A DNA stretch of 59,731 bases from contig CANTEG010000017.1 of NCBI GenBank assembly GCA_947652735.1, positions 1 to 59,731 on the forward strand, read 5' to 3'. This DNA comes from an uncultured Lachnospiraceae bacterium. Its GTDB lineage: Bacteria > Bacillota > Clostridia > Lachnospirales > Lachnospiraceae. The notes under the pieces were generated by a model, which was not told the DNA's origin, ran no database searches, and saw only the letters and a list, made by a program, of their open reading frames with translations. Made by a program: the position numbers and the translations under genes. Of the stretch, positions 1-59,731 are shown one piece after another. The first letter of the stretch is position 1; each line of letters starts with the position of its first letter.

Positions 1-1
1 T

Positions 2-490
2 ATGCCGGTTGTGGCTTTGGTTGTGGTGTATAACTCTGCTTGGGCAAAGGAAATAAATTACGAGGTTCTTTCATGTTCCTCTCACTATTCTGAATTTACG
101 TACAATACAAGTCAAAATACTTTGATGGCAGGAGACTGTTCGAAAGATGATATTGTAGACGTGGAAATTGAAGTAAAAAAATTAAAGGGGACGATTTGTG
201 TTGTTATATATGCCGGGAATGTAAAAAGCACGGATGAATATGAAACAATCATGAATCCAGAACATGAAATTATGAGACATGAAATAACGGAAATAGGGAC
301 ACAAAAATATTCCGTATCGCCAAAATGTAATTGTTATGCTGTGACAATAGAACTTATGGAAGGTTCGGAATATGCAAATTTCACAGAAACAGAATATGTA
401 TGGAGTACCAATTGGGAACATTTATTATGGAAATTAGGGCTAAAGCAAAGTAAAAAAAGCATTGATACAATAAGGATGGTTATAGAGTAA
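2..490 (+). CDS. hypothetical exported protein, 5' end outside window
   Basis: An open frame runs from the window edge to a TAA at 488-490. The first visible residues are hydrophobic and end in a signal-peptidase-like SAWA/KE site, but there is no positively charged N-terminus, so the true start probably lies upstream and the entry is partial. The visible mature part (about 145 residues) is polar, with four cysteines (one CNC pair) and no transmembrane segment, which suits an extracytoplasmic domain. I do not recognise a family. It ends 1 nt before the first permease gene and is therefore very likely cotranscribed with the ABC exporter genes that follow; an accessory or substrate-related role is inference from position only. 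Confidence 0.6.
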   Translation: MPVVALVVVYNSAWAKEINYEVLSCSSHYSEFTYNTSQNTLMAGDCSKDDIVDVEIEVKKLKGTICVVIYAGNVKSTDEYETIMNPEHEIMRHEITEIGTQKYSVSPKCNCYAVTIELMEGSEYANFTETEYVWSTNWEHLLWKLGLKQSKKSIDTIRMVIE

Positions 491-491
491 T

Positions 492-1661
492 ATGAGCAGG
501 CTTTTCAGGTATAAAAATATTCGTTTTTGGCTGATGATAGGCTTTGCCATTGCCTTTGTTCTATTTGATTTTAGGGCACAGTCAAACATAAGGGAAGCAG
601 CAGAAAATGAGGCACGTAATTCTTCGGAATTTAATTACAAAGCATATATTCGTATGGAAATAACGGATGCTGAAAGTAAAACCGATTTGGAAACTTATCT
701 GAAAGAATTTTTGGCAGAACTATGTAAAGAACAAAATGTTACAATTACAATTTTCGATTTTTTCTTGTCCTTTGATTATAAATTGCCTTTTAGTTTCATG
801 AAATCTGGTAATGTCTGTGTATCTTATAATGTCCCTCAATATCCGCTGCACAAGGGCAGCTATCCGACAAAGGAGCAACTGGCAACCGGTAACGGATATG
901 CAGTTATTTCATATGCAAGAAAAAAGGATACATATGTCAAAAACGGAAAAGAGTATTTGGATTTTTGCGGCGATTCCTTTGAAATTACAGGGTATTTTGA
1001 CAATAATATTCTGTGGGTTATTGAAAGTGATGTTATTTTTTTCGCAGGCAGTAATACCGACGGCTTATGGAGCAGCATGGCGAGATACCTTGAAGACGGA
1101 TGCATAAACCTCAAAATAGAAAGTGATGAGGAAATCGCCTGCGAGAGTAATCCGGAGGAATTAAAAAGGCTGGCTGAAGAAATTTCTGAAGGGCACTTTT
1201 ACATTAAATACTTAGATTTTCAAAGGAAAGCTGCACAGTATTATTTTAGTGGTGAACATCCGAACTCACGGACACTGAGTGATAATCAAATGCACTACAT
1301 ATCATATGTTTTCCTATTTGTAATGATTATGCTGTGCTTTATCGTTGAGTTTTGGATGAATATGAGAAAAAAAGAATTTACGATAATGAGAAAAAATGGT
1401 TTTTTACTTTTTGATATAGTAGGTAGAATATATAAAGAACTGTTTATTCTTGCTTTTATTGGTGCACTTATCGGTAAATGTTTGCGGGTGTGTATGGAAA
1501 TTAGATATGCCGGATATGTAGATATAAATGGGGCTGTCATTTATCAGAATTTTGTATATATCATTTTATTTATGGTAATTACCGTTACGCTGTCGGCTGT
1601 TTTTTCCGTTTGCAAAATGCTTATAACATGTTATATAAAAAAGGGCTCATTGGGAAATTAA
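492..1661 (+). CDS. ABC transporter permease, FtsX/MacB-like topology (1 of 3)
   Basis: A 389-residue membrane protein. One transmembrane segment lies near the N-terminus (about residues 13-28), followed by a long extracytoplasmic domain of about 230 residues and three C-terminal membrane segments (about 270-290, 315-335, 350-375). This 1+3 arrangement is that of MacB/FtsX-type exporter permeases. A short charged loop with RKKEF before the third membrane segment recurs in the next gene (CRKKEF), showing that the two permeases are diverged paralogues. It starts 1 nt after the preceding stop codon. Substrate is unknown. An FtsX domain is inferred from topology, since I cannot run a profile search. 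Confidence 0.75.
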   Translation: MSRLFRYKNIRFWLMIGFAIAFVLFDFRAQSNIREAAENEARNSSEFNYKAYIRMEITDAESKTDLETYLKEFLAELCKEQNVTITIFDFFLSFDYKLPFSFMKSGNVCVSYNVPQYPLHKGSYPTKEQLATGNGYAVISYARKKDTYVKNGKEYLDFCGDSFEITGYFDNNILWVIESDVIFFAGSNTDGLWSSMARYLEDGCINLKIESDEEIACESNPEELKRLAEEISEGHFYIKYLDFQRKAAQYYFSGEHPNSRTLSDNQMHYISYVFLFVMIMLCFIVEFWMNMRKKEFTIMRKNGFLLFDIVGRIYKELFILAFIGALIGKCLRVCMEIRYAGYVDINGAVIYQNFVYIILFMVITVTLSAVFSVCKMLITCYIKKGSLGN

Positions 1662-1692
1662 AGATATATGATATTATTTTTAGAGAGGACAT

Positions 1693-2829
1693 ATGAAGGG
1701 ATTACTGAGATACAAATCGGTTTCGTTTTGGATGATAATTATTTTTGCAATGAGCTTTGCAGTATTTAATTATAGTATGCAGGCGAGGCTGACAAAAAAA
1801 TATGAAGATGCAGATGCACTTGAAAACTCGTATCAATATACAAGCACGATATTAGTGGTACCGGCTGCGGAATTTTATGACGAAAATAGGGATTACCAAC
1901 AGTATGTAATTGATAGTTGTATGGAGATGAATACAGACGATGTTACTGTTACAATCGTTGATATCAGCCCGAGGATAGATAATCAAGGCAGTCGTTCTCT
2001 GGCGGATGTATATATGTGTGGAACGACACCTAAGTATACCCTTGTGTCAGGCAGTTATCCTACAGAAGGTGTTAAGGGGGCTGTTGTGGGACGGAATAAG
2101 ATGCGGCACACTTATATAAAAGACGGAAATCGATATATAGATATATATGGGGAACCGTATTTAGTGACAGGGTGTATGTCAACAGGGCGTTCAAAGTATC
2201 TGGATAATGATATTCTGATTTTTAATAAAGAATACAACGGACTGTTTTGGAAGTTTATGAATGATGATATCAAGATGGGGATGGGGCAGCTTGTTCTTGA
2301 AAGTGATACGAATACCAATCTGAGTGAGGTTGTGTCAGAATTTCAAGAAAGAATCAGTGAGAAATCTCAGGGAGCACTTGAGAGCATTTTGCTTTCCAAT
2401 GACGAAAACCCGAGAATTGTAACCTCGCACGTTCCCGAACCTAAGTACAGGGCATGGGCATGGCTGGCATATGTATTCAACATCATAACGACGTTTTTTA
2501 TGTGTCAATATTGGATGATATGCAGAAAGAAAGAGTTTGCCATAAAAAAGACATGTGGTTTTTCTGTAATACATATTATAAAGCAATTCCTGACAGAGAT
2601 ATTTGTCGCCATGTTGCTCGGCATAGGAATCGGCATATGCATTACATTTACTGGGGATATGCTTTCGACGGGATATGTTGCATTTACTGTACGTGTGTTT
2701 TCTGATTATGCCAGTATTATATTGGGATATATAGGCATCAGCTTTTTGTTGGTCAGTGTATATCCGGTTATCTGGCTGATTTGGGTTGCACCAATTCAGT
2801 TACTGAACGGCAAGAAAGGAAATGGTTAG
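1693..2829 (+). CDS. ABC transporter permease, FtsX/MacB-like topology (2 of 3)
   Basis: A 378-residue paralogue of the preceding permease. It shares the N-terminal pattern (RYKSVSFW here, RYKNIRFW before), the single N-terminal membrane helix, a large extracytoplasmic domain with a similar segment (GSYPTEG here, GSYPTKE before), the RKKEF loop and three C-terminal helices. AGAGAGG lies about 6 nt before the ATG. Its 3' end overlaps the next permease by 8 nt, which implies translational coupling and one complex. A heteromeric membrane unit working with the ATPase at 4069 is likely, but the stoichiometry is inference. Confidence 0.78.
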   Translation: MKGLLRYKSVSFWMIIIFAMSFAVFNYSMQARLTKKYEDADALENSYQYTSTILVVPAAEFYDENRDYQQYVIDSCMEMNTDDVTVTIVDISPRIDNQGSRSLADVYMCGTTPKYTLVSGSYPTEGVKGAVVGRNKMRHTYIKDGNRYIDIYGEPYLVTGCMSTGRSKYLDNDILIFNKEYNGLFWKFMNDDIKMGMGQLVLESDTNTNLSEVVSEFQERISEKSQGALESILLSNDENPRIVTSHVPEPKYRAWAWLAYVFNIITTFFMCQYWMICRKKEFAIKKTCGFSVIHIIKQFLTEIFVAMLLGIGIGICITFTGDMLSTGYVAFTVRVFSDYASIILGYIGISFLLVSVYPVIWLIWVAPIQLLNGKKGNG

Positions 2830-4009
2830 TAAGATGAATACTTTTTTATTTGGAATATTTCAAATTTTTAAAAAACCGTGGATATTTCTTATAACGGTGG
2901 CGATGATGTCTGTAGGACTTATCGTATCATTTTATTCATTTATAGTTTATGATTCATACCATTTTCCAACAAGACAGGCAAAAAAGGTTTTGAATTATGA
3001 TTTGGATGACATCTATAAAATTAATTTTGGAATGCATATGCTGGGGTTACATTCCGACGATTTTGATAAGCTGGACAAGCTATATGGGCAAATAGAAGAT
3101 ATTCAGGGCATTGACTATTGGGGCAGTTATTTTGTAGGTGGAAACGGTAGAGCAGATATCCTTTATGTCTATCCGTCCTTAACGGGCTTGTGTGATATAA
3201 GAACTAATGATAACCTCGCCCTTGCCTTTGATTATAACAATATGCAGTCTGGGTATGGAATCGCTTATGTTGGTGCTGATTTATCCAAGGTATATCCGGT
3301 AGGAAGTAAATATCTTGATGAGGAAACAGGATGTGAATATATTATTTCCGGTGTGCTAAAGGATGGTTCAAAATGGCTTCCGGATGATTTATATGGAAGC
3401 TCCGCCATGAATATGAATCAGGCGCTGTTGTTAGATTTAAATTATGCCATAGCACAGCCCGAAAATAAAGTTTTTCTGGCAAATGCAAGTAACTATTTGT
3501 TCATTGGGGCAGAGTCTGACAGTGTTAAGGATAGCCTTAATGCACTTTTAAATAAGCTGGAGCTTGATGTGGATGGAATTGTCCGCTTGGGCAGCTTATA
3601 TTCATCTTATGAAAAGGATGCGATGGATCAGGCAGGTGAAAATTATTTACTACCTCTTATACTATTATTATCCGCACTAATCGTATCCGTAATAACAGCA
3701 AGAATGTCGGTTATGGCTAGTAAAAAGGATTATGGAATCATGCTTTCCAATGGCTTTCATAAAGCAAATATCATTGGAATCATATTGACGGAAAATATTA
3801 TAAAATGCTGCTGTGCCTTTTTAATATGCGTTTTATATTGGGCAATGCAACGGCTGAATATGGACGAATTTACAAAAACATTATATAAAGATATGTTCGG
3901 TTTCCGGTTTGCACTTTTCTTTGTTATATTGTTTTTGATGTGTGAATTTCCTGTGAGATATATATTGAAAAGTAAGCCTACGGACCTGCTTAGCAGAAGA
4001 GAGCTGTAA
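2822..4009 (+). CDS. ABC transporter permease, FtsX/MacB-like topology (3 of 3)
   Basis: A 395-residue membrane protein that begins inside the 3' end of the previous gene. It has an N-terminal membrane helix (about 20-40), an extracytoplasmic domain of about 220 residues, and three C-terminal helices (about 275-295, 320-345, 355-380). The loop after helix 2 reads SKKDYGIMLSNGF, the same position and pattern as the RKKEF loops of the two upstream permeases (KKxxxIMxxNGF), typical of the cytoplasmic coupling region of MacB-type permeases. It is the most diverged of the three. A 59-nt gap with a good RBS (AAGAGGAG) separates it from the ATPase gene. Confidence 0.75.
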   Translation: MVSKMNTFLFGIFQIFKKPWIFLITVAMMSVGLIVSFYSFIVYDSYHFPTRQAKKVLNYDLDDIYKINFGMHMLGLHSDDFDKLDKLYGQIEDIQGIDYWGSYFVGGNGRADILYVYPSLTGLCDIRTNDNLALAFDYNNMQSGYGIAYVGADLSKVYPVGSKYLDEETGCEYIISGVLKDGSKWLPDDLYGSSAMNMNQALLLDLNYAIAQPENKVFLANASNYLFIGAESDSVKDSLNALLNKLELDVDGIVRLGSLYSSYEKDAMDQAGENYLLPLILLLSALIVSVITARMSVMASKKDYGIMLSNGFHKANIIGIILTENIIKCCCAFLICVLYWAMQRLNMDEFTKTLYKDMFGFRFALFFVILFLMCEFPVRYILKSKPTDLLSRREL

Positions 4010-4068
4010 ATACATTGAATTACCTGCTGATAAATTTATAATGGGCATTAAAAGAAAGAGGAGATTGT

Positions 4069-4728
4069 ATGATAGTTTTAAAGGATGCAGACAAGCTTTA
4101 TAAGGGTGACGGATTTGAGACAAAAGCAATGGATCATGTGAATCTTGAGATTAATAATGGAGAATTTGTGGCTGTAATGGGTAAGTCAGGCTCAGGGAAA
4201 TCTACATTATTAAATGTAATCGGCTGTATGGACAGACTGACAGGGGGAACGTATATATTAGATGATACAGATGTATCTGATTTAGGTATATTAAAGCTTG
4301 ATAAGCTGAGAAAACAAAAAATAAGCTTTATATTCCAAAATTATGAATTGATGGACCACTATACAATATATGAAAATATTGAACTTCCGCTTATGGCAAA
4401 TGGAATAGGCAGCGGACAGAGAAAAACTAAGGTTCAGGAAGTTATGGAACGATTGTCAATTGCGGAACTAAAAAGAAAGTATCCGAAGCAAATTTCAGGA
4501 GGAGAACAGCAAAGAACTGCCATTGCAAGAGCGCTAGTTTCAGGAAATGATTATATTCTTGCGGATGAGCCGACAGGAGCACTGGATGAGGAAAACTCAG
4601 GTGAATTGATGAAGATTTTCAAAGACATACATAAGGATGGGAAAACGATTATTATGGTTACCCATGATAAAGATATTGCATCATATGCAGACCGAATTAT
4701 TGAGATAAAAGATGGTAAAGTATCATAG
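4069..4728 (+). CDS. ABC transporter ATP-binding protein, MacB/LolD family
   Basis: A 219-residue ATPase, the usual length of the MacB/LolD/FtsE group. Visible motifs in order are Walker A GKSGSGKST (about residues 38-46), a Q-loop FIFQNYELMD, the ABC signature ISGGEQQR, Walker B ILADEPTGALDEE and the switch histidine in MVTHD. It energises the permeases encoded just upstream. The gene is the last of the cluster and is followed by a hairpin terminator. Such cassettes commonly export peptides or give resistance to cell-wall-active peptides; nothing in the window fixes the substrate, and no two-component system is seen beside it. Confidence 0.9.
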   Translation: MIVLKDADKLYKGDGFETKAMDHVNLEINNGEFVAVMGKSGSGKSTLLNVIGCMDRLTGGTYILDDTDVSDLGILKLDKLRKQKISFIFQNYELMDHYTIYENIELPLMANGIGSGQRKTKVQEVMERLSIAELKRKYPKQISGGEQQRTAIARALVSGNDYILADEPTGALDEENSGELMKIFKDIHKDGKTIIMVTHDKDIASYADRIIEIKDGKVS

Positions 4729-4768
4729 AAGATTGAGGGATGCATTGTATCCGAAATTTTTTATAAAT

Positions 4769-4799
4769 GCGCCGGCTCATTTTGGGCTGGTGTTTTTTA
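4769..4799 (+). terminator. intrinsic terminator of the ABC exporter cluster
   Basis: A 9-bp stem (4770-4778 with 4784-4792, including G-U pairs) closes a 5-nt loop and is followed by a run of T residues. It lies 40 nt after the ATPase stop codon. Confidence 0.75.
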
Positions 4800-4893
4800 T
4801 TAGGAAGTTTTATTTTATACCTGCATATGTTATAGCATGTTCTCTTTGTACCCGAATAAGGTTGGAGCAAAGGTATTTTATTTTAATATTATG

Positions 4894-4921
4894 TTGAAAA
4901 ATGAAAAAATAATGATAAAAT
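4894..4921 (+). promoter_or_regulatory. predicted sigma-A promoter of the DUF3737 gene
   Basis: TTGAAA (4894-4899) and TAAAAT (4916-4921) are separated by 16 nt in an AT-rich tract about 60 nt upstream of the start codon. The fit is good but not perfect. Confidence 0.45.
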
Positions 4922-4978
4922 ATATGTTTTGAAGACAGGATTCTTCAGTGCTAAAAAAAAATCGAAAGGAAGGATATC

Positions 4979-5824
4979 ATGAATACTGTCATAGAAAACA
5001 AACAGTTTGATGAAGAACGGGCATTGTATTATTCACAGGATTGTCTGATTAAAAAATGCATATTTGCCGGTCCGGCAGACGGTGAGTCGGTATTAAAGGA
5101 ATCACGAAACATAACGGTTGAAGATTGTAGTTTTTCACTTCGGTATCCGCTGTGGCATGTCAACGGATTTTCGATGAAAACATCAACGATGGATGAAAAG
5201 ACAAGGGCGGCTATATGGTATTCAGATAACGGGGAAATAAAAGATTGTACATTAGAAGGAATTAAGGTCATACGGGAATGTAAGCATATTTACCTAAATA
5301 AGTGCAAGGTTGTATCACCTGAATTTGGCTGGAAATGCGATGATATTACATTGGAACATACTGATATTGAGTCAGAATATATTTTTATGGACAGCAAAAA
5401 TGTAAAGCTTATTCATGTAGACCTTAGGGGGAAATATTCCTTTCAGTACATGGAGAACCTTGAAATAGAAAACTCTAATCTTGATACCAAGGATGCGTTT
5501 TGGCACAGCAAAAATGTTGTGGTGAAAAATTCTGTTGTAAAAGGTGAGTATCTGGGGTGGTTTTCGGAGGGACTTACATTGATTGACTGTAAAATAATAG
5601 GCACACAGCCACTTTGTTACTGTAAGGATTTAACCCTGATTAACTGTACGATGGAGGATACGGATTTGTCTTTTGAGTATTCTGAGGTAGAAGCAGATAT
5701 AAAGGGACATGTCATTTCCATTAAAAATCCTAAGTCGGGAACCATAACTGTTGATAGCGTTGGGGAGGTTATATGGGAAAATCCCGTTATGCCATGCAAC
5801 GGACAGATTGTTGTAAGAAAGTAA
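4979..5824 (+). CDS. DUF3737 family protein, predicted beta-helix
   Basis: A 281-residue soluble protein made of short repeating strands of the type xIxxCxI/xLxxxxL, giving a right-handed beta-helix look across residues 15-260. The pattern and the opening region (YYSQDCLIKKCIFAGPADGESVLKESRNI) match the DUF3737 family of Firmicutes and Bacteroidetes. No catalytic role is established for the family and none can be read here; there is no signal peptide, so it is probably cytoplasmic. AGGAAGGATATC precedes the ATG. It appears monocistronic, convergent with the EAL gene. Confidence 0.85.
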   Translation: MNTVIENKQFDEERALYYSQDCLIKKCIFAGPADGESVLKESRNITVEDCSFSLRYPLWHVNGFSMKTSTMDEKTRAAIWYSDNGEIKDCTLEGIKVIRECKHIYLNKCKVVSPEFGWKCDDITLEHTDIESEYIFMDSKNVKLIHVDLRGKYSFQYMENLEIENSNLDTKDAFWHSKNVVVKNSVVKGEYLGWFSEGLTLIDCKIIGTQPLCYCKDLTLINCTMEDTDLSFEYSEVEADIKGHVISIKNPKSGTITVDSVGEVIWENPVMPCNGQIVVRK

Positions 5825-5906
5825 TTCAAATTTATCTATATCAAAAAATGGGAGATTGATGGAAACAGAATGGTAATAAAAATATATTAAAATTCTGTTA
5901 TAAAGC

Positions 5907-7823
5907 TTACACTGCTGCATCAGTCAAAAACTGAATAAAACGGTCTTCAGGGACAGGCTTTGAATAAAGATATCCCTGGAGATAATCAACACCCATTTCT
6001 ATCAAAAGGTCTCTCATATTCTCCGTTTCCACGCCCTCAACAACAATCATCTTATTCAATGCCTTGAGCATTTTTACCGTATGACGGAGAATGATAAGTG
6101 CTTCAGCGTTTTTCATGGCAGGCCATAATATACTTTTGTCAATTTTTACAATACTCATTGGTAGTGTGATAAGGTAATTGGCAGTTGCAAAGCCGGTTCC
6201 GTAATCGTCCATTGAGAAGCTGGCACCTTTATTTATGAGGTCTCTCATATTTTTGCGGAGGGCATATTCATTTAAAGAGTTGGCGGTTTCCGTTATCTCA
6301 AAGTTAAGTGAGCTTGCAGATATGCCGTATTCGTACATAATTTCCGTGAGCTGTGCGGAAAGGTTATCCTGCATACATTGTATGGCAGAAAGGTTAATTT
6401 CTACATATTCAAGTCTAAGTTTTTTGGTATCATTTTCCTTAAGAAATCTGCATACGTTTCGGAACACAAGCTCACCAATCTTTATAATCATGCCATTTTC
6501 TTCAGCCATTGGAATGAATTCGTCAGGGCTGATGAAGCCAAGCTCATCATCAAACAGACGGATTAATGCCTCGGCAGATGTAAATGTTCCTGTTTTTATA
6601 TTATAAATCGGCTGGTAGTATACCTGAAAGCTCTCATTTCGTATTGCTCTTTTCATAATATCAATTATTTTCAGTTCACGTCTCTTTTCCTTAAGTGCGT
6701 CATCTGTGGCAGTTATAACGGTAATGTCACGGTTTTGTTTCATTTCATGGAAAGAATATTCCAAAACGTCATTGATGTCCTCAGTTGTAAAGTCAAAGAT
6801 AGGGTAGTCAAGGACACAGAAGCAAGGCGTCAGGGGAATTTCCATATCATTTACTTTATAAGGCTCACTGAAATAAACGTTGATAACGTCTATTACCTCG
6901 TCAGCAGAAAGTGTTGTTTTGGTGTCAATTATAATTGCGTAACGACAGCCTGTGAGATGATACACCCTTAGTTTGCCAAACAGGCCTTGAAGATAAGCAG
7001 CAATGGTATTGATAACCTCGTCACCGGTTTGGATTCCCAGCAGTCTGTTGATGGATTGAAAATCATCGAGGGTAAATGCAATAATACAAAATGTGGATTT
7101 TCTTTTTAGGTATATGCCTGCCGTCTCATAAAATGCAGAACTGTTAAAACAGTTTGCAGTTTTGTCTATGTAGTCATCAGGATTCTGTAATGAAAAATAT
7201 ACCAGAACAAAGAAAAGAGATATAACAAAGTTCTGGATAAGAAGTGATTTGAAAAACTCCTGAAGTATCACGACTCCGATTGTTGCTATATCAAGCCCCA
7301 TGATAGAAAATGCCTGCATTTTATCAAGCTTGTATTTGAACTTTACAAAAAGAACCAGTACACCTAAAAGCATACAGACGGAGATAATATAAAGAATCAC
7401 AAACAAAGAACCATGATTATAAGTGTTATTCTTAAAATTGATAATCCAACCCGTAATTGGGGTAGTGGCTATAAGGAACGTAACAATAACACTACCAGTA
7501 TAGAAAAATATTTTTCCCTGTTGAATTGTTTTTTCATCGTTTGTAACATGAAGCACATAAAAGAAAAACAAAAGTGCAGCACCATTATATGAAAACAGAT
7601 AAACCATATTTGTAAAATAATTTATCCATAAAGGTAAATCACAAATATGGGCAAGGGTATACACGGAAATCAGGCTGAAACTGGTAGCAATTATGCCGCA
7701 TGACAGCATTGCAAAATAATATTTATTCGTTGCACACGGAAAATTGTTTCTTATGCAGTATATGACAAGCAACATAAGCTCAAGACCCAAGGCTGCGATT
7801 TCAAATTCAATTATGTAACTCAT
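5907..7823 (-). CDS. membrane c-di-GMP phosphodiesterase, degenerate GGDEF plus EAL
   Basis: A 638-residue protein. Residues 1-210 hold about seven membrane helices, a 7TM-type sensory region. Residues 225-365 form a GGDEF-like domain in which the active-site signature is replaced by TGCRY, so cyclase activity is unlikely. Residues 385-630 form an EAL domain with the expected residues present: AEALIRL (the EAL motif), NLS, EITE, the DDYGTG loop, KIDK and VVEGVET with a terminal QGYLYSKP. The EAL half therefore looks catalytically competent and should hydrolyse c-di-GMP to pGpG, with the degenerate GGDEF perhaps sensing GTP (family precedent, inference here). A PilZ protein at 49.3 kb is a possible effector of the same signal. 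Confidence 0.92.
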   Translation of the reverse strand: MSYIIEFEIAALGLELMLLVIYCIRNNFPCATNKYYFAMLSCGIIATSFSLISVYTLAHICDLPLWINYFTNMVYLFSYNGAALLFFFYVLHVTNDEKTIQQGKIFFYTGSVIVTFLIATTPITGWIINFKNNTYNHGSLFVILYIISVCMLLGVLVLFVKFKYKLDKMQAFSIMGLDIATIGVVILQEFFKSLLIQNFVISLFFVLVYFSLQNPDDYIDKTANCFNSSAFYETAGIYLKRKSTFCIIAFTLDDFQSINRLLGIQTGDEVINTIAAYLQGLFGKLRVYHLTGCRYAIIIDTKTTLSADEVIDVINVYFSEPYKVNDMEIPLTPCFCVLDYPIFDFTTEDINDVLEYSFHEMKQNRDITVITATDDALKEKRRELKIIDIMKRAIRNESFQVYYQPIYNIKTGTFTSAEALIRLFDDELGFISPDEFIPMAEENGMIIKIGELVFRNVCRFLKENDTKKLRLEYVEINLSAIQCMQDNLSAQLTEIMYEYGISASSLNFEITETANSLNEYALRKNMRDLINKGASFSMDDYGTGFATANYLITLPMSIVKIDKSILWPAMKNAEALIILRHTVKMLKALNKMIVVEGVETENMRDLLIEMGVDYLQGYLYSKPVPEDRFIQFLTDAAV

Positions 7824-7865
7824 AGACTTTCACCAATTTATAATTTTGTTAACAAATACTTAATT

Positions 7866-7894
7866 ATTATATAATAAGAAAACATTTTTCGCAA
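7866..7894 (-). promoter_or_regulatory. predicted sigma-A promoter of the EAL gene
   Basis: Read on the minus strand, TTGCGA (7894-7889) and TATAAT (7871-7866) are separated by 17 nt, about 40 nt upstream of the start codon. Confidence 0.6.
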
Positions 7895-7910
7895 GGGTCC
7901 GCAATCATGC

Positions 7911-8795
7911 TTACATATCATGGTTTGAGCTAAAAACATCCGCCACCTCACTGATTGTTATGTACGCCATAGGATCTATCTCGTGGATTATTTTTTTCAT
8001 TGTTGCAATTTGAAACCGGTTGACAACAAAGTATATAAGTGTGCAGTCGGTTCCTGAAAATCCACCCTTTGCAGGCATCGTTGTCATGCCGCATTCAAAC
8101 GATTCTGACAGTGCCTTGCATATTTTGTCGGGGGATTTGGTGACAATCATTGCTGCCTTGGAACGGTCGATACCCTCTATAATAAAGTCCAAGGTTTTCA
8201 GTGCTGCAAAGTAAGTAACGATTGAGTAAAGGGGAAGAATCCAACTGTTTTTAACAAAGCCGCATATTATATATAAGAGCATATTGTAAATCATTACAAA
8301 TGTACCAACCGAAATACCGAGCCGCTTTGCAAATATAACTGCCATTACCTCGATACCGTCCATAGCTCCACCGAACCTTAGTGCAAGACCACTTCCTACA
8401 CCTGAAATAATCCCACCGAAAATGGAACAAAGCAATAAATCCGTTCCTGCAAGAGGTGATGCGAACCTTACATCAATAGGCAGGATGTCTGTGATAAGCC
8501 ATGAACTTACGGAATAAATGGCAACTGTATATATTGCATATATGGTAAACATGCGGCCTTGACGCTTGTATCCGTATAAAAACAAAGGAATATTCAGTAT
8601 GACAAGAAAGATGGACAGGGAAAAAGCAGGCGGTGTTACCTGTGAGAGAAGCATGGAAGTTCCTGAAATACCGCTGTCATATAAATTGACTGGAGCAAGA
8701 AATATTGTAATTCCAAAGGCATTTATAATTCCTGCAATTGTCAGTAAAACTAGGTTTTTAACAGATATCTTTTCCTTGAGCGTAACCAAATTCAT
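7911..8795 (-). CDS. YitT family membrane protein
   Basis: A 294-residue protein with about five or six N-terminal membrane helices (residues 15-205) and a C-terminal soluble DUF2179-type domain (about 215-290, with SKAAMIVTKSPDKI and the glycine-rich GGFSGTDCTLIYFVV). This is the standard YitT layout: DUF161-like membrane part, then a small cytoplasmic domain that may bind a ligand. The glycine-rich helices LRFGGAMDGIEVMAVIFAKRLG are characteristic. Molecular function is unknown for the family. AGGAGG sits 8 nt before the ATG. It is divergent from pyrG, with 250 nt between them. Confidence 0.9.
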   Translation of the reverse strand: MNLVTLKEKISVKNLVLLTIAGIINAFGITIFLAPVNLYDSGISGTSMLLSQVTPPAFSLSIFLVILNIPLFLYGYKRQGRMFTIYAIYTVAIYSVSSWLITDILPIDVRFASPLAGTDLLLCSIFGGIISGVGSGLALRFGGAMDGIEVMAVIFAKRLGISVGTFVMIYNMLLYIICGFVKNSWILPLYSIVTYFAALKTLDFIIEGIDRSKAAMIVTKSPDKICKALSESFECGMTTMPAKGGFSGTDCTLIYFVVNRFQIATMKKIIHEIDPMAYITISEVADVFSSNHDM

Positions 8796-8940
8796 GTTGA
8801 ATTGCCTCCTGTTAAAATGATGTAGTCTAATATAAACCTATGAATAAAGTCATAAAAGTAAAACTAAGTATATCATAATATTTGTGTGATTGCCATATTT
8901 CCGTATTGGCAACTTGTGTGTCAGTCCCATAAAAAAATAA

Positions 8941-8969
8941 TTGACAAATTTATAACAAAGGGTCATAAT
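8941..8969 (+). promoter_or_regulatory. predicted promoter of pyrG-gltBD
   Basis: TTGACA (8941-8946) and CATAAT (8964-8969) are 17 nt apart, putting the start of transcription near 8976, only about 10 nt before a strong terminator hairpin. The same -35, spacer length and -10 recur before carA and purB. Confidence 0.7.
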
Positions 8970-8981
8970 AGTAAAAATGAA

Positions 8982-9025
8982 TGACAAAGGCGTCAGGAAT
9001 CGATGTGGTTTCTGACGCCTTTTTT
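8982..9025 (+). promoter_or_regulatory. pyrG leader attenuator: terminator with overlapping hexaloop hairpin
   Basis: A terminator stem of 11 perfect pairs (8986-8996 with 9012-9022), extended by three weaker inner pairs, is followed by T residues at 9020-9025 and lies 20 nt before the pyrG start codon. No gene in this orientation ends upstream (the neighbour is divergent), so it can only act on the pyrG transcript: it is an attenuator, not a gene-end terminator. Alternatively, TGAC (8982-8985) can pair with GTCA (8992-8995) around the six-base loop AAAGGC. That hairpin uses the 5' strand of the terminator and would prevent it. A loop of six with A at position 1 and G at position 4 is the signature of ANTAR-protein RNA targets. 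The usual second hairpin upstream is not evident. Confidence 0.65.
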
Positions 9026-9045
9026 AGGTTTTAGGAGGAAAAAAG

Positions 9046-10665
9046 ATGGCAATAAAATACGTTTTCGTTACGGGAGGCGTAGTGTCCGGCTTAGGAAAGG
9101 GAATAACGGCAGCATCCCTGGGACGTCTGCTTAAGGCAAGAGGCTACAAGGTTACCATGCAGAAATTTGACCCTTACATAAATGTTGATCCGGGAACCAT
9201 GAATCCGATTCAGCATGGGGAAGTATTTGTTACGGATGATGGAACAGAGACTGACCTTGATCTTGGACATTATGAGAGATTTATTGACGAGAGTCTTGAT
9301 AAAAATTCAAATGTAACGACTGGTAAAATTTACTGGTCTGTGCTGCAAAAGGAAAGACATGGAGATTACGGCGGCGGAACGGTTCAGGTCATTCCCCATG
9401 TGACAAATGAGATAAAAAGCAGATTTTATAATAAGGAAAATGAAGATAACAGAATTGTCATCATTGAGGTGGGCGGAACAGTAGGAGACATAGAAAGTCA
9501 GCCGTTTTTGGAGGCTATCAGACAGTTTCAGCATGATGTGGGACACAAAAATGCAATCCTCATCCATGTAACACTCATACCGTACCTTAAGGCGTCGGGA
9601 GAGTTAAAGACCAAGCCTACCCAGCAGAGTGTCAAGGAACTTCAGGGAATGGGACTTTGGCCTGATATTATAGTATGCAGAAGTGAGTATGAAATATCTG
9701 AGGAAATGAAAGGGAAAATCGCATTATTCTGCAATGTGCCGGTAAGCAATGTACTTCAAAATCTTGATGTTGAGTATTTATACGAGGCACCCCTTGCAAT
9801 GGAAAAGGAAAAGCTTGCCCATGTGGTATGCTCTGCGCTGGATATTCCGTGTCCTGAGCCTGATTTAGAGGATTGGATGAGCATGATAGAAAGCCTTCGC
9901 AATCCGAAGCATGAGGTTGACATTGCCATCGTAGGAAAATATATACAGCTCCATGATGCATATTTAAGTGTGGTCGAGGCATTAAAGCATGGCGGTATTG
10001 CAGCACATGCTTCCGTAAATATAAAATGGATTGACTCAGAGGATATTACGGAGGAAAATGTAACGTCAGTTCTTGATGGGATTGACGGTATTCTCATACC
10101 GGGAGGCTTTGGAATAAGAGGAACGGAGGGAAAGATTCTTGCAGTAAAATACGCAAGGGAAAACAAGGTGCCATTTTTGGGAATATGCCTTGGCATGCAA
10201 ATGGCAATTGTGGAGTACGCAAGAAACGTTGCAGGCTATGAGGGAGCAAACAGCATAGAGCTTGACCATGAAACAAACTATCCCGTCATTTCCCTGATGC
10301 CTGAGCAAAACGGCGTCACCGACAGAGGCGGAACCTTAAGGCTTGGAGCGTACCCATGCGTACTGAAAAAGGGAAGTCTTGCAGCAGCTCTTTATGGTAG
10401 TGAAAACATAAGTGAGAGGCACAGACACAGATATGAGGTCAACAATGATTTCAGGGATGTCTTAGAGAAAAAAGGAATGATATTTTCGGGACAGTCACCT
10501 GACGGAAGAATTGTGGAGATGCTTGAGCTTGAAAATCATCCATATTTTATTGCCACACAGGGACATCCCGAGTTTAAGTCAAGACCGAACAGGGCACATC
10601 CATTATTTAAAGGTCTGATAGAGAGTGCAGTAAAAACTCGTTCAAAAGGAGGAAACGATTTATGA
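9046..10665 (+). CDS. pyrG: CTP synthase
   Basis: A 539-residue enzyme of normal length that aminates UTP to CTP with glutamine and ATP. The synthetase domain opens with [13 protein letters not shown] (P-loop) and contains [15 protein letters not shown] and [12 protein letters not shown]. The glutamine amidotransferase domain (about 285-530) has the nucleophile in GICLGMQ (about Cys381) and the GHPEF histidine/glutamate pair. RBS TTAGGAGGAA is 7 nt before the ATG. Its stop overlaps the gltB start (ATGA), so pyrG and gltB are translationally coupled. Expression is predicted to be controlled by the leader terminator just upstream. Confidence 0.98.
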
Positions 10666-13600
10666 ATCAGAATCAGGGATTATACAGACAACAATTTGAA
10701 CATGATAACTGCGGTATAGGAGCAGTTATAAACAGCAAGGGAAAAAAGACGCACCAGACAGTGGAAAATGCATTGAAGATAGTTGAAAATCTGGAGCATC
10801 GCGCAGGTAAGGATGCAGAGGGTAAAACAGGCGATGGTGTAGGTATTTTGCTTCAGATATCACACAACTTTTTTAAGAAGGAATGTAAAAAGCTTAATAT
10901 AGAAATTGGTGATGAGAGGGAATACGGAATTGCCCAAATTTTCTTTCCGCAGAATGAGCTGAAACGCAATCAGGCAAAGAAAATGTTTGAGATAATTATA
11001 AACAAGGAGGGGCTTGAGCTTTTAGGCTACAGGGAGGTTTCGGTAAATCCTGATGTGCTTGGAAACAAGGCAAGACAGTGTATGCCTCACATCGTACAGG
11101 CATTTATTAAGAAACCTGAGCGTGTGGCAAAGGGACTTGAATTTGATAGAAAGCTTTACATAGCAAGACGAGAGTTTGAACAGTCAAACGACAATACATA
11201 CGTTGTTTCCATGTCAAGCAGGACAATTGTTTACAAGGGTATGTTTCTTGTTGGACAGTTAAGAACATTTTTCTCGGATTTGCAGGATGAGGCTTATGTG
11301 TCTGCCATTGCAATGGTACATTCCAGATTCAGTACAAATACAAATCCAAGCTGGGAGCGGGCACATCCGAACAGGTTTATTGTTCATAACGGTGAGATTA
11401 ATACCATACGGGGAAATGCGGATAAAATGCTTGCCCGTGAGGAGGCAATGGAATCGGAGCATTTAAAGGAACAGCTTCATAAGGTGCTTCCTGTAGTTGA
11501 TACGAGAGGCTCTGACTCAGCGATGTTGGATAACACATTAGAGTTTCTTGTGATGAGCGGTATGGAGCTTCCGCTTGCGGTTATGATAACAATACCTGAG
11601 CCTTGGGCAAACAATCAGACCTTAGACCAGGACGAGAGAGATTTTTATCAGTATTATGCCACTATGATGGAACCGTGGGACGGACCTGCATCCATTGTTT
11701 TTTCTGACGGTGATTTGGTGGGTGCAGTGCTTGACAGAAATGGTCTGCGCCCGTCCAGATATTATGTCCTGAAAAACGGTGACGTGGTTCTTGCTTCTGA
11801 GGTAGGTGTACTTGAAATTCCAGAGGAGGACATCGTTTTAAAGGAGAGACTCCATCCTGGAAAAATGCTTCTCATAGATACGGTAAACGGCAAGATTTTA
11901 CAGGATGAGGAGCTTAAGGAACGGTATACCACAAAGCAGCCTTACGGTGAATGGCTTGACAGTAACCTGCTTCATCTTAAGGACTTAAAAATTCCGAACA
12001 TCCGTATTGAAGCCTATGACGACAAAATGCAGAAACAGTTGCAAAAGGCGTTCGGATATACATATGAGGAATATAAAAATTCAATATACAACATGGCATT
12101 AAATGGCGGGGAAGCTATAGCGGCAATGGGTGTTGATACTCCGCTTGCAGCGTTGTCAAAGAAAAATCATTTACTCTTTGATTACTTTAAGCAGCTTTTT
12201 GCACAGGTTACAAATCCTCCGATTGATGCAATCAGGGAGGAAATTGTCACAAGCACAACTGTTTATGTAGGAAAGCAGGGCAATCTGCTTGAGGAAAAGG
12301 CTGAAAATTGTCAGGTGCTGAAAATCGAAAATCCGATTCTTACAAATACGGATATGCTCAAAATTAAAAACATGGATAGGGATGGCTTTCAGGTTGCCGT
12401 CATTCCGATTGTTTACTACAAGAGCACAAGGCTTGTCAGGGCAATAGACAGACTTTTCGTGGAAGTCGACAAGGCATATAAGGATGGTGCCAACATTGTG
12501 GTACTCTCCGACAGGGGTGTTGATGAAAATCATGTTCCAATTCCATCACTCCTTGCCGTATCCGCGGTGCATCAGCACTTGGTAAACACAAAGAAGCAGA
12601 CATCACTTGCACTTATCTTAGAGTCTGGTGAGCCAAGAGAGGTACATCATTTTGCAACACTTTTGGGATATGGTGCGGTTGCGGTCAATCCGTATCTGGC
12701 ACAGGATACAATAAAGGAGTTGATAGACGAAAACATACTTGACAAGGATTACTATGCGGCAGTGGCTGATTACAATGATGCAGTGCTTCACGGCATTGTT
12801 AAGATTGCATCTAAAATGGGTATTTCCACAATCCAGTCCTATCAGGGAGCAAAAATATTTGAGGCAATCGGTATCTCCTCTGATGTTGTTGACACATATT
12901 TTAATGGAACCGTAAGCAGGGTTGGTGGAATTACAATTGAGGATATCGAAAAACAGGTAGACGGCAGACATTCAAGGGCATTTGACCCCCTTGGACTTGA
13001 GACAGACCTTACATTAGATAGTCTTGGAAAGCATAAGAGGAGAAGCGGGGGCGAGGAGCACAGGTACAATCCCCAGACCATCCATATGCTTCAGCAGGCT
13101 ACATGGACAGGAAATTATGATTTATACAAGCAGTATGCACAGCTTATAGATGGAGAGGAAAGTGGATATTTAAGAAGTATGATGGACTTTGTATATCCTG
13201 AGAAGCAGATTCCTCTCGATGAGGTTGAGAGCGAGGATGAAATCGTGAAACGATTTAAGACAGGTGCCATGTCCTATGGTTCCATATCTGAGGAGGCACA
13301 TGAGACCCTTGCAATCGCAATGAATAACCTGCACGGAAAGTCAAATACCGGTGAGGGCGGCGAGAGTGACGAGCGTCTGGATTCGGCAGGAAGTAAGGTT
13401 GACAGATGCTCTGCAATCAAGCAGGTTGCGTCGGGAAGATTTGGTGTTACAAGCAGATACCTTGTAAGTGCAAAGGAAATACAGATAAAAATGGCACAGG
13501 GTGCGAAACCGGGAGAGGGCGGACATCTGCCTGCAAAGAAGGTTTATCCTTGGATTGCAAAGACAAGACATTCAACACCAGGCGTCAGTCTGATATCTCC

Positions 13601-15206
13601 TCCTCCACACCACGACATTTATTCCATTGAGGACTTGGCGGAGCTGATATATGACCTTAAAAATGCAAATACAGAGGCAGATATATCTGTGAAGCTTGTA
13701 TCAGAGGCAGGCGTGGGAACCGTAGCAGCGGGTGTTGCAAAGGCAGGAGCACAGGTTATTTTGATATCTGGCTATGACGGAGGTACAGGTGCTGCACCTG
13801 AAAGCTCTATTTACAACGCAGGACTTCCGTGGGAGATGGGACTTGCAGAGACACATCAGACACTCATAAAGAACGGTCTTAGAAACAGGGTAAAAATAGA
13901 GACGGACGGAAAGCTTATGAGCGGCCGTGACGTTGCAATAGCAGCACTTTTGGGTGCTGAGGAATTTGGATTTGCAACGGCACCCCTTGTAACCATGGGC
14001 TGTATTATGATGCGGGTTTGCAATTTGGATACATGTCCTGTGGGCGTGGCGACACAAAACCCTGAGCTTAGAAAGAGATTTAAGGGAAAACCTGAATACG
14101 TGGAAAACTTTATGCGGTTTATTGCAAGAGAGCTTCGTGAGTATATGGCAAAGCTTGGTGTGAGAACCATCGATGAGATGGTAGGACGCTCAGATTTGCT
14201 TAAGGTGAGAGAAAATTCTTCCCTTTCCATGGCACCGAAAATGGATTTGTCCGAAATACTTGCAAATCCGTTTCATGACGGAACAGAGCCTGTTATTTTT
14301 AACAAGGAGCTTGTGTATGATTTTGAGCTTGAAAAGACGCTTGACGAAAAGGTGCTTATGAAGAAGCTTGGCAAGGCTGCAAAGGAGGGAAGCAAGGCGT
14401 CCCTTGAAATAAAGGTTGGAAATACGGACAGAGCCTTTGGTACAATATTTGGAGCATTCATAACAAGAAATCATAAAGATGGACTTCCTGAGGATACGAT
14501 TACCGTTAACTGCATAGGTGCAGGCGGTCAGAGCTTCGGTGCATTTATACCTGCGGGACTTACCCTATCTCTTTGTGGAGATACAAACGATTATTTTGGC
14601 AAGGGTCTTTCAGGCGGAAAGCTAGCTGTGTTCCCGCCAAAGAACAGAGGCTATAAGGCAGAGGATAACATCATTGCAGGAAATGTGGCACTGTACGGAG
14701 CCACAAGCGGAAAGGCGTTCATAAACGGTGTCGCAGGTGAGCGGTTTGCCGTACGTAATTCGGGTGCATTTGCCGTTGTTGAGGGCGTGGGTGAGCATGG
14801 CTGCGAGTATATGACAGGCGGCAGGGTTGTAGTTCTTGGAAAGACAGGAAAGAACTTTGCAGCAGGTATGAGCGGCGGTATCGCTTATGTGCTTGACGAG
14901 GATAACCACCTTTATAGAAATCTGAACAAGGATATGATTTCCATTGAAAAGCTGGAGAATAAATATGATATTCAGGAGCTGAAAAGCCTGATTGAGGAGC
15001 ATGTTTCTGCAACTGGTTCCGAGCGGGGAAAATCAATACTTGGCACATGGGATGATTATATCGGGAAATTTAAGAAGATTATCCCGAACGACTATAAGAA
15101 GATGATTGCACTTTCATCAAAGCTGGAGGAAAAGGGCATGAGCACCGAGCAGGCACAGATGGAAGCATTTTATGAGAGCTTTGCAACAGGCAGGAAGGGG
15201 GAATAA
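10662..15206 (+). CDS. gltB: glutamate synthase large subunit (NADPH-type GOGAT alpha)
   Basis: A 1514-residue enzyme converting glutamine plus 2-oxoglutarate to two glutamates. The first 16 residues look like a propeptide; the predicted mature N-terminal nucleophile is Cys17 in HDNCGIG (class II amidotransferase, about 17-430). The central domain, the FMN-binding synthase domain ([33 protein letters not shown]) and the [3Fe-4S] cysteines ([15 protein letters not shown], about 1113-1124) follow in the usual order, ending with the GXGXG beta-helix domain ([10 protein letters not shown]). It starts with a 4-nt overlap with pyrG, an unusual pairing, and is followed after 3 nt by gltD. Confidence 0.98.
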
Positions 15207-15209
15207 AAA

Positions 15210-16664
15210 ATGGAAAACACTACCGTATCAAAATTTGAGGAGCCTTTAAAGAGAATCAAGCATTTTAACGAGTTCCATACCCCTGTATCACTGGAGAGGC
15301 AGCAGGAGCAGGGTGCAAAATGTATGGCGTGCGGTGTTCCGTTTTGCCAGAACGGACAGATGATAGGCGGCATGGTTTCAGGATGTCCGTTAAACAATCT
15401 GGTTCCTGAAACAAATAATCTTGTCTGCGGCGGGAATTTTTTGCAGGCATACGAGCGACTTGCAAAAACAAATAATTTCCCTGAGTTTACAAGCCGTGTA
15501 TGTCCTGCATTATGTGAGGCGGCATGTACATGTAATTTAAATGAGGAACCTGTAGAGACTAAAGAAAATGAACGTGCTATTATAGAAAATGCATATGCAA
15601 TGGAATGGGTAAAGCCAAATCCGCCTAAGGTAAGAACAGGAAAGAACGTTGCTGTTGTGGGAAGCGGTCCTTCAGGCATGGCGGCAGCAGTCCAGCTTAA
15701 CAAAAGGGGTCACATGGTTACTGTATTTGAACGTTCTGACAGAATCGGAGGACTTTTAAGGTACGGAATCCCGAACATGAAGCTGGACAAAAAGGTAATA
15801 GACAGAAGAATGACAATCATGGAGGCAGATGGCATTATATTTAAAACAGGTGTCAATGTGGGAGTTGACATTACGGCGGATGAATTAAGAAAACAGTTTG
15901 ACGCTGTTGTACTTACATGCGGGGCATCAAATCCGAGGGATATTAATGCCAAGGGCAGGGATGCAAAGGGAATTTATTTTGCAGTTGATTATCTTTCATC
16001 TGTGACAAAAAGCCTGCTTGATTCTAATTTTGCAGATGGCAAAGCCATTTCGGCAAAGGATAAAAACGTGATTGTCATAGGCGGTGGAGATACAGGTAAC
16101 GACTGTGTGGGAACTGCCGTAAGACAGGGAGCAAAATCTGTCACCCAGCTTGAGATGATGCCGAAGCCGCCTGTGGAAAGAACGGCAGAAAACCCATGGC
16201 CTGAGTGGCCAAGAGTGCTGAAAACTGATTACGGTCAGCAGGAGGCAATCGCTGTGTTTGGCAGCGACCCAAGAGTATATCAGACTACGGTACAGGAATT
16301 TATAAAGGATAAAAAGGGTAACCTTGAAAAAGTTAAGCTTGTAAGCCTTGAGCCTAAAAAGGACGAGAAAACAGGTAGAATGAACATGGTGCCTGTAGCA
16401 GGAAGCGAAAAGGAAGTCCCGGCAGAGCTTGTGCTGATTGCAGCAGGATTTCTAGGAAGTGAGAAATATGTCACCGATGCATTTAAGGTTCGTGTTGACG
16501 GCAGGACAAATGTTGAGACGACGGACCATGCCACAAGCGTTCCAAAGGTATTTGCGGCAGGCGACATGAGGCGCGGGCAGTCCCTTGTTGTCTGGGCAAT
16601 CAGGGAGGGCAGAGAGGCTGCTAAGGCGGTAGATGAGTTCCTGATGGGCTATACGAATTTATAA
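15210..16664 (+). CDS. gltD: glutamate synthase small subunit (GOGAT beta)
   Basis: A 484-residue flavoprotein that passes electrons from NAD(P)H to GltB. The N-terminal region carries the cysteines for two [4Fe-4S] clusters (CMACGVPFC, SGCPLNN, CPALCEAACTC; residues about 33-110). The FAD-binding motif VVGSGPSGMAAA is at about 148 and the NAD(P)H-binding motif VIGGGDTGNDC at about 290, with the closing GDMRRGQSLVVWAI typical of this family. It lies 3 nt downstream of gltB with GGAAGGGGG as RBS and ends the pyrG-gltB-gltD unit ahead of a strong terminator. Confidence 0.98.
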   Translation: MENTTVSKFEEPLKRIKHFNEFHTPVSLERQQEQGAKCMACGVPFCQNGQMIGGMVSGCPLNNLVPETNNLVCGGNFLQAYERLAKTNNFPEFTSRVCPALCEAACTCNLNEEPVETKENERAIIENAYAMEWVKPNPPKVRTGKNVAVVGSGPSGMAAAVQLNKRGHMVTVFERSDRIGGLLRYGIPNMKLDKKVIDRRMTIMEADGIIFKTGVNVGVDITADELRKQFDAVVLTCGASNPRDINAKGRDAKGIYFAVDYLSSVTKSLLDSNFADGKAISAKDKNVIVIGGGDTGNDCVGTAVRQGAKSVTQLEMMPKPPVERTAENPWPEWPRVLKTDYGQQEAIAVFGSDPRVYQTTVQEFIKDKKGNLEKVKLVSLEPKKDEKTGRMNMVPVAGSEKEVPAELVLIAAGFLGSEKYVTDAFKVRVDGRTNVETTDHATSVPKVFAAGDMRRGQSLVVWAIREGREAAKAVDEFLMGYTNL

Positions 16665-16719
16665 TGGATTCGTTTAATATCGGGATAAATTTATTAAGCT
16701 ATTGTCAATATATTTAAAT

Positions 16720-16766
16720 AAAATAACTCAGTTTCCCCAAAAAGAAACTGAGTTATTTTGTTTTAT
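16720..16766 (+). terminator. intrinsic terminator after gltD
   Basis: A perfect 15-bp stem (16721-16735 with 16744-16758) with an 8-nt loop precedes TTTTGTTTT. Confidence 0.92.
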
Positions 16767-16802
16767 CATGAAGCAATAAATTTATGGAATTAAATATTTT
16801 TC

Positions 16803-16831
16803 TTGCATAGATATGGCAATGAGCATATAAT
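16803..16831 (+). promoter_or_regulatory. predicted promoter of tRNA-Gly
   Basis: TTGCAT (16803-16808), 17 nt, then a consensus TATAAT (16826-16831); transcription would begin about 13 nt before the tRNA. Confidence 0.75.
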
Positions 16832-16850
16832 TAATATGCTTACAAATAAT

Positions 16851-16921
16851 GCAGATATGGTTCATCGGTAGAACGTTGGCTTCCCAAGCCGAAGAGGCGG
16901 GTTCGACTCCCGTTATCTGCT
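16851..16921 (+). tRNA. tRNA-Gly (anticodon CCC)
   Basis: A full cloverleaf can be drawn: acceptor GCAGATA with TATCTGC, D arm GTTC/GAAC, anticodon stem TTGGC/GCCGA around the loop TTCCCAA (anticodon CCC, reading GGG), and T arm GCGGG/CCCGT around TTCGACT. The discriminator base is T, normal for bacterial tRNA-Gly, and CCA is not encoded. It has its own promoter and sits between the pyrG-gltBD terminator and the carA promoter/leader hairpin, which may also serve as its transcription terminator. Confidence 0.95.
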
Positions 16922-16945
16922 TTGTTCATATATGTCAAAAACCAT

Positions 16946-16974
16946 TTGACAAACCATCGAAAAAGTTTCATAAT
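16946..16974 (+). promoter_or_regulatory. predicted promoter of carAB-arcC-glnA-ANTAR
   Basis: TTGACA (16946-16951) and CATAAT (16969-16974) with a 17-nt spacer, matching the pyrG promoter in both hexamers and spacing although the spacers differ. A weaker TTGACT element near 17073 could give a second promoter downstream of the leader hairpin. Confidence 0.68.
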
Positions 16975-16985
16975 ATTATTGTTAA

Positions 16986-17028
16986 TGGCAAAGGGGTCAG
17001 AAAGCATTAGTTTTTTGACCCCTTTTTT
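16986..17028 (+). promoter_or_regulatory. carA leader attenuator: terminator with overlapping hexaloop hairpin
   Basis: A 14-bp terminator stem (16990-17003 with 17012-17025, one G-U pair) followed by T residues lies 109 nt before carA. As in pyrG, the 5' strand can instead form a small hairpin: TGGC (16986-16989) with GTCA (16996-16999) around the loop AAAGGG, again six bases with A1 and G4. The segment AATGRCAAAGGSGTCAG (R and S being the two variable positions) is shared by both leaders. Here a second small hexaloop hairpin, ATT/AAT around ATTGTT (16975-16986), lies just upstream, but it would straddle the predicted start of transcription. The hairpin could also double as the tRNA terminator. 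Confidence 0.6.
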
Positions 17029-17136
17029 GTTTAATAGCAAACAAATAGTTAAAATGATGGTTGACTTATTTTATATTTAGCCGATAAATAGGAAGTTGGT
17101 GCCTGTGTGGGTAACAACAAAGAAAGGAATACACCT

Positions 17137-18324
17137 ATGAAAGCATTTTTAATTCTTGAAGACGGTCAAGTTTTTACGGGTAAAAGCATTGGCGCAAGAA
17201 AAGAGGTAATCAGTGAGCTTGTGTTTAATACGTCCATGACGGGATATTTGGAGGTTCTTACAGACCCCTCCTATGCAGGTCAGGCTGTTTTGATGACGTA
17301 TCCGCTCATAGGAAATTACGGCGTGTGCCATGAGGATGAGGAGTCCATCAGACCGTGGCTTGACGGATATGTTGTCAGAGAGCTGTCGGGGACGGCAAGT
17401 AATTTCAGATGTGAGGACACCCTGTCAAATTTCTTAAAGCGGTTTGACATACCGGGCATATGCGGTATAGATACGAGACAGCTCACAAAAATTTTGCGTG
17501 AGAGCGGAACCATGAACTGTATGATAACTACCAATGAAAATTATAACTTGGTTGACATAATACCAAAGTTAAAGGAATATACTACAGGTCATGTTGTGGA
17601 GAAGGTTACATGCAGCGAAAAATATAGTTTGAAAGCCAAAAAGGTAGAGCCGAAAAAAATGACAGAAACAAAAGGAACATCGGATTTGGCAAGTACATCC
17701 CATATACATATGAGCGATAGCCAAACAACACAAAAAAATCAGGATAGCGTTAAAACGGTTGCTCTCCTGGACCTTGGGGCAAAGAAAAATATAGCAAAAT
17801 CCCTCGCAGAAAGAGGCTGTAACGTGACGGTTTATCCTGCCCATACAAAGGCGGAGGAAATACTTGCCGGGCATCCTGCCGGAATCATGCTCTCAAACGG
17901 ACCAGGTGACCCTGCCGTTTGTACGGATATTATTGCTGAGATAAAAAAGCTGTATGCCTCCGACATACCTATATTTGCAATATGTCTCGGTCATCAGCTT
18001 ATGGCACTTGCGACAGGAGCTGCAACAAAGAAAATGAAGTATGGACACAGGGGCGGCAACCATCCCGTCAAGGATTTGGAGACAGGAAGAGTTTATATTT
18101 CCTCACAAAATCACGGCTATGTGGTGGATACGGATTCCGTTGACGAAAATGTTGCAATTCCCGCATTTGTAAATGTAAATGACGGGACAAACGAAGGACT
18201 TAAGTATGTGGGCAAGAATATATTTACGGTGCAGTTTCATCCTGAGGCATGCCCCGGACCACAGGACTCGGAATATTTATTCGATAAGTTTATTGAAATG
18301 ATGGGAGGACATCAGGATGCCTAA
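17137..18324 (+). CDS. carA: carbamoyl-phosphate synthase small (glutaminase) subunit
   Basis: A 395-residue subunit that hydrolyses glutamine and channels ammonia to CarB. I place the start at the ATG at 17137 (MKAFLILEDGQVFTG, standard CarA opening, RBS AGAAAGGAA); an in-frame GTG at 17107 would add ten atypical residues. The N-terminal CarA domain (about 1-150) is followed by a low-complexity linker of about 40 residues (about 170-205) that is longer than usual, then a class I amidotransferase domain with nucleophile in ICLGHQLM (about Cys282) and FHPEACPGP at the end. It overlaps carB by 8 nt. Confidence 0.97.
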   Translation: MKAFLILEDGQVFTGKSIGARKEVISELVFNTSMTGYLEVLTDPSYAGQAVLMTYPLIGNYGVCHEDEESIRPWLDGYVVRELSGTASNFRCEDTLSNFLKRFDIPGICGIDTRQLTKILRESGTMNCMITTNENYNLVDIIPKLKEYTTGHVVEKVTCSEKYSLKAKKVEPKKMTETKGTSDLASTSHIHMSDSQTTQKNQDSVKTVALLDLGAKKNIAKSLAERGCNVTVYPAHTKAEEILAGHPAGIMLSNGPGDPAVCTDIIAEIKKLYASDIPIFAICLGHQLMALATGAATKKMKYGHRGGNHPVKDLETGRVYISSQNHGYVVDTDSVDENVAIPAFVNVNDGTNEGLKYVGKNIFTVQFHPEACPGPQDSEYLFDKFIEMMGGHQDA

Positions 18325-21300
18325 GAATACGAATATAAAAAAGGTTTTGATGCTTGGCTCTGGTCCGATTATCATCGGTCAGGCTGCGGAGTTTGACTAT
18401 GCGGGAACACAGGCATGTCGTTCCCTGAAGGAAGAGGGTATTGAGGTCGTACTCCTGAATTCTAATCCTGCCACCATCATGACAGATAAAAATATAGCTG
18501 ACAGGGTTTACATAGAACCGCTTACAGTTGAGGTTGTGGAACAACTCATATTAAAGGAGAAGCCTGACAGTGTTCTTCCCACACTTGGGGGACAGGCAGG
18601 TCTTAACCTTGCCATGGAACTTGAAGAAAGTGGCTTTTTACAGGAACATGGGGTAAGGTTGATAGGAACAACAGCACTCACAATTAAAAAGGCGGAGGAC
18701 AGACAGGCATTTAAGGACACCATGGAAAAAATAGGTGAGCCCATAGCCCCGTCACTTGTTGTAAAGACAGTTGAGGACGGCGTTGCATTTACAAATACAA
18801 TCGGTTACCCTGTTGTCCTGCGGCCTGCATATACTTTAGGCGGAAGCGGAGGCGGAATTGCCTACAATCAGGAGCAGCTTATCGAGATACTGGAAAATGG
18901 CTTGAGACTTTCAAGAGTAGGAGAGGTGCTTGTTGAAAGATGCATAGCAGGCTGGAAAGAAATAGAGTATGAGGTTATGCGTGACGGTGCGGGGAACTGT
19001 ATTACGGTCTGCAACATGGAAAATATTGACCCTGTAGGTGTTCATACAGGTGATAGTATCGTTGTTGCCCCATCGCAGACCTTGGGTGACAAGGAGTATC
19101 AGATGCTCCGAAGCTCAGCCTTAAATATTATTACCGAGCTTGGGATAACAGGTGGATGTAACGTACAGTACGCCCTTAATCCTGACAGCTTTGAGTATTG
19201 CGTTATCGAGGTAAATCCGAGAGTGTCACGCTCATCGGCACTTGCCAGTAAGGCAACGGGATATCCGATTGCAAAGGTTGCGGCAAAGATTGCACTTGGA
19301 TATAATCTTGACGAGATAACAAATGCAATTACAAAGAAAACATACGCATGCTTTGAGCCGATGCTCGATTACTGCGTCGTCAAGATACCGAGACTTCCAT
19401 TTGATAAATTCATAAGTGCAAAGAGAACGCTCACCACGCAGATGAAAGCCACAGGTGAGGTTATGAGTATATGCAACAACTTTGAGGGGGCACTTATGAA
19501 AGCCATACGGTCACTGGAACAGCATGTGGACGGACTGATGTCATATGACTTTTCCGAGCTTTCCAGGGATGAAATGAAAAAGCAGCTTACCATAGTGGAT
19601 GACATGAGACTCTGGAGAATTGCCCAGGCGTTTAGAATGGGAATTGCCCCTGAGGAAATCAGCGACATTACAAAAATAGACAGATGGTTTATCGATAAAA
19701 TAGCAAATATCACGGACATGGAATTTAAGCTTCAGACAAGAGAGCTTGACGAGACACTTTTAAGGGAAGCCAAGCGGATGGAATTTCCTGACTACATGAT
19801 TGGAAAGTTTAACGGCAAGAGCGAAGAATATGTCAAGGGACTTCGGGAGAAGTTTGGCATAAAGGCAGTATATAAGATGGTAGATACCTGTGCGGCAGAG
19901 TTTGAGGCGGCAACGCCGTACTATTACTCTGTGTACGGTGGAGAAAATGAGGCAGTGTCGGAAAGCGGCAGGAAAAAGGTTCTTGTTTTAGGTTCAGGGC
20001 CGATACGAATCGGACAGGGCATCGAGTTTGATTTTTGTAGTGTCCATTGTACATGGGCGTTTGCCAATGAGGGATATGAGACAATTATCGTAAACAATAA
20101 TCCTGAGACGGTAAGTACGGATTTTGATATAGCGGATAAGCTTTATTTTGAGCCGCTTACCCCAGAGGATGTTGAAAATATAGTGAACAATGAAAAGCCG
20201 GATGGTGCTGTCGTACAGTTTGGCGGACAGACGGCAATAAAGCTTACCGAGGCATTGATGAAGATGGGTGTGCCTATCCTTGGTACATCAGCAGAAAATG
20301 TTGATGCGGCGGAGGACAGGGAGCTATTTGATGAAATACTTGAAACGTGCGGGATAAAAAGACCAAAGGGAAAAACGGTATTTACCGCAAAGGAGGCAAA
20401 GCAGGCGGCAAATGAGCTTGGTTACCCTGTTTTGGTAAGACCATCCTATGTACTTGGCGGTCAGGGGATGCAGATAGCAATTAATGATGAGGACATTGAA
20501 CAGTACATTGGAATTATCAACAAAATTGCACAGGAGCATCCAATCCTTGTTGATAAATACCTTGTTGGTAAGGAGATAGAGGTTGATGCCGTATGCGATG
20601 GCGAGGATATTATAATACCTGGTATTATGGAGCATATTGAGCGTGCGGGAATCCATTCAGGCGATAGTATATCAGTGTATCCTGCGAAAACAATCAGTAA
20701 GGCGGCAAAGGCAAAAATAGAGGAATACACAAAAAGGCTTGCAAATGCTCTCCATGTCATTGGAATGATAAACATACAGTTTATCGTATGTGACGATGAG
20801 GTGTATGTCATAGAGGTCAATCCGCGGTCAAGCCGTACCGTGCCGTATATTAGCAAAGTAACGGGAGTGCCGATTGTCACACTTGCCGCAAAGGCAATTA
20901 TGGGTCATAGGCTTAAGGATATGGGATATACTCCGGGACTGCTGCCTGAGTCACCGTATTATGCAATTAAGATGCCTGTATTTTCCTTTGAGAAAATAAG
21001 GGGTGCCGATATAAGTCTTGGACCTGAAATGAAATCCACAGGTGAATGTCTCGGAATCGCAAAAGATTTTAACGAGGCACTTTACAAGGCATTTCTTGGA
21101 GCAGGAATCAATCTTCCGAAGCATAAGAACATGATTATGGCTGTGCGGGAGGAAGAAAAGGAGGCGGCTGTCCGAATTGGAAGAAGATTTGAGGCGTTGG
21201 GCTATAGAATATATGCTACTCTTGGAACTTACAGGGCACTGACTGCTGCAGGCATTAAGGCAATCAGGACAAATAAGATAGAACAGGATTCACCGAACCT

Positions 21301-21514
21301 GATGGACCTTATATTGGGACATAAAATAGACCTTGTAATAGACATTCCTTCACAGGGTGTAGAGCACGCAAAGGACGGCTTTATAATAAGACGAAACGCA
21401 ATTGAGACAGGTGTAAATGTAATAACTGCGGCAGATACTGCCGAGGCTCTTGTTACAAGCCTTGAAAATACCGCAGGTGATAAGCTTACTTTGGTTGACA
21501 TATCAAAGATTTAA
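18317..21514 (+). CDS. carB: carbamoyl-phosphate synthase large subunit
   Basis: A 1065-residue subunit of full length. It has two homologous ATP-grasp halves, each beginning with a dinucleotide-like motif (LGSGPIIIGQAAEFDY at about 13 and LGSGPIRIGQGIEFDF at about 556), each with VxRPxYxLGGxG, and a C-terminal MGS-like allosteric domain (about 930-1065, with ALGYRIYATLGTYRAL). It makes carbamoyl phosphate for pyrimidines and arginine from bicarbonate, ATP and CarA-derived ammonia. No pyr or arg genes adjoin it; its neighbours are carbamate kinase and glutamine synthetase, which points to nitrogen-responsive control. Confidence 0.98.
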   Translation: MPKNTNIKKVLMLGSGPIIIGQAAEFDYAGTQACRSLKEEGIEVVLLNSNPATIMTDKNIADRVYIEPLTVEVVEQLILKEKPDSVLPTLGGQAGLNLAMELEESGFLQEHGVRLIGTTALTIKKAEDRQAFKDTMEKIGEPIAPSLVVKTVEDGVAFTNTIGYPVVLRPAYTLGGSGGGIAYNQEQLIEILENGLRLSRVGEVLVERCIAGWKEIEYEVMRDGAGNCITVCNMENIDPVGVHTGDSIVVAPSQTLGDKEYQMLRSSALNIITELGITGGCNVQYALNPDSFEYCVIEVNPRVSRSSALASKATGYPIAKVAAKIALGYNLDEITNAITKKTYACFEPMLDYCVVKIPRLPFDKFISAKRTLTTQMKATGEVMSICNNFEGALMKAIRSLEQHVDGLMSYDFSELSRDEMKKQLTIVDDMRLWRIAQAFRMGIAPEEISDITKIDRWFIDKIANITDMEFKLQTRELDETLLREAKRMEFPDYMIGKFNGKSEEYVKGLREKFGIKAVYKMVDTCAAEFEAATPYYYSVYGGENEAVSESGRKKVLVLGSGPIRIGQGIEFDFCSVHCTWAFANEGYETIIVNNNPETVSTDFDIADKLYFEPLTPEDVENIVNNEKPDGAVVQFGGQTAIKLTEALMKMGVPILGTSAENVDAAEDRELFDEILETCGIKRPKGKTVFTAKEAKQAANELGYPVLVRPSYVLGGQGMQIAINDEDIEQYIGIINKIAQEHPILVDKYLVGKEIEVDAVCDGEDIIIPGIMEHIERAGIHSGDSISVYPAKTISKAAKAKIEEYTKRLANALHVIGMINIQFIVCDDEVYVIEVNPRSSRTVPYISKVTGVPIVTLAAKAIMGHRLKDMGYTPGLLPESPYYAIKMPVFSFEKIRGADISLGPEMKSTGECLGIAKDFNEALYKAFLGAGINLPKHKNMIMAVREEEKEAAVRIGRRFEALGYRIYATLGTYRALTAAGIKAIRTNKIEQDSPNLMDLILGHKIDLVIDIPSQGVEHAKDGFIIRRNAIETGVNVITAADTAEALVTSLENTAGDKLTLVDISKI

Positions 21515-21534
21515 TCAGGAAAGGTAAGATAAAT

Positions 21535-22464
21535 ATGGAGAAGAAAAAGGTAGTAATTGCCCTTGGACACAGAGCAATGGGCACGACTCTCCCTGAGCAG
21601 AAAATCGCCACTAAAAATACGGCAAAAAAGATAGTAAGTCTTGTCAAGGAGGGAGCAGAAATAGTAATCACACACGGAAATGCACCACAGATTGGCATGA
21701 TTCATACAGCAATGAATGAATTTGCAAAGGCACATCCTGAGTATACGTGTGCCCCGATGTCGGTATGCTCGGCAATGAGTCAGGGATACATAGGGTTTGA
21801 CCTGCAAAATGCCATAAGGGCAGAGCTTATCAAGCAGGGAATATATAAGCCTGTATGTACGGTGATTACACAGGTTGTTGTTGACCCGTACGATGATGCA
21901 TTTGCTGAGCCTGTAAAGAAAATCGGCAGGCTTCTCACGGATGAGGAGGCACTTTTTGAGGAGGAAAAGGGCAACTATGTGGCGAAGGAGAAAGATGGCT
22001 ACAGAAGAATCGTGGCTGCACCAAAGCCGCAGAAAATAGTTGAGATAGATTCAATTAGGGCACTTTTGGATGCAGGGAATATTGTGATTGCCTGCGGAGG
22101 AGGCGGAATACCTGTGCTTGAGCAAAAGGCAGAGCTTAAGGGGGCAGGTGCGGTTATAGAAAAGGATTATACATGCGGGATTATGGCAGAGGAGCTTAAT
22201 GCAGACGAGCTTTTAATTCTTACAAGTGTTCACAATGTGGCTGTAAATTATGAGACGGAGGAAGAAATCATACTTGAAAATATTTCTCTTTCTGATGCAA
22301 GGAAATATATTGAGGGCGGGGAGTTTGAGGAGAACACCATGCTGCCGAAGATGGTTGCATCAGCATCCTTTGTTGAAAAAAGACAGGGCAGGAGAGCAAT
22401 TATCACATCTATCGATAAGGCATATGAAGGTTATATGGGTCAGGAAGGAACAATAATCAGTTAA
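21535..22464 (+). CDS. arcC: carbamate kinase
   Basis: A 309-residue amino-acid-kinase-fold enzyme of usual length, interconverting carbamoyl phosphate plus ADP with carbamate (ammonia and CO2) plus ATP. Recognisable blocks are IVITHGNAPQIG, CAMSQGYIG, TQVVVDPYDDAF, CGGGGIPV and ELLILTSVHNVAVN. It begins 21 nt after carB and ends 25 nt before glnA, with no promoter or terminator visible in either gap, so it belongs to the same transcript. The arginine deiminase genes arcA and arcB are absent. In this setting it may drain or recycle carbamoyl phosphate according to ammonia supply (inference). Confidence 0.96.
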   Translation: MEKKKVVIALGHRAMGTTLPEQKIATKNTAKKIVSLVKEGAEIVITHGNAPQIGMIHTAMNEFAKAHPEYTCAPMSVCSAMSQGYIGFDLQNAIRAELIKQGIYKPVCTVITQVVVDPYDDAFAEPVKKIGRLLTDEEALFEEEKGNYVAKEKDGYRRIVAAPKPQKIVEIDSIRALLDAGNIVIACGGGGIPVLEQKAELKGAGAVIEKDYTCGIMAEELNADELLILTSVHNVAVNYETEEEIILENISLSDARKYIEGGEFEENTMLPKMVASASFVEKRQGRRAIITSIDKAYEGYMGQEGTIIS

Positions 22465-22488
22465 TTGTATTAAATAAGGAGGATACTT

Positions 22489-23814
22489 ATGGGAAATTAC
22501 AGTAAGGCAGATATACTACAGTTAGTGGACGAGGAAGATGTGCAATTTATCAGACTTCAGTTTACTGATATGTACGGCAACCTGAAAAATGTTGCCATAC
22601 CTGCAACAAGAATTTTGACAGCTATGGAAAATAAATGTAAGGTGGATTTTGCATCTATTGCAGGATTTAGCCAGACGGAGGAAATTTCACTTTATTTAAG
22701 ACCTGATTTAGACACATTCTCCATACTTCCGTGGAGACCGCAGCAGGGCAAGGTGGCGAGGTTTATATGTGACGTTTTGAATGAGGACGGAACGGAATAT
22801 GAGTCCAATGCCAGATATATATTAAAAAAGGTGATGGAGGCGGCAAAAAAACAGGGCTATACGCTGCTCGTTAATCCTGAGTGCGAATTTTTCCTGTTTC
22901 ACGCAGACGAAAATGGACTGCCTACAACCGTAACCCACGAGAAAGCAGGATATCTTGACACTTCTCCTGTGGATTTAGGTGAAAATACAAGGCGAGACAT
23001 CATCATGGCAATGGAGGATATGGGATATATCATAGCGTCTTCCCACCACGAGATAGCACCCGCACAGCATGAGATAGATTTTACCTACGAAAATCCACTT
23101 GCAACGGCAGACAAAATAATGACATTTAAAACGGCGGTTGGGACAATAGCAAAAAAGTATGGGCTTCATGCAACCTTTATGCCGAAACCGAGAATGGATG
23201 AAAATGGTTCGGGTATGCACATTAAAATGAGGCTTATGAAAGATGGAAAGAATGTTTTTTCCGATGAAAATGGAAATTTAAGCAGTGATGGAATGGCATT
23301 TATGGCAGGAATTTTAAAGTACATACAGGGCATGACTGCTATTTTTAATCCACTTGTCAATTCCTACAAGAGACTTGTTCCGGGTTTTGAAGCACCATCT
23401 GAGGTGACATGGTCAAGGAGGCAGCGGAACACGCTGATTCATGTGGGAAGTATGCTTGAGGGTGGTGTGGAGCTTGAGCTTAGAAGTCCTGATTCAGCAT
23501 CCAATCCATACCTTGTATTTGCTCTTTGCCTTGCAGCAGGCATGGATGGTATCAATAACAAGCTTGAAGCACCAAGTGAGCTTGTGGAAGATATAAGAAA
23601 TTTAGATGAATATGAGAAGCTGGATAAAGGAATTGAACTCCTGCCTGAGAATTTAGGGGAAGCAATTATGGCAATGAGCAAAGAAATGCTTGTGACGGAT
23701 GTAATAGGAGAAGACCTTGTTAAAAGCTATATAAGGGCAAAACGAACAGAGTGGAAAGGGTACCTGAAACAGGTTTCAGATTGGGAAATATCAAGATATT
23801 TGTATCGCATTTAA
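22489..23814 (+). CDS. glnA: glutamine synthetase, type I
   Basis: A 441-residue enzyme, the length of the short GSI-alpha form of Firmicutes, forming glutamine from glutamate, ammonia and ATP. It opens with the beta-grasp domain (VQFIRLQFTDMYGNLKNVAIP) and has the metal-binding NPECEFFLF, the HEIAPAQHEID segment, NGSGMHIKMRL and the substrate loop YKRLVPGFEAPSEVTWS. The loop that in adenylylated enzymes carries NLYDLP is different here (ELLPENL), in keeping with control by feedback or protein partners rather than adenylylation. RBS AAGGAGG. The ANTAR gene follows after 18 nt, a pairing known in Clostridia (glnA-nitR). Confidence 0.97.
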   Translation: MGNYSKADILQLVDEEDVQFIRLQFTDMYGNLKNVAIPATRILTAMENKCKVDFASIAGFSQTEEISLYLRPDLDTFSILPWRPQQGKVARFICDVLNEDGTEYESNARYILKKVMEAAKKQGYTLLVNPECEFFLFHADENGLPTTVTHEKAGYLDTSPVDLGENTRRDIIMAMEDMGYIIASSHHEIAPAQHEIDFTYENPLATADKIMTFKTAVGTIAKKYGLHATFMPKPRMDENGSGMHIKMRLMKDGKNVFSDENGNLSSDGMAFMAGILKYIQGMTAIFNPLVNSYKRLVPGFEAPSEVTWSRRQRNTLIHVGSMLEGGVELELRSPDSASNPYLVFALCLAAGMDGINNKLEAPSELVEDIRNLDEYEKLDKGIELLPENLGEAIMAMSKEMLVTDVIGEDLVKSYIRAKRTEWKGYLKQVSDWEISRYLYRI

Positions 23815-23832
23815 GGCGGCGGAGGCAAATTT

Positions 23833-24387
23833 ATGAGTTCAATTTTAATCGTTCTGCCAAAACTTGATGAAGCAAAAAAAATACAGAAAATCTTGAACAA
23901 TCACGGCTACCCGGAGGTTTTTTCTTATAACATGGCGGCAAATGTATTGCAGGCGGCACAGGATATGGGTACAGGGGTAGTCATAAGTGCATATAAGCTT
24001 AGTGATATGTTTTACCTTGATTTAAGGGATGGTCTGCCAAGGGGTTTTGAGTTGATTTTAATCGGCTCTGCCAGTACTGTGTCAGGTGCTGGTTCAGGTG
24101 TACTTTCCCTTGCTACACCGCTTCGGGTCGGTGACCTTGTGAGCACGGTGGACATGGTTCTCGGACAGATTGAAAGGCAGCAGGGAAAAAGAAAAAAGCC
24201 TGCAAAGAAACGAACGGAGCAGGAAGAAAATTATATTAAAAATGCAAAATACCTCCTCATGGACAGGAATCATTTGTCCGAGGAGGAGGCATTTCGGTAC
24301 ATTCAAAAGTGCAGTATGGATAACAGCACTAATATGGTGGAAACTGCACAGATGATATTGACGCTTATGTATCAGGGAGATGTTTAG
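23833..24387 (+). CDS. ANTAR-domain RNA-binding antiterminator with degenerate receiver
   Basis: A 184-residue protein. Residues 1-112 have a receiver-like fold, but the acidic pair near the N-terminus is replaced by LP (ILIVLPKLDEA) and the phospho-acceptor position reads ISAYKLSDM (Ala53 instead of Asp), so phosphorylation is unlikely. A basic linker (about 117-128) leads to an ANTAR domain (about 130-182) with the family pattern AKYLLMDRNHLSEEEAFRYI. ANTAR proteins (EutV, NasR, NitR) bind small hexaloop hairpins in nascent leaders and block terminators. With glnA upstream and two hexaloop-bearing attenuators in the same island, it is the obvious candidate regulator. It converges on the ABC-F gene with a 4-nt overlap. 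Confidence 0.92.
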   Translation: MSSILIVLPKLDEAKKIQKILNNHGYPEVFSYNMAANVLQAAQDMGTGVVISAYKLSDMFYLDLRDGLPRGFELILIGSASTVSGAGSGVLSLATPLRVGDLVSTVDMVLGQIERQQGKRKKPAKKRTEQEENYIKNAKYLLMDRNHLSEEEAFRYIQKCSMDNSTNMVETAQMILTLMYQGDV

Positions 24388-26348
24388 TCACAGGATGTTT
24401 CATCTGTGGAAAGCAGCTCCCATTTTTCATATAATGAAAGCAGCTTTTCTTCCAACTCCTCTCTTTGTGCAGACAGTTCGCCAAGCCGAAATGAGTTTGT
24501 TGCATTTTCAGGTGCATTTATCTCATCATCTATATCACTGATGGCGGCTTCCGTTTCTTCGATTGCAGCTTCCGTCTTTTGTAAATCATTGGCAATTTTC
24601 CTGAGGCGTGCCTGTTCCTCCTTGTTTTTTAAATATTCCTCCTTTGATGAACCAGAGGTTTTTTGTCCTTCGTTTGTGTCAGTTACTGTTGTAAAGGCAT
24701 CCTTCATCGTGACGGTACCTATTTTTGCTTCTACGCCGTATACGATATCCTTGTGTGTTTCGTAGTAATCATAATTTCCGATAAAAGAGTAAAGTTGTTT
24801 GTCCTTAAGCTCCACAATTCCCGTTGCCACGGCATTGATAAAATACCTGTCATGGCTGACAAAAAGAACGGTTCCTGTGTAGCTTTTTAAAGCCTCCTCA
24901 AGGATTTCCTTTGACTGAATATCCAAATGGTTTGTCGGCTCGTCAAGTATGAGGAAGTTGGCAGGAGAGAGCATAAGCTTTGCAAGGGAAACCCTGCCCC
25001 GCTCACCACCGCTCAAATCGCCAATTTTCTTGAATACATCATCGCCTGTAAAAAGAAAAGCGGCAAGTACGTTTCTTATTTTTGTATTGTTAAGGTCAGG
25101 ATAGGCATCGGATATTTCCTCAAATATTGTCTTGTTCAGTGAAAGCACCTGATGCTCCTGGTCATAGTAGCCGATTCGGACCCTTGAGCCTAAGGTAATG
25201 CTTCCGCTATCCTTGGGACAGTCACGGTTTATCATCTTAAGTATGGTGGTTTTTCCTGTTCCATTTCCGCCTATTAGGGCAATTTTTTCACCTCTTTTTA
25301 TTTCCATGCCAAGTGATGAAAAAAGCTTGTGGTCACCAAAAGCTTTCGCAAGCTCCTGTATGGTTAAAACATCATTTCCACTTTCCACGGATGGTGTAAG
25401 ACTTAGACGCATTTCTGCAACGGTGGTTACTGGTTTTTCAAGGACCTCGATTTTGTCGAGCATTTTTTCACGGCTTTCTGCCCGTTTGATGGACTTTTCC
25501 CTGTTAAACTGCTTTAACTTTGCAATGACCTCCTCCTGATGCTTGATTTCCTGTTGCTGGTTTAAGTATGCTTTCATCAAAGAGGCTCTTACCTTGGCGC
25601 GCTCACTGGAATAGTAGGAGTAGTTTCCGTGATATACAGTTGCTTTGTGATTGTCAATCTCAACGATTTTATCTGCTATCTTATCAATGAAATACCTATC
25701 ATGGCTGACGATAATTACACTTCCCTGATAGGAGGAAAGAAAGCCCTCCAGCCATGAAATAGAAGTCATGTCCAAGTGGTTTGTCGGCTCGTCCAGTATG
25801 ATGATGTCAGGCTGAATGAGGAGCAGACGTCCCAGTGCAATACGCATTTTCTGACCGCCTGACAGTGTGCTTATGTGCCTTTGGTAATCAGCAGGGGAAA
25901 AACCAAGTCCTTTCAGGACGCCTGTTATTTCGCTTTCATAGGCATAGCCGTTTTGTCTGTCAAACTCGGATTGCAGCCTGTTGTAGGTGTTCATAATCTG
26001 TTCCAATTCCTCACCCTTGCAGTCTTTCATATCAAGCTCAAGCTGCCTTAGTTTTTTTTCAATATCGATAATAAATTTTTTTGTTTCCATCATTTCATCA
26101 AAAACGGTATTGTCAAATGAAATGTCCTGATGCTGGGAAAGATATCCCACAGATGTGTCCTTGGCGATAATCACCTGTCCTGAGTCGGCAGGCTCCTCGC
26201 CCATGATAACCTTTAACAGTGTCGTTTTGCCGCAGCCATTGATACCGACAATGGCTATTTTTTCCTTGGCTTCTATGTGAAAAGATATGTCCTTTAATAT
26301 TTCGTTTGTGCCGTATGCTTTAGAAATATTCTGACACGCTAAAAGCAT
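24384..26348 (-). CDS. ABC-F family ATPase
   Basis: A 654-residue soluble protein with two ABC ATPase cassettes and no membrane part. Cassette 1 has GINGCGKTTLL, LSGGQKMR and IIILDEPTNHLD; cassette 2 has GGNGTGKTTIL, LSGGERGR and FLILDEPTNHLD; the inter-domain linker (about 235-320) is basic and helical, and a C-terminal coiled coil ends the chain. This is the ABC-F class, which acts on ribosomes either as housekeeping translation factors or as antibiotic target protectors; sequence alone does not decide which. I start it at the ATG at 26348 (AAAGGAGG, 7-nt spacing); an upstream in-frame ATG at 26429 lacks an RBS. Confidence 0.93.
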   Translation of the reverse strand: MLLACQNISKAYGTNEILKDISFHIEAKEKIAIVGINGCGKTTLLKVIMGEEPADSGQVIIAKDTSVGYLSQHQDISFDNTVFDEMMETKKFIIDIEKKLRQLELDMKDCKGEELEQIMNTYNRLQSEFDRQNGYAYESEITGVLKGLGFSPADYQRHISTLSGGQKMRIALGRLLLIQPDIIILDEPTNHLDMTSISWLEGFLSSYQGSVIIVSHDRYFIDKIADKIVEIDNHKATVYHGNYSYYSSERAKVRASLMKAYLNQQQEIKHQEEVIAKLKQFNREKSIKRAESREKMLDKIEVLEKPVTTVAEMRLSLTPSVESGNDVLTIQELAKAFGDHKLFSSLGMEIKRGEKIALIGGNGTGKTTILKMINRDCPKDSGSITLGSRVRIGYYDQEHQVLSLNKTIFEEISDAYPDLNNTKIRNVLAAFLFTGDDVFKKIGDLSGGERGRVSLAKLMLSPANFLILDEPTNHLDIQSKEILEEALKSYTGTVLFVSHDRYFINAVATGIVELKDKQLYSFIGNYDYYETHKDIVYGVEAKIGTVTMKDAFTTVTDTNEGQKTSGSSKEEYLKNKEEQARLRKIANDLQKTEAAIEETEAAISDIDDEINAPENATNSFRLGELSAQREELEEKLLSLYEKWELLSTDETSCD

Positions 26349-26470
26349 GGCAGTTTCCTCCTTTGGGTTAAATATTGTATGGCAGAATTTAAGTATTAAA
26401 TTTGCCAGCTTGAAAACATATTCTATCAAAAAAAAATATTGTTTGCAATGGGATGGTCGTGGTATGATAT

Positions 26471-26514
26471 GTCCTAAGGAGGGACCCAGCGAAGCTGGGA
26501 GGATTCCTTAGGAC
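26471..26514 (+). repeat. nested palindrome before the 76-residue gene
   Basis: An outer 10-bp inverted repeat (26471-26480 with 26505-26514) encloses a 6-bp hairpin with a GAA loop (26485-26499). It sits just after a likely promoter (TTGTTT at 26439-26444, 18 nt, TATGAT at 26463-26468), so transcription would start inside the first arm. The same nested design, with different inner stem sequence, occurs before purB at 49923-49961. Confidence 0.7.
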
Positions 26515-26541
26515 AGACCCTCGAAGTAAGGAGGACCCCAT

Positions 26542-26772
26542 ATGTTTAACTCGAAAGCAAAACGTGCCTGCCGTGAGGTTGAGGCACTGTTCAACGATAT
26601 ACAGATTAATTTGGAAAATAATTACAAGGATTTGGCAATCGGTGCCAGAAAAAATGCTGAGGTAAAGCTGGAAGAACTGAGACAGTCGGGAGAGCTTGGC
26701 GATAAGGATTACAAGAAGTTAAAGCTTAAGCTGGATGATTTCACGAAGCGTATGGAGGGATATCATCATTAA
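26542..26772 (+). CDS. small charged helical protein, unknown function
   Basis: A 76-residue soluble protein, rich in Lys, Glu and Leu, and predicted to be almost entirely alpha-helical: two amphipathic stretches (about 5-35 and 40-70) could form a helical hairpin. AAGGAGG lies 7 nt before the ATG, a strong initiation site, so the gene is very likely real. I do not recognise a family. It follows the nested palindrome and overlaps or abuts apbE; a shared transcript with apbE is likely. There are no motifs that suggest a function. Confidence 0.75.
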   Translation: MFNSKAKRACREVEALFNDIQINLENNYKDLAIGARKNAEVKLEELRQSGELGDKDYKKLKLKLDDFTKRMEGYHH

Positions 26773-27874
26773 GGCATTGGGAGAAAAAAAGATTTCCACA
26801 GCATTAAAAATGCTGGCTCTTTCACTGGCACTTGTATTTATGTACCAGCTGGCTGATGGGAACAAGAACAAAGAAAAAAAAGACATTGATAAAGACAGGT
26901 CAAACTACAGTTACACAAGTGTATCTGAAAACGGACGGGAATGTATCATCAGCGATTACAGAATGGGAACGACAGTAAGTGTTACACTGTATGGAGAAAA
27001 TGCTGAGGAAAATGCACGAGCGGCATTTTCATGCATTGATAAGCTGGACGGAAGTATACTTACATCACAGGTTGATGCTTTAACATCGAATTACAAGGTC
27101 GGTGAACCATATCAGGTAGATGAAGAATTGTTTGATGTTTTGAGTAAGTCGCTTTTGATATGCGGGGACAGCAATGGTGCCTTGGATATCACAATTGAGC
27201 CATTAAATGAGCTTTGGGCAATTGACGGGAAATATGGGGCATTTAAAGTCCCTGATAATAAAGAAATAGAGGACGCACGTGCAAGAATCGGCTACGAAAA
27301 CATAAAGGCTTATACGGAAAACGATAATTGCTACATTCTTTTTGAAAAAGCAGGCATGGGGCTTGCCATTGGAGCAGTCGGAAAGGGATATGCCCTTGAC
27401 CTTGTAAGGGATGAGCTTGTAAAACGAGGTGTGGAGGGTGCATGCATTATAGCAGGAGGAAGCATACTTGTATATGGAAGTAAGCCTGACAATGAGGCAT
27501 TTACAGTGGGTATCAGGAATCCAAGAGGAAGTATGGAAGACATAATTGGAGTCCTCACTTTTAAAGGGGATGCAGATGTCTGTGTATCTACTTCAGGAGA
27601 TTATGAAAAATATGTGGAGCAGGATGGAAAACGATATCACCATATACTTGACCGAAGCACAGGATATCCCAGTGACAGTAATCTTATGTCTGTAACCGTA
27701 GTATGTAAGTCAGGGCTTGCAAGTGACGGACTTTCCACGGCATGCTTTATTCTGGGATACGACGAATCCCTTGACTTGTTAAAAAAGTATGATGCAGAGG
27801 CAGTATTTATAGACAAAAATGGGAAAATAACAGTAACGGACGGCTTGACGGATATATTTACCGAACATAAATAG
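26735..27874 (+). CDS. apbE: FAD:protein FMN transferase (ApbE family)
   Basis: A membrane-anchored, extracytoplasmic enzyme that attaches FMN from FAD to a Thr/Ser of target flavoproteins such as RNF/NQR subunits. Family blocks are DYRMGTTVSVTLYG, AVGKGYALDLVRDEL, GGSILVYG and HHILDRSTGYP. A single N-terminal hydrophobic segment (LALSLALVFMYQLA) without a lipobox cysteine acts as anchor. The start is uncertain: the ATG at 26735 lies inside the upstream gene and has no RBS; an in-frame TTG at 26777, after GGAGGGAT, or the ATG at 26809 are alternatives. The coordinates give the longest frame. Confidence 0.9.
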   Translation: MISRSVWRDIIIKALGEKKISTALKMLALSLALVFMYQLADGNKNKEKKDIDKDRSNYSYTSVSENGRECIISDYRMGTTVSVTLYGENAEENARAAFSCIDKLDGSILTSQVDALTSNYKVGEPYQVDEELFDVLSKSLLICGDSNGALDITIEPLNELWAIDGKYGAFKVPDNKEIEDARARIGYENIKAYTENDNCYILFEKAGMGLAIGAVGKGYALDLVRDELVKRGVEGACIIAGGSILVYGSKPDNEAFTVGIRNPRGSMEDIIGVLTFKGDADVCVSTSGDYEKYVEQDGKRYHHILDRSTGYPSDSNLMSVTVVCKSGLASDGLSTACFILGYDESLDLLKKYDAEAVFIDKNGKITVTDGLTDIFTEHK

Positions 27875-27949
27875 GAGACAGCATAACGGACGTTCAAAAA
27901 ACAACATTTCGCAATCGCCTATAAAAATAAACAGAAAAGAGGATAAAAG

Positions 27950-28468
27950 ATGAAGCGTTTACTTGTAGTTGTAGATATGCAAAATGATTTTATTGATGGT
28001 GCTTTGGGCACGAAGGAAGCATGTAATATAGTGGAACCTGTTAAACATTATATAAAAAAATCAATTGAGGATGGTGTGACAATTGTGTTTACAAGGGACA
28101 CACACCATGAAAATTACATGGACACACAGGAGGGAAAAAAGCTGCCTGTTCCCCACTGTATAGAGGGAAGTAAGGGCTGGAATATTTGTGATGCGTTAAT
28201 TCCGTTCACTGTGGGAAAAATATTACTTGATAAGCCGGGGTTTGGAAGTACAGCACTTATGGACTATGTCAAGGAGGAGGCATTTGATGAGATAACGCTT
28301 CTTGGACTTTGTACGGACATATGTGTGATATCCAATGCCATGCTTGTTAAGGCGGCATTGCCTGAGGCTGCCATAAAAGTGGTGAAAGACTGCTCGGCAG
28401 GGGTGACACCTGAAAGTCACGAAAATGCACTGAAGGCGATGGAAATGTGTCAGATAGAAATCATATAG
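27950..28468 (+). CDS. cysteine hydrolase, isochorismatase/nicotinamidase-like
   Basis: A 172-residue member of the isochorismatase superfamily. The catalytic aspartate lies in VVVDMQNDFIDG, the lysine is probably the one in KILLDKPGFGS, and the nucleophile is in GLCTDICVISNAM; the metal-type motif of nicotinamidases is suggested by FTRDTHHENYMDTQEGKKLPVPHC. The DTH and HC segments resemble pyrazinamidase/nicotinamidase, so deamidation of nicotinamide to nicotinate is the best guess, but related amidases cannot be excluded. It lies 13 nt before the next gene. Confidence 0.88.
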   Translation: MKRLLVVVDMQNDFIDGALGTKEACNIVEPVKHYIKKSIEDGVTIVFTRDTHHENYMDTQEGKKLPVPHCIEGSKGWNICDALIPFTVGKILLDKPGFGSTALMDYVKEEAFDEITLLGLCTDICVISNAMLVKAALPEAAIKVVKDCSAGVTPESHENALKAMEMCQIEII

Positions 28469-28480
28469 GGTGGTGTTGTT

Positions 28481-29062
28481 ATGAAATGGCTGGAACATTT
28501 AAAGACAATTAACAAACATAAGATAGAAGTTATGAAGAACTGTTTTGCAGTGGGACTTTACAAGCAGGGAATTTTACATGATCTTTCAAAATATTCTTGG
28601 ACAGAGTTTTCCATGGGAGCAAAATACTATCAGGGAAACAGAAGCCCCAATGATGCGGAGCGTGAAGATAAGGGCTATACGACAGCATGGCTTCACCACA
28701 AGGGAAGAAACCGTCATCATTTGGAGTACTGGATTGATTACAGCGTTGATAAATCAAAGGGGATTGTGGGCATGCCCATGCCAAAGGAATACATTATAGA
28801 AATGTTTTGTGACAGGGTAGCGGCATGCAAAACATACAACAAGGAAAATTATAATGACAAACAGCCTTATGAATATTACATGAGGGGAAGGTCAGGAAAG
28901 CTTTTGCATCCGGATACGAAAAAAACGTTGGAAAAGTATCTTGTCATGCTTAAGGAAAAGGGTGAGGATTATACCTTTCGGTATATAAAAAACAAGGAGG
29001 TTATTCCGCTTAGAGTGGAAAAGCTTTCAAAATGGGTTCCGTTTTTGAAGTATATTTTCTAA
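28481..29062 (+). CDS. DUF5662 family protein
   Basis: A 193-residue soluble protein. It has an HD-like set of metal-ligand candidates, HDLSKYS at about residue 29 and WLHHKGRNRHHLEYW at about 66-80, typical of the DUF5662 family in Firmicutes (and phages). Phosphohydrolase-type chemistry would fit the HD pattern but is not established. It follows the nicotinamidase-like gene by 12 nt and precedes dnaE by 35 nt. No regulatory signal is visible in either gap. Confidence 0.8.
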   Translation: MKWLEHLKTINKHKIEVMKNCFAVGLYKQGILHDLSKYSWTEFSMGAKYYQGNRSPNDAEREDKGYTTAWLHHKGRNRHHLEYWIDYSVDKSKGIVGMPMPKEYIIEMFCDRVAACKTYNKENYNDKQPYEYYMRGRSGKLLHPDTKKTLEKYLVMLKEKGEDYTFRYIKNKEVIPLRVEKLSKWVPFLKYIF

Positions 29063-29097
29063 AGATAAGAGTGTATTGGGAAGGTTAAGGTATCGTT

Positions 29098-32000
29098 ATG
29101 GAGTTTACACATTTGCACGTGCATACGGAATATAGTCTGTTGGATGGTTCTGCAAAAATAAAGGAGCTGGTTGCAAGAGCAAAAGAGCTTGGAATGAAAG
29201 CTCTTGCAATTACGGACCACGGAGTTATGTACGGAGCAATTGATTTTTACAAGGCATGTAAGGCAGAGGGAATTAAGCCTATCATCGGCTGTGAGGTTTA
29301 TGTTGCACCTGGTTCCAGATTTGACAGGGAGATTGTGAAAGGTGATGACAGATATTATCACCTTGTTTTGCTGGCAAAAAATGACGAGGGCTACCGAAAT
29401 TTGTCGAAAATTGTCTCCACTGGATTTATAGAGGGTTATTATTATAAGCCTCGTGTAGATATGGAGACACTTGAAAAATACAGTGATGGTATTATCGCGT
29501 TAAGTGCATGTCTTGCAGGTGAGGTGGCGACAAACCTTAGGAAAAATAATTATGAGGGTGCAAAGGCTGCTGCCTTAAGACACCTTGAAATATTTGGGGA
29601 AAATCATTATTACCTTGAGCTTCAGGACCACGGCATGGAGGAGCAGCGTACTGTAAATGCAGGTATTATGCGTCTGTCAAGGGAAACGGGGATTCCTTTG
29701 GTTGCCACAAATGACTCCCATTACATAAATGCAGATGATGCGGAGGCACATGACGTACTGCTCTGTATTCAGACGGGTAAGGTTGTCAGTGATACAGACA
29801 GGATGCGATACGAGGGGGGACAGTTTTATTTAAAGTCACCTGAGGAAATGGCATCCCTGTTCACATATGCTCCTGAGGCAATTGAAAATACATGTAAAAT
29901 AGCGGATATGTGTAATGTTGAAATTGTATTCGGAGAACAAAAGGTTCCACGGTTTGACGTGCCAGAGGGCTACGATGCATTTTCATACCTGAAAAAGCTC
30001 TGCGAGGAGGGACTTCAAAGAAGATATCAGCCTGTGACGGAAGAATTAAAGGAACGGCTTGATTATGAGCTTAACACGATAAATGATATGGGCTTCGTGG
30101 ATTATTTCCTTATCGTGTCGGATTTCATCAGGTATGCAAAGGATAACGGTATTGCAGTGGGACCGGGCAGGGGCTCCGCAGCAGGAAGTGTTGTTTCTTA
30201 TTGTCTGGATATCACCAATATTGACCCGATTGAATTTGGTCTGATTTTTGAGAGATTTTTAAATCCTGAGCGTGTTACTATGCCCGATATTGATATCGAT
30301 TTCTGCCCAAACAGAAGGCAGGAGGTTATTGATTACGTTGTCAGAAAGTATGGCAAGGAACGGGTTGTGCAGATAGTCACATTTGGTACGATGGCTGCCA
30401 AGATGTGTGTCAGGGATGTGGGGCGTGCAATGGATTTGCCATACAGCATGTGTGATAAGGTGGCAAAGGCAATTCCGGGTGACCTTGGCATGACAATACC
30501 GAAGGCATTAAAAACAAGTAAGGACTTTAAAGCACTTTATGATAGTGACGAGAATATAAAAAAGCTGATTGATATGGCGATAAAGCTTGAGGGTCTGCCA
30601 AGACACTGCTCCATGCATGCAGCGGGGGTGGTTATCGGCAGGGACCCTATCATTGAGTATGTACCGCTGTCAAGGGGCGGTGAGGATGCGATAACTACCC
30701 AGTACAACATGACAACCATAGAGGAGCTTGGACTTCTTAAAATGGACTTTTTAGGATTGCGCAATCTTACTGTTATACAAGACACTGTGAAGCTGATAAG
30801 TGAAAACCACGGAGTGGATATAGATATAGATCATCTGAATTTTCAGGATGACGGTGTGTTTGAAATGATTTCCGCTGGAAAGACGGAGGGAGTATTTCAG
30901 CTTGAGAGTGCAGGCATGAAAAACTTTATGAAAGAGCTTAAGCCTGCAAGCTTGGAGGATATTATTGCGGGGATATCATTGTACCGTCCGGGTCCTATGG
31001 ATTTTATACCACTTTATATTAAGGGAAAGGAAAATCCGGGACAGGTAACCTATGACCATCCGGCACTTGAGAAAATACTTGCACCTACATATGGATGTAT
31101 TGTATATCAGGAGCAGGTTATGCAGATTGTTATGGAGCTTGCAGGATATTCATTGGGACGAAGCGACCTTGTGCGGAGAGCCATGTCGAAGAAAAAGGCA
31201 GACGTGATGGCAAGGGAACGGCAAAATTTCGTATACGGCAATCCTGAGGAGGGAGTGCCGGGCTGCGTAAACAATGGTGTAAGTGAGGATGTGGCAAATA
31301 AAATATTCGATGAGATGACAGATTTTGCAAAATATGCATTTAATAAATCCCATGCGGCTGCCTATGCAGTTGTTGCTTACCAGACGGCATATCTGAAATA
31401 CCATTATCCTGTTGAGTTTATGGCAGCACTCATGTCCTCGGTAAAGGAAAATTCAGGTAAGGTAACAGCATATATACAGTCCTTACGGGCGATGGGCATA
31501 AGGCTGCTTCCGCCTGACATAAACCTTGGCAAGGGGGATTTTTCAGTGTCAGGGGACAGTATCAGATACGGGCTTTCTGCAATAAAAAGTGTGGGGGACG
31601 GAGTCACAGATATCATAAGACAGGAAGTAGAAGCAAATGGTCCGTTTAAGGATTTGGAGGATTTTGTCAAGAGGCTTTCAAACAAGGAGGCAAACAAGAG
31701 GACAATAGAGAGCTTTATTTTTTCAGGTGCCTTTGACGGGTTTGGAAAAAATAGGAGACAGATGATAACGGTATACGAGAAGATAATAGAAAAGGAAACA
31801 TTAGATAAGAAAAGTGCCATGAGCGGTCAGATGTCGCTGCTTGATTTCTTAGGTGAGGAGGAAAAAAACGATTTCTCAATAAAGTATCCTGATATATCTG
31901 AGTTTTCAAGGGAGGAGCTTCTGGCAAGGGAAAAGGAAGTGCTTGGAATATATCTGTCAGGACATCCACTTGATGATTACATGGATATTATAGATAAGTA

Positions 32001-32574
32001 TGTGACTGTCAGGTCAACGGACTTTTCTTATGATGAGGAAGATGGCTTTGCCGTACATGACAAGGTTCCTTGTGTTATAGGAGGAATCATAGCGGCAATC
32101 ACAATTAAGACAACACGTAATGGGGACAATATGGCATTTATTACTTTAGAAGATTTGTACGGAACGGTCGAGATTGTTGTTTTTCCGAGAGATTACGCAA
32201 AATACAGGGATTATATTTTAAAGGACAACAAGGTTATTATAAAGGGTAATTCCTCCGTGTCTGAGGAGGAGGCAAAGATTTTGCTGTCTGATATAAAAAC
32301 ATTTGATGAGTATAAACATGAAATGAAGGATGCAGATAATGAGGTGTGGCTTTGTTTTGAGGACGAGGCTGCCTACAGGAATGCCGAGGAGGACCTTTAC
32401 GGAATCGTTGATGAAAATAGGGGACAGGCAGAGGTTTTTGTCATGCTTAAGAGTGACAGAAAAATGAAAAAGCTTGGAGCAAGAAGGGTTAAGGCAAATG
32501 ATGAAGTTTTAAGAAGAATGAAGCTGCTGTGGGGAGATGAAAATGTTCTCGTAAGAAAAAAGAAGCGGCAATAA
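29098..32574 (+). CDS. dnaE: DNA polymerase III subunit alpha (DnaE)
   Basis: A 1158-residue replicative polymerase subunit. The PHP domain (about 1-210) keeps its metal-ligand residues (HLHVHTEYSLLDG, ITDHG, CEVYVAP), the polymerase core has GPGRGSAAGSVV and the catalytic PDIDIDF, with the finger region at KKKADVM and the HhH/OB tail (about 800-1110, including a strand-rich OB fold with GGIIAAI). The length fits the DnaE1/DnaE3 range of Clostridia. The start at the ATG gives the standard MEFTHLHVHTEYS opening. It probably shares a transcript with the methyltransferase gene 10 nt downstream. Confidence 0.97.
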   Translation: MEFTHLHVHTEYSLLDGSAKIKELVARAKELGMKALAITDHGVMYGAIDFYKACKAEGIKPIIGCEVYVAPGSRFDREIVKGDDRYYHLVLLAKNDEGYRNLSKIVSTGFIEGYYYKPRVDMETLEKYSDGIIALSACLAGEVATNLRKNNYEGAKAAALRHLEIFGENHYYLELQDHGMEEQRTVNAGIMRLSRETGIPLVATNDSHYINADDAEAHDVLLCIQTGKVVSDTDRMRYEGGQFYLKSPEEMASLFTYAPEAIENTCKIADMCNVEIVFGEQKVPRFDVPEGYDAFSYLKKLCEEGLQRRYQPVTEELKERLDYELNTINDMGFVDYFLIVSDFIRYAKDNGIAVGPGRGSAAGSVVSYCLDITNIDPIEFGLIFERFLNPERVTMPDIDIDFCPNRRQEVIDYVVRKYGKERVVQIVTFGTMAAKMCVRDVGRAMDLPYSMCDKVAKAIPGDLGMTIPKALKTSKDFKALYDSDENIKKLIDMAIKLEGLPRHCSMHAAGVVIGRDPIIEYVPLSRGGEDAITTQYNMTTIEELGLLKMDFLGLRNLTVIQDTVKLISENHGVDIDIDHLNFQDDGVFEMISAGKTEGVFQLESAGMKNFMKELKPASLEDIIAGISLYRPGPMDFIPLYIKGKENPGQVTYDHPALEKILAPTYGCIVYQEQVMQIVMELAGYSLGRSDLVRRAMSKKKADVMARERQNFVYGNPEEGVPGCVNNGVSEDVANKIFDEMTDFAKYAFNKSHAAAYAVVAYQTAYLKYHYPVEFMAALMSSVKENSGKVTAYIQSLRAMGIRLLPPDINLGKGDFSVSGDSIRYGLSAIKSVGDGVTDIIRQEVEANGPFKDLEDFVKRLSNKEANKRTIESFIFSGAFDGFGKNRRQMITVYEKIIEKETLDKKSAMSGQMSLLDFLGEEEKNDFSIKYPDISEFSREELLAREKEVLGIYLSGHPLDDYMDIIDKYVTVRSTDFSYDEEDGFAVHDKVPCVIGGIIAAITIKTTRNGDNMAFITLEDLYGTVEIVVFPRDYAKYRDYILKDNKVIIKGNSSVSEEEAKILLSDIKTFDEYKHEMKDADNEVWLCFEDEAAYRNAEEDLYGIVDENRGQAEVFVMLKSDRKMKKLGARRVKANDEVLRRMKLLWGDENVLVRKKKRQ

Positions 32575-32584
32575 GGAGTATGTT

Positions 32585-33349
32585 ATGGTGATTGGTTCAA
32601 ACTCCAATGAAAATGTTAAGGAATTGCGAAAGCTTGTAAAATCCTCAAGGGAAAGACGTGAAAAGGGTCTATATATCGTGGAGGGGATAAAGATGTTTTC
32701 CGAGATACCGATGGAAGATATATTTGAAGTTTATGTCTGTGAGTCGGCACAGGAAAAATACAGTGACAGGCTGCGGGGGCGGTATACGGTGCTTGCCGAC
32801 CATGTGTTTAAAAGTGTTTCAGATACAGAGACACCTCAGGGAATTATGGCTCTTGTCCAAATGAAAAGCTATACATTAGACAGTATATGTGCAGGTGATA
32901 ATCCGTTTGTTTTAATTATTGAGCGGCTTCAGGACCCGGGGAATATGGGGACAATAATAAGGTCTGCTGAGGCAGCGGGAGTTTCAGGAATCATGCTTTC
33001 ACAAGGCTGTGTGGACATATACAGTCCAAAGGTTGTCAGGGCTACCATGGGTTCACTGTTTCGGGTGCCTGTGTTTGTTTCCAGTGATTTATCAATTGAC
33101 ATAGATAAGCTTAAGAAAAAGGGTGTGACTGTATTCGGGGCACATCTGAATGGTGACAGTATGTATAACATGAACTTCACAAAACCTGTCGCATTTCTTA
33201 TCGGAAATGAGGGGAAGGGACTTAGTGAGGAAATAGGGGAGGCGGCTGATTTTCTTTTAAAAATACCGATGCAGGGGAAAGTTGAGTCATTGAATGCAGC
33301 GGTGTCAGCATCAATTATTGCATATGAAGTATTACGTCAGCGAATTTAA
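32585..33349 (+). CDS. TrmH/SpoU-family RNA 2'-O-methyltransferase
   Basis: A 254-residue SPOUT methyltransferase. An N-terminal substrate-binding domain (about 1-95, including EGIKMFSEI) is followed by the knotted SAM-binding domain with the three motifs ERLQDPGNMGTIIRSAEA (motif 1), FLIGNEGKGLSEE (motif 2) and IPMQGKVESLNAAVSASI (motif 3). It methylates a ribose in rRNA or tRNA; the layout resembles RlmB and related 23S rRNA enzymes, but the target nucleotide cannot be read from sequence. Its start lies 10 nt after the dnaE stop. Confidence 0.93.
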   Translation: MVIGSNSNENVKELRKLVKSSRERREKGLYIVEGIKMFSEIPMEDIFEVYVCESAQEKYSDRLRGRYTVLADHVFKSVSDTETPQGIMALVQMKSYTLDSICAGDNPFVLIIERLQDPGNMGTIIRSAEAAGVSGIMLSQGCVDIYSPKVVRATMGSLFRVPVFVSSDLSIDIDKLKKKGVTVFGAHLNGDSMYNMNFTKPVAFLIGNEGKGLSEEIGEAADFLLKIPMQGKVESLNAAVSASIIAYEVLRQRI

Positions 33350-33437
33350 AAAAATATATTTATGGTCTATTTTGAAAAATTCGGAATATATTTAATATGT
33401 ACAGGTAATCACTGTATGGAAAATCATTTACATTACG

Positions 33438-33462
33438 GTTCAAAGGAACTTGCTAAGTAATG
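33438..33462 (+). repeat. degenerate leader repeat before the SSB-like gene
   Basis: The hairpin GTTC-AAAG-GAAC (33438-33449) is followed by TTGCTAAGTAATG. The stretch through the RBS closely resembles that before dapB (35453-35510), and the hairpin plus TGCTAAG matches part of the larger palindromic element before dapA and at 55.4 kb. Confidence 0.5.
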
Positions 33463-33492
33463 GGCGATGTTCAAAGAAGGGGAGGAAAAATA

Positions 33493-34125
33493 ATGACAGA
33501 GAAAATTTTAAACAACAATCAGGTAGTGGTAGCAGGAGAAATAGTATCGGACTTTAGATTCAGCCATGAAATATTCGGGGAGGGGTTTTACATGGTTGAC
33601 CTTATTGTCAGTAGATTGAGTGACGCACATGATGTTATTCCGCTTATGGTGTCAGACAGACTGTTTGACGTGGAGGGGTCACACATTGGCGAAAAGGTTC
33701 TTGCAAAGGGACAGTTTCGTTCATACAACAAGCATGAGGAAAATAAGAACAGACTTATATTATCCGTGTTTGTAAGAGAAATTGAACTGCTTGGAGAGGA
33801 TGATGACAGGGATAATAAGCCGAATCAGATTTATCTTGACGGATACATATGTAAGGAGCCTATATACAGAATGACGCCGCTGGGACGGGAAATTGCAGAC
33901 ATACTTCTGGCAGTAAATCGGGCGTATGGCAAGTCTGATTACATACCATGCATATGTTGGGGAAGAAATGCAAGATTCGCAGGAAAGCTTGCCGTAGGTG
34001 AGCATGTAGCCATATGGGGCAGAATCCAGAGCAGAGAGTATCAGAAAAAGGTGGGTCAGGATGAGATTGTAAATAAGGTTGCATATGAGGTTTCAGTGAG
34101 CAAAATGGAATGTCTGGAAGGATAG
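33493..34125 (+). CDS. single-stranded DNA-binding protein-like, tandem OB folds
   Basis: A 210-residue protein with two OB-fold units in tandem: residues about 5-97 (NQVVVAGEIVSDFRFSHE to VREIELL) and about 108-208 (NQIYLDGYICKEPIYRMTPLGREIADILLAV to VSKMECL). The second unit has the classic SSB pattern (GYIxxxPxxRxTPxGxxxxxxxLAVNR, CICWGRNA). There is no acidic SSB C-terminal tail (the usual DDDIPF-type end), so it is probably not the general replication SSB. Start at the ATG at 33493 (GGGGAGG, good spacing). It is monocistronic, 143 nt after the methyltransferase gene. Confidence 0.82.
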   Translation: MTEKILNNNQVVVAGEIVSDFRFSHEIFGEGFYMVDLIVSRLSDAHDVIPLMVSDRLFDVEGSHIGEKVLAKGQFRSYNKHEENKNRLILSVFVREIELLGEDDDRDNKPNQIYLDGYICKEPIYRMTPLGREIADILLAVNRAYGKSDYIPCICWGRNARFAGKLAVGEHVAIWGRIQSREYQKKVGQDEIVNKVAYEVSVSKMECLEG

Positions 34126-34148
34126 CCGAATATGTACAGCATCAAAGC

Positions 34149-34178
34149 TTGACACATGCATTTTATGTATGCTAATAT
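34149..34178 (+). promoter_or_regulatory. predicted promoter of the lysine riboswitch-dapA transcript
   Basis: TTGACA (34149-34154), 18 nt, then TAATAT (34173-34178) preceded by an extended TG element (34170-34171). Confidence 0.65.
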
Positions 34179-34202
34179 GTGTTGGTAAACATTAAAGATT
34201 AC

Positions 34203-34367
34203 ATAGTAGAGGTGCAGCATTCAAAAGTACCCTGTGGGATGTCTTAGAGCAGTTGAGCATAGGGAAAAGGGGATGTTGCCGAAGGAAAGTATTTTCTAAG
34301 ACGTATTTTCCTGGTTGTGCAGTTAAAAGCTGTATGACTGTCATCGCAGGATGGAGCGCTACTTGTA
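34203..34367 (+). promoter_or_regulatory. lysine riboswitch (L box) aptamer
   Basis: The conserved L-box blocks appear in order: AGAGGTGC, an AGTA box, AGGGAAAAGGGGATG, GCCGAAGGAAAG, an internal pairing region, and GGAGCGCTACT whose CTACT closes the P1 stem with AGTAG at 34204-34208. Lysine binding is expected to favour the terminator immediately downstream and so switch off dapA, the committed step of the lysine/diaminopimelate pathway. Boundaries are approximate. Confidence 0.93.
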
Positions 34368-34387
34368 GAATAAATAAGATTTTATTT

Positions 34388-34423
34388 TACGGTTAGCACT
34401 TTGTCAGTGTTGACCGTATTTTT
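34388..34423 (+). terminator. riboswitch-controlled terminator before dapA
   Basis: A 13-bp stem (34388-34400 with 34406-34418, with two G-U pairs) and a 5-nt loop are followed by TTTTTT-type residues. It is the expression platform of the lysine riboswitch. Confidence 0.9.
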
Positions 34424-34429
34424 GATTTT

Positions 34430-34512
34430 ATAGGAAACTGCGTTTCCTATAGGCACGCTTCTTATGAAGCCTGCTAAGATTCGAACTACAGCGTCAAAGA
34501 CGCTTTGTTCTT
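34430..34512 (+). repeat. modular palindromic repeat, copy A
   Basis: Three successive hairpins: ATAGGAAAC-TGC-GTTTCCTAT (34430-34450), GCTTC-TTAT-GAAGC (34457-34470) and AGCGTC-AAA-GACGCT (34490-34504), linked by CTGCTAAGATTCGAACTAC. An almost identical 82-nt copy lies at 55397-55478, in which stem 2 differs on both arms (GTTCC/GGAAC) while pairing is kept. This copy sits between the riboswitch terminator and the dapA RBS. Confidence 0.85.
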
Positions 34513-34537
34513 GGTTTAAAGTGAGGAGGATAATAAA

Positions 34538-35437
34538 ATGGCAATTTTCACAGGTGCAGGAGTAGCAATAACAACACCATTCAATGAAGATGGTTCGGTG
34601 GATTACGATTCATTCAGGGAGCATATTGAGTATCAGATAGAAAAAGGTACGGATAGTATCATTGTCTGTGGCACAACGGGAGAGGCATCAACCCTTACCC
34701 ATGAGGAGCATCTTGAATGTATCAGATTTTGTGTGTCAGTTGTAAATAAGAGGGTTCCTGTAGTGGCTGGAACAGGCTCAAACTGTACGGATACGGCGAT
34801 ATATCTTTCAAGAGAGGCACAAAAGTCAGGTGCGGATGCACTTCTTGTCGTTACACCTTATTACAATAAGGCAACACAAAAAGGGCTTATCGCTCATTTT
34901 ACGGCAATTGCAGAAAGTGTTTCACTTCCAATCATTTTATATAATGTCCCGGGAAGAACAGGAGTTAATATTCTTCCTGAAACAGCAGTAACACTTGCAA
35001 AAACAGTAGAAAACATAGTGGCAATAAAGGAAGCATCAGGAAATATTTCACAGGTTGCAAAGCTTGCTGCACTTGCAGATGGATGCATAGATATTTATTC
35101 AGGAAATGATGATCAGGTTATCCCGATTCTTTCACTTGGCGGAAAGGGCGTTATATCGGTTCTTTCAAATGTGGCACCAAAGGAGACACATGATATGGTT
35201 GCAAAGTATCTTGAGGGAGACGTTAAGGGGGCGCTTGACATACAGCTTAAAGCAATGCCGCTTTGTGATGCACTGTTCTGCGAGGTAAATCCTATTCCTG
35301 TCAAAAAGGCAGTTTCCCTTATCGGCTACGGAACTGGAAAACTAAGAATGCCGCTTACCGACATTGAGGAGGCAAATGAGACAAAGCTTGTAAAAGCAAT
35401 GAAGGACTTCGGAATCAAGCTGGCGGCGGAAATGTAA
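34538..35437 (+). CDS. dapA: 4-hydroxy-tetrahydrodipicolinate synthase
   Basis: A 299-residue class I aldolase condensing pyruvate with aspartate semialdehyde, the first step of the diaminopimelate/lysine branch. Visible residues: TTGEASTL (substrate hydroxyls), YYNKATQKG and YNVPGRTG (proton relay and arginine) and the Schiff-base lysine in AIKEASGN. Length is standard. RBS GAGGAGG. It is controlled by the upstream lysine riboswitch; the 5' leader after the riboswitch also carries palindromic repeat copy A. dapB follows after 73 nt. Confidence 0.98.
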   Translation: MAIFTGAGVAITTPFNEDGSVDYDSFREHIEYQIEKGTDSIIVCGTTGEASTLTHEEHLECIRFCVSVVNKRVPVVAGTGSNCTDTAIYLSREAQKSGADALLVVTPYYNKATQKGLIAHFTAIAESVSLPIILYNVPGRTGVNILPETAVTLAKTVENIVAIKEASGNISQVAKLAALADGCIDIYSGNDDQVIPILSLGGKGVISVLSNVAPKETHDMVAKYLEGDVKGALDIQLKAMPLCDALFCEVNPIPVKKAVSLIGYGTGKLRMPLTDIEEANETKLVKAMKDFGIKLAAEM

Positions 35438-35452
35438 ATGAATTAAAAAATT

Positions 35453-35479
35453 AGTTTGACAGGAAACTACTAAGTAATG
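35453..35479 (+). repeat. degenerate leader repeat before dapB
   Basis: The hairpin AGTTT-GACAGG-AAACT (35453-35468) is followed by ACTAAGTAATG. Hairpin, CTAAGTAATG, then GATGT, TCAAA and GGGAGGAAAA up to an ATGACA start recur in the same order before the SSB-like gene, so the two 5' leaders look paralogous. Confidence 0.5.
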
Positions 35480-35510
35480 AACTGATGTATCAAATTGGGA
35501 GGAAAATACT

Positions 35511-36266
35511 ATGACAAGGATAATCATGCATGGCTGCAACGGAAAGATGGGTCAGGTTATAACAGATATATGTAAATCGGATTCAGATGTGGAGATTGTT
35601 GCAGGTATAGATGTAGTTGACAACAGAGATAACGGATATCCTGTTTTCACCGATATAAACGCATGTGATGTTTCTGCGGATGTAATTATAGACTTTGCCG
35701 CAGCACCTGCTGTTGATAAGCTGATTGATTATGTGGAGGCAAAAAAGATTCCGGTTGTTCTTTGTACGACTGGCTTAAGTCCTGAGCAGTTAAATAAGGT
35801 TTCCATAGCATCCGAAAATGTGGCAATATTAAAGTCTGCAAATATGAGTCTGGGAATCAATACATTGATGAAGCTGCTTAAGGATGCGGCAAATGTGTTT
35901 GCTCCTGCCGGATATGACATAGAGATAGTGGAAAAGCACCACAACCAAAAGGTGGACGCACCATCAGGAACTGCCCTTGCTTTGGCTGATTCCATAAATG
36001 ATGCAAGAAATAATGAATTTGAGTATGTCTATGACCGCTCGCAGGTAAGGCAGAAAAGAGGGGCAAAAGAGCTTGGAATATCTGCTGTGAGGGGTGGAAC
36101 AATAGTAGGTGAGCATCAGGTGATATTTGCGGGAATTGACGAAGTGATAGAGTTTAAGCACACTGCATATTCAAAATCTGTGTTTGCAAAGGGTGCAGTC
36201 GAGGCGGCAAAATTCCTTTCAGGAAAACCGGCAGGAATGTACGATATGGCAGATGTGATAGGATAA
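35511..36266 (+). CDS. dapB: 4-hydroxy-tetrahydrodipicolinate reductase
   Basis: A 251-residue NAD(P)H-dependent reductase, next step after DapA. The nucleotide-binding motif is HGCNGKMGQVI at the N-terminus, the catalytic segment is EKHHNQKVDAPSGTA (about 143-157), and IVGEHQVIF and HTAYSKSVFAKGA follow in the C-terminal domain. Length is on the short side but normal for Firmicutes. RBS GGGAGG. It may be cotranscribed with dapA, but its leader looks like the one before the SSB-like gene, so separate control is possible. Confidence 0.97.
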   Translation: MTRIIMHGCNGKMGQVITDICKSDSDVEIVAGIDVVDNRDNGYPVFTDINACDVSADVIIDFAAAPAVDKLIDYVEAKKIPVVLCTTGLSPEQLNKVSIASENVAILKSANMSLGINTLMKLLKDAANVFAPAGYDIEIVEKHHNQKVDAPSGTALALADSINDARNNEFEYVYDRSQVRQKRGAKELGISAVRGGTIVGEHQVIFAGIDEVIEFKHTAYSKSVFAKGAVEAAKFLSGKPAGMYDMADVIG

Positions 36267-36300
36267 TTGCATTTGATGTTCAAGGGTAAGGAGAACGATT

Positions 36301-36615
36301 ATGTATCAGGACAATATTGTGCTTTGCAGTGCTTCCAAGTACACACAGAAGTATTATTTGAATGAAGATTTTGAGAGGCTTCCAGATGAAGTGAAAAAGG
36401 AGCTTCAGATAATGTGTGTACTTTTTACGGAGGACGTGGGAGGCGTAATTATACTGGAATACGACGAAAACGGTTCCCTGCAAATCAAAACGGAAGCGTA
36501 CGAGGAGGACATTTTGTATGATGAAATAGGAAGTGTCCTAAAGGTAAAGCAGCTTCAGGAAACTAAAAAAGAGTTGTTCTATCAGCTTGAACAATATTTT
36601 CAGGCATTTTTTTAA
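36301..36615 (+). CDS. small acidic protein, DUF6145-like
   Basis: A 104-residue acidic cytoplasmic protein without signal peptide or membrane segment. The central part (about 35-75, with TEDVGGVIILEYDENGSLQIKTEA) is a beta-rich stretch, flanked by a helical C-terminus (about 78-102). It resembles a small Lachnospiraceae family that I recall as DUF6145; the assignment is from memory of the pattern and should be treated as tentative. It lies between dapB (34 nt) and coaX (8 nt) and is probably in one operon with coaX and dusB. Function is unknown. Confidence 0.72.
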   Translation: MYQDNIVLCSASKYTQKYYLNEDFERLPDEVKKELQIMCVLFTEDVGGVIILEYDENGSLQIKTEAYEEDILYDEIGSVLKVKQLQETKKELFYQLEQYFQAFF

Positions 36616-36623
36616 CGAGGTAG

Positions 36624-37394
36624 ATGAATATGTTATTTGCAATAGATGTGGGAAATACAAATATAACCGTGGGACTGTTTGATGGGGATAAGCTTGTCAA
36701 TACGTTCCGAATGACAACAGGTATAGCAAGAACCTCAGACGAGTATGGAATGTTTCTCGGAGAATGGCTCAATTTAAGAAACATGACGATTAAAGACATT
36801 GATGCTGTTATTATCGCATCTGTAGTACCGAATGTCATGCATTCACTCACAAGCGGAATTATAAAATATTTCCATATACATCCAATCATAGTGGCACCGG
36901 GAATAAGAACGGGAATCAATATCAACATTCCAAATCCTAAGGCACTTGGAGCAGATAGACTTGTAGATGCGGTTGCGGCGTATGAAATTTACGGCGGCCC
37001 TGTAATTGTAGTGGATTTCGGAACAGCAACGACACATGACCTTGTGCTTGCTGACGGAAGCTTTCATTCAGGTGTTACATCCCCGGGAATCAGGCTTGCA
37101 GCAAGTGCACTGTGGACAGGTGCGGCTAAGCTTCCAGAGATAGAGATAAGAAAGCCCGAATCCATACTTGCGAAGGATACCGTGTCAAGTATGCAGGCAG
37201 GTATATTTTACGGATATATCGGTCAGACTGAGTATATTGTAAGGAAAATAAAGGAAGCCGCAAAGCTTGACGGCATAAAGGTAGTTGCAACAGGCGGTCT
37301 CGGAAAGCTTATTTCGGAAAATACGGATGAGATAAATATATATGACCCAAATCTGACACTGAAAGGTTTGCAGTTAATATATGAGAAGCAATAA
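36624..37394 (+). CDS. coaX: type III pantothenate kinase
   Basis: A 256-residue CoaX enzyme, phosphorylating pantothenate in the first step of coenzyme A synthesis. It has the ASKHA-fold phosphate motif [14 protein letters not shown] at the N-terminus, the pantothenate-binding block [25 protein letters not shown] and GGITPG-like [11 protein letters not shown]. Length is typical. It follows the small acidic protein by 8 nt and is followed by dusB after about 26 nt, so the three genes likely form one operon. Confidence 0.97.
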
Positions 37395-37420
37395 TTTACG
37401 GATGAGTGCGGAGAAGTAAC

Positions 37421-38368
37421 ATGATTGATTTTAACGATAAAATTATATTGGCACCGATGGCAGGAATTTGCGACCTGCCATTTCGTTTGCTCTGCAAGGA
37501 GCAGGGGTGCGACATTTTATATACGGAGATGGTAAGTGCAAAGGGTATGTACTATAACAACAAAAATACGGCTCCGCTTATCATGACCGATGACAGGGAA
37601 AAGCCTATCGGTGTCCAGATTTTTGGAAGTGAGGGGGAGCTTATGGCTGAGCAGGCGGTAAGGCTTGAGGATAAAGGCTTTGATTTTATTGATATTAACA
37701 TGGGGTGTCCCGTGCCCAAAATAGTAAACAATAATGAAGGCTCTGCACTAATGAAAAATCCTAAGCTGATTGGGGATATTGTTGATAAAATTTCAAGCAG
37801 ATGTAAAATACCCGTAACGATTAAAATTCGTGCAGGTTTTACAAGGGATACGGTAAATGCACCTGAGGTTGCAAGGATTGCTGAAGCGGCAGGAGCTGCT
37901 GCAATTGCCGTTCATGGAAGAACGCGTGAAGAATACTATCAGGGAAAAGCCAATTGGGATGTTATCCGCAAAGTAAAGGAGGCAGTTTCAATTCCTGTCA
38001 TAGGAAACGGAGATATATCAAGCGGTGCAGATGTCATTAAAATAAAAGAACAGACAGGCTGTGACAGCGTAATGATAGGAAGGGCAGCAAAGGGAAATCC
38101 GTGGATATTTAAAGAAATCAAGCAGTATCTTAAGGACGGGATGCCTGTAAGCCGTCCAAGTGTGGATGAGATTTGTGAAATGATGCTTCGGCATGCACGC
38201 CTGATGGTAGAGTACAAGGGAGAATATACGGGAATCCATGAAATGAGAAAGCATGTTGCCTGGTACACGCAAGGGTTAAAGGACTCTGCAAGATTAAGGG
38301 CAGAAATCAATCAGGTTTCAAGTTATGAGGAGTTAGAGCAGCTTGTATGCGGTTATTTTGGCTGCTGA
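37421..38368 (+). CDS. dusB: tRNA-dihydrouridine synthase
   Basis: A 315-residue flavoenzyme reducing uridines in tRNA D-loops. Motifs: APMAGICDLPFR, TEMVSAKGM, FIDINMGCPVPKIV (catalytic Cys in MGCP), RAGF, HGRTREEYYQGKANW (FMN binding) and MIGRAAKGNPW. I start at the ATG at 37421 (GGAGAAG upstream); a GTG at 37406 would add five residues. It is closest to the DusB group by motif pattern. It converges with the AP2-type gene. Confidence 0.94.
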   Translation: MIDFNDKIILAPMAGICDLPFRLLCKEQGCDILYTEMVSAKGMYYNNKNTAPLIMTDDREKPIGVQIFGSEGELMAEQAVRLEDKGFDFIDINMGCPVPKIVNNNEGSALMKNPKLIGDIVDKISSRCKIPVTIKIRAGFTRDTVNAPEVARIAEAAGAAAIAVHGRTREEYYQGKANWDVIRKVKEAVSIPVIGNGDISSGADVIKIKEQTGCDSVMIGRAAKGNPWIFKEIKQYLKDGMPVSRPSVDEICEMMLRHARLMVEYKGEYTGIHEMRKHVAWYTQGLKDSARLRAEINQVSSYEELEQLVCGYFGC

Positions 38369-38456
38369 GTCAGGAATTATTATGCATATGACGATGGGCA
38401 CATTTGTATGTGCTGCGGTTTAAGCATGATAGCAGAACATTGATGTACAATGCGGT

Positions 38457-39236
38457 TTAAACCTTTATGTTTAACAGCTTGTCGGATATGGAAAGCTTTT
38501 CGTAGTGTGACAGGTAATCCTCTTTCTTATAGGAGACAATGTAATTTTTGATGTATGCTTTTTTGATGCCGTTTTTGTGGAGTGTGTCAACCGCCTTGTT
38601 GTAGGCTATGGCAGCAGATATTTCATCCTCATACCTGCCCACAATATAAACTCCGTTGACATGTATATATGCTTCGTAAACAGTTTTTTCCCTTAAGGTT
38701 TTTTGGCGGACACCCGTGTATTTGTTTATGATTTTAATGTTGGAATAGCGGTAATCATTCCGGTCGTGATTCACCATAATGTAATCCCTGCCATAGACGG
38801 CAAAGGGACGTATGCCGTATCTTGTAAGTATTTTATACTGACTGCCGTAATCACTTACGAATAAATATCCGCCTTTTTGTTGTATTTTATGGGAAGAATA
38901 AAAAAATAAGTCATCCCTGTCAAATTTCAGGATATCTGTTTCAGAAAGATAATATTCGAAATATTGCTTTCTGAGAAAAACAGGTGTAGGGACATAAAGT
39001 CCGTTGATTACATAATTGGACAGAACAATAAATTTGTCGTGCGGTATCGTAAATTCACTGTTATAATTCTCAGGAGCAAGCTTGCAGTCGATAATGTGTC
39101 TTCCATCAAGATATACGGCTCCAGCTGTTTTCTTATTATCATAGCTTCCAAGACTGATATGCTTTCCATGTAAAGTGATTGACACTCTGTAGGATATGGA
39201 GTTGTCTTTTTTTCTTGTGGTAAAAACACCTTTCAT
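38457..39236 (-). CDS. AP2-domain protein with degenerate HNH core
   Basis: A 259-residue basic protein. Residues about 174-222 match the AP2 DNA-binding domain (TGVRQKTLREKTVYEAYI, then GRYEDEISAAIAYNKAVDTL). Just before it, about 147-171, VYGRDYIMVNHDRNDYRYSN occupies the place where homing endonucleases of the HNH-AP2 type have a catalytic HNH motif, but only one histidine remains, so nuclease activity is doubtful. Residues 2-50 form a second AP2-like unit (GVFTTRKKDNSISYRVSITL to AAxxYxDG-like AGAVYLDG). It looks like a domesticated mobile-endonuclease relative now free-standing, perhaps a DNA-binding regulator (inference). Monocistronic, divergent from the 3D-domain gene; GGGAG as RBS. 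Confidence 0.75.
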   Translation of the reverse strand: MKGVFTTRKKDNSISYRVSITLHGKHISLGSYDNKKTAGAVYLDGRHIIDCKLAPENYNSEFTIPHDKFIVLSNYVINGLYVPTPVFLRKQYFEYYLSETDILKFDRDDLFFYSSHKIQQKGGYLFVSDYGSQYKILTRYGIRPFAVYGRDYIMVNHDRNDYRYSNIKIINKYTGVRQKTLREKTVYEAYIHVNGVYIVGRYEDEISAAIAYNKAVDTLHKNGIKKAYIKNYIVSYKKEDYLSHYEKLSISDKLLNIKV

Positions 39237-39451
39237 ATATGCGTAAAGCTCCCTGATAGATTAAGTATGGAAATATAACAATTGAAAGACAGGTACGAAA
39301 TCATCCGTCATTCTGTTATTTTAAATTAGTATAATAATTATTACGAAATAAGTCTACAAAAAAATATTTGACTTATACGGTTAATATGCACAAAATGTAC
39401 AAACGCATGTAGTGATATTTAACAAAAATTTAAAAATAAATATTAAAATAC

Positions 39452-39480
39452 TTGACCATGTAGCTTATGTAAACTATAAT
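39452..39480 (+). promoter_or_regulatory. predicted promoter of the 3D-domain gene
   Basis: TTGACC (39452-39457), 17 nt, TATAAT (39475-39480), about 65 nt upstream of the start codon. The remainder of the 311-nt gap (39237-39547) is AT-rich, and I see no other structured element in it. Confidence 0.75.
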
Positions 39481-39547
39481 CAGCTTGTGTGAATATGTAA
39501 TGGAATTGTAACAAATTCGAAAAAGAAAAGTCACACAGGGGTGAAGT

Positions 39548-40366
39548 ATGAAATTGAAGAATAGTGTAAACGCTTTTAAAGCACTTTACAACAAACTCGA
39601 TGTCGACAAATACAAAAAACTCACAAAAAAATACGTAGGAAAATATTACAAACAGGCGACTTCTATAGCAGTAGTTGCTACACTTGCAATTGTATGTACT
39701 GCAACCGCTATTACAAGGCAGGTAAATGCCAATGAAGCAGCGGGAGTTATGATTACCGTGTCAGATGTGGCAGCGGGACATGAACCGTTTAGCGGAAATA
39801 CATTTGATGTAGCATCAATTTCTTATAATGAGATGCTGGACGTGACGAACGAGACAAAGCAGCTTACACAGCTTGAAAAGTCAGAGAAGCAGATAGAGAA
39901 AATACTTGAATCAAGACCGCAGAGCAGAAAAGAGCAGGCAGTTATTGACCAGCTTACCGCAACAACGAGCAGTGCACCTGAGGTTTCAAGTAAGCCGGAG
40001 GAGAGCAGTCAGGCACCAACAACTGTTCCTACTGTTGTAACATTTGCGGATGAGAATGGCAACTATGAATATGTGGGTGAATTTACATTAACAGCCTACT
40101 GTCCATGTACGATTTGCTGTGGACAGTGGAGTAACATGACAAATCCGACAACTGCAAGCGGAACGACTGCAACAGCAGGAAGAACAATTGCTGCTGACAC
40201 GTCAAAGTTCCCATTTGGAACAAGACTTATGATTAACGGACAGATATATACAGTGGAAGATACAGGTGGAGCCGTAGTAGGAAACAGAATTGATATATTC
40301 TTTAATTCACATCAGGAAGCACTTAACTTTGGTTTGAGAACAGCATCCGTATATATTGTAAAGTAA
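39548..40366 (+). CDS. 3D-domain cell-wall protein (putative peptidoglycan-active)
   Basis: A 272-residue exported or anchored protein. A basic N-terminus (1-36) and one hydrophobic segment (about 38-56, ending in NANE) are followed by a Ser/Pro/Thr/Glu-rich linker (about 110-155) and a C-terminal 3D domain (about 163-272) with FTLTAYCPC, the GRTIAAD block and VEDTGGAVVGNRIDIFF, containing the aspartates that name the domain. 3D domains share the double-psi barrel of MltA lytic transglycosylases and occur in YabE/Rpf-like and YuiC-type wall proteins. A wall-remodelling role is inferred. It ends in a strong terminator. Confidence 0.88.
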   Translation: MKLKNSVNAFKALYNKLDVDKYKKLTKKYVGKYYKQATSIAVVATLAIVCTATAITRQVNANEAAGVMITVSDVAAGHEPFSGNTFDVASISYNEMLDVTNETKQLTQLEKSEKQIEKILESRPQSRKEQAVIDQLTATTSSAPEVSSKPEESSQAPTTVPTVVTFADENGNYEYVGEFTLTAYCPCTICCGQWSNMTNPTTASGTTATAGRTIAADTSKFPFGTRLMINGQIYTVEDTGGAVVGNRIDIFFNSHQEALNFGLRTASVYIVK

Positions 40367-40371
40367 TAAGC

Positions 40372-40420
40372 AGGGTTGTTTCATTAGGAAAGATTTTTCC
40401 TGATGTAGCAGCCCTTTATT
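40372..40420 (+). terminator. intrinsic terminator after the 3D-domain gene
   Basis: A long stem of 20 pairs (40372-40391 with 40396-40415, several of them G-U) is followed by a short T-rich tail. Confidence 0.8.
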
Positions 40421-40457
40421 ATTTGATAGGATTTATATTAGGAAATACTATTGTTAC

Positions 40458-40486
40458 TTGTTTTTGCATGCGTCTTGTGATATTAT
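40458..40486 (+). promoter_or_regulatory. predicted promoter of thrC
   Basis: TTGTTT (40458-40463), 17 nt, TATTAT (40481-40486), 60 nt upstream of thrC. No T-box or other leader structure is visible. Confidence 0.55.
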
Positions 40487-40545
40487 ATGGACGTTAATTT
40501 TGAAAAATTTAATTTAATAATGATTTATAAGGAGTTTGAATTGAC

Positions 40546-42036
40546 ATGGGACTTACATACAAAAGTACAAGAAATTCACAGGAAACCGTAACAGCGTCAC
40601 TTGCTATACTTAAGGGACTTGCCAATGGCGGGGGACTTTTTGTACCTGATACAATTCCTACATTTGATAAGAGCTTGGATGAGCTGGCAGGCATGGATTA
40701 CAGGCAGGTTGCATACCATGTTATGAAGCTGATGCTTACTGATTTTACTGAGGAAGAGCTTATGTATTGTATAAACTCTGCCTACGATGACAAATTTGAC
40801 ACAAAAGAGATTGCAGTGCTTCAAAAAAAGGCAGGGGCACATTTCCTTGAGCTGTTCCACGGCTCAACAATTGCATTTAAGGACATGGCACTGTCCATAT
40901 TGCCGTATCTTCTTACGACAGCGGCAAAGAAGAATAATGTTGACAATGAAATCGTTATACTTACTGCAACCTCGGGTGATACAGGTAAAGCGGCACTGGC
41001 AGGATTTGCAGATGTGCCGGGAACAAAAATAATCGTATTTTATCCAAAGAACGGAGTTAGCCCGATTCAGGAAAAGCAAATGGTTACCCAAAAGGGCGAC
41101 AATACATTTGTTGTGGGTATTACAGGCAATTTTGACGATGCACAGACAGGTGTGAAGCAAATGTTTTCGGATGTGGCATTAAATGAAGAATTAGCATCAA
41201 AGGGGTATCAGTTTTCTTCTGCAAACTCCATTAACATAGGCAGACTGGTTCCACAGATGGTTTACTATGTATATGCATACACAAGGCTTATTGCATCTGG
41301 AGAGATAAAGTCAGGTGAAAAAATAAATGTTGTTGTTCCTACAGGTAACTTTGGAAATATTCTTGCAGCATATTATGCAAAGGAAATGGGACTTCCAATT
41401 AATAAATTTATTTGTGCATCAAATGAAAATAAGGTTCTTTACGATTTCTTTGCAACAGGATGCTACAACAAAAACAGGGAATTTATTCTCACGAGCTCAC
41501 CGTCAATGGATATTCTTATTTCAAGTAATCTTGAAAGACTTATATATAAGATTGCGGGCAATGATGCAGGAAGGAACAGCGAGCTTATGGCAGCACTTTC
41601 GGGGGAAGGTGAATACTCAATAACTGAAGATATGAAGGAAAAGCTTACAGACTTTTATGGAAATTATGCAACAGAGAAAGAAACATCAGCCAAAATAAAA
41701 GAGGTCTACGAGTCTGATAATTATATCATGGATACTCATACCGCAGTGGCTGCTGCTGTATATGAAAAGTACAGGGATGAGACGGGAGATACTACACCTA
41801 CCGTTATAGCATCAACTGCAAGTCCGTACAAGTTTACAAGAAGCGTAATGAACTCCATAAATTCAGAGTATGATAAGCAGTCGGATTTTGAACTTGTCGA
41901 TGAGCTTTGTAAGCTCTCAGGTGTTAAGATACCACAGGCAATAGAGGATATAAGAACAGCACCGGTGAGACATAATACAGTATGTGACAAGGAAAATATG
42001 TTAGACGAGGTAAAGAAATTTCTCTTTGCAAAATAA
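40546..42036 (+). CDS. thrC: threonine synthase
   Basis: A 496-residue PLP enzyme converting O-phosphohomoserine to threonine, of the longer fungal/gamma-proteobacterial-like class. Visible blocks: the N-terminal YKSTRNSQETVTASLAILKGLANGGGLFVP, the PLP lysine segment HGSTIAFKDMALS, TATSGDTGKAAL, NSINIGRLVPQ and NVVVPTGNFGNILAAYYAK. RBS AAGGAG. It is monocistronic between its own promoter and a clear terminator. Confidence 0.97.
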   Translation: MGLTYKSTRNSQETVTASLAILKGLANGGGLFVPDTIPTFDKSLDELAGMDYRQVAYHVMKLMLTDFTEEELMYCINSAYDDKFDTKEIAVLQKKAGAHFLELFHGSTIAFKDMALSILPYLLTTAAKKNNVDNEIVILTATSGDTGKAALAGFADVPGTKIIVFYPKNGVSPIQEKQMVTQKGDNTFVVGITGNFDDAQTGVKQMFSDVALNEELASKGYQFSSANSINIGRLVPQMVYYVYAYTRLIASGEIKSGEKINVVVPTGNFGNILAAYYAKEMGLPINKFICASNENKVLYDFFATGCYNKNREFILTSSPSMDILISSNLERLIYKIAGNDAGRNSELMAALSGEGEYSITEDMKEKLTDFYGNYATEKETSAKIKEVYESDNYIMDTHTAVAAAVYEKYRDETGDTTPTVIASTASPYKFTRSVMNSINSEYDKQSDFELVDELCKLSGVKIPQAIEDIRTAPVRHNTVCDKENMLDEVKKFLFAK

Positions 42037-42045
42037 ATGCATTCA

Positions 42046-42085
42046 GAGGCTGTCATACTATAAAAATTGGTATGACAGTCTTTTC
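42046..42085 (+). terminator. intrinsic terminator after thrC
   Basis: An 11-bp stem (42048-42058 with 42070-42080, one G-U) is followed by TTTT. queD begins only 24 nt further on, so the queD operon either has a promoter overlapping this region or receives read-through. Confidence 0.82.
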
Positions 42086-42108
42086 TGTTCTTTAATAGGA
42101 GGGAAAAT

Positions 42109-42537
42109 ATGTACACGTTGAAAACAAATGCCAGCTTTGACAGTGCCCATTTCCTAAAGGGATATGATGGCAAATGTGCAAATATACATGGACACAGATG
42201 GAATGTGGAGATAGTTGTTTGCGGAGAGCACCTTGAAAAGTCAGGAAGCTGTAGTGGAATGGTAGTAGATTTTTCTAAGCTTAAGGACGAATTAAAGGAA
42301 GTGGTAAACAGCTTTGACCATTGCCTTATTATTGAAAAAGGCAGTCTGAGGGAGGAGACCTTAGAGGCACTTTTGGCGGAGAATTTTAAAATTGTGCAGC
42401 TTGACATAAGACCTACCGCCGAAAACTTCTCAAAATATTTTTATGATGCGTTTTCCAGCAGAGGGTATATGGTGAGAGAGTGCACTGTATATGAGACGCC
42501 AAACAATTGTGCAACATACAGTAAAACATTGGGGTAG
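42109..42537 (+). CDS. queD: 6-carboxy-5,6,7,8-tetrahydropterin synthase
   Basis: A 142-residue QueD/PTPS-fold enzyme converting dihydroneopterin triphosphate to 6-carboxytetrahydropterin for queuosine. Zinc ligands lie in FDSAHFL and IHGHRW, the catalytic cysteine in GKCANIHGH, and FDHCLII and the C-terminal glutamate in TVYETPNN are in place. The cysteine arrangement fits QueD rather than mammalian-type PTPS. RBS AGGAGGG. First gene of the queD-queE-folE-queC operon; no preQ1 riboswitch is visible in the 24-nt gap after the thrC terminator. Confidence 0.96.
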   Translation: MYTLKTNASFDSAHFLKGYDGKCANIHGHRWNVEIVVCGEHLEKSGSCSGMVVDFSKLKDELKEVVNSFDHCLIIEKGSLREETLEALLAENFKIVQLDIRPTAENFSKYFYDAFSSRGYMVRECTVYETPNNCATYSKTLG

Positions 42538-42563
42538 TAAAAAACATCGGAGAGGGAATTAAT

Positions 42564-43235
42564 ATGAATAAATTTAGAGTGGCAGAAAAATTTGTGAGTA
42601 TAAACGGAGAGGGGAGAAGAGCAGGAGAGCTTGCATGTTTTATAAGGCTTGCAGGCTGTAATCTGCATTGTACATATTGCGATACGGCATGGGCAAATGA
42701 GCCTGATGTAGAATGTGAATTGATGACCAGTGATGAAATATATCAATATGTTATTAGCACAAAGGTGCAAAATGTTACGATTACAGGAGGAGAACCTTTG
42801 GCTTGTGATAATATATGTGAGCTCTTGGAAAAGCTTTCATCAAACAAAGATCTTAGAATTGAAGTGGAGACCAATGGTTCCATTGCCGTTACTAAGTTTG
42901 GAAGTATTGGAGATAATATTACATTTACAATTGATTACAAGCTTTTAGGCAGTGGCATGTCAAGCAATATGCGCATTGAAAATTTTGAGACAGCAAGACG
43001 CAAGGATACGATAAAATTTGTAGTGTCCAGCATGGATGATATGATTCAGACAAAAAATATCATAGAAATGTACGGGCTTGATGATAATAGTACAGCGGTA
43101 TATATCAGTGCATGTTATGGTAAGTTTGAGACAAAAGATATAGTAAAATTTATGAAAGAACAAAATATGAATAATATTAAGGTACAGCTTCAGATGCATA
43201 AATACATTTGGGAGCCGGATAGAAAAGGAGTATAA
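42564..43235 (+). CDS. queE: 7-carboxy-7-deazaguanine synthase (radical SAM)
   Basis: A 223-residue radical SAM enzyme with the cluster motif CNLHCTYCD (CxxxCxxC), the GGEP segment (TITGGEPLA) and a C-terminal half typical of QueE. It ring-contracts carboxytetrahydropterin to 7-carboxy-7-deazaguanine. The N-terminal [12 protein letters not shown] segment, which precedes the cluster, is characteristic of the family. RBS GGAGAGGG; one nucleotide separates its stop from the folE start, so the two are translationally coupled. Confidence 0.96.
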
Positions 43236-43236
43236 A

Positions 43237-43818
43237 ATGGCAATAGATAAGGACGCAATCAAGGAGCATATAAGAGGAATACTGGTGGCATTGGGCGATA
43301 ATCCCGACAGAGAAGGCCTTAAGGAAACTCCTGAAAGAGTTGCAAGGATGTATGAGGAAGTTTTCGAGGGAATGAATTATACCAATGACCAGATTGCTGA
43401 TATGTTTTCAAAGTCCTTTGAGCAACCGGAAGGCTCATCCAATGATATTGTATTAGTAAAGGATATTGAGGTGTTCAGCTATTGTGAACATCATATGGCA
43501 CTTATGTACAATATGAGGGTTTCGGTTGCATATATTCCAAGAGGCAGGGTTTTGGGACTCAGCAAGGTAGCACGTATAGCAGATATGGTTGCCAAGAGGC
43601 TTCAGCTTCAGGAGCGTATTGGCTCAGACATTGCATATATTATGGAGAGGGTGACAAAATCACCTGATATAGCGGTGGTAATTGAGGGAAGCCATAGCTG
43701 CATGACTGCAAGAGGGATTAAAAACGGTCAGGCAAAAACACTCACAACAACCCTTAAGGGAAAATTTGAGAGTGATGGAGATTTACAAAAGAGATTAATG
43801 CTGCTTGTAAGGCAGTAA
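43237..43818 (+). CDS. folE: GTP cyclohydrolase I
   Basis: A 193-residue type I enzyme making dihydroneopterin triphosphate from GTP. Zinc-binding and catalytic blocks are [25 protein letters not shown] and [11 protein letters not shown]. Its position inside the queuosine operon, 1 nt after queE and 18 nt before queC, means that it feeds QueD; whether it also serves folate synthesis cannot be told from this window. Confidence 0.97.
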
Positions 43819-43836
43819 TAGTGTGGAGAGTATGAT

Positions 43837-44499
43837 ATGAAAAATAAGGATGAGGCAGTAGTCGTTTTTAGCGGAGGACAGGACAGCACAACCTGTTTGC
43901 TGCTTGCAATGGAGAAATATAAAAAGGTATATGCGGTTTCATTCGATTATAACCAGCGTCACAGTGGGGAGCTTGCGTGTGCAAAGGAAATATGCGCAAA
44001 ATATAATGTTGAGCATACGATTCTTGACATGGGACTTTTAAATCAGCTTGCACCCAACTCACTTACGAGAATGGACATTACGGTAGATGAGGATGCACCG
44101 GATAAAGGGACACCGAATTCATTTGTTGATGGCAGAAATATGGTATTTTTAACATTTGCTGCTATATATGCAAAGCAGAAGAATATTACGGATATAATAA
44201 CAGGTGTATCCCAAAGTGATTTTTCGGGATATCCGGATTGCAGGGATATTTTTATTAAATCTTTAAATACAACATTAAACTTGGCGATGGATTATGAGTT
44301 TGACATAATCACACCCCTTATGTGGATTGACAAGGAGGAGACGTGGGCACTTGCCGACCGTATGGGAGGCTTTGATGTCGTGCGTAATATGACGCTTACA
44401 TGTTACAATGGTATCAGGGGGGACGGATGTGGAAACTGTCCTGCCTGCAAGCTTAGAAAAAAAGGATTAGATGCATATTTAAAAAATAAAAAGAAATAG
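43837..44499 (+). CDS. queC: 7-cyano-7-deazaguanine (preQ0) synthase
   Basis: A 220-residue ATP-dependent enzyme converting carboxydeazaguanine to preQ0 with ammonia. The PP-loop is [12 protein letters not shown]; the C-terminal zinc site is [19 protein letters not shown] (four cysteines), as in all QueC proteins. It completes the set GTP to preQ0 (FolE, QueD, QueE, QueC). preQ0 reductase (QueF), Tgt and QueA are not in this window. Confidence 0.97.
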
Positions 44500-44514
44500 C
44501 GACAGGGAGGAATT

Positions 44515-45510
44515 ATGAAGAAATTATTGTTTATAATTAATCCTAATGCAGGAAGAACTGCAATAAAGGGCGATTTATTTGAGATTATTATGACATTTGC
44601 CCATGATGGGTATGATGTAGAGGTCTATCCCACAAAGGGACCGAATGATGCGAGCAGGAAGGTTCAGGAGGATGGTGCAAACTATGACTGTATCGTGTGT
44701 GCAGGAGGAGACGGAACCTTGCGGGATACCGTATGCGGATATATGGAGATGGGAGAAAAAAAGGTATCCTTGGGATATATTCCTGTAGGTACGACAAACG
44801 ATTTTGCAAGAAGTCTCCGTATTTCCAGAAAACCGATTGAGGCGGCAGAGCAGATTGTGAAGGGCTCTGAACAGTTTGTTGATGTGGGACGGTTTGGGGA
44901 TAAGCATTTCGTGTATATTGCTGCATTTGGCATATTTACGGATATATCATACAGTACAAGACAGTCCCTTAAGCGGGTTTTAGGACATACTGCATATGTT
45001 GTTGAGGCATTAAAAAATATAACAAATTTTCAAACCTATAAGCTGTGGGGACAGTTTGATGATGCCGTACTTACAGGTGAATATATCTATGGTATGATAA
45101 CAAATTCTTTCTCCGTTGCAGGCTTTAAAATAAGGGGTACGAAGCACGTTGTTTTGGATGACGGAAAATTTGACTGCCTTTTTATTAAGAAACCGCAAAA
45201 TCCTGCGGAGCTGCAACAGATTGTATCGGCTTTGCTTGCAAATGATATCGAGGGAAATGAGATGTTTTTTGAGACAAAGGCATCCAAAATTCAAATAAAG
45301 AGCGAAACCCCTATCAAATGGACTCTTGATGGTGAATTTGGCGGTGATTTGGAAGAAATAGAAATTTCAAATGAAAAGAAAGCAGTGGGTATATATCATT
45401 ACACGAATTATGCCAACAGTGGAATTACCGAAGAAAATGAAGAAAGTGTGGCAACAACTGATCAAAGTGAGGACGATGAATTTGATGACTACTATGACGG
45501 ATGGGAGTAG
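44515..45510 (+). CDS. diacylglycerol/lipid kinase family protein (YegS/DagK-like)
   Basis: A 331-residue soluble kinase. The N-terminal catalytic domain opens with FIINPNAGRTA and carries the nucleotide motif CAGGDGTLRDTV and GYIPVGTTNDFARSL (about 62-105); the C-terminal beta-sandwich contains IKWTLDGEFGG. This is the DagK/YegS/BmrU group, acting on diacylglycerol or related lipids. The last 35 or so residues are an acidic tail (rich in Glu and Asp) not needed for the fold. RBS GGGAGG; 16 nt after queC, so it may be transcribed with the queuosine operon although functionally unrelated. Confidence 0.92.
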   Translation: MKKLLFIINPNAGRTAIKGDLFEIIMTFAHDGYDVEVYPTKGPNDASRKVQEDGANYDCIVCAGGDGTLRDTVCGYMEMGEKKVSLGYIPVGTTNDFARSLRISRKPIEAAEQIVKGSEQFVDVGRFGDKHFVYIAAFGIFTDISYSTRQSLKRVLGHTAYVVEALKNITNFQTYKLWGQFDDAVLTGEYIYGMITNSFSVAGFKIRGTKHVVLDDGKFDCLFIKKPQNPAELQQIVSALLANDIEGNEMFFETKASKIQIKSETPIKWTLDGEFGGDLEEIEISNEKKAVGIYHYTNYANSGITEENEESVATTDQSEDDEFDDYYDGWE

Positions 45511-45559
45511 TCTGCTTTACTTTTTATATGCATTGGAATATAATGGAATACAACTGATA

Positions 45560-45568
45560 TGATATAAT
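45560..45568 (+). promoter_or_regulatory. predicted extended -10 promoter before glmM
   Basis: TGATATAAT combines a consensus -10 (45563-45568) with the TGn extension; no good -35 element stands at the right distance. It lies 27 nt before the glmM start. Confidence 0.5.
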
Positions 45569-45594
45569 TATGTTTAAGAAAGGAAACTATTCCT

Positions 45595-46953
45595 ATGGGA
45601 AAATATTTTGGAACAGACGGCTTTCGGGGTGAGGCAAACGTTTTTCTTACAGTGGAGCATGCCTATAAGGTTGGCAGATATGTAGGATATTACTTTGGGA
45701 AGAAAAAAACTGACGGAGAGAGAGCCAGGATTGTAATAGGCAAGGATACAAGGCGTTCAAGCTACATGTTTGAATATGCCCTTGTTTCGGGAATCACTGC
45801 AAGTGGTGCAGACGTATATCTTATGCACGTTACTCCTACCCCTAGTGTTTCATACATCGTAAGGGTGGATGAGTTTGATTGTGGAATCATGATTTCTGCA
45901 AGTCACAATCCTTTTTACGATAATGGAATTAAGCTGATTAACTGTCATGGCTCAAAGATGGAGGCTGAGGTTGAGGATGAGATAGAGCAATACATAGATG
46001 GTCTTATTCCTGAGATACCTCTTGCCACAAGGGAGCATATCGGCAGGACTACCGACTATTCTATGGGAAGAAACAGATATATTGGTTATCTGATGACGCT
46101 TCCGACGCGTTCATTTAAGAATATGAAGATTGGACTTGACTGTGCAAACGGTGCATCATCGACGGTTGCAAAGGCAGTTTTTGATGCCCTTGGTGCAAAG
46201 ACATATGTGATTAACAATTCACCTGACGGAACGAATATTAACACAAACTGCGGCTCCACACATATTGAAGGGCTTCAGAAGTTTGTTGTGGAAAATGGAC
46301 TTGATGCAGGCTTTGCCTATGACGGAGATGCAGACAGGTGTCTTGCGGTGGATGAAAAGGGAAATCTTGTTGATGGGGACATGATATTATATATCTGCGG
46401 AAAATATTTAAGGGACAATGGAAAGCTGAATCAGGATACAATCGTGACTACCATTATGTCCAATATAGGGCTTTACAAGGCTCTTGACGCAGAGGGAATC
46501 AAGTATGAAAAGACAACAGTTGGGGATAAATATGTCTATGAGTGTATGCTTGAAAACGGATACGCATTGGGCGGAGAACAGAGCGGACATATTATATTCT
46601 CAAAGTATGCAAGAACGGGTGACGGAGTTTTAACTTCCCTGAAGCTGATGGAGGTTGTTATCGAAAGTAAAGCAACCATGTCCGAGCTTACAAGAAACCT
46701 GAAAATATATCCGCAGCTTCTGATTAATGTAAAGGTTGCAGATAAAAAACCGGTTATGAATGATGCAGACGTTTTAGAGGCAACTGATAATGTGGCAAAA
46801 AGGCTGGGAGATAACGGTCGTGTTTTGCTCCGTGAAAGTGGCACTGAGCCTGTTATAAGGGTTATGGTTGAGGCAGAGACTGATGAGATATGTAAGGAAT
46901 GTGCTGAGTCAGTCGTTAATGTAATCAAAGAAAAAGGCTATGAAGTGCAGTAA
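45595..46953 (+). CDS. glmM: phosphoglucosamine mutase
   Basis: A 452-residue alpha-D-phosphohexomutase that converts glucosamine-6-phosphate to glucosamine-1-phosphate for UDP-GlcNAc. It has the GlmM opening GKYFGTDGFRGEAN, the phosphoserine loop MISASHNPFYDNGIK, the metal site DGDADRCLAVD, the sugar-specificity loop GGEQSGHII (GEQSGH is typical of GlmM) and the phosphate-binding RESGTEPVIRVM. RBS AAAGGAAA. A sugar transferase and rfbD follow closely, making an envelope-precursor cluster. Confidence 0.95.
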   Translation: MGKYFGTDGFRGEANVFLTVEHAYKVGRYVGYYFGKKKTDGERARIVIGKDTRRSSYMFEYALVSGITASGADVYLMHVTPTPSVSYIVRVDEFDCGIMISASHNPFYDNGIKLINCHGSKMEAEVEDEIEQYIDGLIPEIPLATREHIGRTTDYSMGRNRYIGYLMTLPTRSFKNMKIGLDCANGASSTVAKAVFDALGAKTYVINNSPDGTNINTNCGSTHIEGLQKFVVENGLDAGFAYDGDADRCLAVDEKGNLVDGDMILYICGKYLRDNGKLNQDTIVTTIMSNIGLYKALDAEGIKYEKTTVGDKYVYECMLENGYALGGEQSGHIIFSKYARTGDGVLTSLKLMEVVIESKATMSELTRNLKIYPQLLINVKVADKKPVMNDADVLEATDNVAKRLGDNGRVLLRESGTEPVIRVMVEAETDEICKECAESVVNVIKEKGYEVQ

Positions 46954-46967
46954 TTAAAGGTAATGAG

Positions 46968-48359
46968 ATGAAGATAAAACTTAGAAAGCTGGAAACATCA
47001 ATATTATTCGTAATAAAGATGAGCTTATACATTATATTATTTGTTGTGTTTTACTATGCATATTCAAGAAAAAACTGGCAGATGTTAAATATATCAAGAA
47101 CATCTGCAATTGTTGTGGCAACATATATTATAATGAGCTACATGTTTTCCAATATATACGGACGTTATGATATCGGCAAAAGAAAAAGTAAGCCCATCGT
47201 GTACTCGCTTATACTGGCTACTCTTTTTACGGATATTATATCTGTGCTGATGCTGTCTGTCATGAATACAAACCAGAATAACAATACAACCTTTAAGCTG
47301 GAACAACCGGGTCTTCTTGTTATTGTTTTGTTGATTCAGATAGTGATTATACTTGTGTTTACTTACGGCGGAAATGCCCTTTACTTTAAGCTGTACGACC
47401 CTGAAAAATGTATTATTATCACATCGTCGCAAAGAAGCTTAAATGAGGTTATAAGGGGCATAAGCAAGTATAAGCTCCAATACGATATTGCCAAAATAGC
47501 AGATTACAGGGACAGCATGCTAAAAAAATATATCATGGAATATGACACCGTATTTATTTATGATGTTCCCATACTGGAGCGGACAGAGATAATAGAATAC
47601 TGCTATCAGAACATGAAAAATGTTTTTTACAATCCCAATATGCATGATGTTGTTGAGAGAGACTCAAGACATATTATCTTGGATGATGTTTCGCTTTTTG
47701 GAAATTACGCAAAAACACTCACTCTGGAACAGCGTTTTGTTAAAAGAATATCAGACATTATTATATCGCTTATCGCACTTATCCTAACTTCACCTGTTTT
47801 ACTTGTTGCAGTTATATGTATAAAGCTTGAGGATAAGGGGAGTGTTATATTTAAGCAAAACCGTGCCACTAGAAACGGAAGAATTTTTTCGGTTTACAAG
47901 CTTAGGACGATGAAAGAGGACGTTGAAAATTACTCAGTCATCGATAATGATGACAGGGTGACAAAGGTGGGACGTTTCTTAAGAAAATACAGAATAGACG
48001 AGATACCCCAGTTTTACAATGTCTTAAAGGGTGATATGAGTGTTGTGGGACCGCGTCCTGAAATGCTTGCCAATATATTCAACTATACGTCTGTACTTCC
48101 GGAGTTTGAGTACAGGTTAAGAGTGAAAGCAGGAATAACCGGATATGCGCAAATTGCAGGAAAGTATAACACATCGCCGAAGGACAAGCTGATATTAGAC
48201 TTGATGTATATTGAGGAATACAGTTTGTGGCTTGATATAAAGCTTATATTCCAGACGCTCATTATTATTTTCAAAAAGGATAGCACAGAGGCCTTTCACA
48301 GGGAGGAGGAGCTTGTGTTTGAGGAGTATGTGGAACCGGATGAGGGAAATAATCAGTAG
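46968..48359 (+). CDS. polyprenyl-phosphate sugar-1-phosphate transferase (exopolysaccharide initiation)
   Basis: A 463-residue membrane enzyme that moves a sugar phosphate to the lipid carrier to start a polysaccharide repeat unit. Four N-terminal helices (about 15-125), a CoA-binding-like middle region (about 140-245) and a re-entrant helix (about 262-285) precede the bacterial sugar transferase domain: FKQNRATRNGRIFSVYKLRTM, the DE pair in YRIDEIPQFYNVLKGDMS and VVGPRPEM. The donor sugar is not defined by sequence. It starts 14 nt after glmM and is followed 11 nt later by rfbD. Confidence 0.93.
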   Translation: MKIKLRKLETSILFVIKMSLYIILFVVFYYAYSRKNWQMLNISRTSAIVVATYIIMSYMFSNIYGRYDIGKRKSKPIVYSLILATLFTDIISVLMLSVMNTNQNNNTTFKLEQPGLLVIVLLIQIVIILVFTYGGNALYFKLYDPEKCIIITSSQRSLNEVIRGISKYKLQYDIAKIADYRDSMLKKYIMEYDTVFIYDVPILERTEIIEYCYQNMKNVFYNPNMHDVVERDSRHIILDDVSLFGNYAKTLTLEQRFVKRISDIIISLIALILTSPVLLVAVICIKLEDKGSVIFKQNRATRNGRIFSVYKLRTMKEDVENYSVIDNDDRVTKVGRFLRKYRIDEIPQFYNVLKGDMSVVGPRPEMLANIFNYTSVLPEFEYRLRVKAGITGYAQIAGKYNTSPKDKLILDLMYIEEYSLWLDIKLIFQTLIIIFKKDSTEAFHREEELVFEEYVEPDEGNNQ

Positions 48360-48370
48360 AGGAGGCAAAT

Positions 48371-49213
48371 ATGAAAAAAATATTGGTTACAGGCTGCAAT
48401 GGACAGCTTGGCAAAGCCATCAATGAAGTATACAAAAATGAACAGGTGGAGCTTATCAACACGGATGTTGCCGATTTGGACATTACTGACATAAGCGCCG
48501 TTATGGAATATGTGAAAGAAAAAAATCCGGATGTGATTATAAACTGTGCAGCACACACAAATGTAAACGCATGTGAAAGTGAGTGGGATTTGGCATATAA
48601 AATCAATGCCATTGGACCAAGAAATTTGAGTATTGCTGCTGCAAAAAACGACGCAAAGCTGATTCATGTATCCACAGATTATGTTTTTGACGGAACGGCG
48701 GATGTGCCATATACAGAATTTTCAAATGTTTCACCCCTTGGCGCTTATGGAAAGACAAAGCTGGCAGGGGAGGAGTTTGTAAAGCAGTTTGCAAAGGATT
48801 TCATTATAATCAGAACAGCATGGCTGTATGGAGACGGAAAGAACTTTGTTAAGACAATGCTTGCACTTGCAGAAAAAAACGACGAGGTAAGTGTGGTTAA
48901 GGATCAGATTGGCTCGCCGACAAGTGCAATGGAGCTTGCAAGGATGATAAAGCATGTGGAACCGACGGACAACTACGGTGTATTTCATGGAACCTGTGAA
49001 GGCTCATGTTCTTGGGCAGATTTTGCAGAAGAAATATTTAAGCTTGCAGGAAAGACTACCAAAGTGAAGCATATTACAACGGAGGAATTTCCTACACCTG
49101 CCAAGAGACCGGCATATTCAGTATTAGACAACTATATGCTGAAGCTTACCACGGATTATCAATTTGCTGATTGGAAAGATGCATTAAAGGAATATATGTC
49201 AGATATAGGATAG
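48371..49213 (+). CDS. rfbD: dTDP-4-dehydrorhamnose reductase
   Basis: A 280-residue extended short-chain reductase that completes dTDP-L-rhamnose. NAD(P)H-binding TGCNGQLGKAI at the N-terminus, STDYVFDG, the catalytic YGKTKLAGE (YxxxK) and RTAWLYG are all as in RfbD/RmlD. The remaining rhamnose genes (rfbA, rfbB, rfbC) are absent from this window and must be elsewhere. It ends the glmM-sugar transferase-rfbD run before a strong bidirectional terminator. Confidence 0.95.
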   Translation: MKKILVTGCNGQLGKAINEVYKNEQVELINTDVADLDITDISAVMEYVKEKNPDVIINCAAHTNVNACESEWDLAYKINAIGPRNLSIAAAKNDAKLIHVSTDYVFDGTADVPYTEFSNVSPLGAYGKTKLAGEEFVKQFAKDFIIIRTAWLYGDGKNFVKTMLALAEKNDEVSVVKDQIGSPTSAMELARMIKHVEPTDNYGVFHGTCEGSCSWADFAEEIFKLAGKTTKVKHITTEEFPTPAKRPAYSVLDNYMLKLTTDYQFADWKDALKEYMSDIG

Positions 49214-49224
49214 TTCTGTTAAAT

Positions 49225-49296
49225 AAAAACAGGGCTGTCATGCGAAGAAAATTATGTTGCGAAAATAAACTTTCTTAGCATGACAGCCCTGTTTTT
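49225..49296. terminator. bidirectional intrinsic terminator between rfbD and the PilZ gene
   Basis: A 19-bp inverted repeat (A5CAGGGCTGTCATGC and its complement) with an internal region of about 34 nt that can also pair partly. Runs of A and T on both sides let it serve the two convergent genes. Confidence 0.9.
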
Positions 49297-49326
49297 ACCT
49301 GATAATGCAAAATCATTTACCTGTCT

Positions 49327-49674
49327 TTATGACAATGTTTTTTCGTACTCATCAAACAAGCGGTGATACATGGTCGGAAGTCCTACAAACTCACATCCAT
49401 AGCGGTAGCCTGAGCCTTCTAAAGGCTTTATATAAAGTATTTTGACTACTGAAAGTATGATTTCTTCAATGCCCTCAAATTCAATGGTTGCATTGAAGTA
49501 ATATTCAACCGGAAGTTTGCTTTCGGAAATAAAACCGATACCGGCTTTGGAAATATCGAAGACCTCAATTTCAGTATTTAAGTCATCTATGTTTATTCCG
49601 TCCTGCTTGAACAGGTTAGAAACTTCGAGTGTCATCTTGATAGGTAATCTTTTGTATTTTCTCTTCTCCTGCAT
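49327..49674 (-). CDS. PilZ domain protein (predicted c-di-GMP receptor)
   Basis: A single-domain protein of 115 residues. It carries both c-di-GMP-binding motifs: the N-terminal arginines in RKYKRLP (RxxxR) and DISKAGIGF (DxSxxG). No output domain is attached, so it would act by binding a partner. I choose the ATG at 49674 (GGAGG with 8-nt spacing); a TTG two codons earlier is the alternative. The EAL phosphodiesterase at 5.9 kb shows that the organism turns over c-di-GMP. Confidence 0.9.
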   Translation of the reverse strand: MQEKRKYKRLPIKMTLEVSNLFKQDGINIDDLNTEIEVFDISKAGIGFISESKLPVEYYFNATIEFEGIEEIILSVVKILYIKPLEGSGYRYGCEFVGLPTMYHRLFDEYEKTLS

Positions 49675-49803
49675 ATGCAATTCCTCCGAATAAATTAATT
49701 AACAATATTATAACAAAAAATTATACATATTGCCACAAATTTTTTGTTATTCGTTATATAAATATTAAATTTTTTTTTAATAATAAGAATTAACATAAAA
49801 TAT

Positions 49804-49832
49804 TTGACAGTTTTAATCAACTAAGGCATAAT
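49804..49832 (+). promoter_or_regulatory. predicted promoter of purB
   Basis: TTGACA (49804-49809), 17 nt, CATAAT (49827-49832): the same hexamers and spacing as at pyrG and carA. The leader of about 165 nt that follows contains the repeats below and no purine riboswitch. Confidence 0.7.
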
Positions 49833-49841
49833 TTACATGTG

Positions 49842-49920
49842 AAATAGCAAGCTCTGAAAGAGCGTGCCAACAGGAAACGAAGTTTTCTGTTGAAGTAAAT
49901 AGCAAGCTCTGAAAGAGCGA
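49842..49920 (+). repeat. modular palindromic repeat, copy B, with a 23-nt direct repeat
   Basis: Part of the palindromic family in the opposite orientation to copy A: TAGCAAGCTCT..AGAGCG then CGTGCC, then AACAGGAAAC-GAA-GTTTTCTGTT (49869-49891). A perfect 23-nt direct repeat, starting AAATAGCAAGC and ending AGAGCG, occupies 49842-49864 and 49897-49919. The unit thus recurs within one leader. Confidence 0.75.
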
Positions 49921-49922
49921 TT

Positions 49923-49961
49923 GTCCTCAGGACTCCGTCTGCTGTGCAGACACCTCAGGAC
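49923..49961 (+). repeat. nested palindrome before purB
   Basis: An outer imperfect inverted repeat (GTCCTCAGG with CCTCAGGAC, central mismatch) encloses GTCTGC-TGT-GCAGAC. The design and the GTCCTNAGG arms match the palindrome at 26471-26514, although the inner stems differ completely; both are followed closely by CATATG or CCATATG. Confidence 0.65.
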
Positions 49962-50003
49962 ATATGAAAAAAAATGAAAACAAAAATATGGAAGGATGTT
50001 ACT

Positions 50004-51455
50004 ATGAACGATAAATATGTCAGCCCGCTGTCAGAGAGATATGCAAGTAAAGAAATGCAGTACATTTTTTCTCCTGACATGAAATTTAAAACATGGAGAA
50101 GACTTTGGATTGCACTTGCAGAGACAGAGCAGGAGCTTGGACTTAAGGATGTGGACGGCAATCCGAGAATAACGGATGAGCAGATAGCAGAACTGAAAAG
50201 TCATGTGGATGAAATAAATTATGATGTTGCAAGGGAGAGGGAAAAGCAGGTAAGGCATGACGTAATGAGCCATGTGTACGCTTACGGACAACAATGCCCA
50301 AAAGCGGCAGGTATTATCCATCTTGGAGCAACAAGCTGTTATGTGGGAGATAACACGGATGTCATTGTTATGACAGAGGCATTAAAGCTTGTAAGGAAAA
50401 AGCTCATAAATGTAATAGATGAGCTTGCAAAATTTGCAGATAAATACAAGGCACTTCCTACCCTTGCGTTTACACATTTCCAGCCTGCACAGCCTACAAC
50501 AGTCGGCAAGAGGGCAACGCTTTGGATGCAGGAGCTGCTTCTTGATTTAAGTGATATCGAGTATATGATATCACAGCAAAAACTTCTAGGCTCCAAGGGA
50601 ACAACGGGAACACAGGCGAGCTTTTTGGAGCTTTTTAATGGTGACCATGATACCGTAAGAAAGATAGATGGAATGATAGCGAAAAAAATGGGATATGAGG
50701 AATGTTACTCTGTATCAGGACAGACATATTCAAGGAAAGTTGACGCGAGGGTTCTCAATGTTTTAAGCGGAATTGCCATGAGTGCCCATAAGTTTTCAAA
50801 TGATATAAGACTGCTTCAGCATTTAAAGGAAATCGAGGAACCGTTTGAAAAAAATCAGATAGGTTCATCCGCGATGGCTTATAAAAGAAATCCTATGAGA
50901 AGCGAAAGAATTGCATCACTGGCAAATTATGTTATGGTGGATGCATTAAATCCTGCCATTACGGCAGCAACACAGTGGTTTGAGAGAACGCTTGATGATT
51001 CGGCAAACAAGAGAATATCTGTGCCTGAAGCATTTCTTGCCGTAGATGGAATATTGGATTTATACTTGAATGTAGTTGATGGACTTGTTGTTTACGACAA
51101 GGTAATATACCAGAGATTTATGAAAGAGATACCATTCATGGCAACGGAGAATATTATGATGGATGCTGTAAAGCGCGGCGGAAACAGACAGGACCTTCAC
51201 GAAAAGATAAGAAGCTATTCCATGATGGCAGGGGAGCAGGTAAAGGTATACGGAAATGAAAATAATCTGGTTGACCTGATTGCTGCCGACGCATCCTTTG
51301 GAATGACAAAGGAAGAAATAACGGCACTTTTGGAGCCAATCAATTTTGTGGGTCGTGCACCGCAGCAGACAGAAGAATTCCTTTTAGATGTGGTAAAACC
51401 GATTTTGGACGCCAATCAGGATATATTGGGAGTAAAAGCAGAAATAAACGTGTAA
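50004..51455 (+). CDS. purB: adenylosuccinate lyase
   Basis: A 483-residue fumarase-superfamily enzyme acting twice in purine synthesis (SAICAR to AICAR, adenylosuccinate to AMP). It has the N-terminal SPLSERYASKEM, TSCYVGDNTD, the histidine in THFQPAQPTTVGKRA and the signature SSAMAYKRNPMRSE. I start at the ATG at 50004 (AAGGATG upstream, standard MNDKYVSPLSERYAS opening), not at the ATG at 49974, which has no RBS. Together with purA 2 kb downstream it completes IMP to AMP. Its leader holds two kinds of palindromic repeat. Confidence 0.97.
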   Translation: MNDKYVSPLSERYASKEMQYIFSPDMKFKTWRRLWIALAETEQELGLKDVDGNPRITDEQIAELKSHVDEINYDVAREREKQVRHDVMSHVYAYGQQCPKAAGIIHLGATSCYVGDNTDVIVMTEALKLVRKKLINVIDELAKFADKYKALPTLAFTHFQPAQPTTVGKRATLWMQELLLDLSDIEYMISQQKLLGSKGTTGTQASFLELFNGDHDTVRKIDGMIAKKMGYEECYSVSGQTYSRKVDARVLNVLSGIAMSAHKFSNDIRLLQHLKEIEEPFEKNQIGSSAMAYKRNPMRSERIASLANYVMVDALNPAITAATQWFERTLDDSANKRISVPEAFLAVDGILDLYLNVVDGLVVYDKVIYQRFMKEIPFMATENIMMDAVKRGGNRQDLHEKIRSYSMMAGEQVKVYGNENNLVDLIAADASFGMTKEEITALLEPINFVGRAPQQTEEFLLDVVKPILDANQDILGVKAEINV

Positions 51456-51480
51456 TTTAAAACAGAAAGCACGGTTAAAG

Positions 51481-51509
51481 TTGACCTTATGGGTGAAAAC
51501 AAATATAAT
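51481..51509 (+). promoter_or_regulatory. predicted promoter of the chemoreceptor gene
   Basis: TTGACC (51481-51486), 17 nt, TATAAT (51504-51509), a sigma-A type promoter; no sigma-28 motif is seen. Confidence 0.75.
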
Positions 51510-51543
51510 AGTATAGCTGATTTTCCAAAGGGAGGATCCTTAC

Positions 51544-53538
51544 ATGAACGAAAGAATAGAAAAAAAGTTGGGTGTTCGGTTTAAGCTGATTGGTGTTATT
51601 ATTCCGGTTGTTCTGGTTATGGTCATTGTATTTTTTGCATTGTCACGAGGGACAATACTGAAGCTGGCAACGGATAAGCTTACAACGGAATCAAATGTAT
51701 ATGCTGAAAGAATAGGCAGTTGGACAAAACAGATTTTTGCCGAGTTGAATCTTTATAAAAGTACGATAGAGGAAGCAGGGTTTAAAAATGATGCCGAAAT
51801 TCTTAAATACATGGAAACCTCATGTGAAAAAAATCCTGCATATCCGATTGGACTTTACATGGGAGACGATTCAGGTGTATATCTTGACGGCTCAGGCTGG
51901 ATTCCAGGGGATGACTGGGTTTTGACGGAACGCGACTGGTATATTGATGGAAGTAAAAACAAGGAATTTGCATTTGGAGAGCCTTACTATGATTCACAGT
52001 CAGGAGATGTATGTGTAAGTGCTACGGTAAGGATGAATTATGATGCCGCTGTCAGGGTTTTGGCAGTGGATGTTTATCTGAATTATTTGTCCGAGCTTGT
52101 GGGAGAGATTACAGATGCAGGTATTGACAATGCATTTTTTGTAACAAAGAGTACACAGACAATACTGGCGCATAAGGATAACAGCATGATTGATGTAAAG
52201 CTTGGGGATGTTTCCTCGGATGAGCTTTATGGAAATATTAGTGCCATTTTGACTGACGGAAAAACAGGCACGGTTGAAGTGCCGGGGAAAGACGGAAAGT
52301 ATTTTGTGTGTATCAATGAAATAGATAATACAAACTGGTATCTCGTTACATGTATGAGGCGGTCAGAAGTTCTTACCGACCTTACAAGGGTTGAGCTTAT
52401 TATGGCAATTGTTGCAGTTGCTGCGGCACTTGTGTTGATATTTATAATTATTCATCTGATGAATGGTATTGTAAGACCTGTTGAGAGGGTTACCAATGTT
52501 TTGCAAAATGTGGCAGAGGGTGACTTTACACAAAACATTGACGTAAAAGGAAATGATGAAATTGCCAACATGGGAAGAAATATGCATAATTTTATGGCAC
52601 AGATGCGGGATACAATATGTGATATTTCCAGAACGGCAGACTGGCTTAACAAACAGTCTGAGGAAAATGAACGGGTTTCTGCGGAACTTGCCGATTCATC
52701 CATGCACCAAAACAGTGCTGTGGAGACACTGAATCAAATGGTGGATGAGCTTTCAAAGGCAGCCGTTGAGGTGTCTGTTCAAATGAATCAGCTTACAGGT
52801 GTTATTACAACTGCCAAATCGGAGTGCGAACATGCCGGAGAGGTTATGAGCCGTACAGTTGAGGTTTCCGAGAGCGGTAAGAGTGTTATGAAACAGGTAA
52901 GCACCGGTATGTACAATATAGAAAGTACAATCGGAAATCTTGCAGGTCAGATAAATAAGGCAGGTGAGGTTACATCAAATATCAGCAATATGGTAACGAT
53001 TATTACCGATATTGCGGATGAAACAAATCTGCTTTCACTGAATGCATCTATAGAGGCGGCGAGAGCAGGCGAGGCAGGCAGGGGATTTGCGGTTGTTGCA
53101 GAGCAGATTAGCCATCTTGCAGAAAACAGTAAAAAAGCCGCAGAGGATATTTCAAAGCTTACAGAAGAAATTCAAGTTACAATGAATCAGGCTGAGGTGC
53201 AGATGCACCAAAGTGTTTCAGAAGTAAAGGAAAATGCGGATGTTATAAGCAAGACTGGGGATGCATTCAATAATGTATACAACAAGGTTGCAGAGACAAA
53301 CAAAACGATGCTTCACATGGTTGAATTGATAGAGGAAGTGGATCAGGTTGCACTTTATATGCAGGGCATTGCAGTAAATCAGGCAGAGGCAACGAAACAA
53401 ATATCAGAATCAGCAAAAGAACTGGAAAGCTACACTCAGATGGTCACTGCCAACAGTGACACGGTGGCAGAAAATGCCCGTGTTTTGGAAACAGAGTCAA
53501 AAAATCTGACCGAGTGTATGTCACAGTTCAGAGTATAA
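51544..53538 (+). CDS. methyl-accepting chemotaxis protein, dCache type
   Basis: A 664-residue receptor. One N-terminal membrane helix (about 17-35), an extracellular double-Cache-like domain (about 36-275, with [18 protein letters not shown] and [23 protein letters not shown] typical of the ligand pocket), a second helix (about 282-306), a HAMP domain (about 307-360), and a cytoplasmic coiled-coil signalling domain whose tip reads [33 protein letters not shown] split over 495-530. It should couple to CheA/CheW, not present here. Its 3' end lies 32 nt before purA. Confidence 0.95.
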
Positions 53539-53570
53539 AATCAGCAAATAAGCGGAGGTATTTAAAAACA

Positions 53571-54851
53571 ATGGTACAAGCAGTAGTAGGAGCCAATTGG
53601 GGTGACGAGGGCAAAGGTAAAATAACAGATATGCTGGCCCGTGAGGCGGACATAATTGTCAGATTTCAGGGAGGAGCAAATGCAGGTCACACTATAGTAA
53701 ATAATTATGGAAAATTTGCATTACATACCCTGCCGTCAGGTGTGTTTTACGACCATACAACAAGCATCATAGGAAATGGAGTGGCACTTAATATACCTGT
53801 GCTGTTCAATGAAATAAAGTCTATCACGGACAAAAATGTTCCTATGCCCAAAATTTTGGTATCTGACAGGGCACAGATGGTTATGCCTTATCACATATTG
53901 TTTGACGAGTATGAGGAGGAACGGCTGGCAGGCAAGTCATTTGGCTCAACAAAGTCAGGTATAGCACCTTTTTATTCGGATAAATATGCAAAAATAGGCT
54001 TTCAGGTAAGCGAGCTTTTTGACGAAGCTGCCCTTAAGGAAAAGATTGAACGGGTAATCGTACAGAAAAATATTATACTGGAGCATCTTTACCACAAGCC
54101 GTTAATTCAGGTGGATGAGGTGTTTGATACGCTTATGGAATATAAAAAGATGGTAGAACCATATGTGTGTGATGTGTCACTGTATCTTTATGAGGCGATT
54201 AAGGCAGGAAAAAACATATTATTGGAGGGACAGCTTGGTTCATTAAAGGATCCTGACCACGGTATATACCCGATGGTAACATCCTCCTCAACACTGGCAG
54301 CTTACGGTGCAATCGGTGCAGGCATACCTCCGTATGAGATAAAGAAAATCGTAACCGTATGTAAGGCATATTCCAGTGCGGTAGGTGCAGGAGCATTTGT
54401 CAGTGAAATATTTGGCGAAGAGGCAGACGAGTTAAGACGACGGGGCGGCGACGGAGGAGAGTACGGTGCAACAACGGGAAGACCAAGACGTATGGGCTGG
54501 TTTGACTGTGTGGCATCAAAGTACGGATGCCGTATTCAGGGAACGACAGATGTAGCATTTACGGTTCTTGACGTACTTGGATATCTGGATGAGATTCCTG
54601 TATGTGTAGGCTATGAAATTGATGGAGAAGTAACAACGGACTTCCCTACAACAAGTAAGCTGAATAAGGCAAAGCCTGTGTTAAAAACACTTCCAGGCTG
54701 GAATGCTGATATACGTGGAATTAGGAAATACGAGGAGCTTCCTGAGAATTGCCGTAATTATATTGAGTTTATTGAGGAACAGATTGGATTCCCGATTACG
54801 ATGGTTTCCAACGGACCGGGCAGGGACGATATCATATACCGTAACGTGTAA
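53571..54851 (+). CDS. purA: adenylosuccinate synthase
   Basis: A 426-residue GTP-dependent enzyme joining aspartate to IMP. The P-loop GANWGDEGKGK is at the N-terminus, followed by NAGHTIV, IGNGVALN, STKSGIAPFYSDK and the GTP-binding STTGRPRR-like ATTGRPRRMGWFD and VAYEID-type segments near the end. I start at the ATG at 53571 (GGAGG upstream); an earlier in-frame ATG at 53514 lies inside the chemoreceptor gene. The close spacing implies that it can be transcribed from the chemoreceptor promoter, an odd pairing. Confidence 0.96.
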   Translation: MVQAVVGANWGDEGKGKITDMLAREADIIVRFQGGANAGHTIVNNYGKFALHTLPSGVFYDHTTSIIGNGVALNIPVLFNEIKSITDKNVPMPKILVSDRAQMVMPYHILFDEYEEERLAGKSFGSTKSGIAPFYSDKYAKIGFQVSELFDEAALKEKIERVIVQKNIILEHLYHKPLIQVDEVFDTLMEYKKMVEPYVCDVSLYLYEAIKAGKNILLEGQLGSLKDPDHGIYPMVTSSSTLAAYGAIGAGIPPYEIKKIVTVCKAYSSAVGAGAFVSEIFGEEADELRRRGGDGGEYGATTGRPRRMGWFDCVASKYGCRIQGTTDVAFTVLDVLGYLDEIPVCVGYEIDGEVTTDFPTTSKLNKAKPVLKTLPGWNADIRGIRKYEELPENCRNYIEFIEEQIGFPITMVSNGPGRDDIIYRNV

Positions 54852-54860
54852 TTAAATCTA

Positions 54861-54912
54861 AAATGCCTGCAACAGACGAGTAGAAAAACGTACTGTTGCA
54901 GGCATTTTTTTG
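54861..54912 (+). terminator. intrinsic terminator after purA
   Basis: A perfect 15-bp stem (54861-54875 with 54892-54906 or so) with a 16-nt loop and a run of seven T residues. Confidence 0.9.
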
Positions 54913-54930
54913 TAATTAAAAGTTTCGTGT

Positions 54931-55380
54931 TTAATCTTTTTTGGGTATATGGCTGTTTACAAGTTCATATATGGTCTCGCAAAGCTCCTGCTTCATGGTA
55001 AACGGAATGGCATATATATGCTTTCCTGCCTTTAAGTTCAGCATATAAAACATCATGGAGTCATCAGGTATAATCATCGTTATAAAGTCAACCTCGTCAT
55101 AGCTGTAATGGGTTTCACCATAGTGGTGGGCAACCCTTATTCCCTCGTCGGAAAAGGTGTAGGTTATATCAAATGCCTGTCTTCTTAAAGAGGACATGAT
55201 AAGATAGATACCATAGGAGCCCAGTAAAAATGCAAAAATTCCAGTTAACATAATGTGTTTTGATATACCTTTAAATATTACTGCAAACTGTAGGGCGCAG
55301 ATAACTGTGAAAATAATGCCCATTATCCTGTATGATATTCGGTTGTATTTTCTTTTTGGTACAGTATAGCTATATCTCAT
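54931..55380 (-). CDS. small membrane protein of unknown function
   Basis: A 149-residue protein. Two hydrophobic helices (about 19-41 and 46-65, separated by a few residues) are followed by a soluble C-terminal domain of about 80 residues rich in beta strands (ITYTFSDEGIRVAHHYGETHYSYDEVDFITMI), the shape of the YcxB-like C-terminal module of Firmicutes small membrane proteins. The similarity to YcxB is my reading of the pattern only. Start at the ATG at 55380 (AGGAGG, 7-nt spacing). Palindromic repeat copy C begins 6 nt behind the RBS, so it lies in the 5' leader. Confidence 0.8.
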   Translation of the reverse strand: MRYSYTVPKRKYNRISYRIMGIIFTVICALQFAVIFKGISKHIMLTGIFAFLLGSYGIYLIMSSLRRQAFDITYTFSDEGIRVAHHYGETHYSYDEVDFITMIIPDDSMMFYMLNLKAGKHIYAIPFTMKQELCETIYELVNSHIPKKD

Positions 55381-55396
55381 AAAATCCTCCTGAAAC

Positions 55397-55478
55397 ATAG
55401 GAAACTTCGTTTCCTATTGGCACGTTCCTGCGGAACCTGCTAAGACTCGAACTACAGCGTCAAAGACGCTTTGTTCTT
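55397..55478 (-). repeat. modular palindromic repeat, copy C
   Basis: On the plus strand: ATAGGAAAC-TTC-GTTTCCTAT (55397-55417), GTTCC-TGC-GGAAC (55424-55436), a linker CTGCTAAGACTCGAACTAC and AGCGTC-AAA-GACGCT (55456-55470), ending TTGTTCTT. It matches copy A (34430-34512) except mainly in loop 1 and in stem 2, where changes on both arms preserve pairing. Relative to the downstream (minus-strand) gene it points opposite to copy A. Confidence 0.85.
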
Positions 55479-55598
55479 CTCATTAGTATATAGTTTAAGT
55501 CTGATATGTTCAAGTTATTTTTGTTTTTTAAGATGAAAAGGTAACGGCAAACATGCGTTAGTGTTTCACAAAATAAAAAATGAAAAAATGGACTTTGC

Positions 55599-55661
55599 AG
55601 CAAAATTAACATGGCTAGAAGCAAAATTAACACATATGCATGAAAGAAAATATGCTACTAT
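55599..55661 (+). promoter_or_regulatory. predicted activated promoter with 21-bp-spaced direct repeats
   Basis: AGCAAAATTAACA occurs perfectly at 55599-55611 and again at 55620-55632, a 21-bp period (two helical turns). Directly after it, an extended -10 (TG at 55653-55654, TACTAT at 55656-55661) has no consensus -35 at the expected position (55633-55638). Tandem sites abutting a poor -35 are the layout of promoters activated by LytTR-domain regulators, and the complementary strand of each repeat contains GTTAAT, close to the GTTNRK part of LytTR sites. The identity of the regulator is inference. Confidence 0.45.
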
Positions 55662-55785
55662 AACCATATCTATAAAAAATATTCTCGTTTTCTGATATTA
55701 ACCTGAAAAACAGTGATTTATGAAATATTTGGTTTGGTCGACAAATGTTTTTATTCTGAAAAATTGACAAGGAGGAATCGTTATT

Positions 55786-58700
55786 ATGAAAAACAGGAAA
55801 AGAAGTTTTGGGCAGAAGCTGCTGGCAGTGTTACTTTCTGTGGTGTTAGCTTTGGGAATTACACAGGGCGTGGCTCCGATTAATGCTCTGGCAAAAGAAA
55901 ACGCCGCTTTACATGAGGAAAGTGAACAGCAGGAAAGTGCTAGTGGGAATACCTTAGAAAATACGGAGGAGACAACGGAGCCTGCACAGAAGGAGATTGA
56001 TTCTGAAGAACAAAAGGAAAATGATTCGGAAAATGCGGGGGAAATAGAGATACCGTCAGAGGAGACGGTTACAGAGGAGACACAGGGAGCGGAGAGCGAG
56101 AACGATAACGAGGCAGAGCCGACGGAGACGGTCACGGAGGAGACACAGGAGCCAGAAAACGAAAATGGTAGCGGGACAGAGCCGACGGAGACGGTCACAG
56201 AGGAGGCGCAGGAGCCAGAAAACGAAAATGGTAGCGGGACACAGTCAACGGAGATGGTTACAGAGGAAATGCAGGAGCCGAAAACCATGGAAGCGTCACA
56301 GGAGGTGATTTTGGCGGCAGAGATTGCGGCGGAAACAGTGGCTGAATCTGATGCAGTTATAACCTCGAATCAGGAGTGGGGGGCTTGTACGCTGTCGGGA
56401 ACGTATACAATTAACCCTGGGGTAACGGTGACCTTGACGGGACCAATTACCGTGGATGGGAATGTTACCATAACGGGAGGCGGAACGCTTGTGCGGGGAA
56501 GTACCAGCGCTTATTTTGTTGTGGGCAGCGGTGCTAATCTGACTTTGCAGAATATTGAGATAGATGGTGCGTCACTGTCGTCCTCTTATTCTATGATAGA
56601 CGTTACGGGCGGGGGAGCTGTAGCGTTGTCTGCCGGATGCAGGATTCATAATTGCTACAAGACGACATCACAGGGTGCAGCCCTTAGATTGGATGTGGGC
56701 AGTGCTGTTCTTCGGGATGCTGTAATAGAGGACTGCCAGTCGACTACTTACGGCGGAGCCATTTACATTGCTGATGGAAGCAGTCTGACTATTTATAGTG
56801 GTAGCTATAGCAGGAATACGACAACGAATACATCCCTTTATGGCGGGGGATTTTTATATAACAGAAAATCTACAGCAACAATTTATGGCGGAAATTTTAT
56901 TGGCAATACATCAGGGGGAAGAGGCGGCTGTATTTATAATGCGGGATTGGAAAATACGGAAACCTATCTGTATGGCGGATACTTTCAGGGGAACAAAAGT
57001 AATTACGCTTCTTATGAAGGCAGCGGTGCTGTGTTTTACTCTTCTGATAACCTGGCTAACACAATTATTCAATTGTCTGGTAATGTGCACTTTTGCGGAG
57101 ATGGCACGGAAGCTTCCGGGATAGACGGTGTATTTCTTGCTATTGCCAGCAGTGCGGAAAGAAAAGCGAAGATTAGCTCGGAATTGAAATATCCGCTTGC
57201 CCTCTATTTAGTGGCGAGCGAGGGAAGGGTGATTGCGGAAGGTGTAGACGGGTATCAGTTGCAGAAGAAAGATATGAAGAAGATAACATTTACGGATACT
57301 GGTTCGTCAGAAAGTAAATGGTATGCCTTGTTGGATGAGGAGAATAATCAGGTCATCCTGACCGCTACCAATCCTGGATATGATTTATTATATGTGACTT
57401 ATGGTGCAAACGGAGGAGAAGGAACGGTATTAGACAATAGCGGATATAATGAAAGCGATAGGATTACCGTACAGTCAGGAGATGCTTTGCAGCGTGAAGG
57501 GTATCAGTTTGTCGGTTGGAATACGAAACCAGATGGTACGGGAACTGCTTATCAGGCGGGAGACACATTTTTAATTACGGAAGATGTTATGCTGTATGCA
57601 CAGTGGGAGCTTGCCGCCGAACCGCATATACACGCTGTTTCTGTCGATTGTTCCGAAACTTCCGGCAGTCAGGATACATTTACCGCATTGGGTCTTGGTG
57701 GTGCGTTACCTGAAAATGGAGTGTTATCCTCTGGCAACTATTATTTGGATGCAGACATGGATTTAGGAACTCCGATTACCATTAGCAGTGGTGTGACTGT
57801 CAATCTTTGTTTAAATGGTCATAAGCTGGAATATACCGGTTCGGGCGAGAATGCCATTTTGGTGCAGCAGGGCGGAACGTTGAAGCTTTGCGATTGTAAC
57901 GGTTCCAAGGGGTCTTATACATTCCAGAGTCCTGCGACCAATGAGAATGTAACTGTTACTGGCGGTGTTATTACCAGAAGTAAAAAGGTGGATTCAGTAG
58001 GAAGCGGAATTCGTGTGTGTGGAACATGTTATATGTATGGCGGTGCCATTGCAGGAATCAGTGATACAGGGGGCACTGGAATTGCTGGTAGTCATGGTGC
58101 TGTTCGTGTGGAAGGTACTTTTTATATGTACGGAGGTGCAATCACCCATAACCGTTCAGGCTGTGGGGGTGGAGTGAATGTATGCAGTATCGCAGGTGTT
58201 AATGCGGAATTTTATCTTTCTGGCGGAAGCGTGTCATATAACTACGCTGATTATGATGACGGCGGCGGAATATGCCTGAACAGTCGATGCCGCTTTATTA
58301 TGAATGGTGGCGAGATACGAGGAAACCGTGCAAAATCAGGCGGCGGTGGAATAGAATGTTATGGGGAGAATGACAGTGCGGACTTTGTGCGCATTACAGG
58401 AGGTGTCATCACCGCAAATATAACCGGTGGAGAAGTGGGAGGCGGCATTAAATGCGGCGACGTCAGTCGAATGCTCACAATTTCCGGAAATGTTCAGATT
58501 ATTGGAAACAGTAATAAGGATAGTGCCAAGAGCAATCTATATCTGTGCGATGGGAAGACCGTGAATGTTGAAGCTGGATTCAATGGAGCGGTTGGCGTGA
58601 CGGCGGAAAACATTCCGACAGGCGAGACACCTGTAAATATTACAGGTACGAATGCAGGGGATTACAGTCAGTATTTTTATAGTGACAATTCTGAATATAA

Positions 58701-59731
58701 AATTGTGAATAACAATAATGTGCTACAGCTTGTTCTGCTTGATACCATACCGCCAACAGGAAGCATTACAATAGATACAAATTCATGGATGAGCTTTCTG
58801 AATACGATTACTTTCGGGCTGTTCTTCAAAGAAATGAAAACGGTAACGATTACTGCGGTAGATGAAGGCTCTGGTGTGGACAAGGTATATTATTATATCT
58901 CGGATAATGAACTGCAACTGGCCGAGGTGCAGGCACTTGAAGAACGCAGATGGACGGAAGGTCGTTCCTTTTCCATAAGTCCGGACAGAAAATGTGTTAT
59001 TTACGCAAAAATTACGGATCGGGATGGAAATGTAGCTTATATTTCTTCGGATGGGCTGGTATTTGACGGTGCAGCTCCAATAATCAGCGGTGTTACGGAT
59101 GGAGAAACCTACCGTATGCCACCAACGGTAACAGTAACGGATGAAAATCTAAAATCCGTCACGGCAAATGGCTTGGAAGTTACCTTGACTGACAGTCAGT
59201 TTGTATTGATGGGAGCCGAGGGGCAGCAGACAATTGTTGCCACAGATAAAGCAGGCAACTCGGCTGTTGTCACGGTAACTGTAAAAACAGAGACAGAAAA
59301 TGTAGCAGATGCCAAAGAAATAGTTAAGGAAGTGCTTGCAGACTATACGGCAACCAATGAAAGTACCAAGCAGGAAATACAGGACAAGGTAGATGCGGCA
59401 CTCGGCGAGGCAGGAATCAGCGATGTAACTGTAACAGTGGGTGATTTAACTAAGACAGAAGCAACCAAGGAAGCAGCAGGAAGCATCAGCGGAAGTATTT
59501 CGATTGTATGTGGAAGCGAGACGGAAACGACTGCAATTAATAAGCCGATAGCCAAGTTACCTGTAACGGATGCAGATAAGCTGGAAACTGTAAAGACAGT
59601 TGTACAGGAAGTGCTTGCAGACTATATGGCAACGAATGAAAGTACCAAGCAGGAAATACAGGACAAGATAGATGCAGCACTCGGCGAGGCAGGAATCAGC
59701 GATGTAACTGTAACAGTGGGTGATTTAACTA
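55786..59731 (+). CDS. large secreted surface protein with beta-helix, InlB-type and tandem repeats, 3' end outside window
   Basis: An open frame of 1315 codons that runs off the window. RBS AAGGAGG precedes the ATG by about 10 nt. Residues 1-36 form a signal peptide (cleavage after NALA). Next come an acidic Glu/Thr-rich stalk (37-190) with 21-residue repeats, beta-helix segments rich in GG turns (about 320-430 and 770-890), a Listeria-Bacteroides/InlB-type repeat between them (about 535-609, VTYGANGG to GYQFVGWNTKPDGTG), Ig-like segments (about 986-1168, DTIPPTGSITID, TDKAGNSAVVTVTV) and near-identical 93-residue repeats from about 1181. A C-terminal anchor is not visible. The coding sequence looks richer in G+C than its neighbours. 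Adhesin or host-contact protein is a likely but unproven role. Confidence 0.88.
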   Translation, partial: MKNRKRSFGQKLLAVLLSVVLALGITQGVAPINALAKENAALHEESEQQESASGNTLENTEETTEPAQKEIDSEEQKENDSENAGEIEIPSEETVTEETQGAESENDNEAEPTETVTEETQEPENENGSGTEPTETVTEEAQEPENENGSGTQSTEMVTEEMQEPKTMEASQEVILAAEIAAETVAESDAVITSNQEWGACTLSGTYTINPGVTVTLTGPITVDGNVTITGGGTLVRGSTSAYFVVGSGANLTLQNIEIDGASLSSSYSMIDVTGGGAVALSAGCRIHNCYKTTSQGAALRLDVGSAVLRDAVIEDCQSTTYGGAIYIADGSSLTIYSGSYSRNTTTNTSLYGGGFLYNRKSTATIYGGNFIGNTSGGRGGCIYNAGLENTETYLYGGYFQGNKSNYASYEGSGAVFYSSDNLANTIIQLSGNVHFCGDGTEASGIDGVFLAIASSAERKAKISSELKYPLALYLVASEGRVIAEGVDGYQLQKKDMKKITFTDTGSSESKWYALLDEENNQVILTATNPGYDLLYVTYGANGGEGTVLDNSGYNESDRITVQSGDALQREGYQFVGWNTKPDGTGTAYQAGDTFLITEDVMLYAQWELAAEPHIHAVSVDCSETSGSQDTFTALGLGGALPENGVLSSGNYYLDADMDLGTPITISSGVTVNLCLNGHKLEYTGSGENAILVQQGGTLKLCDCNGSKGSYTFQSPATNENVTVTGGVITRSKKVDSVGSGIRVCGTCYMYGGAIAGISDTGGTGIAGSHGAVRVEGTFYMYGGAITHNRSGCGGGVNVCSIAGVNAEFYLSGGSVSYNYADYDDGGGICLNSRCRFIMNGGEIRGNRAKSGGGGIECYGENDSADFVRITGGVITANITGGEVGGGIKCGDVSRMLTISGNVQIIGNSNKDSAKSNLYLCDGKTVNVEAGFNGAVGVTAENIPTGETPVNITGTNAGDYSQYFYSDNSEYKIVNNNNVLQLVLLDTIPPTGSITIDTNSWMSFLNTITFGLFFKEMKTVTITAVDEGSGVDKVYYYISDNELQLAEVQALEERRWTEGRSFSISPDRKCVIYAKITDRDGNVAYISSDGLVFDGAAPIISGVTDGETYRMPPTVTVTDENLKSVTANGLEVTLTDSQFVLMGAEGQQTIVATDKAGNSAVVTVTVKTETENVADAKEIVKEVLADYTATNESTKQEIQDKVDAALGEAGISDVTVTVGDLTKTEATKEAAGSISGSISIVCGSETETTAINKPIAKLPVTDADKLETVKTVVQEVLADYMATNESTKQEIQDKIDAALGEAGISDVTVTVGDLT
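56119..56286 (+). repeat. 63-bp tandem repeat in the surface-protein stalk
   Basis: Two 63-nt units (56119-56181 and 56182-56244) differ at very few positions and encode PTETVTEETQEPENENG-type 21-residue blocks, followed by a diverged third unit (STEMVTEEMQEPK). A more distant unit precedes them. Such repeats usually vary in number between strains. Confidence 0.9.
59328..59731 (+). repeat. 279-bp tandem repeat in the surface protein, truncated by window end
   Basis: Unit 1 is 59328-59606 and unit 2 starts at 59607. The first 125 nt of unit 2 are visible and nearly identical to unit 1 (EVLADYTATNESTKQEIQDK against EVLADYMATNESTKQEIQDK). The unit encodes 93 residues. More units probably follow outside the window. 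Confidence 0.92.

Follow-up and report, generated by a model that had tools for sequence, protein, structure and literature searches.

The pyrG and carA operons of an uncultured Lachnospiraceae bacterium are each preceded by a small hexaloop hairpin that shares the 5' strand of an intrinsic terminator, and comparison with related leaders confirmed that this hairpin is real. We consider it quite probable that the two leaders are minimal attenuators in which an ANTAR protein would antiterminate the operons through a single hexaloop at the 5' end of the transcript, as part of a glutamine regulon. Extended to the order (Lachnospirales, judged by its named members), the proposal is still favored, with less assurance: ANTAR antitermination would operate through one hexaloop made by the ~20 nt at the 5' end of the transcript, with no recruitment hairpin, and would control a glutamine regulon composed of glutamine synthetases and the glutamine-consuming PyrG, CarA, GltB, and PurF. 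Judged from their sequences, the leaders appear to represent a new form of ANTAR antitermination that controls a glutamine regulon.

Two operons on the forward strand of the window (the whole 59,731-nt stretch of DNA that was analyzed) are concerned. The first consists of pyrG (CTP synthase, a glutamine amidotransferase; 9046 to 10665; PF06418 and PF00117), gltB (glutamate synthase large subunit; 10662 to 15206), and gltD (small subunit; 15210 to 16664; TIGR01317). The second consists of carA (carbamoyl-phosphate synthase small subunit; listed as an open reading frame at 17107 to 18324, with a more likely start at the in-frame ATG at 17137, which follows AGGAA), carB (large subunit; 18317 to 21514), an arcC-like carbamate kinase gene (21535 to 22464; TIGR00746, below its cut-off) placed between carB and glnA, glnA (type I glutamine synthetase; 22489 to 23814; TIGR00653), and the gene of an ANTAR protein with a pseudo-receiver and an ANTAR domain (23833 to 24387), the proposed hexaloop binder.

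The pyrG promoter (8941 to 8969) has TTGACA at 8941 to 8946, a 17-nt spacer, and CATAAT at 8964 to 8969, and the transcript is expected to start near 8976. Twelve nucleotides 3' of the promoter lies the predicted antiterminator hairpin (8982 to 8995), with TGAC at 8982 to 8985, the loop AAAGGC at 8986 to 8991, and GTCA at 8992 to 8995, and it runs into the terminator (8989 to 9025; stem 8989-8999/9009-9019, T6 tract 9020 to 9025). The carA promoter (16946 to 16974) has TTGACA at 16946 to 16951 and CATAAT at 16969 to 16974 with the same 17-nt spacer. Here the predicted antiterminator hairpin (16986 to 16999), 11 nt 3' of the promoter, is composed of TGGC at 16986 to 16989, the loop AAAGGG at 16990 to 16995, and GTCA at 16996 to 16999, followed by the terminator (16993 to 17028; stem 16993-17003/17012-17022, T6 tract 17023 to 17028). 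The preliminary description had given both hairpins with these letters and coordinates and had assigned them to the terminator's 5' strand; both points stand, with the overlap falling in 8989 to 8999 and 16993 to 17003. Because this strand is shared, hairpin and terminator are mutually exclusive.

Folded alone, the hairpins had energies of -3.1 kcal/mol (pyrG) and -2.4 kcal/mol (carA), equaled by 13 and 32 of 200 shuffles, respectively. The terminator folds were much stronger (-24.9 and -23.8 kcal/mol), and an antiterminator would thus depend on help from outside. A scan of both strands of the window for hexaloop hairpins with G at loop position 4 (G4) that overlap a terminator gave nine matches, and an AAAGG loop occurred in pyrG and carA only; the hairpin at 40372 was rejected as an ordinary gene-end terminator, the open reading frame ending at 40366. 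The genome contains the exact 14-mer TGRCAAAGGNGTCA three times. The third copy (L001:1501-1514, equal to G000:C14:67908) lies at the beginning of a tRNA transcript that has no terminator, and its stem was kept in just 2 of the 12 loci read, own genome included, so it is probably a chance occurrence; most relatives at this site retain AAAGGTGT or AAGGTGT without the 5' arm. With a third, chance-like copy present, and since single sites prove little, the two window leaders alone are thin evidence. The excess over chance comes from comparison, namely the frequency of the hairpin in the pyrG leaders of the genus, its compensatory stems, and the terminator control, each given below.

The search for pyrG covered 61 genomes, the source genome among them, and 21 loci of the genus were fetched, 20 of them with a readable upstream region. 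The hairpin was present in 17 of these 20 leaders and absent from G006, G025, and G035; the ANTAR protein was found in all 17 genomes with the hairpin and was not found in those three. The pyrG stems vary (TGAC/GTCA, TGGC/GTCA, TGAAGC/GCTTCG, TCGAC/GTCGG, and ATTTGAC/GTCAAAT), and across relatives the arms covary (TGAC/GTCA, GAAGC/GCTTC, GAAC/GTTC, and AAGGC/GTCTT) around a constant AANGGN loop and closing C-G pair. In an alignment of 14 distinct leaders (A1; 13 pyrG leaders and the window carA leader), all 56 cells of the four pairs can pair and three of the four pairs have changes on both sides, while sliding the partner out of register reduces pairing to 23-52%; another alignment (A3) contains 49 both-side cells, where shuffling gives 11.2 on average. 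Both alignments took their rows from a scan that requires the stem; all 17 pyrG leaders of the genus passed it. In five ANTAR-bearing genomes of the genus (G012, G018, G026, G029, and G032), the 320 nt 5' of pyrG have the character of coding sequence, and pyrG thus seems to lie inside an operon there; the element was found elsewhere, at gltB in G026 and G032 and at GSIII in G012 and G018, and was not found in G029. None of nine pyrG leaders of other families (L053 to L061, with only 62 nt upstream in L060) had the element, and six of those genomes carry ANTAR. No pyrG match was obtained in 11 genomes of the genus (G003, G005, G009, G010, G013, G017, G019, G024, G030, G031, and G033), eight of which also had no ANTAR match; this lack of a match may reflect divergence or search loss.

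The position of the hairpin is nearly fixed. Where a promoter could be recognized, the arm starts 10-13 nt downstream of the -10 box in 38 of 46 leaders from the genus and 6-15 nt downstream of it in 21 of 27 from Lachnospiraceae; the distance is 17-35 nt in 5 and 6 leaders of these sets, respectively. Transcription usually starts ~7 nt after the -10 box, so roughly the first 20 nt of the transcript would make up the hairpin. With only about 5-6 nt preceding it from such a start, one hexaloop would have to suffice. Alternatively, ANTAR binding may be right and the true start may lie further upstream, so that a first hexaloop is transcribed and the classical two-hairpin mode applies. The leaders with 17-35 nt between -10 box and arm fit this alternative, as do the sister-family leaders with a second hexaloop described below, but it is unlikely given the consensus promoters and near-fixed spacing and given that, of the 73 leaders with a promoter, 11 leave at least 12 nt of presumed transcript 5' of the hairpin and a single one has an A1/G4 hexaloop (A at loop position 1, G at position 4) of at least three pairs there. 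Fixed letter and stem rules were used throughout these scans for an upstream first hairpin (P1).

In the window leaders, no second hexaloop upstream (P1, which in the two-hexaloop motif of Ramesh 2012 has a linker of about 5-12 nt) was found, given the presumed starts. The first hairpin that had been suggested for carA (ATT-ATTGTT-AAT, 16975 to 16986) begins on the base directly 3' of the -10 box (16969 to 16974), which should leave its 5' arm outside the transcript, and we no longer regard it as a candidate. The lack of a first hairpin had been seen as the weak point of the ANTAR reading; the lack itself is borne out, but it is the usual state in this group and not a local defect.

Outside the family, 48 further matches of the order model, three of them from f1, were read. 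The terminator-side hairpin was found in 37, and the remaining 11, G042 and G099 among them, were set aside as having no four-pair stem with G4. Of 28 leaders in families other than f22, 17 (in f1, f2, f8, f11, f16, f17, and f18) have the hairpin 5-13 nt behind a -10 box with a promoter score of at least 9.5, versus none of nine in f22. In this sister family, the terminator-side hairpin was readable in nine leaders, and four of these carry another hexaloop upstream of it, with linkers of 10-21 nt: ATTGGGC-AAAGAA-GTCCAAT before GSIII in G176 (linker 10), a GAAGAA loop before GSIII in G165 (linker 21), an AATGGC loop in G186 (linker 20), and a GAAGAA loop in G159 (linker 16). Outside f22, G226 and G125 passed the same scan, the case in G125 being a tandem attenuator. 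Such tandem attenuators comprise three hexaloop-terminator units in L259 of G125 (equal to L278 2041-2149, minus strand) and two units each in L260 and L270 (L279 1481 and 1537), in the genomes G168 and G215, the last before GSIII.

We also characterized the product of 23833 to 24387. This 184-aa protein, the sole ANTAR protein found in the genome, has the PF03861 ANTAR domain at 130-176 (54.9 bits against a cut-off of 27.3). A profile of 68 relatives matched full-length EutV (6wsh, E 8.4e-14), Rv1626, NasR, AmiR, and CheY. The structure model (pLDDT 91.7, pTM 0.63) predicts a receiver fold, a long helix, and a three-helix ANTAR domain, and the first Foldseek match was RNA-bound EutV (6ww6, E 1.9e-9, TM 0.52). 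The 50 rows of VIA-align are mostly receiver domains, and the absence of EutV among them carries no weight. No Asp is present at positions 50-53 in any of the 68 proteins, and D54 of EutV aligns at 53; the domain is therefore a pseudo-receiver. Since the phosphate-accepting Asp is missing, a protein partner may act on the receiver in an AmiR-like control, perhaps glutamine synthetase, which we offer as a tentative guess.

The RNA-contact positions of EutV, as given in the passages on RNA contacts of Walshe 2022 (PMC8934654), were mapped by hand onto the alignment. The equivalents of K149, E160, and M172 are invariant in the 68 proteins, and that of Y164 is F in the window protein (H in 46, Y in 12, and F in 10 of the 68). 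At the positions equivalent to R142, K143, K147, R168, N173, R175, and R177, the window protein has other residues, the R168 position being an invariant Q and the N173 position an invariant D among the 68. A triple Ala mutant of EutV at N173, R175, and R177 showed no binding. With K149, E160, and M172 kept and the other contacts changed, the G4 pocket looks conserved and the remaining RNA grip rebuilt. A second ANTAR type with a different N-terminus exists in part of the genus (L073, L075, L079, and L083; genomes G029, G026, G018, and G032); among these genomes, AATGGC loops occur at GSIII in three and at gltB leaders in two.

The co-occurrence of motif and protein was also examined. Among 37 genomes of the genus, 23 had both, one ANTAR only, one the motif only, and 12 neither (Fisher 8.8e-8, a value that overstates certainty because related genomes are not independent, as does the order value below). 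The cut for the motif was E ≤ 0.01; G031 (21.3 bits, below the Pfam cut-off) was counted as without ANTAR, and G025, with a hexaloop match at model E 0.011, just past the cut, as having neither. The genome with ANTAR only (G029) is 64% complete and that with the motif only (G007) 71%. In the order sample of 196 genomes, taken as Lachnospirales from locus titles of which most but not all are Lachnospiraceae, 68 had both, two the motif only, 83 ANTAR only, and 43 neither (Fisher 8.6e-8). ANTAR was thus found in 68 of the 70 motif-bearing genomes, and the matches in the two others, G042 and G099, had no four-pair G4 stem when read. No model match at E 0.01 was obtained in 83 of the 151 ANTAR-bearing genomes, with 30 candidates scored per genome. 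In both sets, the models used to find the loci had been derived from the element itself. A factor other than ANTAR, either another RNA-binding protein or a small ligand, could bind the antiterminator; the stem-contact residues of EutV are not kept, and ANTAR binding to the hexaloop is a prediction. We judge this very unlikely, since the loop letters and the six-base size are those of ANTAR targets, the motif co-occurs with ANTAR, and the ANTAR gene itself lies inside a regulated operon.

In 56 promoter-proximal hexaloops collected with no condition on letters, part of them at loci found with a model of the element, A1 was present in 55, A2 in 56, G4 in 55, and the closing C-G pair in 56. The A1 exceptions are L036 (GAAGGG) and, from the terminator control described below, L191 (GAAGGT), and two more with three pairs only were read by eye (L203, GAGGAC; L212, GAGGGT); the single leader without G4 is L215 (AAGAGC). 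Conservation of A1 and G4 in related leaders had been proposed as a test of the hairpin; G4 is conserved, with the reservation that it is also held by the terminator stem and is thus partly confounded, whereas A1 is not strictly so. This pattern agrees with EutV, in which, according to the structural passages of Walshe 2022 (PMC8934654), G4 makes a base-specific contact and A1 makes none. Among small terminator-overlapping hairpins of 80 named loci, A1 together with G4 was found in 34 of 84 six-base loops, compared with 6 of 43 four-base, 2 of 34 five-base, 5 of 58 seven-base, and 2 of 61 eight-base loops.

The top four pairs of the 56 hexaloops contain 14 wobbles, all with G on the 5' side and U on the 3' side. 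TGAC-N6-GTCA, a palindrome directly behind a promoter, might instead be a DNA operator near the start site, bound by a repressor. This is highly improbable: the wobbles keep RNA symmetry but not DNA symmetry, the conserved part is the non-palindromic loop, and, within one genome, the arms of different targets are entirely unlike (TGAC/GTCA at pyrG, AAAGC/GCTTT at GSIII).

To return to the hexaloop as an ANTAR target, a covariance model built from the leaders (R1) was run on the 37 genomes of the genus with 150 candidates scored per genome. It gave 41 matches, read in 40 fetched stretches, and 37 of these have a G4 hexaloop of at least three pairs; the other four (L153, L155, L156, and L158) do not and were rejected. 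The elements precede carA in four further genomes and GSIII in many genomes of the genus, including our own at C4:31278. Other targets are gltB, purF, and genes for a family 3 solute-binding protein, a PucR-like regulator, and a class III aminotransferase, among others. In G025 (87% complete), in which no ANTAR gene was found, a hexaloop leader with a five-pair stem (L154:1131-1174) precedes genes for an AmiS/UreI transporter and a CN-hydrolase, which recalls amiE/AmiR.

The 80 named loci, whose titles mostly indicate Lachnospiraceae (Blautia, Lacrimispora, Lactonifactor, and others), were fetched by ANTAR protein and are the best 80 of 248 confirmed, from at least 594 stretches. They contain 28 distinct AANGG elements, which precede glnA (12), pyrG (7), purF (3), gltB (2), GSIII (1), carA (1), and unrecognized genes (2), a tally that favors ANTAR neighbors because the loci are centered on the ANTAR gene. 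Within 400 nt upstream of the glnA genes next to ANTAR, an AANGG hairpin of at least four pairs was found in 34 of 79; the 45 without one include operon-internal genes and variant loops. Pyrimidine-sensing attenuation, of which the PyrR leader and CTP-dependent slippage at pyrG are the types, would account for pyrG and carAB as pyrimidine genes, but it has next to no chance of being correct, as neither leader matched Rfam at the gathering score, neither has a G run at the predicted start, and the same element stands before GSIII, glnA, gltB, and purF.

As a control for the terminator, all terminators of the 80 named loci and the window whose 5' strand begins with [AG][AG]NGG were compared. The hexaloop stem was present in 24 of 32 promoter-proximal cases versus 7 of 134 others. 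Six of these seven have AANGG or GAAGG loops, five of them before pyrG or glnA, and two of the eight promoter-proximal cases without the stem are readings of the carA leader in a shifted register. That the hexaloop is a meaningless by-product of terminator letters (AAAGG...CCTTT), as its overlap with the A tract and GG and the chance copy at the tRNA might suggest, has a negligible probability in view of this control, of the 5' arm that lies outside the terminator yet covaries, and of the AATGGC loops that break A-tract pairing. The ANTAR-type hairpin is the best-supported reading of the leaders, through covariation, loop letters, terminator exclusion, gene content, and co-occurrence with ANTAR.

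The mechanism that we propose is as follows. Transcription would start about 5-6 nt before the hairpin, and by default, the RNA would fold into the intrinsic terminator and stop ahead of the gene. When active, the ANTAR protein encoded 3' of glnA would grip the single A-A-N-G-G-N hexaloop, with G4 flipped out above the closing C-G pair, and this grip on roughly the first 20 nt would hold the 5' strand of the terminator. RNA polymerase would then read into pyrG-gltBD and carAB-arcC-glnA-ANTAR, so that the predicted direction of the effect is activation by the protein. Together with GSIII, which is encoded elsewhere in the genome, both operons would form a glutamine supply-and-use regulon, and the ANTAR gene would itself be regulated through the carA leader.

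Several features recall known ANTAR systems. As described for EutV/eut of Enterococcus faecalis in passages of two papers (PMC3369931, PMC8934654), an A1/G4 hexaloop overlaps the 5' strand of the terminator; the closing C-G pair is shared with the first eutP hairpin, going by the mutant positions named in Ramesh 2012 (PMC3369931), and the ANTAR protein has a receiver-like N-terminus. In contrast to eut, which has P1 and P2 with a constrained linker, one hexaloop lies at the 5' end of the transcript from the predicted start, and unlike EutV, the receiver has no phospho-acceptor and several RNA contacts are changed. AmiR of Pseudomonas aeruginosa, which acts on amiE, is likewise an ANTAR protein with a pseudo-receiver, according to the part of Stewart and van Tilbeurgh 2012 (PMC3369936) that describes it; what sets it apart is that AmiC holds AmiR and that amiE carries two hexaloops. 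The target passages of Ramesh 2012 (PMC3369931) list glutamate synthase and glutamine synthetase genes, for instance in Desulfotomaculum, under terminator-overlapping hexaloops, and they do not name pyrG, carA, or purF. The genome search described there targeted two-hairpin motifs and would therefore miss single hexaloops. A literature search, mostly of open-access papers, returned no report of single-hexaloop antitermination or of this glutamine regulon. NitR/GlnR of Clostridium saccharobutylicum is a glnA-linked ANTAR regulator whose gene follows glnA.

In the eutP passages of Ramesh 2012 (PMC3369931), both hairpins, A1 and G4 of each loop, and the linker length all matter. As described in the binding sections of Walshe 2022 (PMC8934654), the EutV dimer holds a single hexaloop at any one moment, and each hairpin by itself is bound roughly as well as the pair; antitermination nonetheless needs both in the passages of the two papers (PMC3369931, PMC8934654). 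How EutV can bind a single hexaloop and still require a pair for antitermination is, going by Walshe 2022 (PMC8934654), unsettled in the ANTAR field; that paper also suggests that sites with one hexaloop may occur in settings free of the time limit set by a transcribing polymerase. The window-type leaders resemble a naturally occurring form with one hairpin that functions despite this time limit. A natural family that apparently works with one 5'-end hexaloop makes the question testable on ~50-nt templates. The order-wide reading, if true, would overturn the two-hexaloop rule for ANTAR antitermination and would reveal a route from the two-hairpin form that is present in some sister-family leaders. 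It would also mean that a predicted RNA-run nitrogen and glutamine regulon with a pseudo-receiver regulator exists in a group that includes common gut bacteria (Blautia and others), a regulon that any search demanding two hairpins would overlook.

Elsewhere in the window, an ordinary lysine riboswitch (RF00168, 112 bits) was identified at 34199 to 34369, upstream of the dihydrodipicolinate synthase gene (34538 to 35437).
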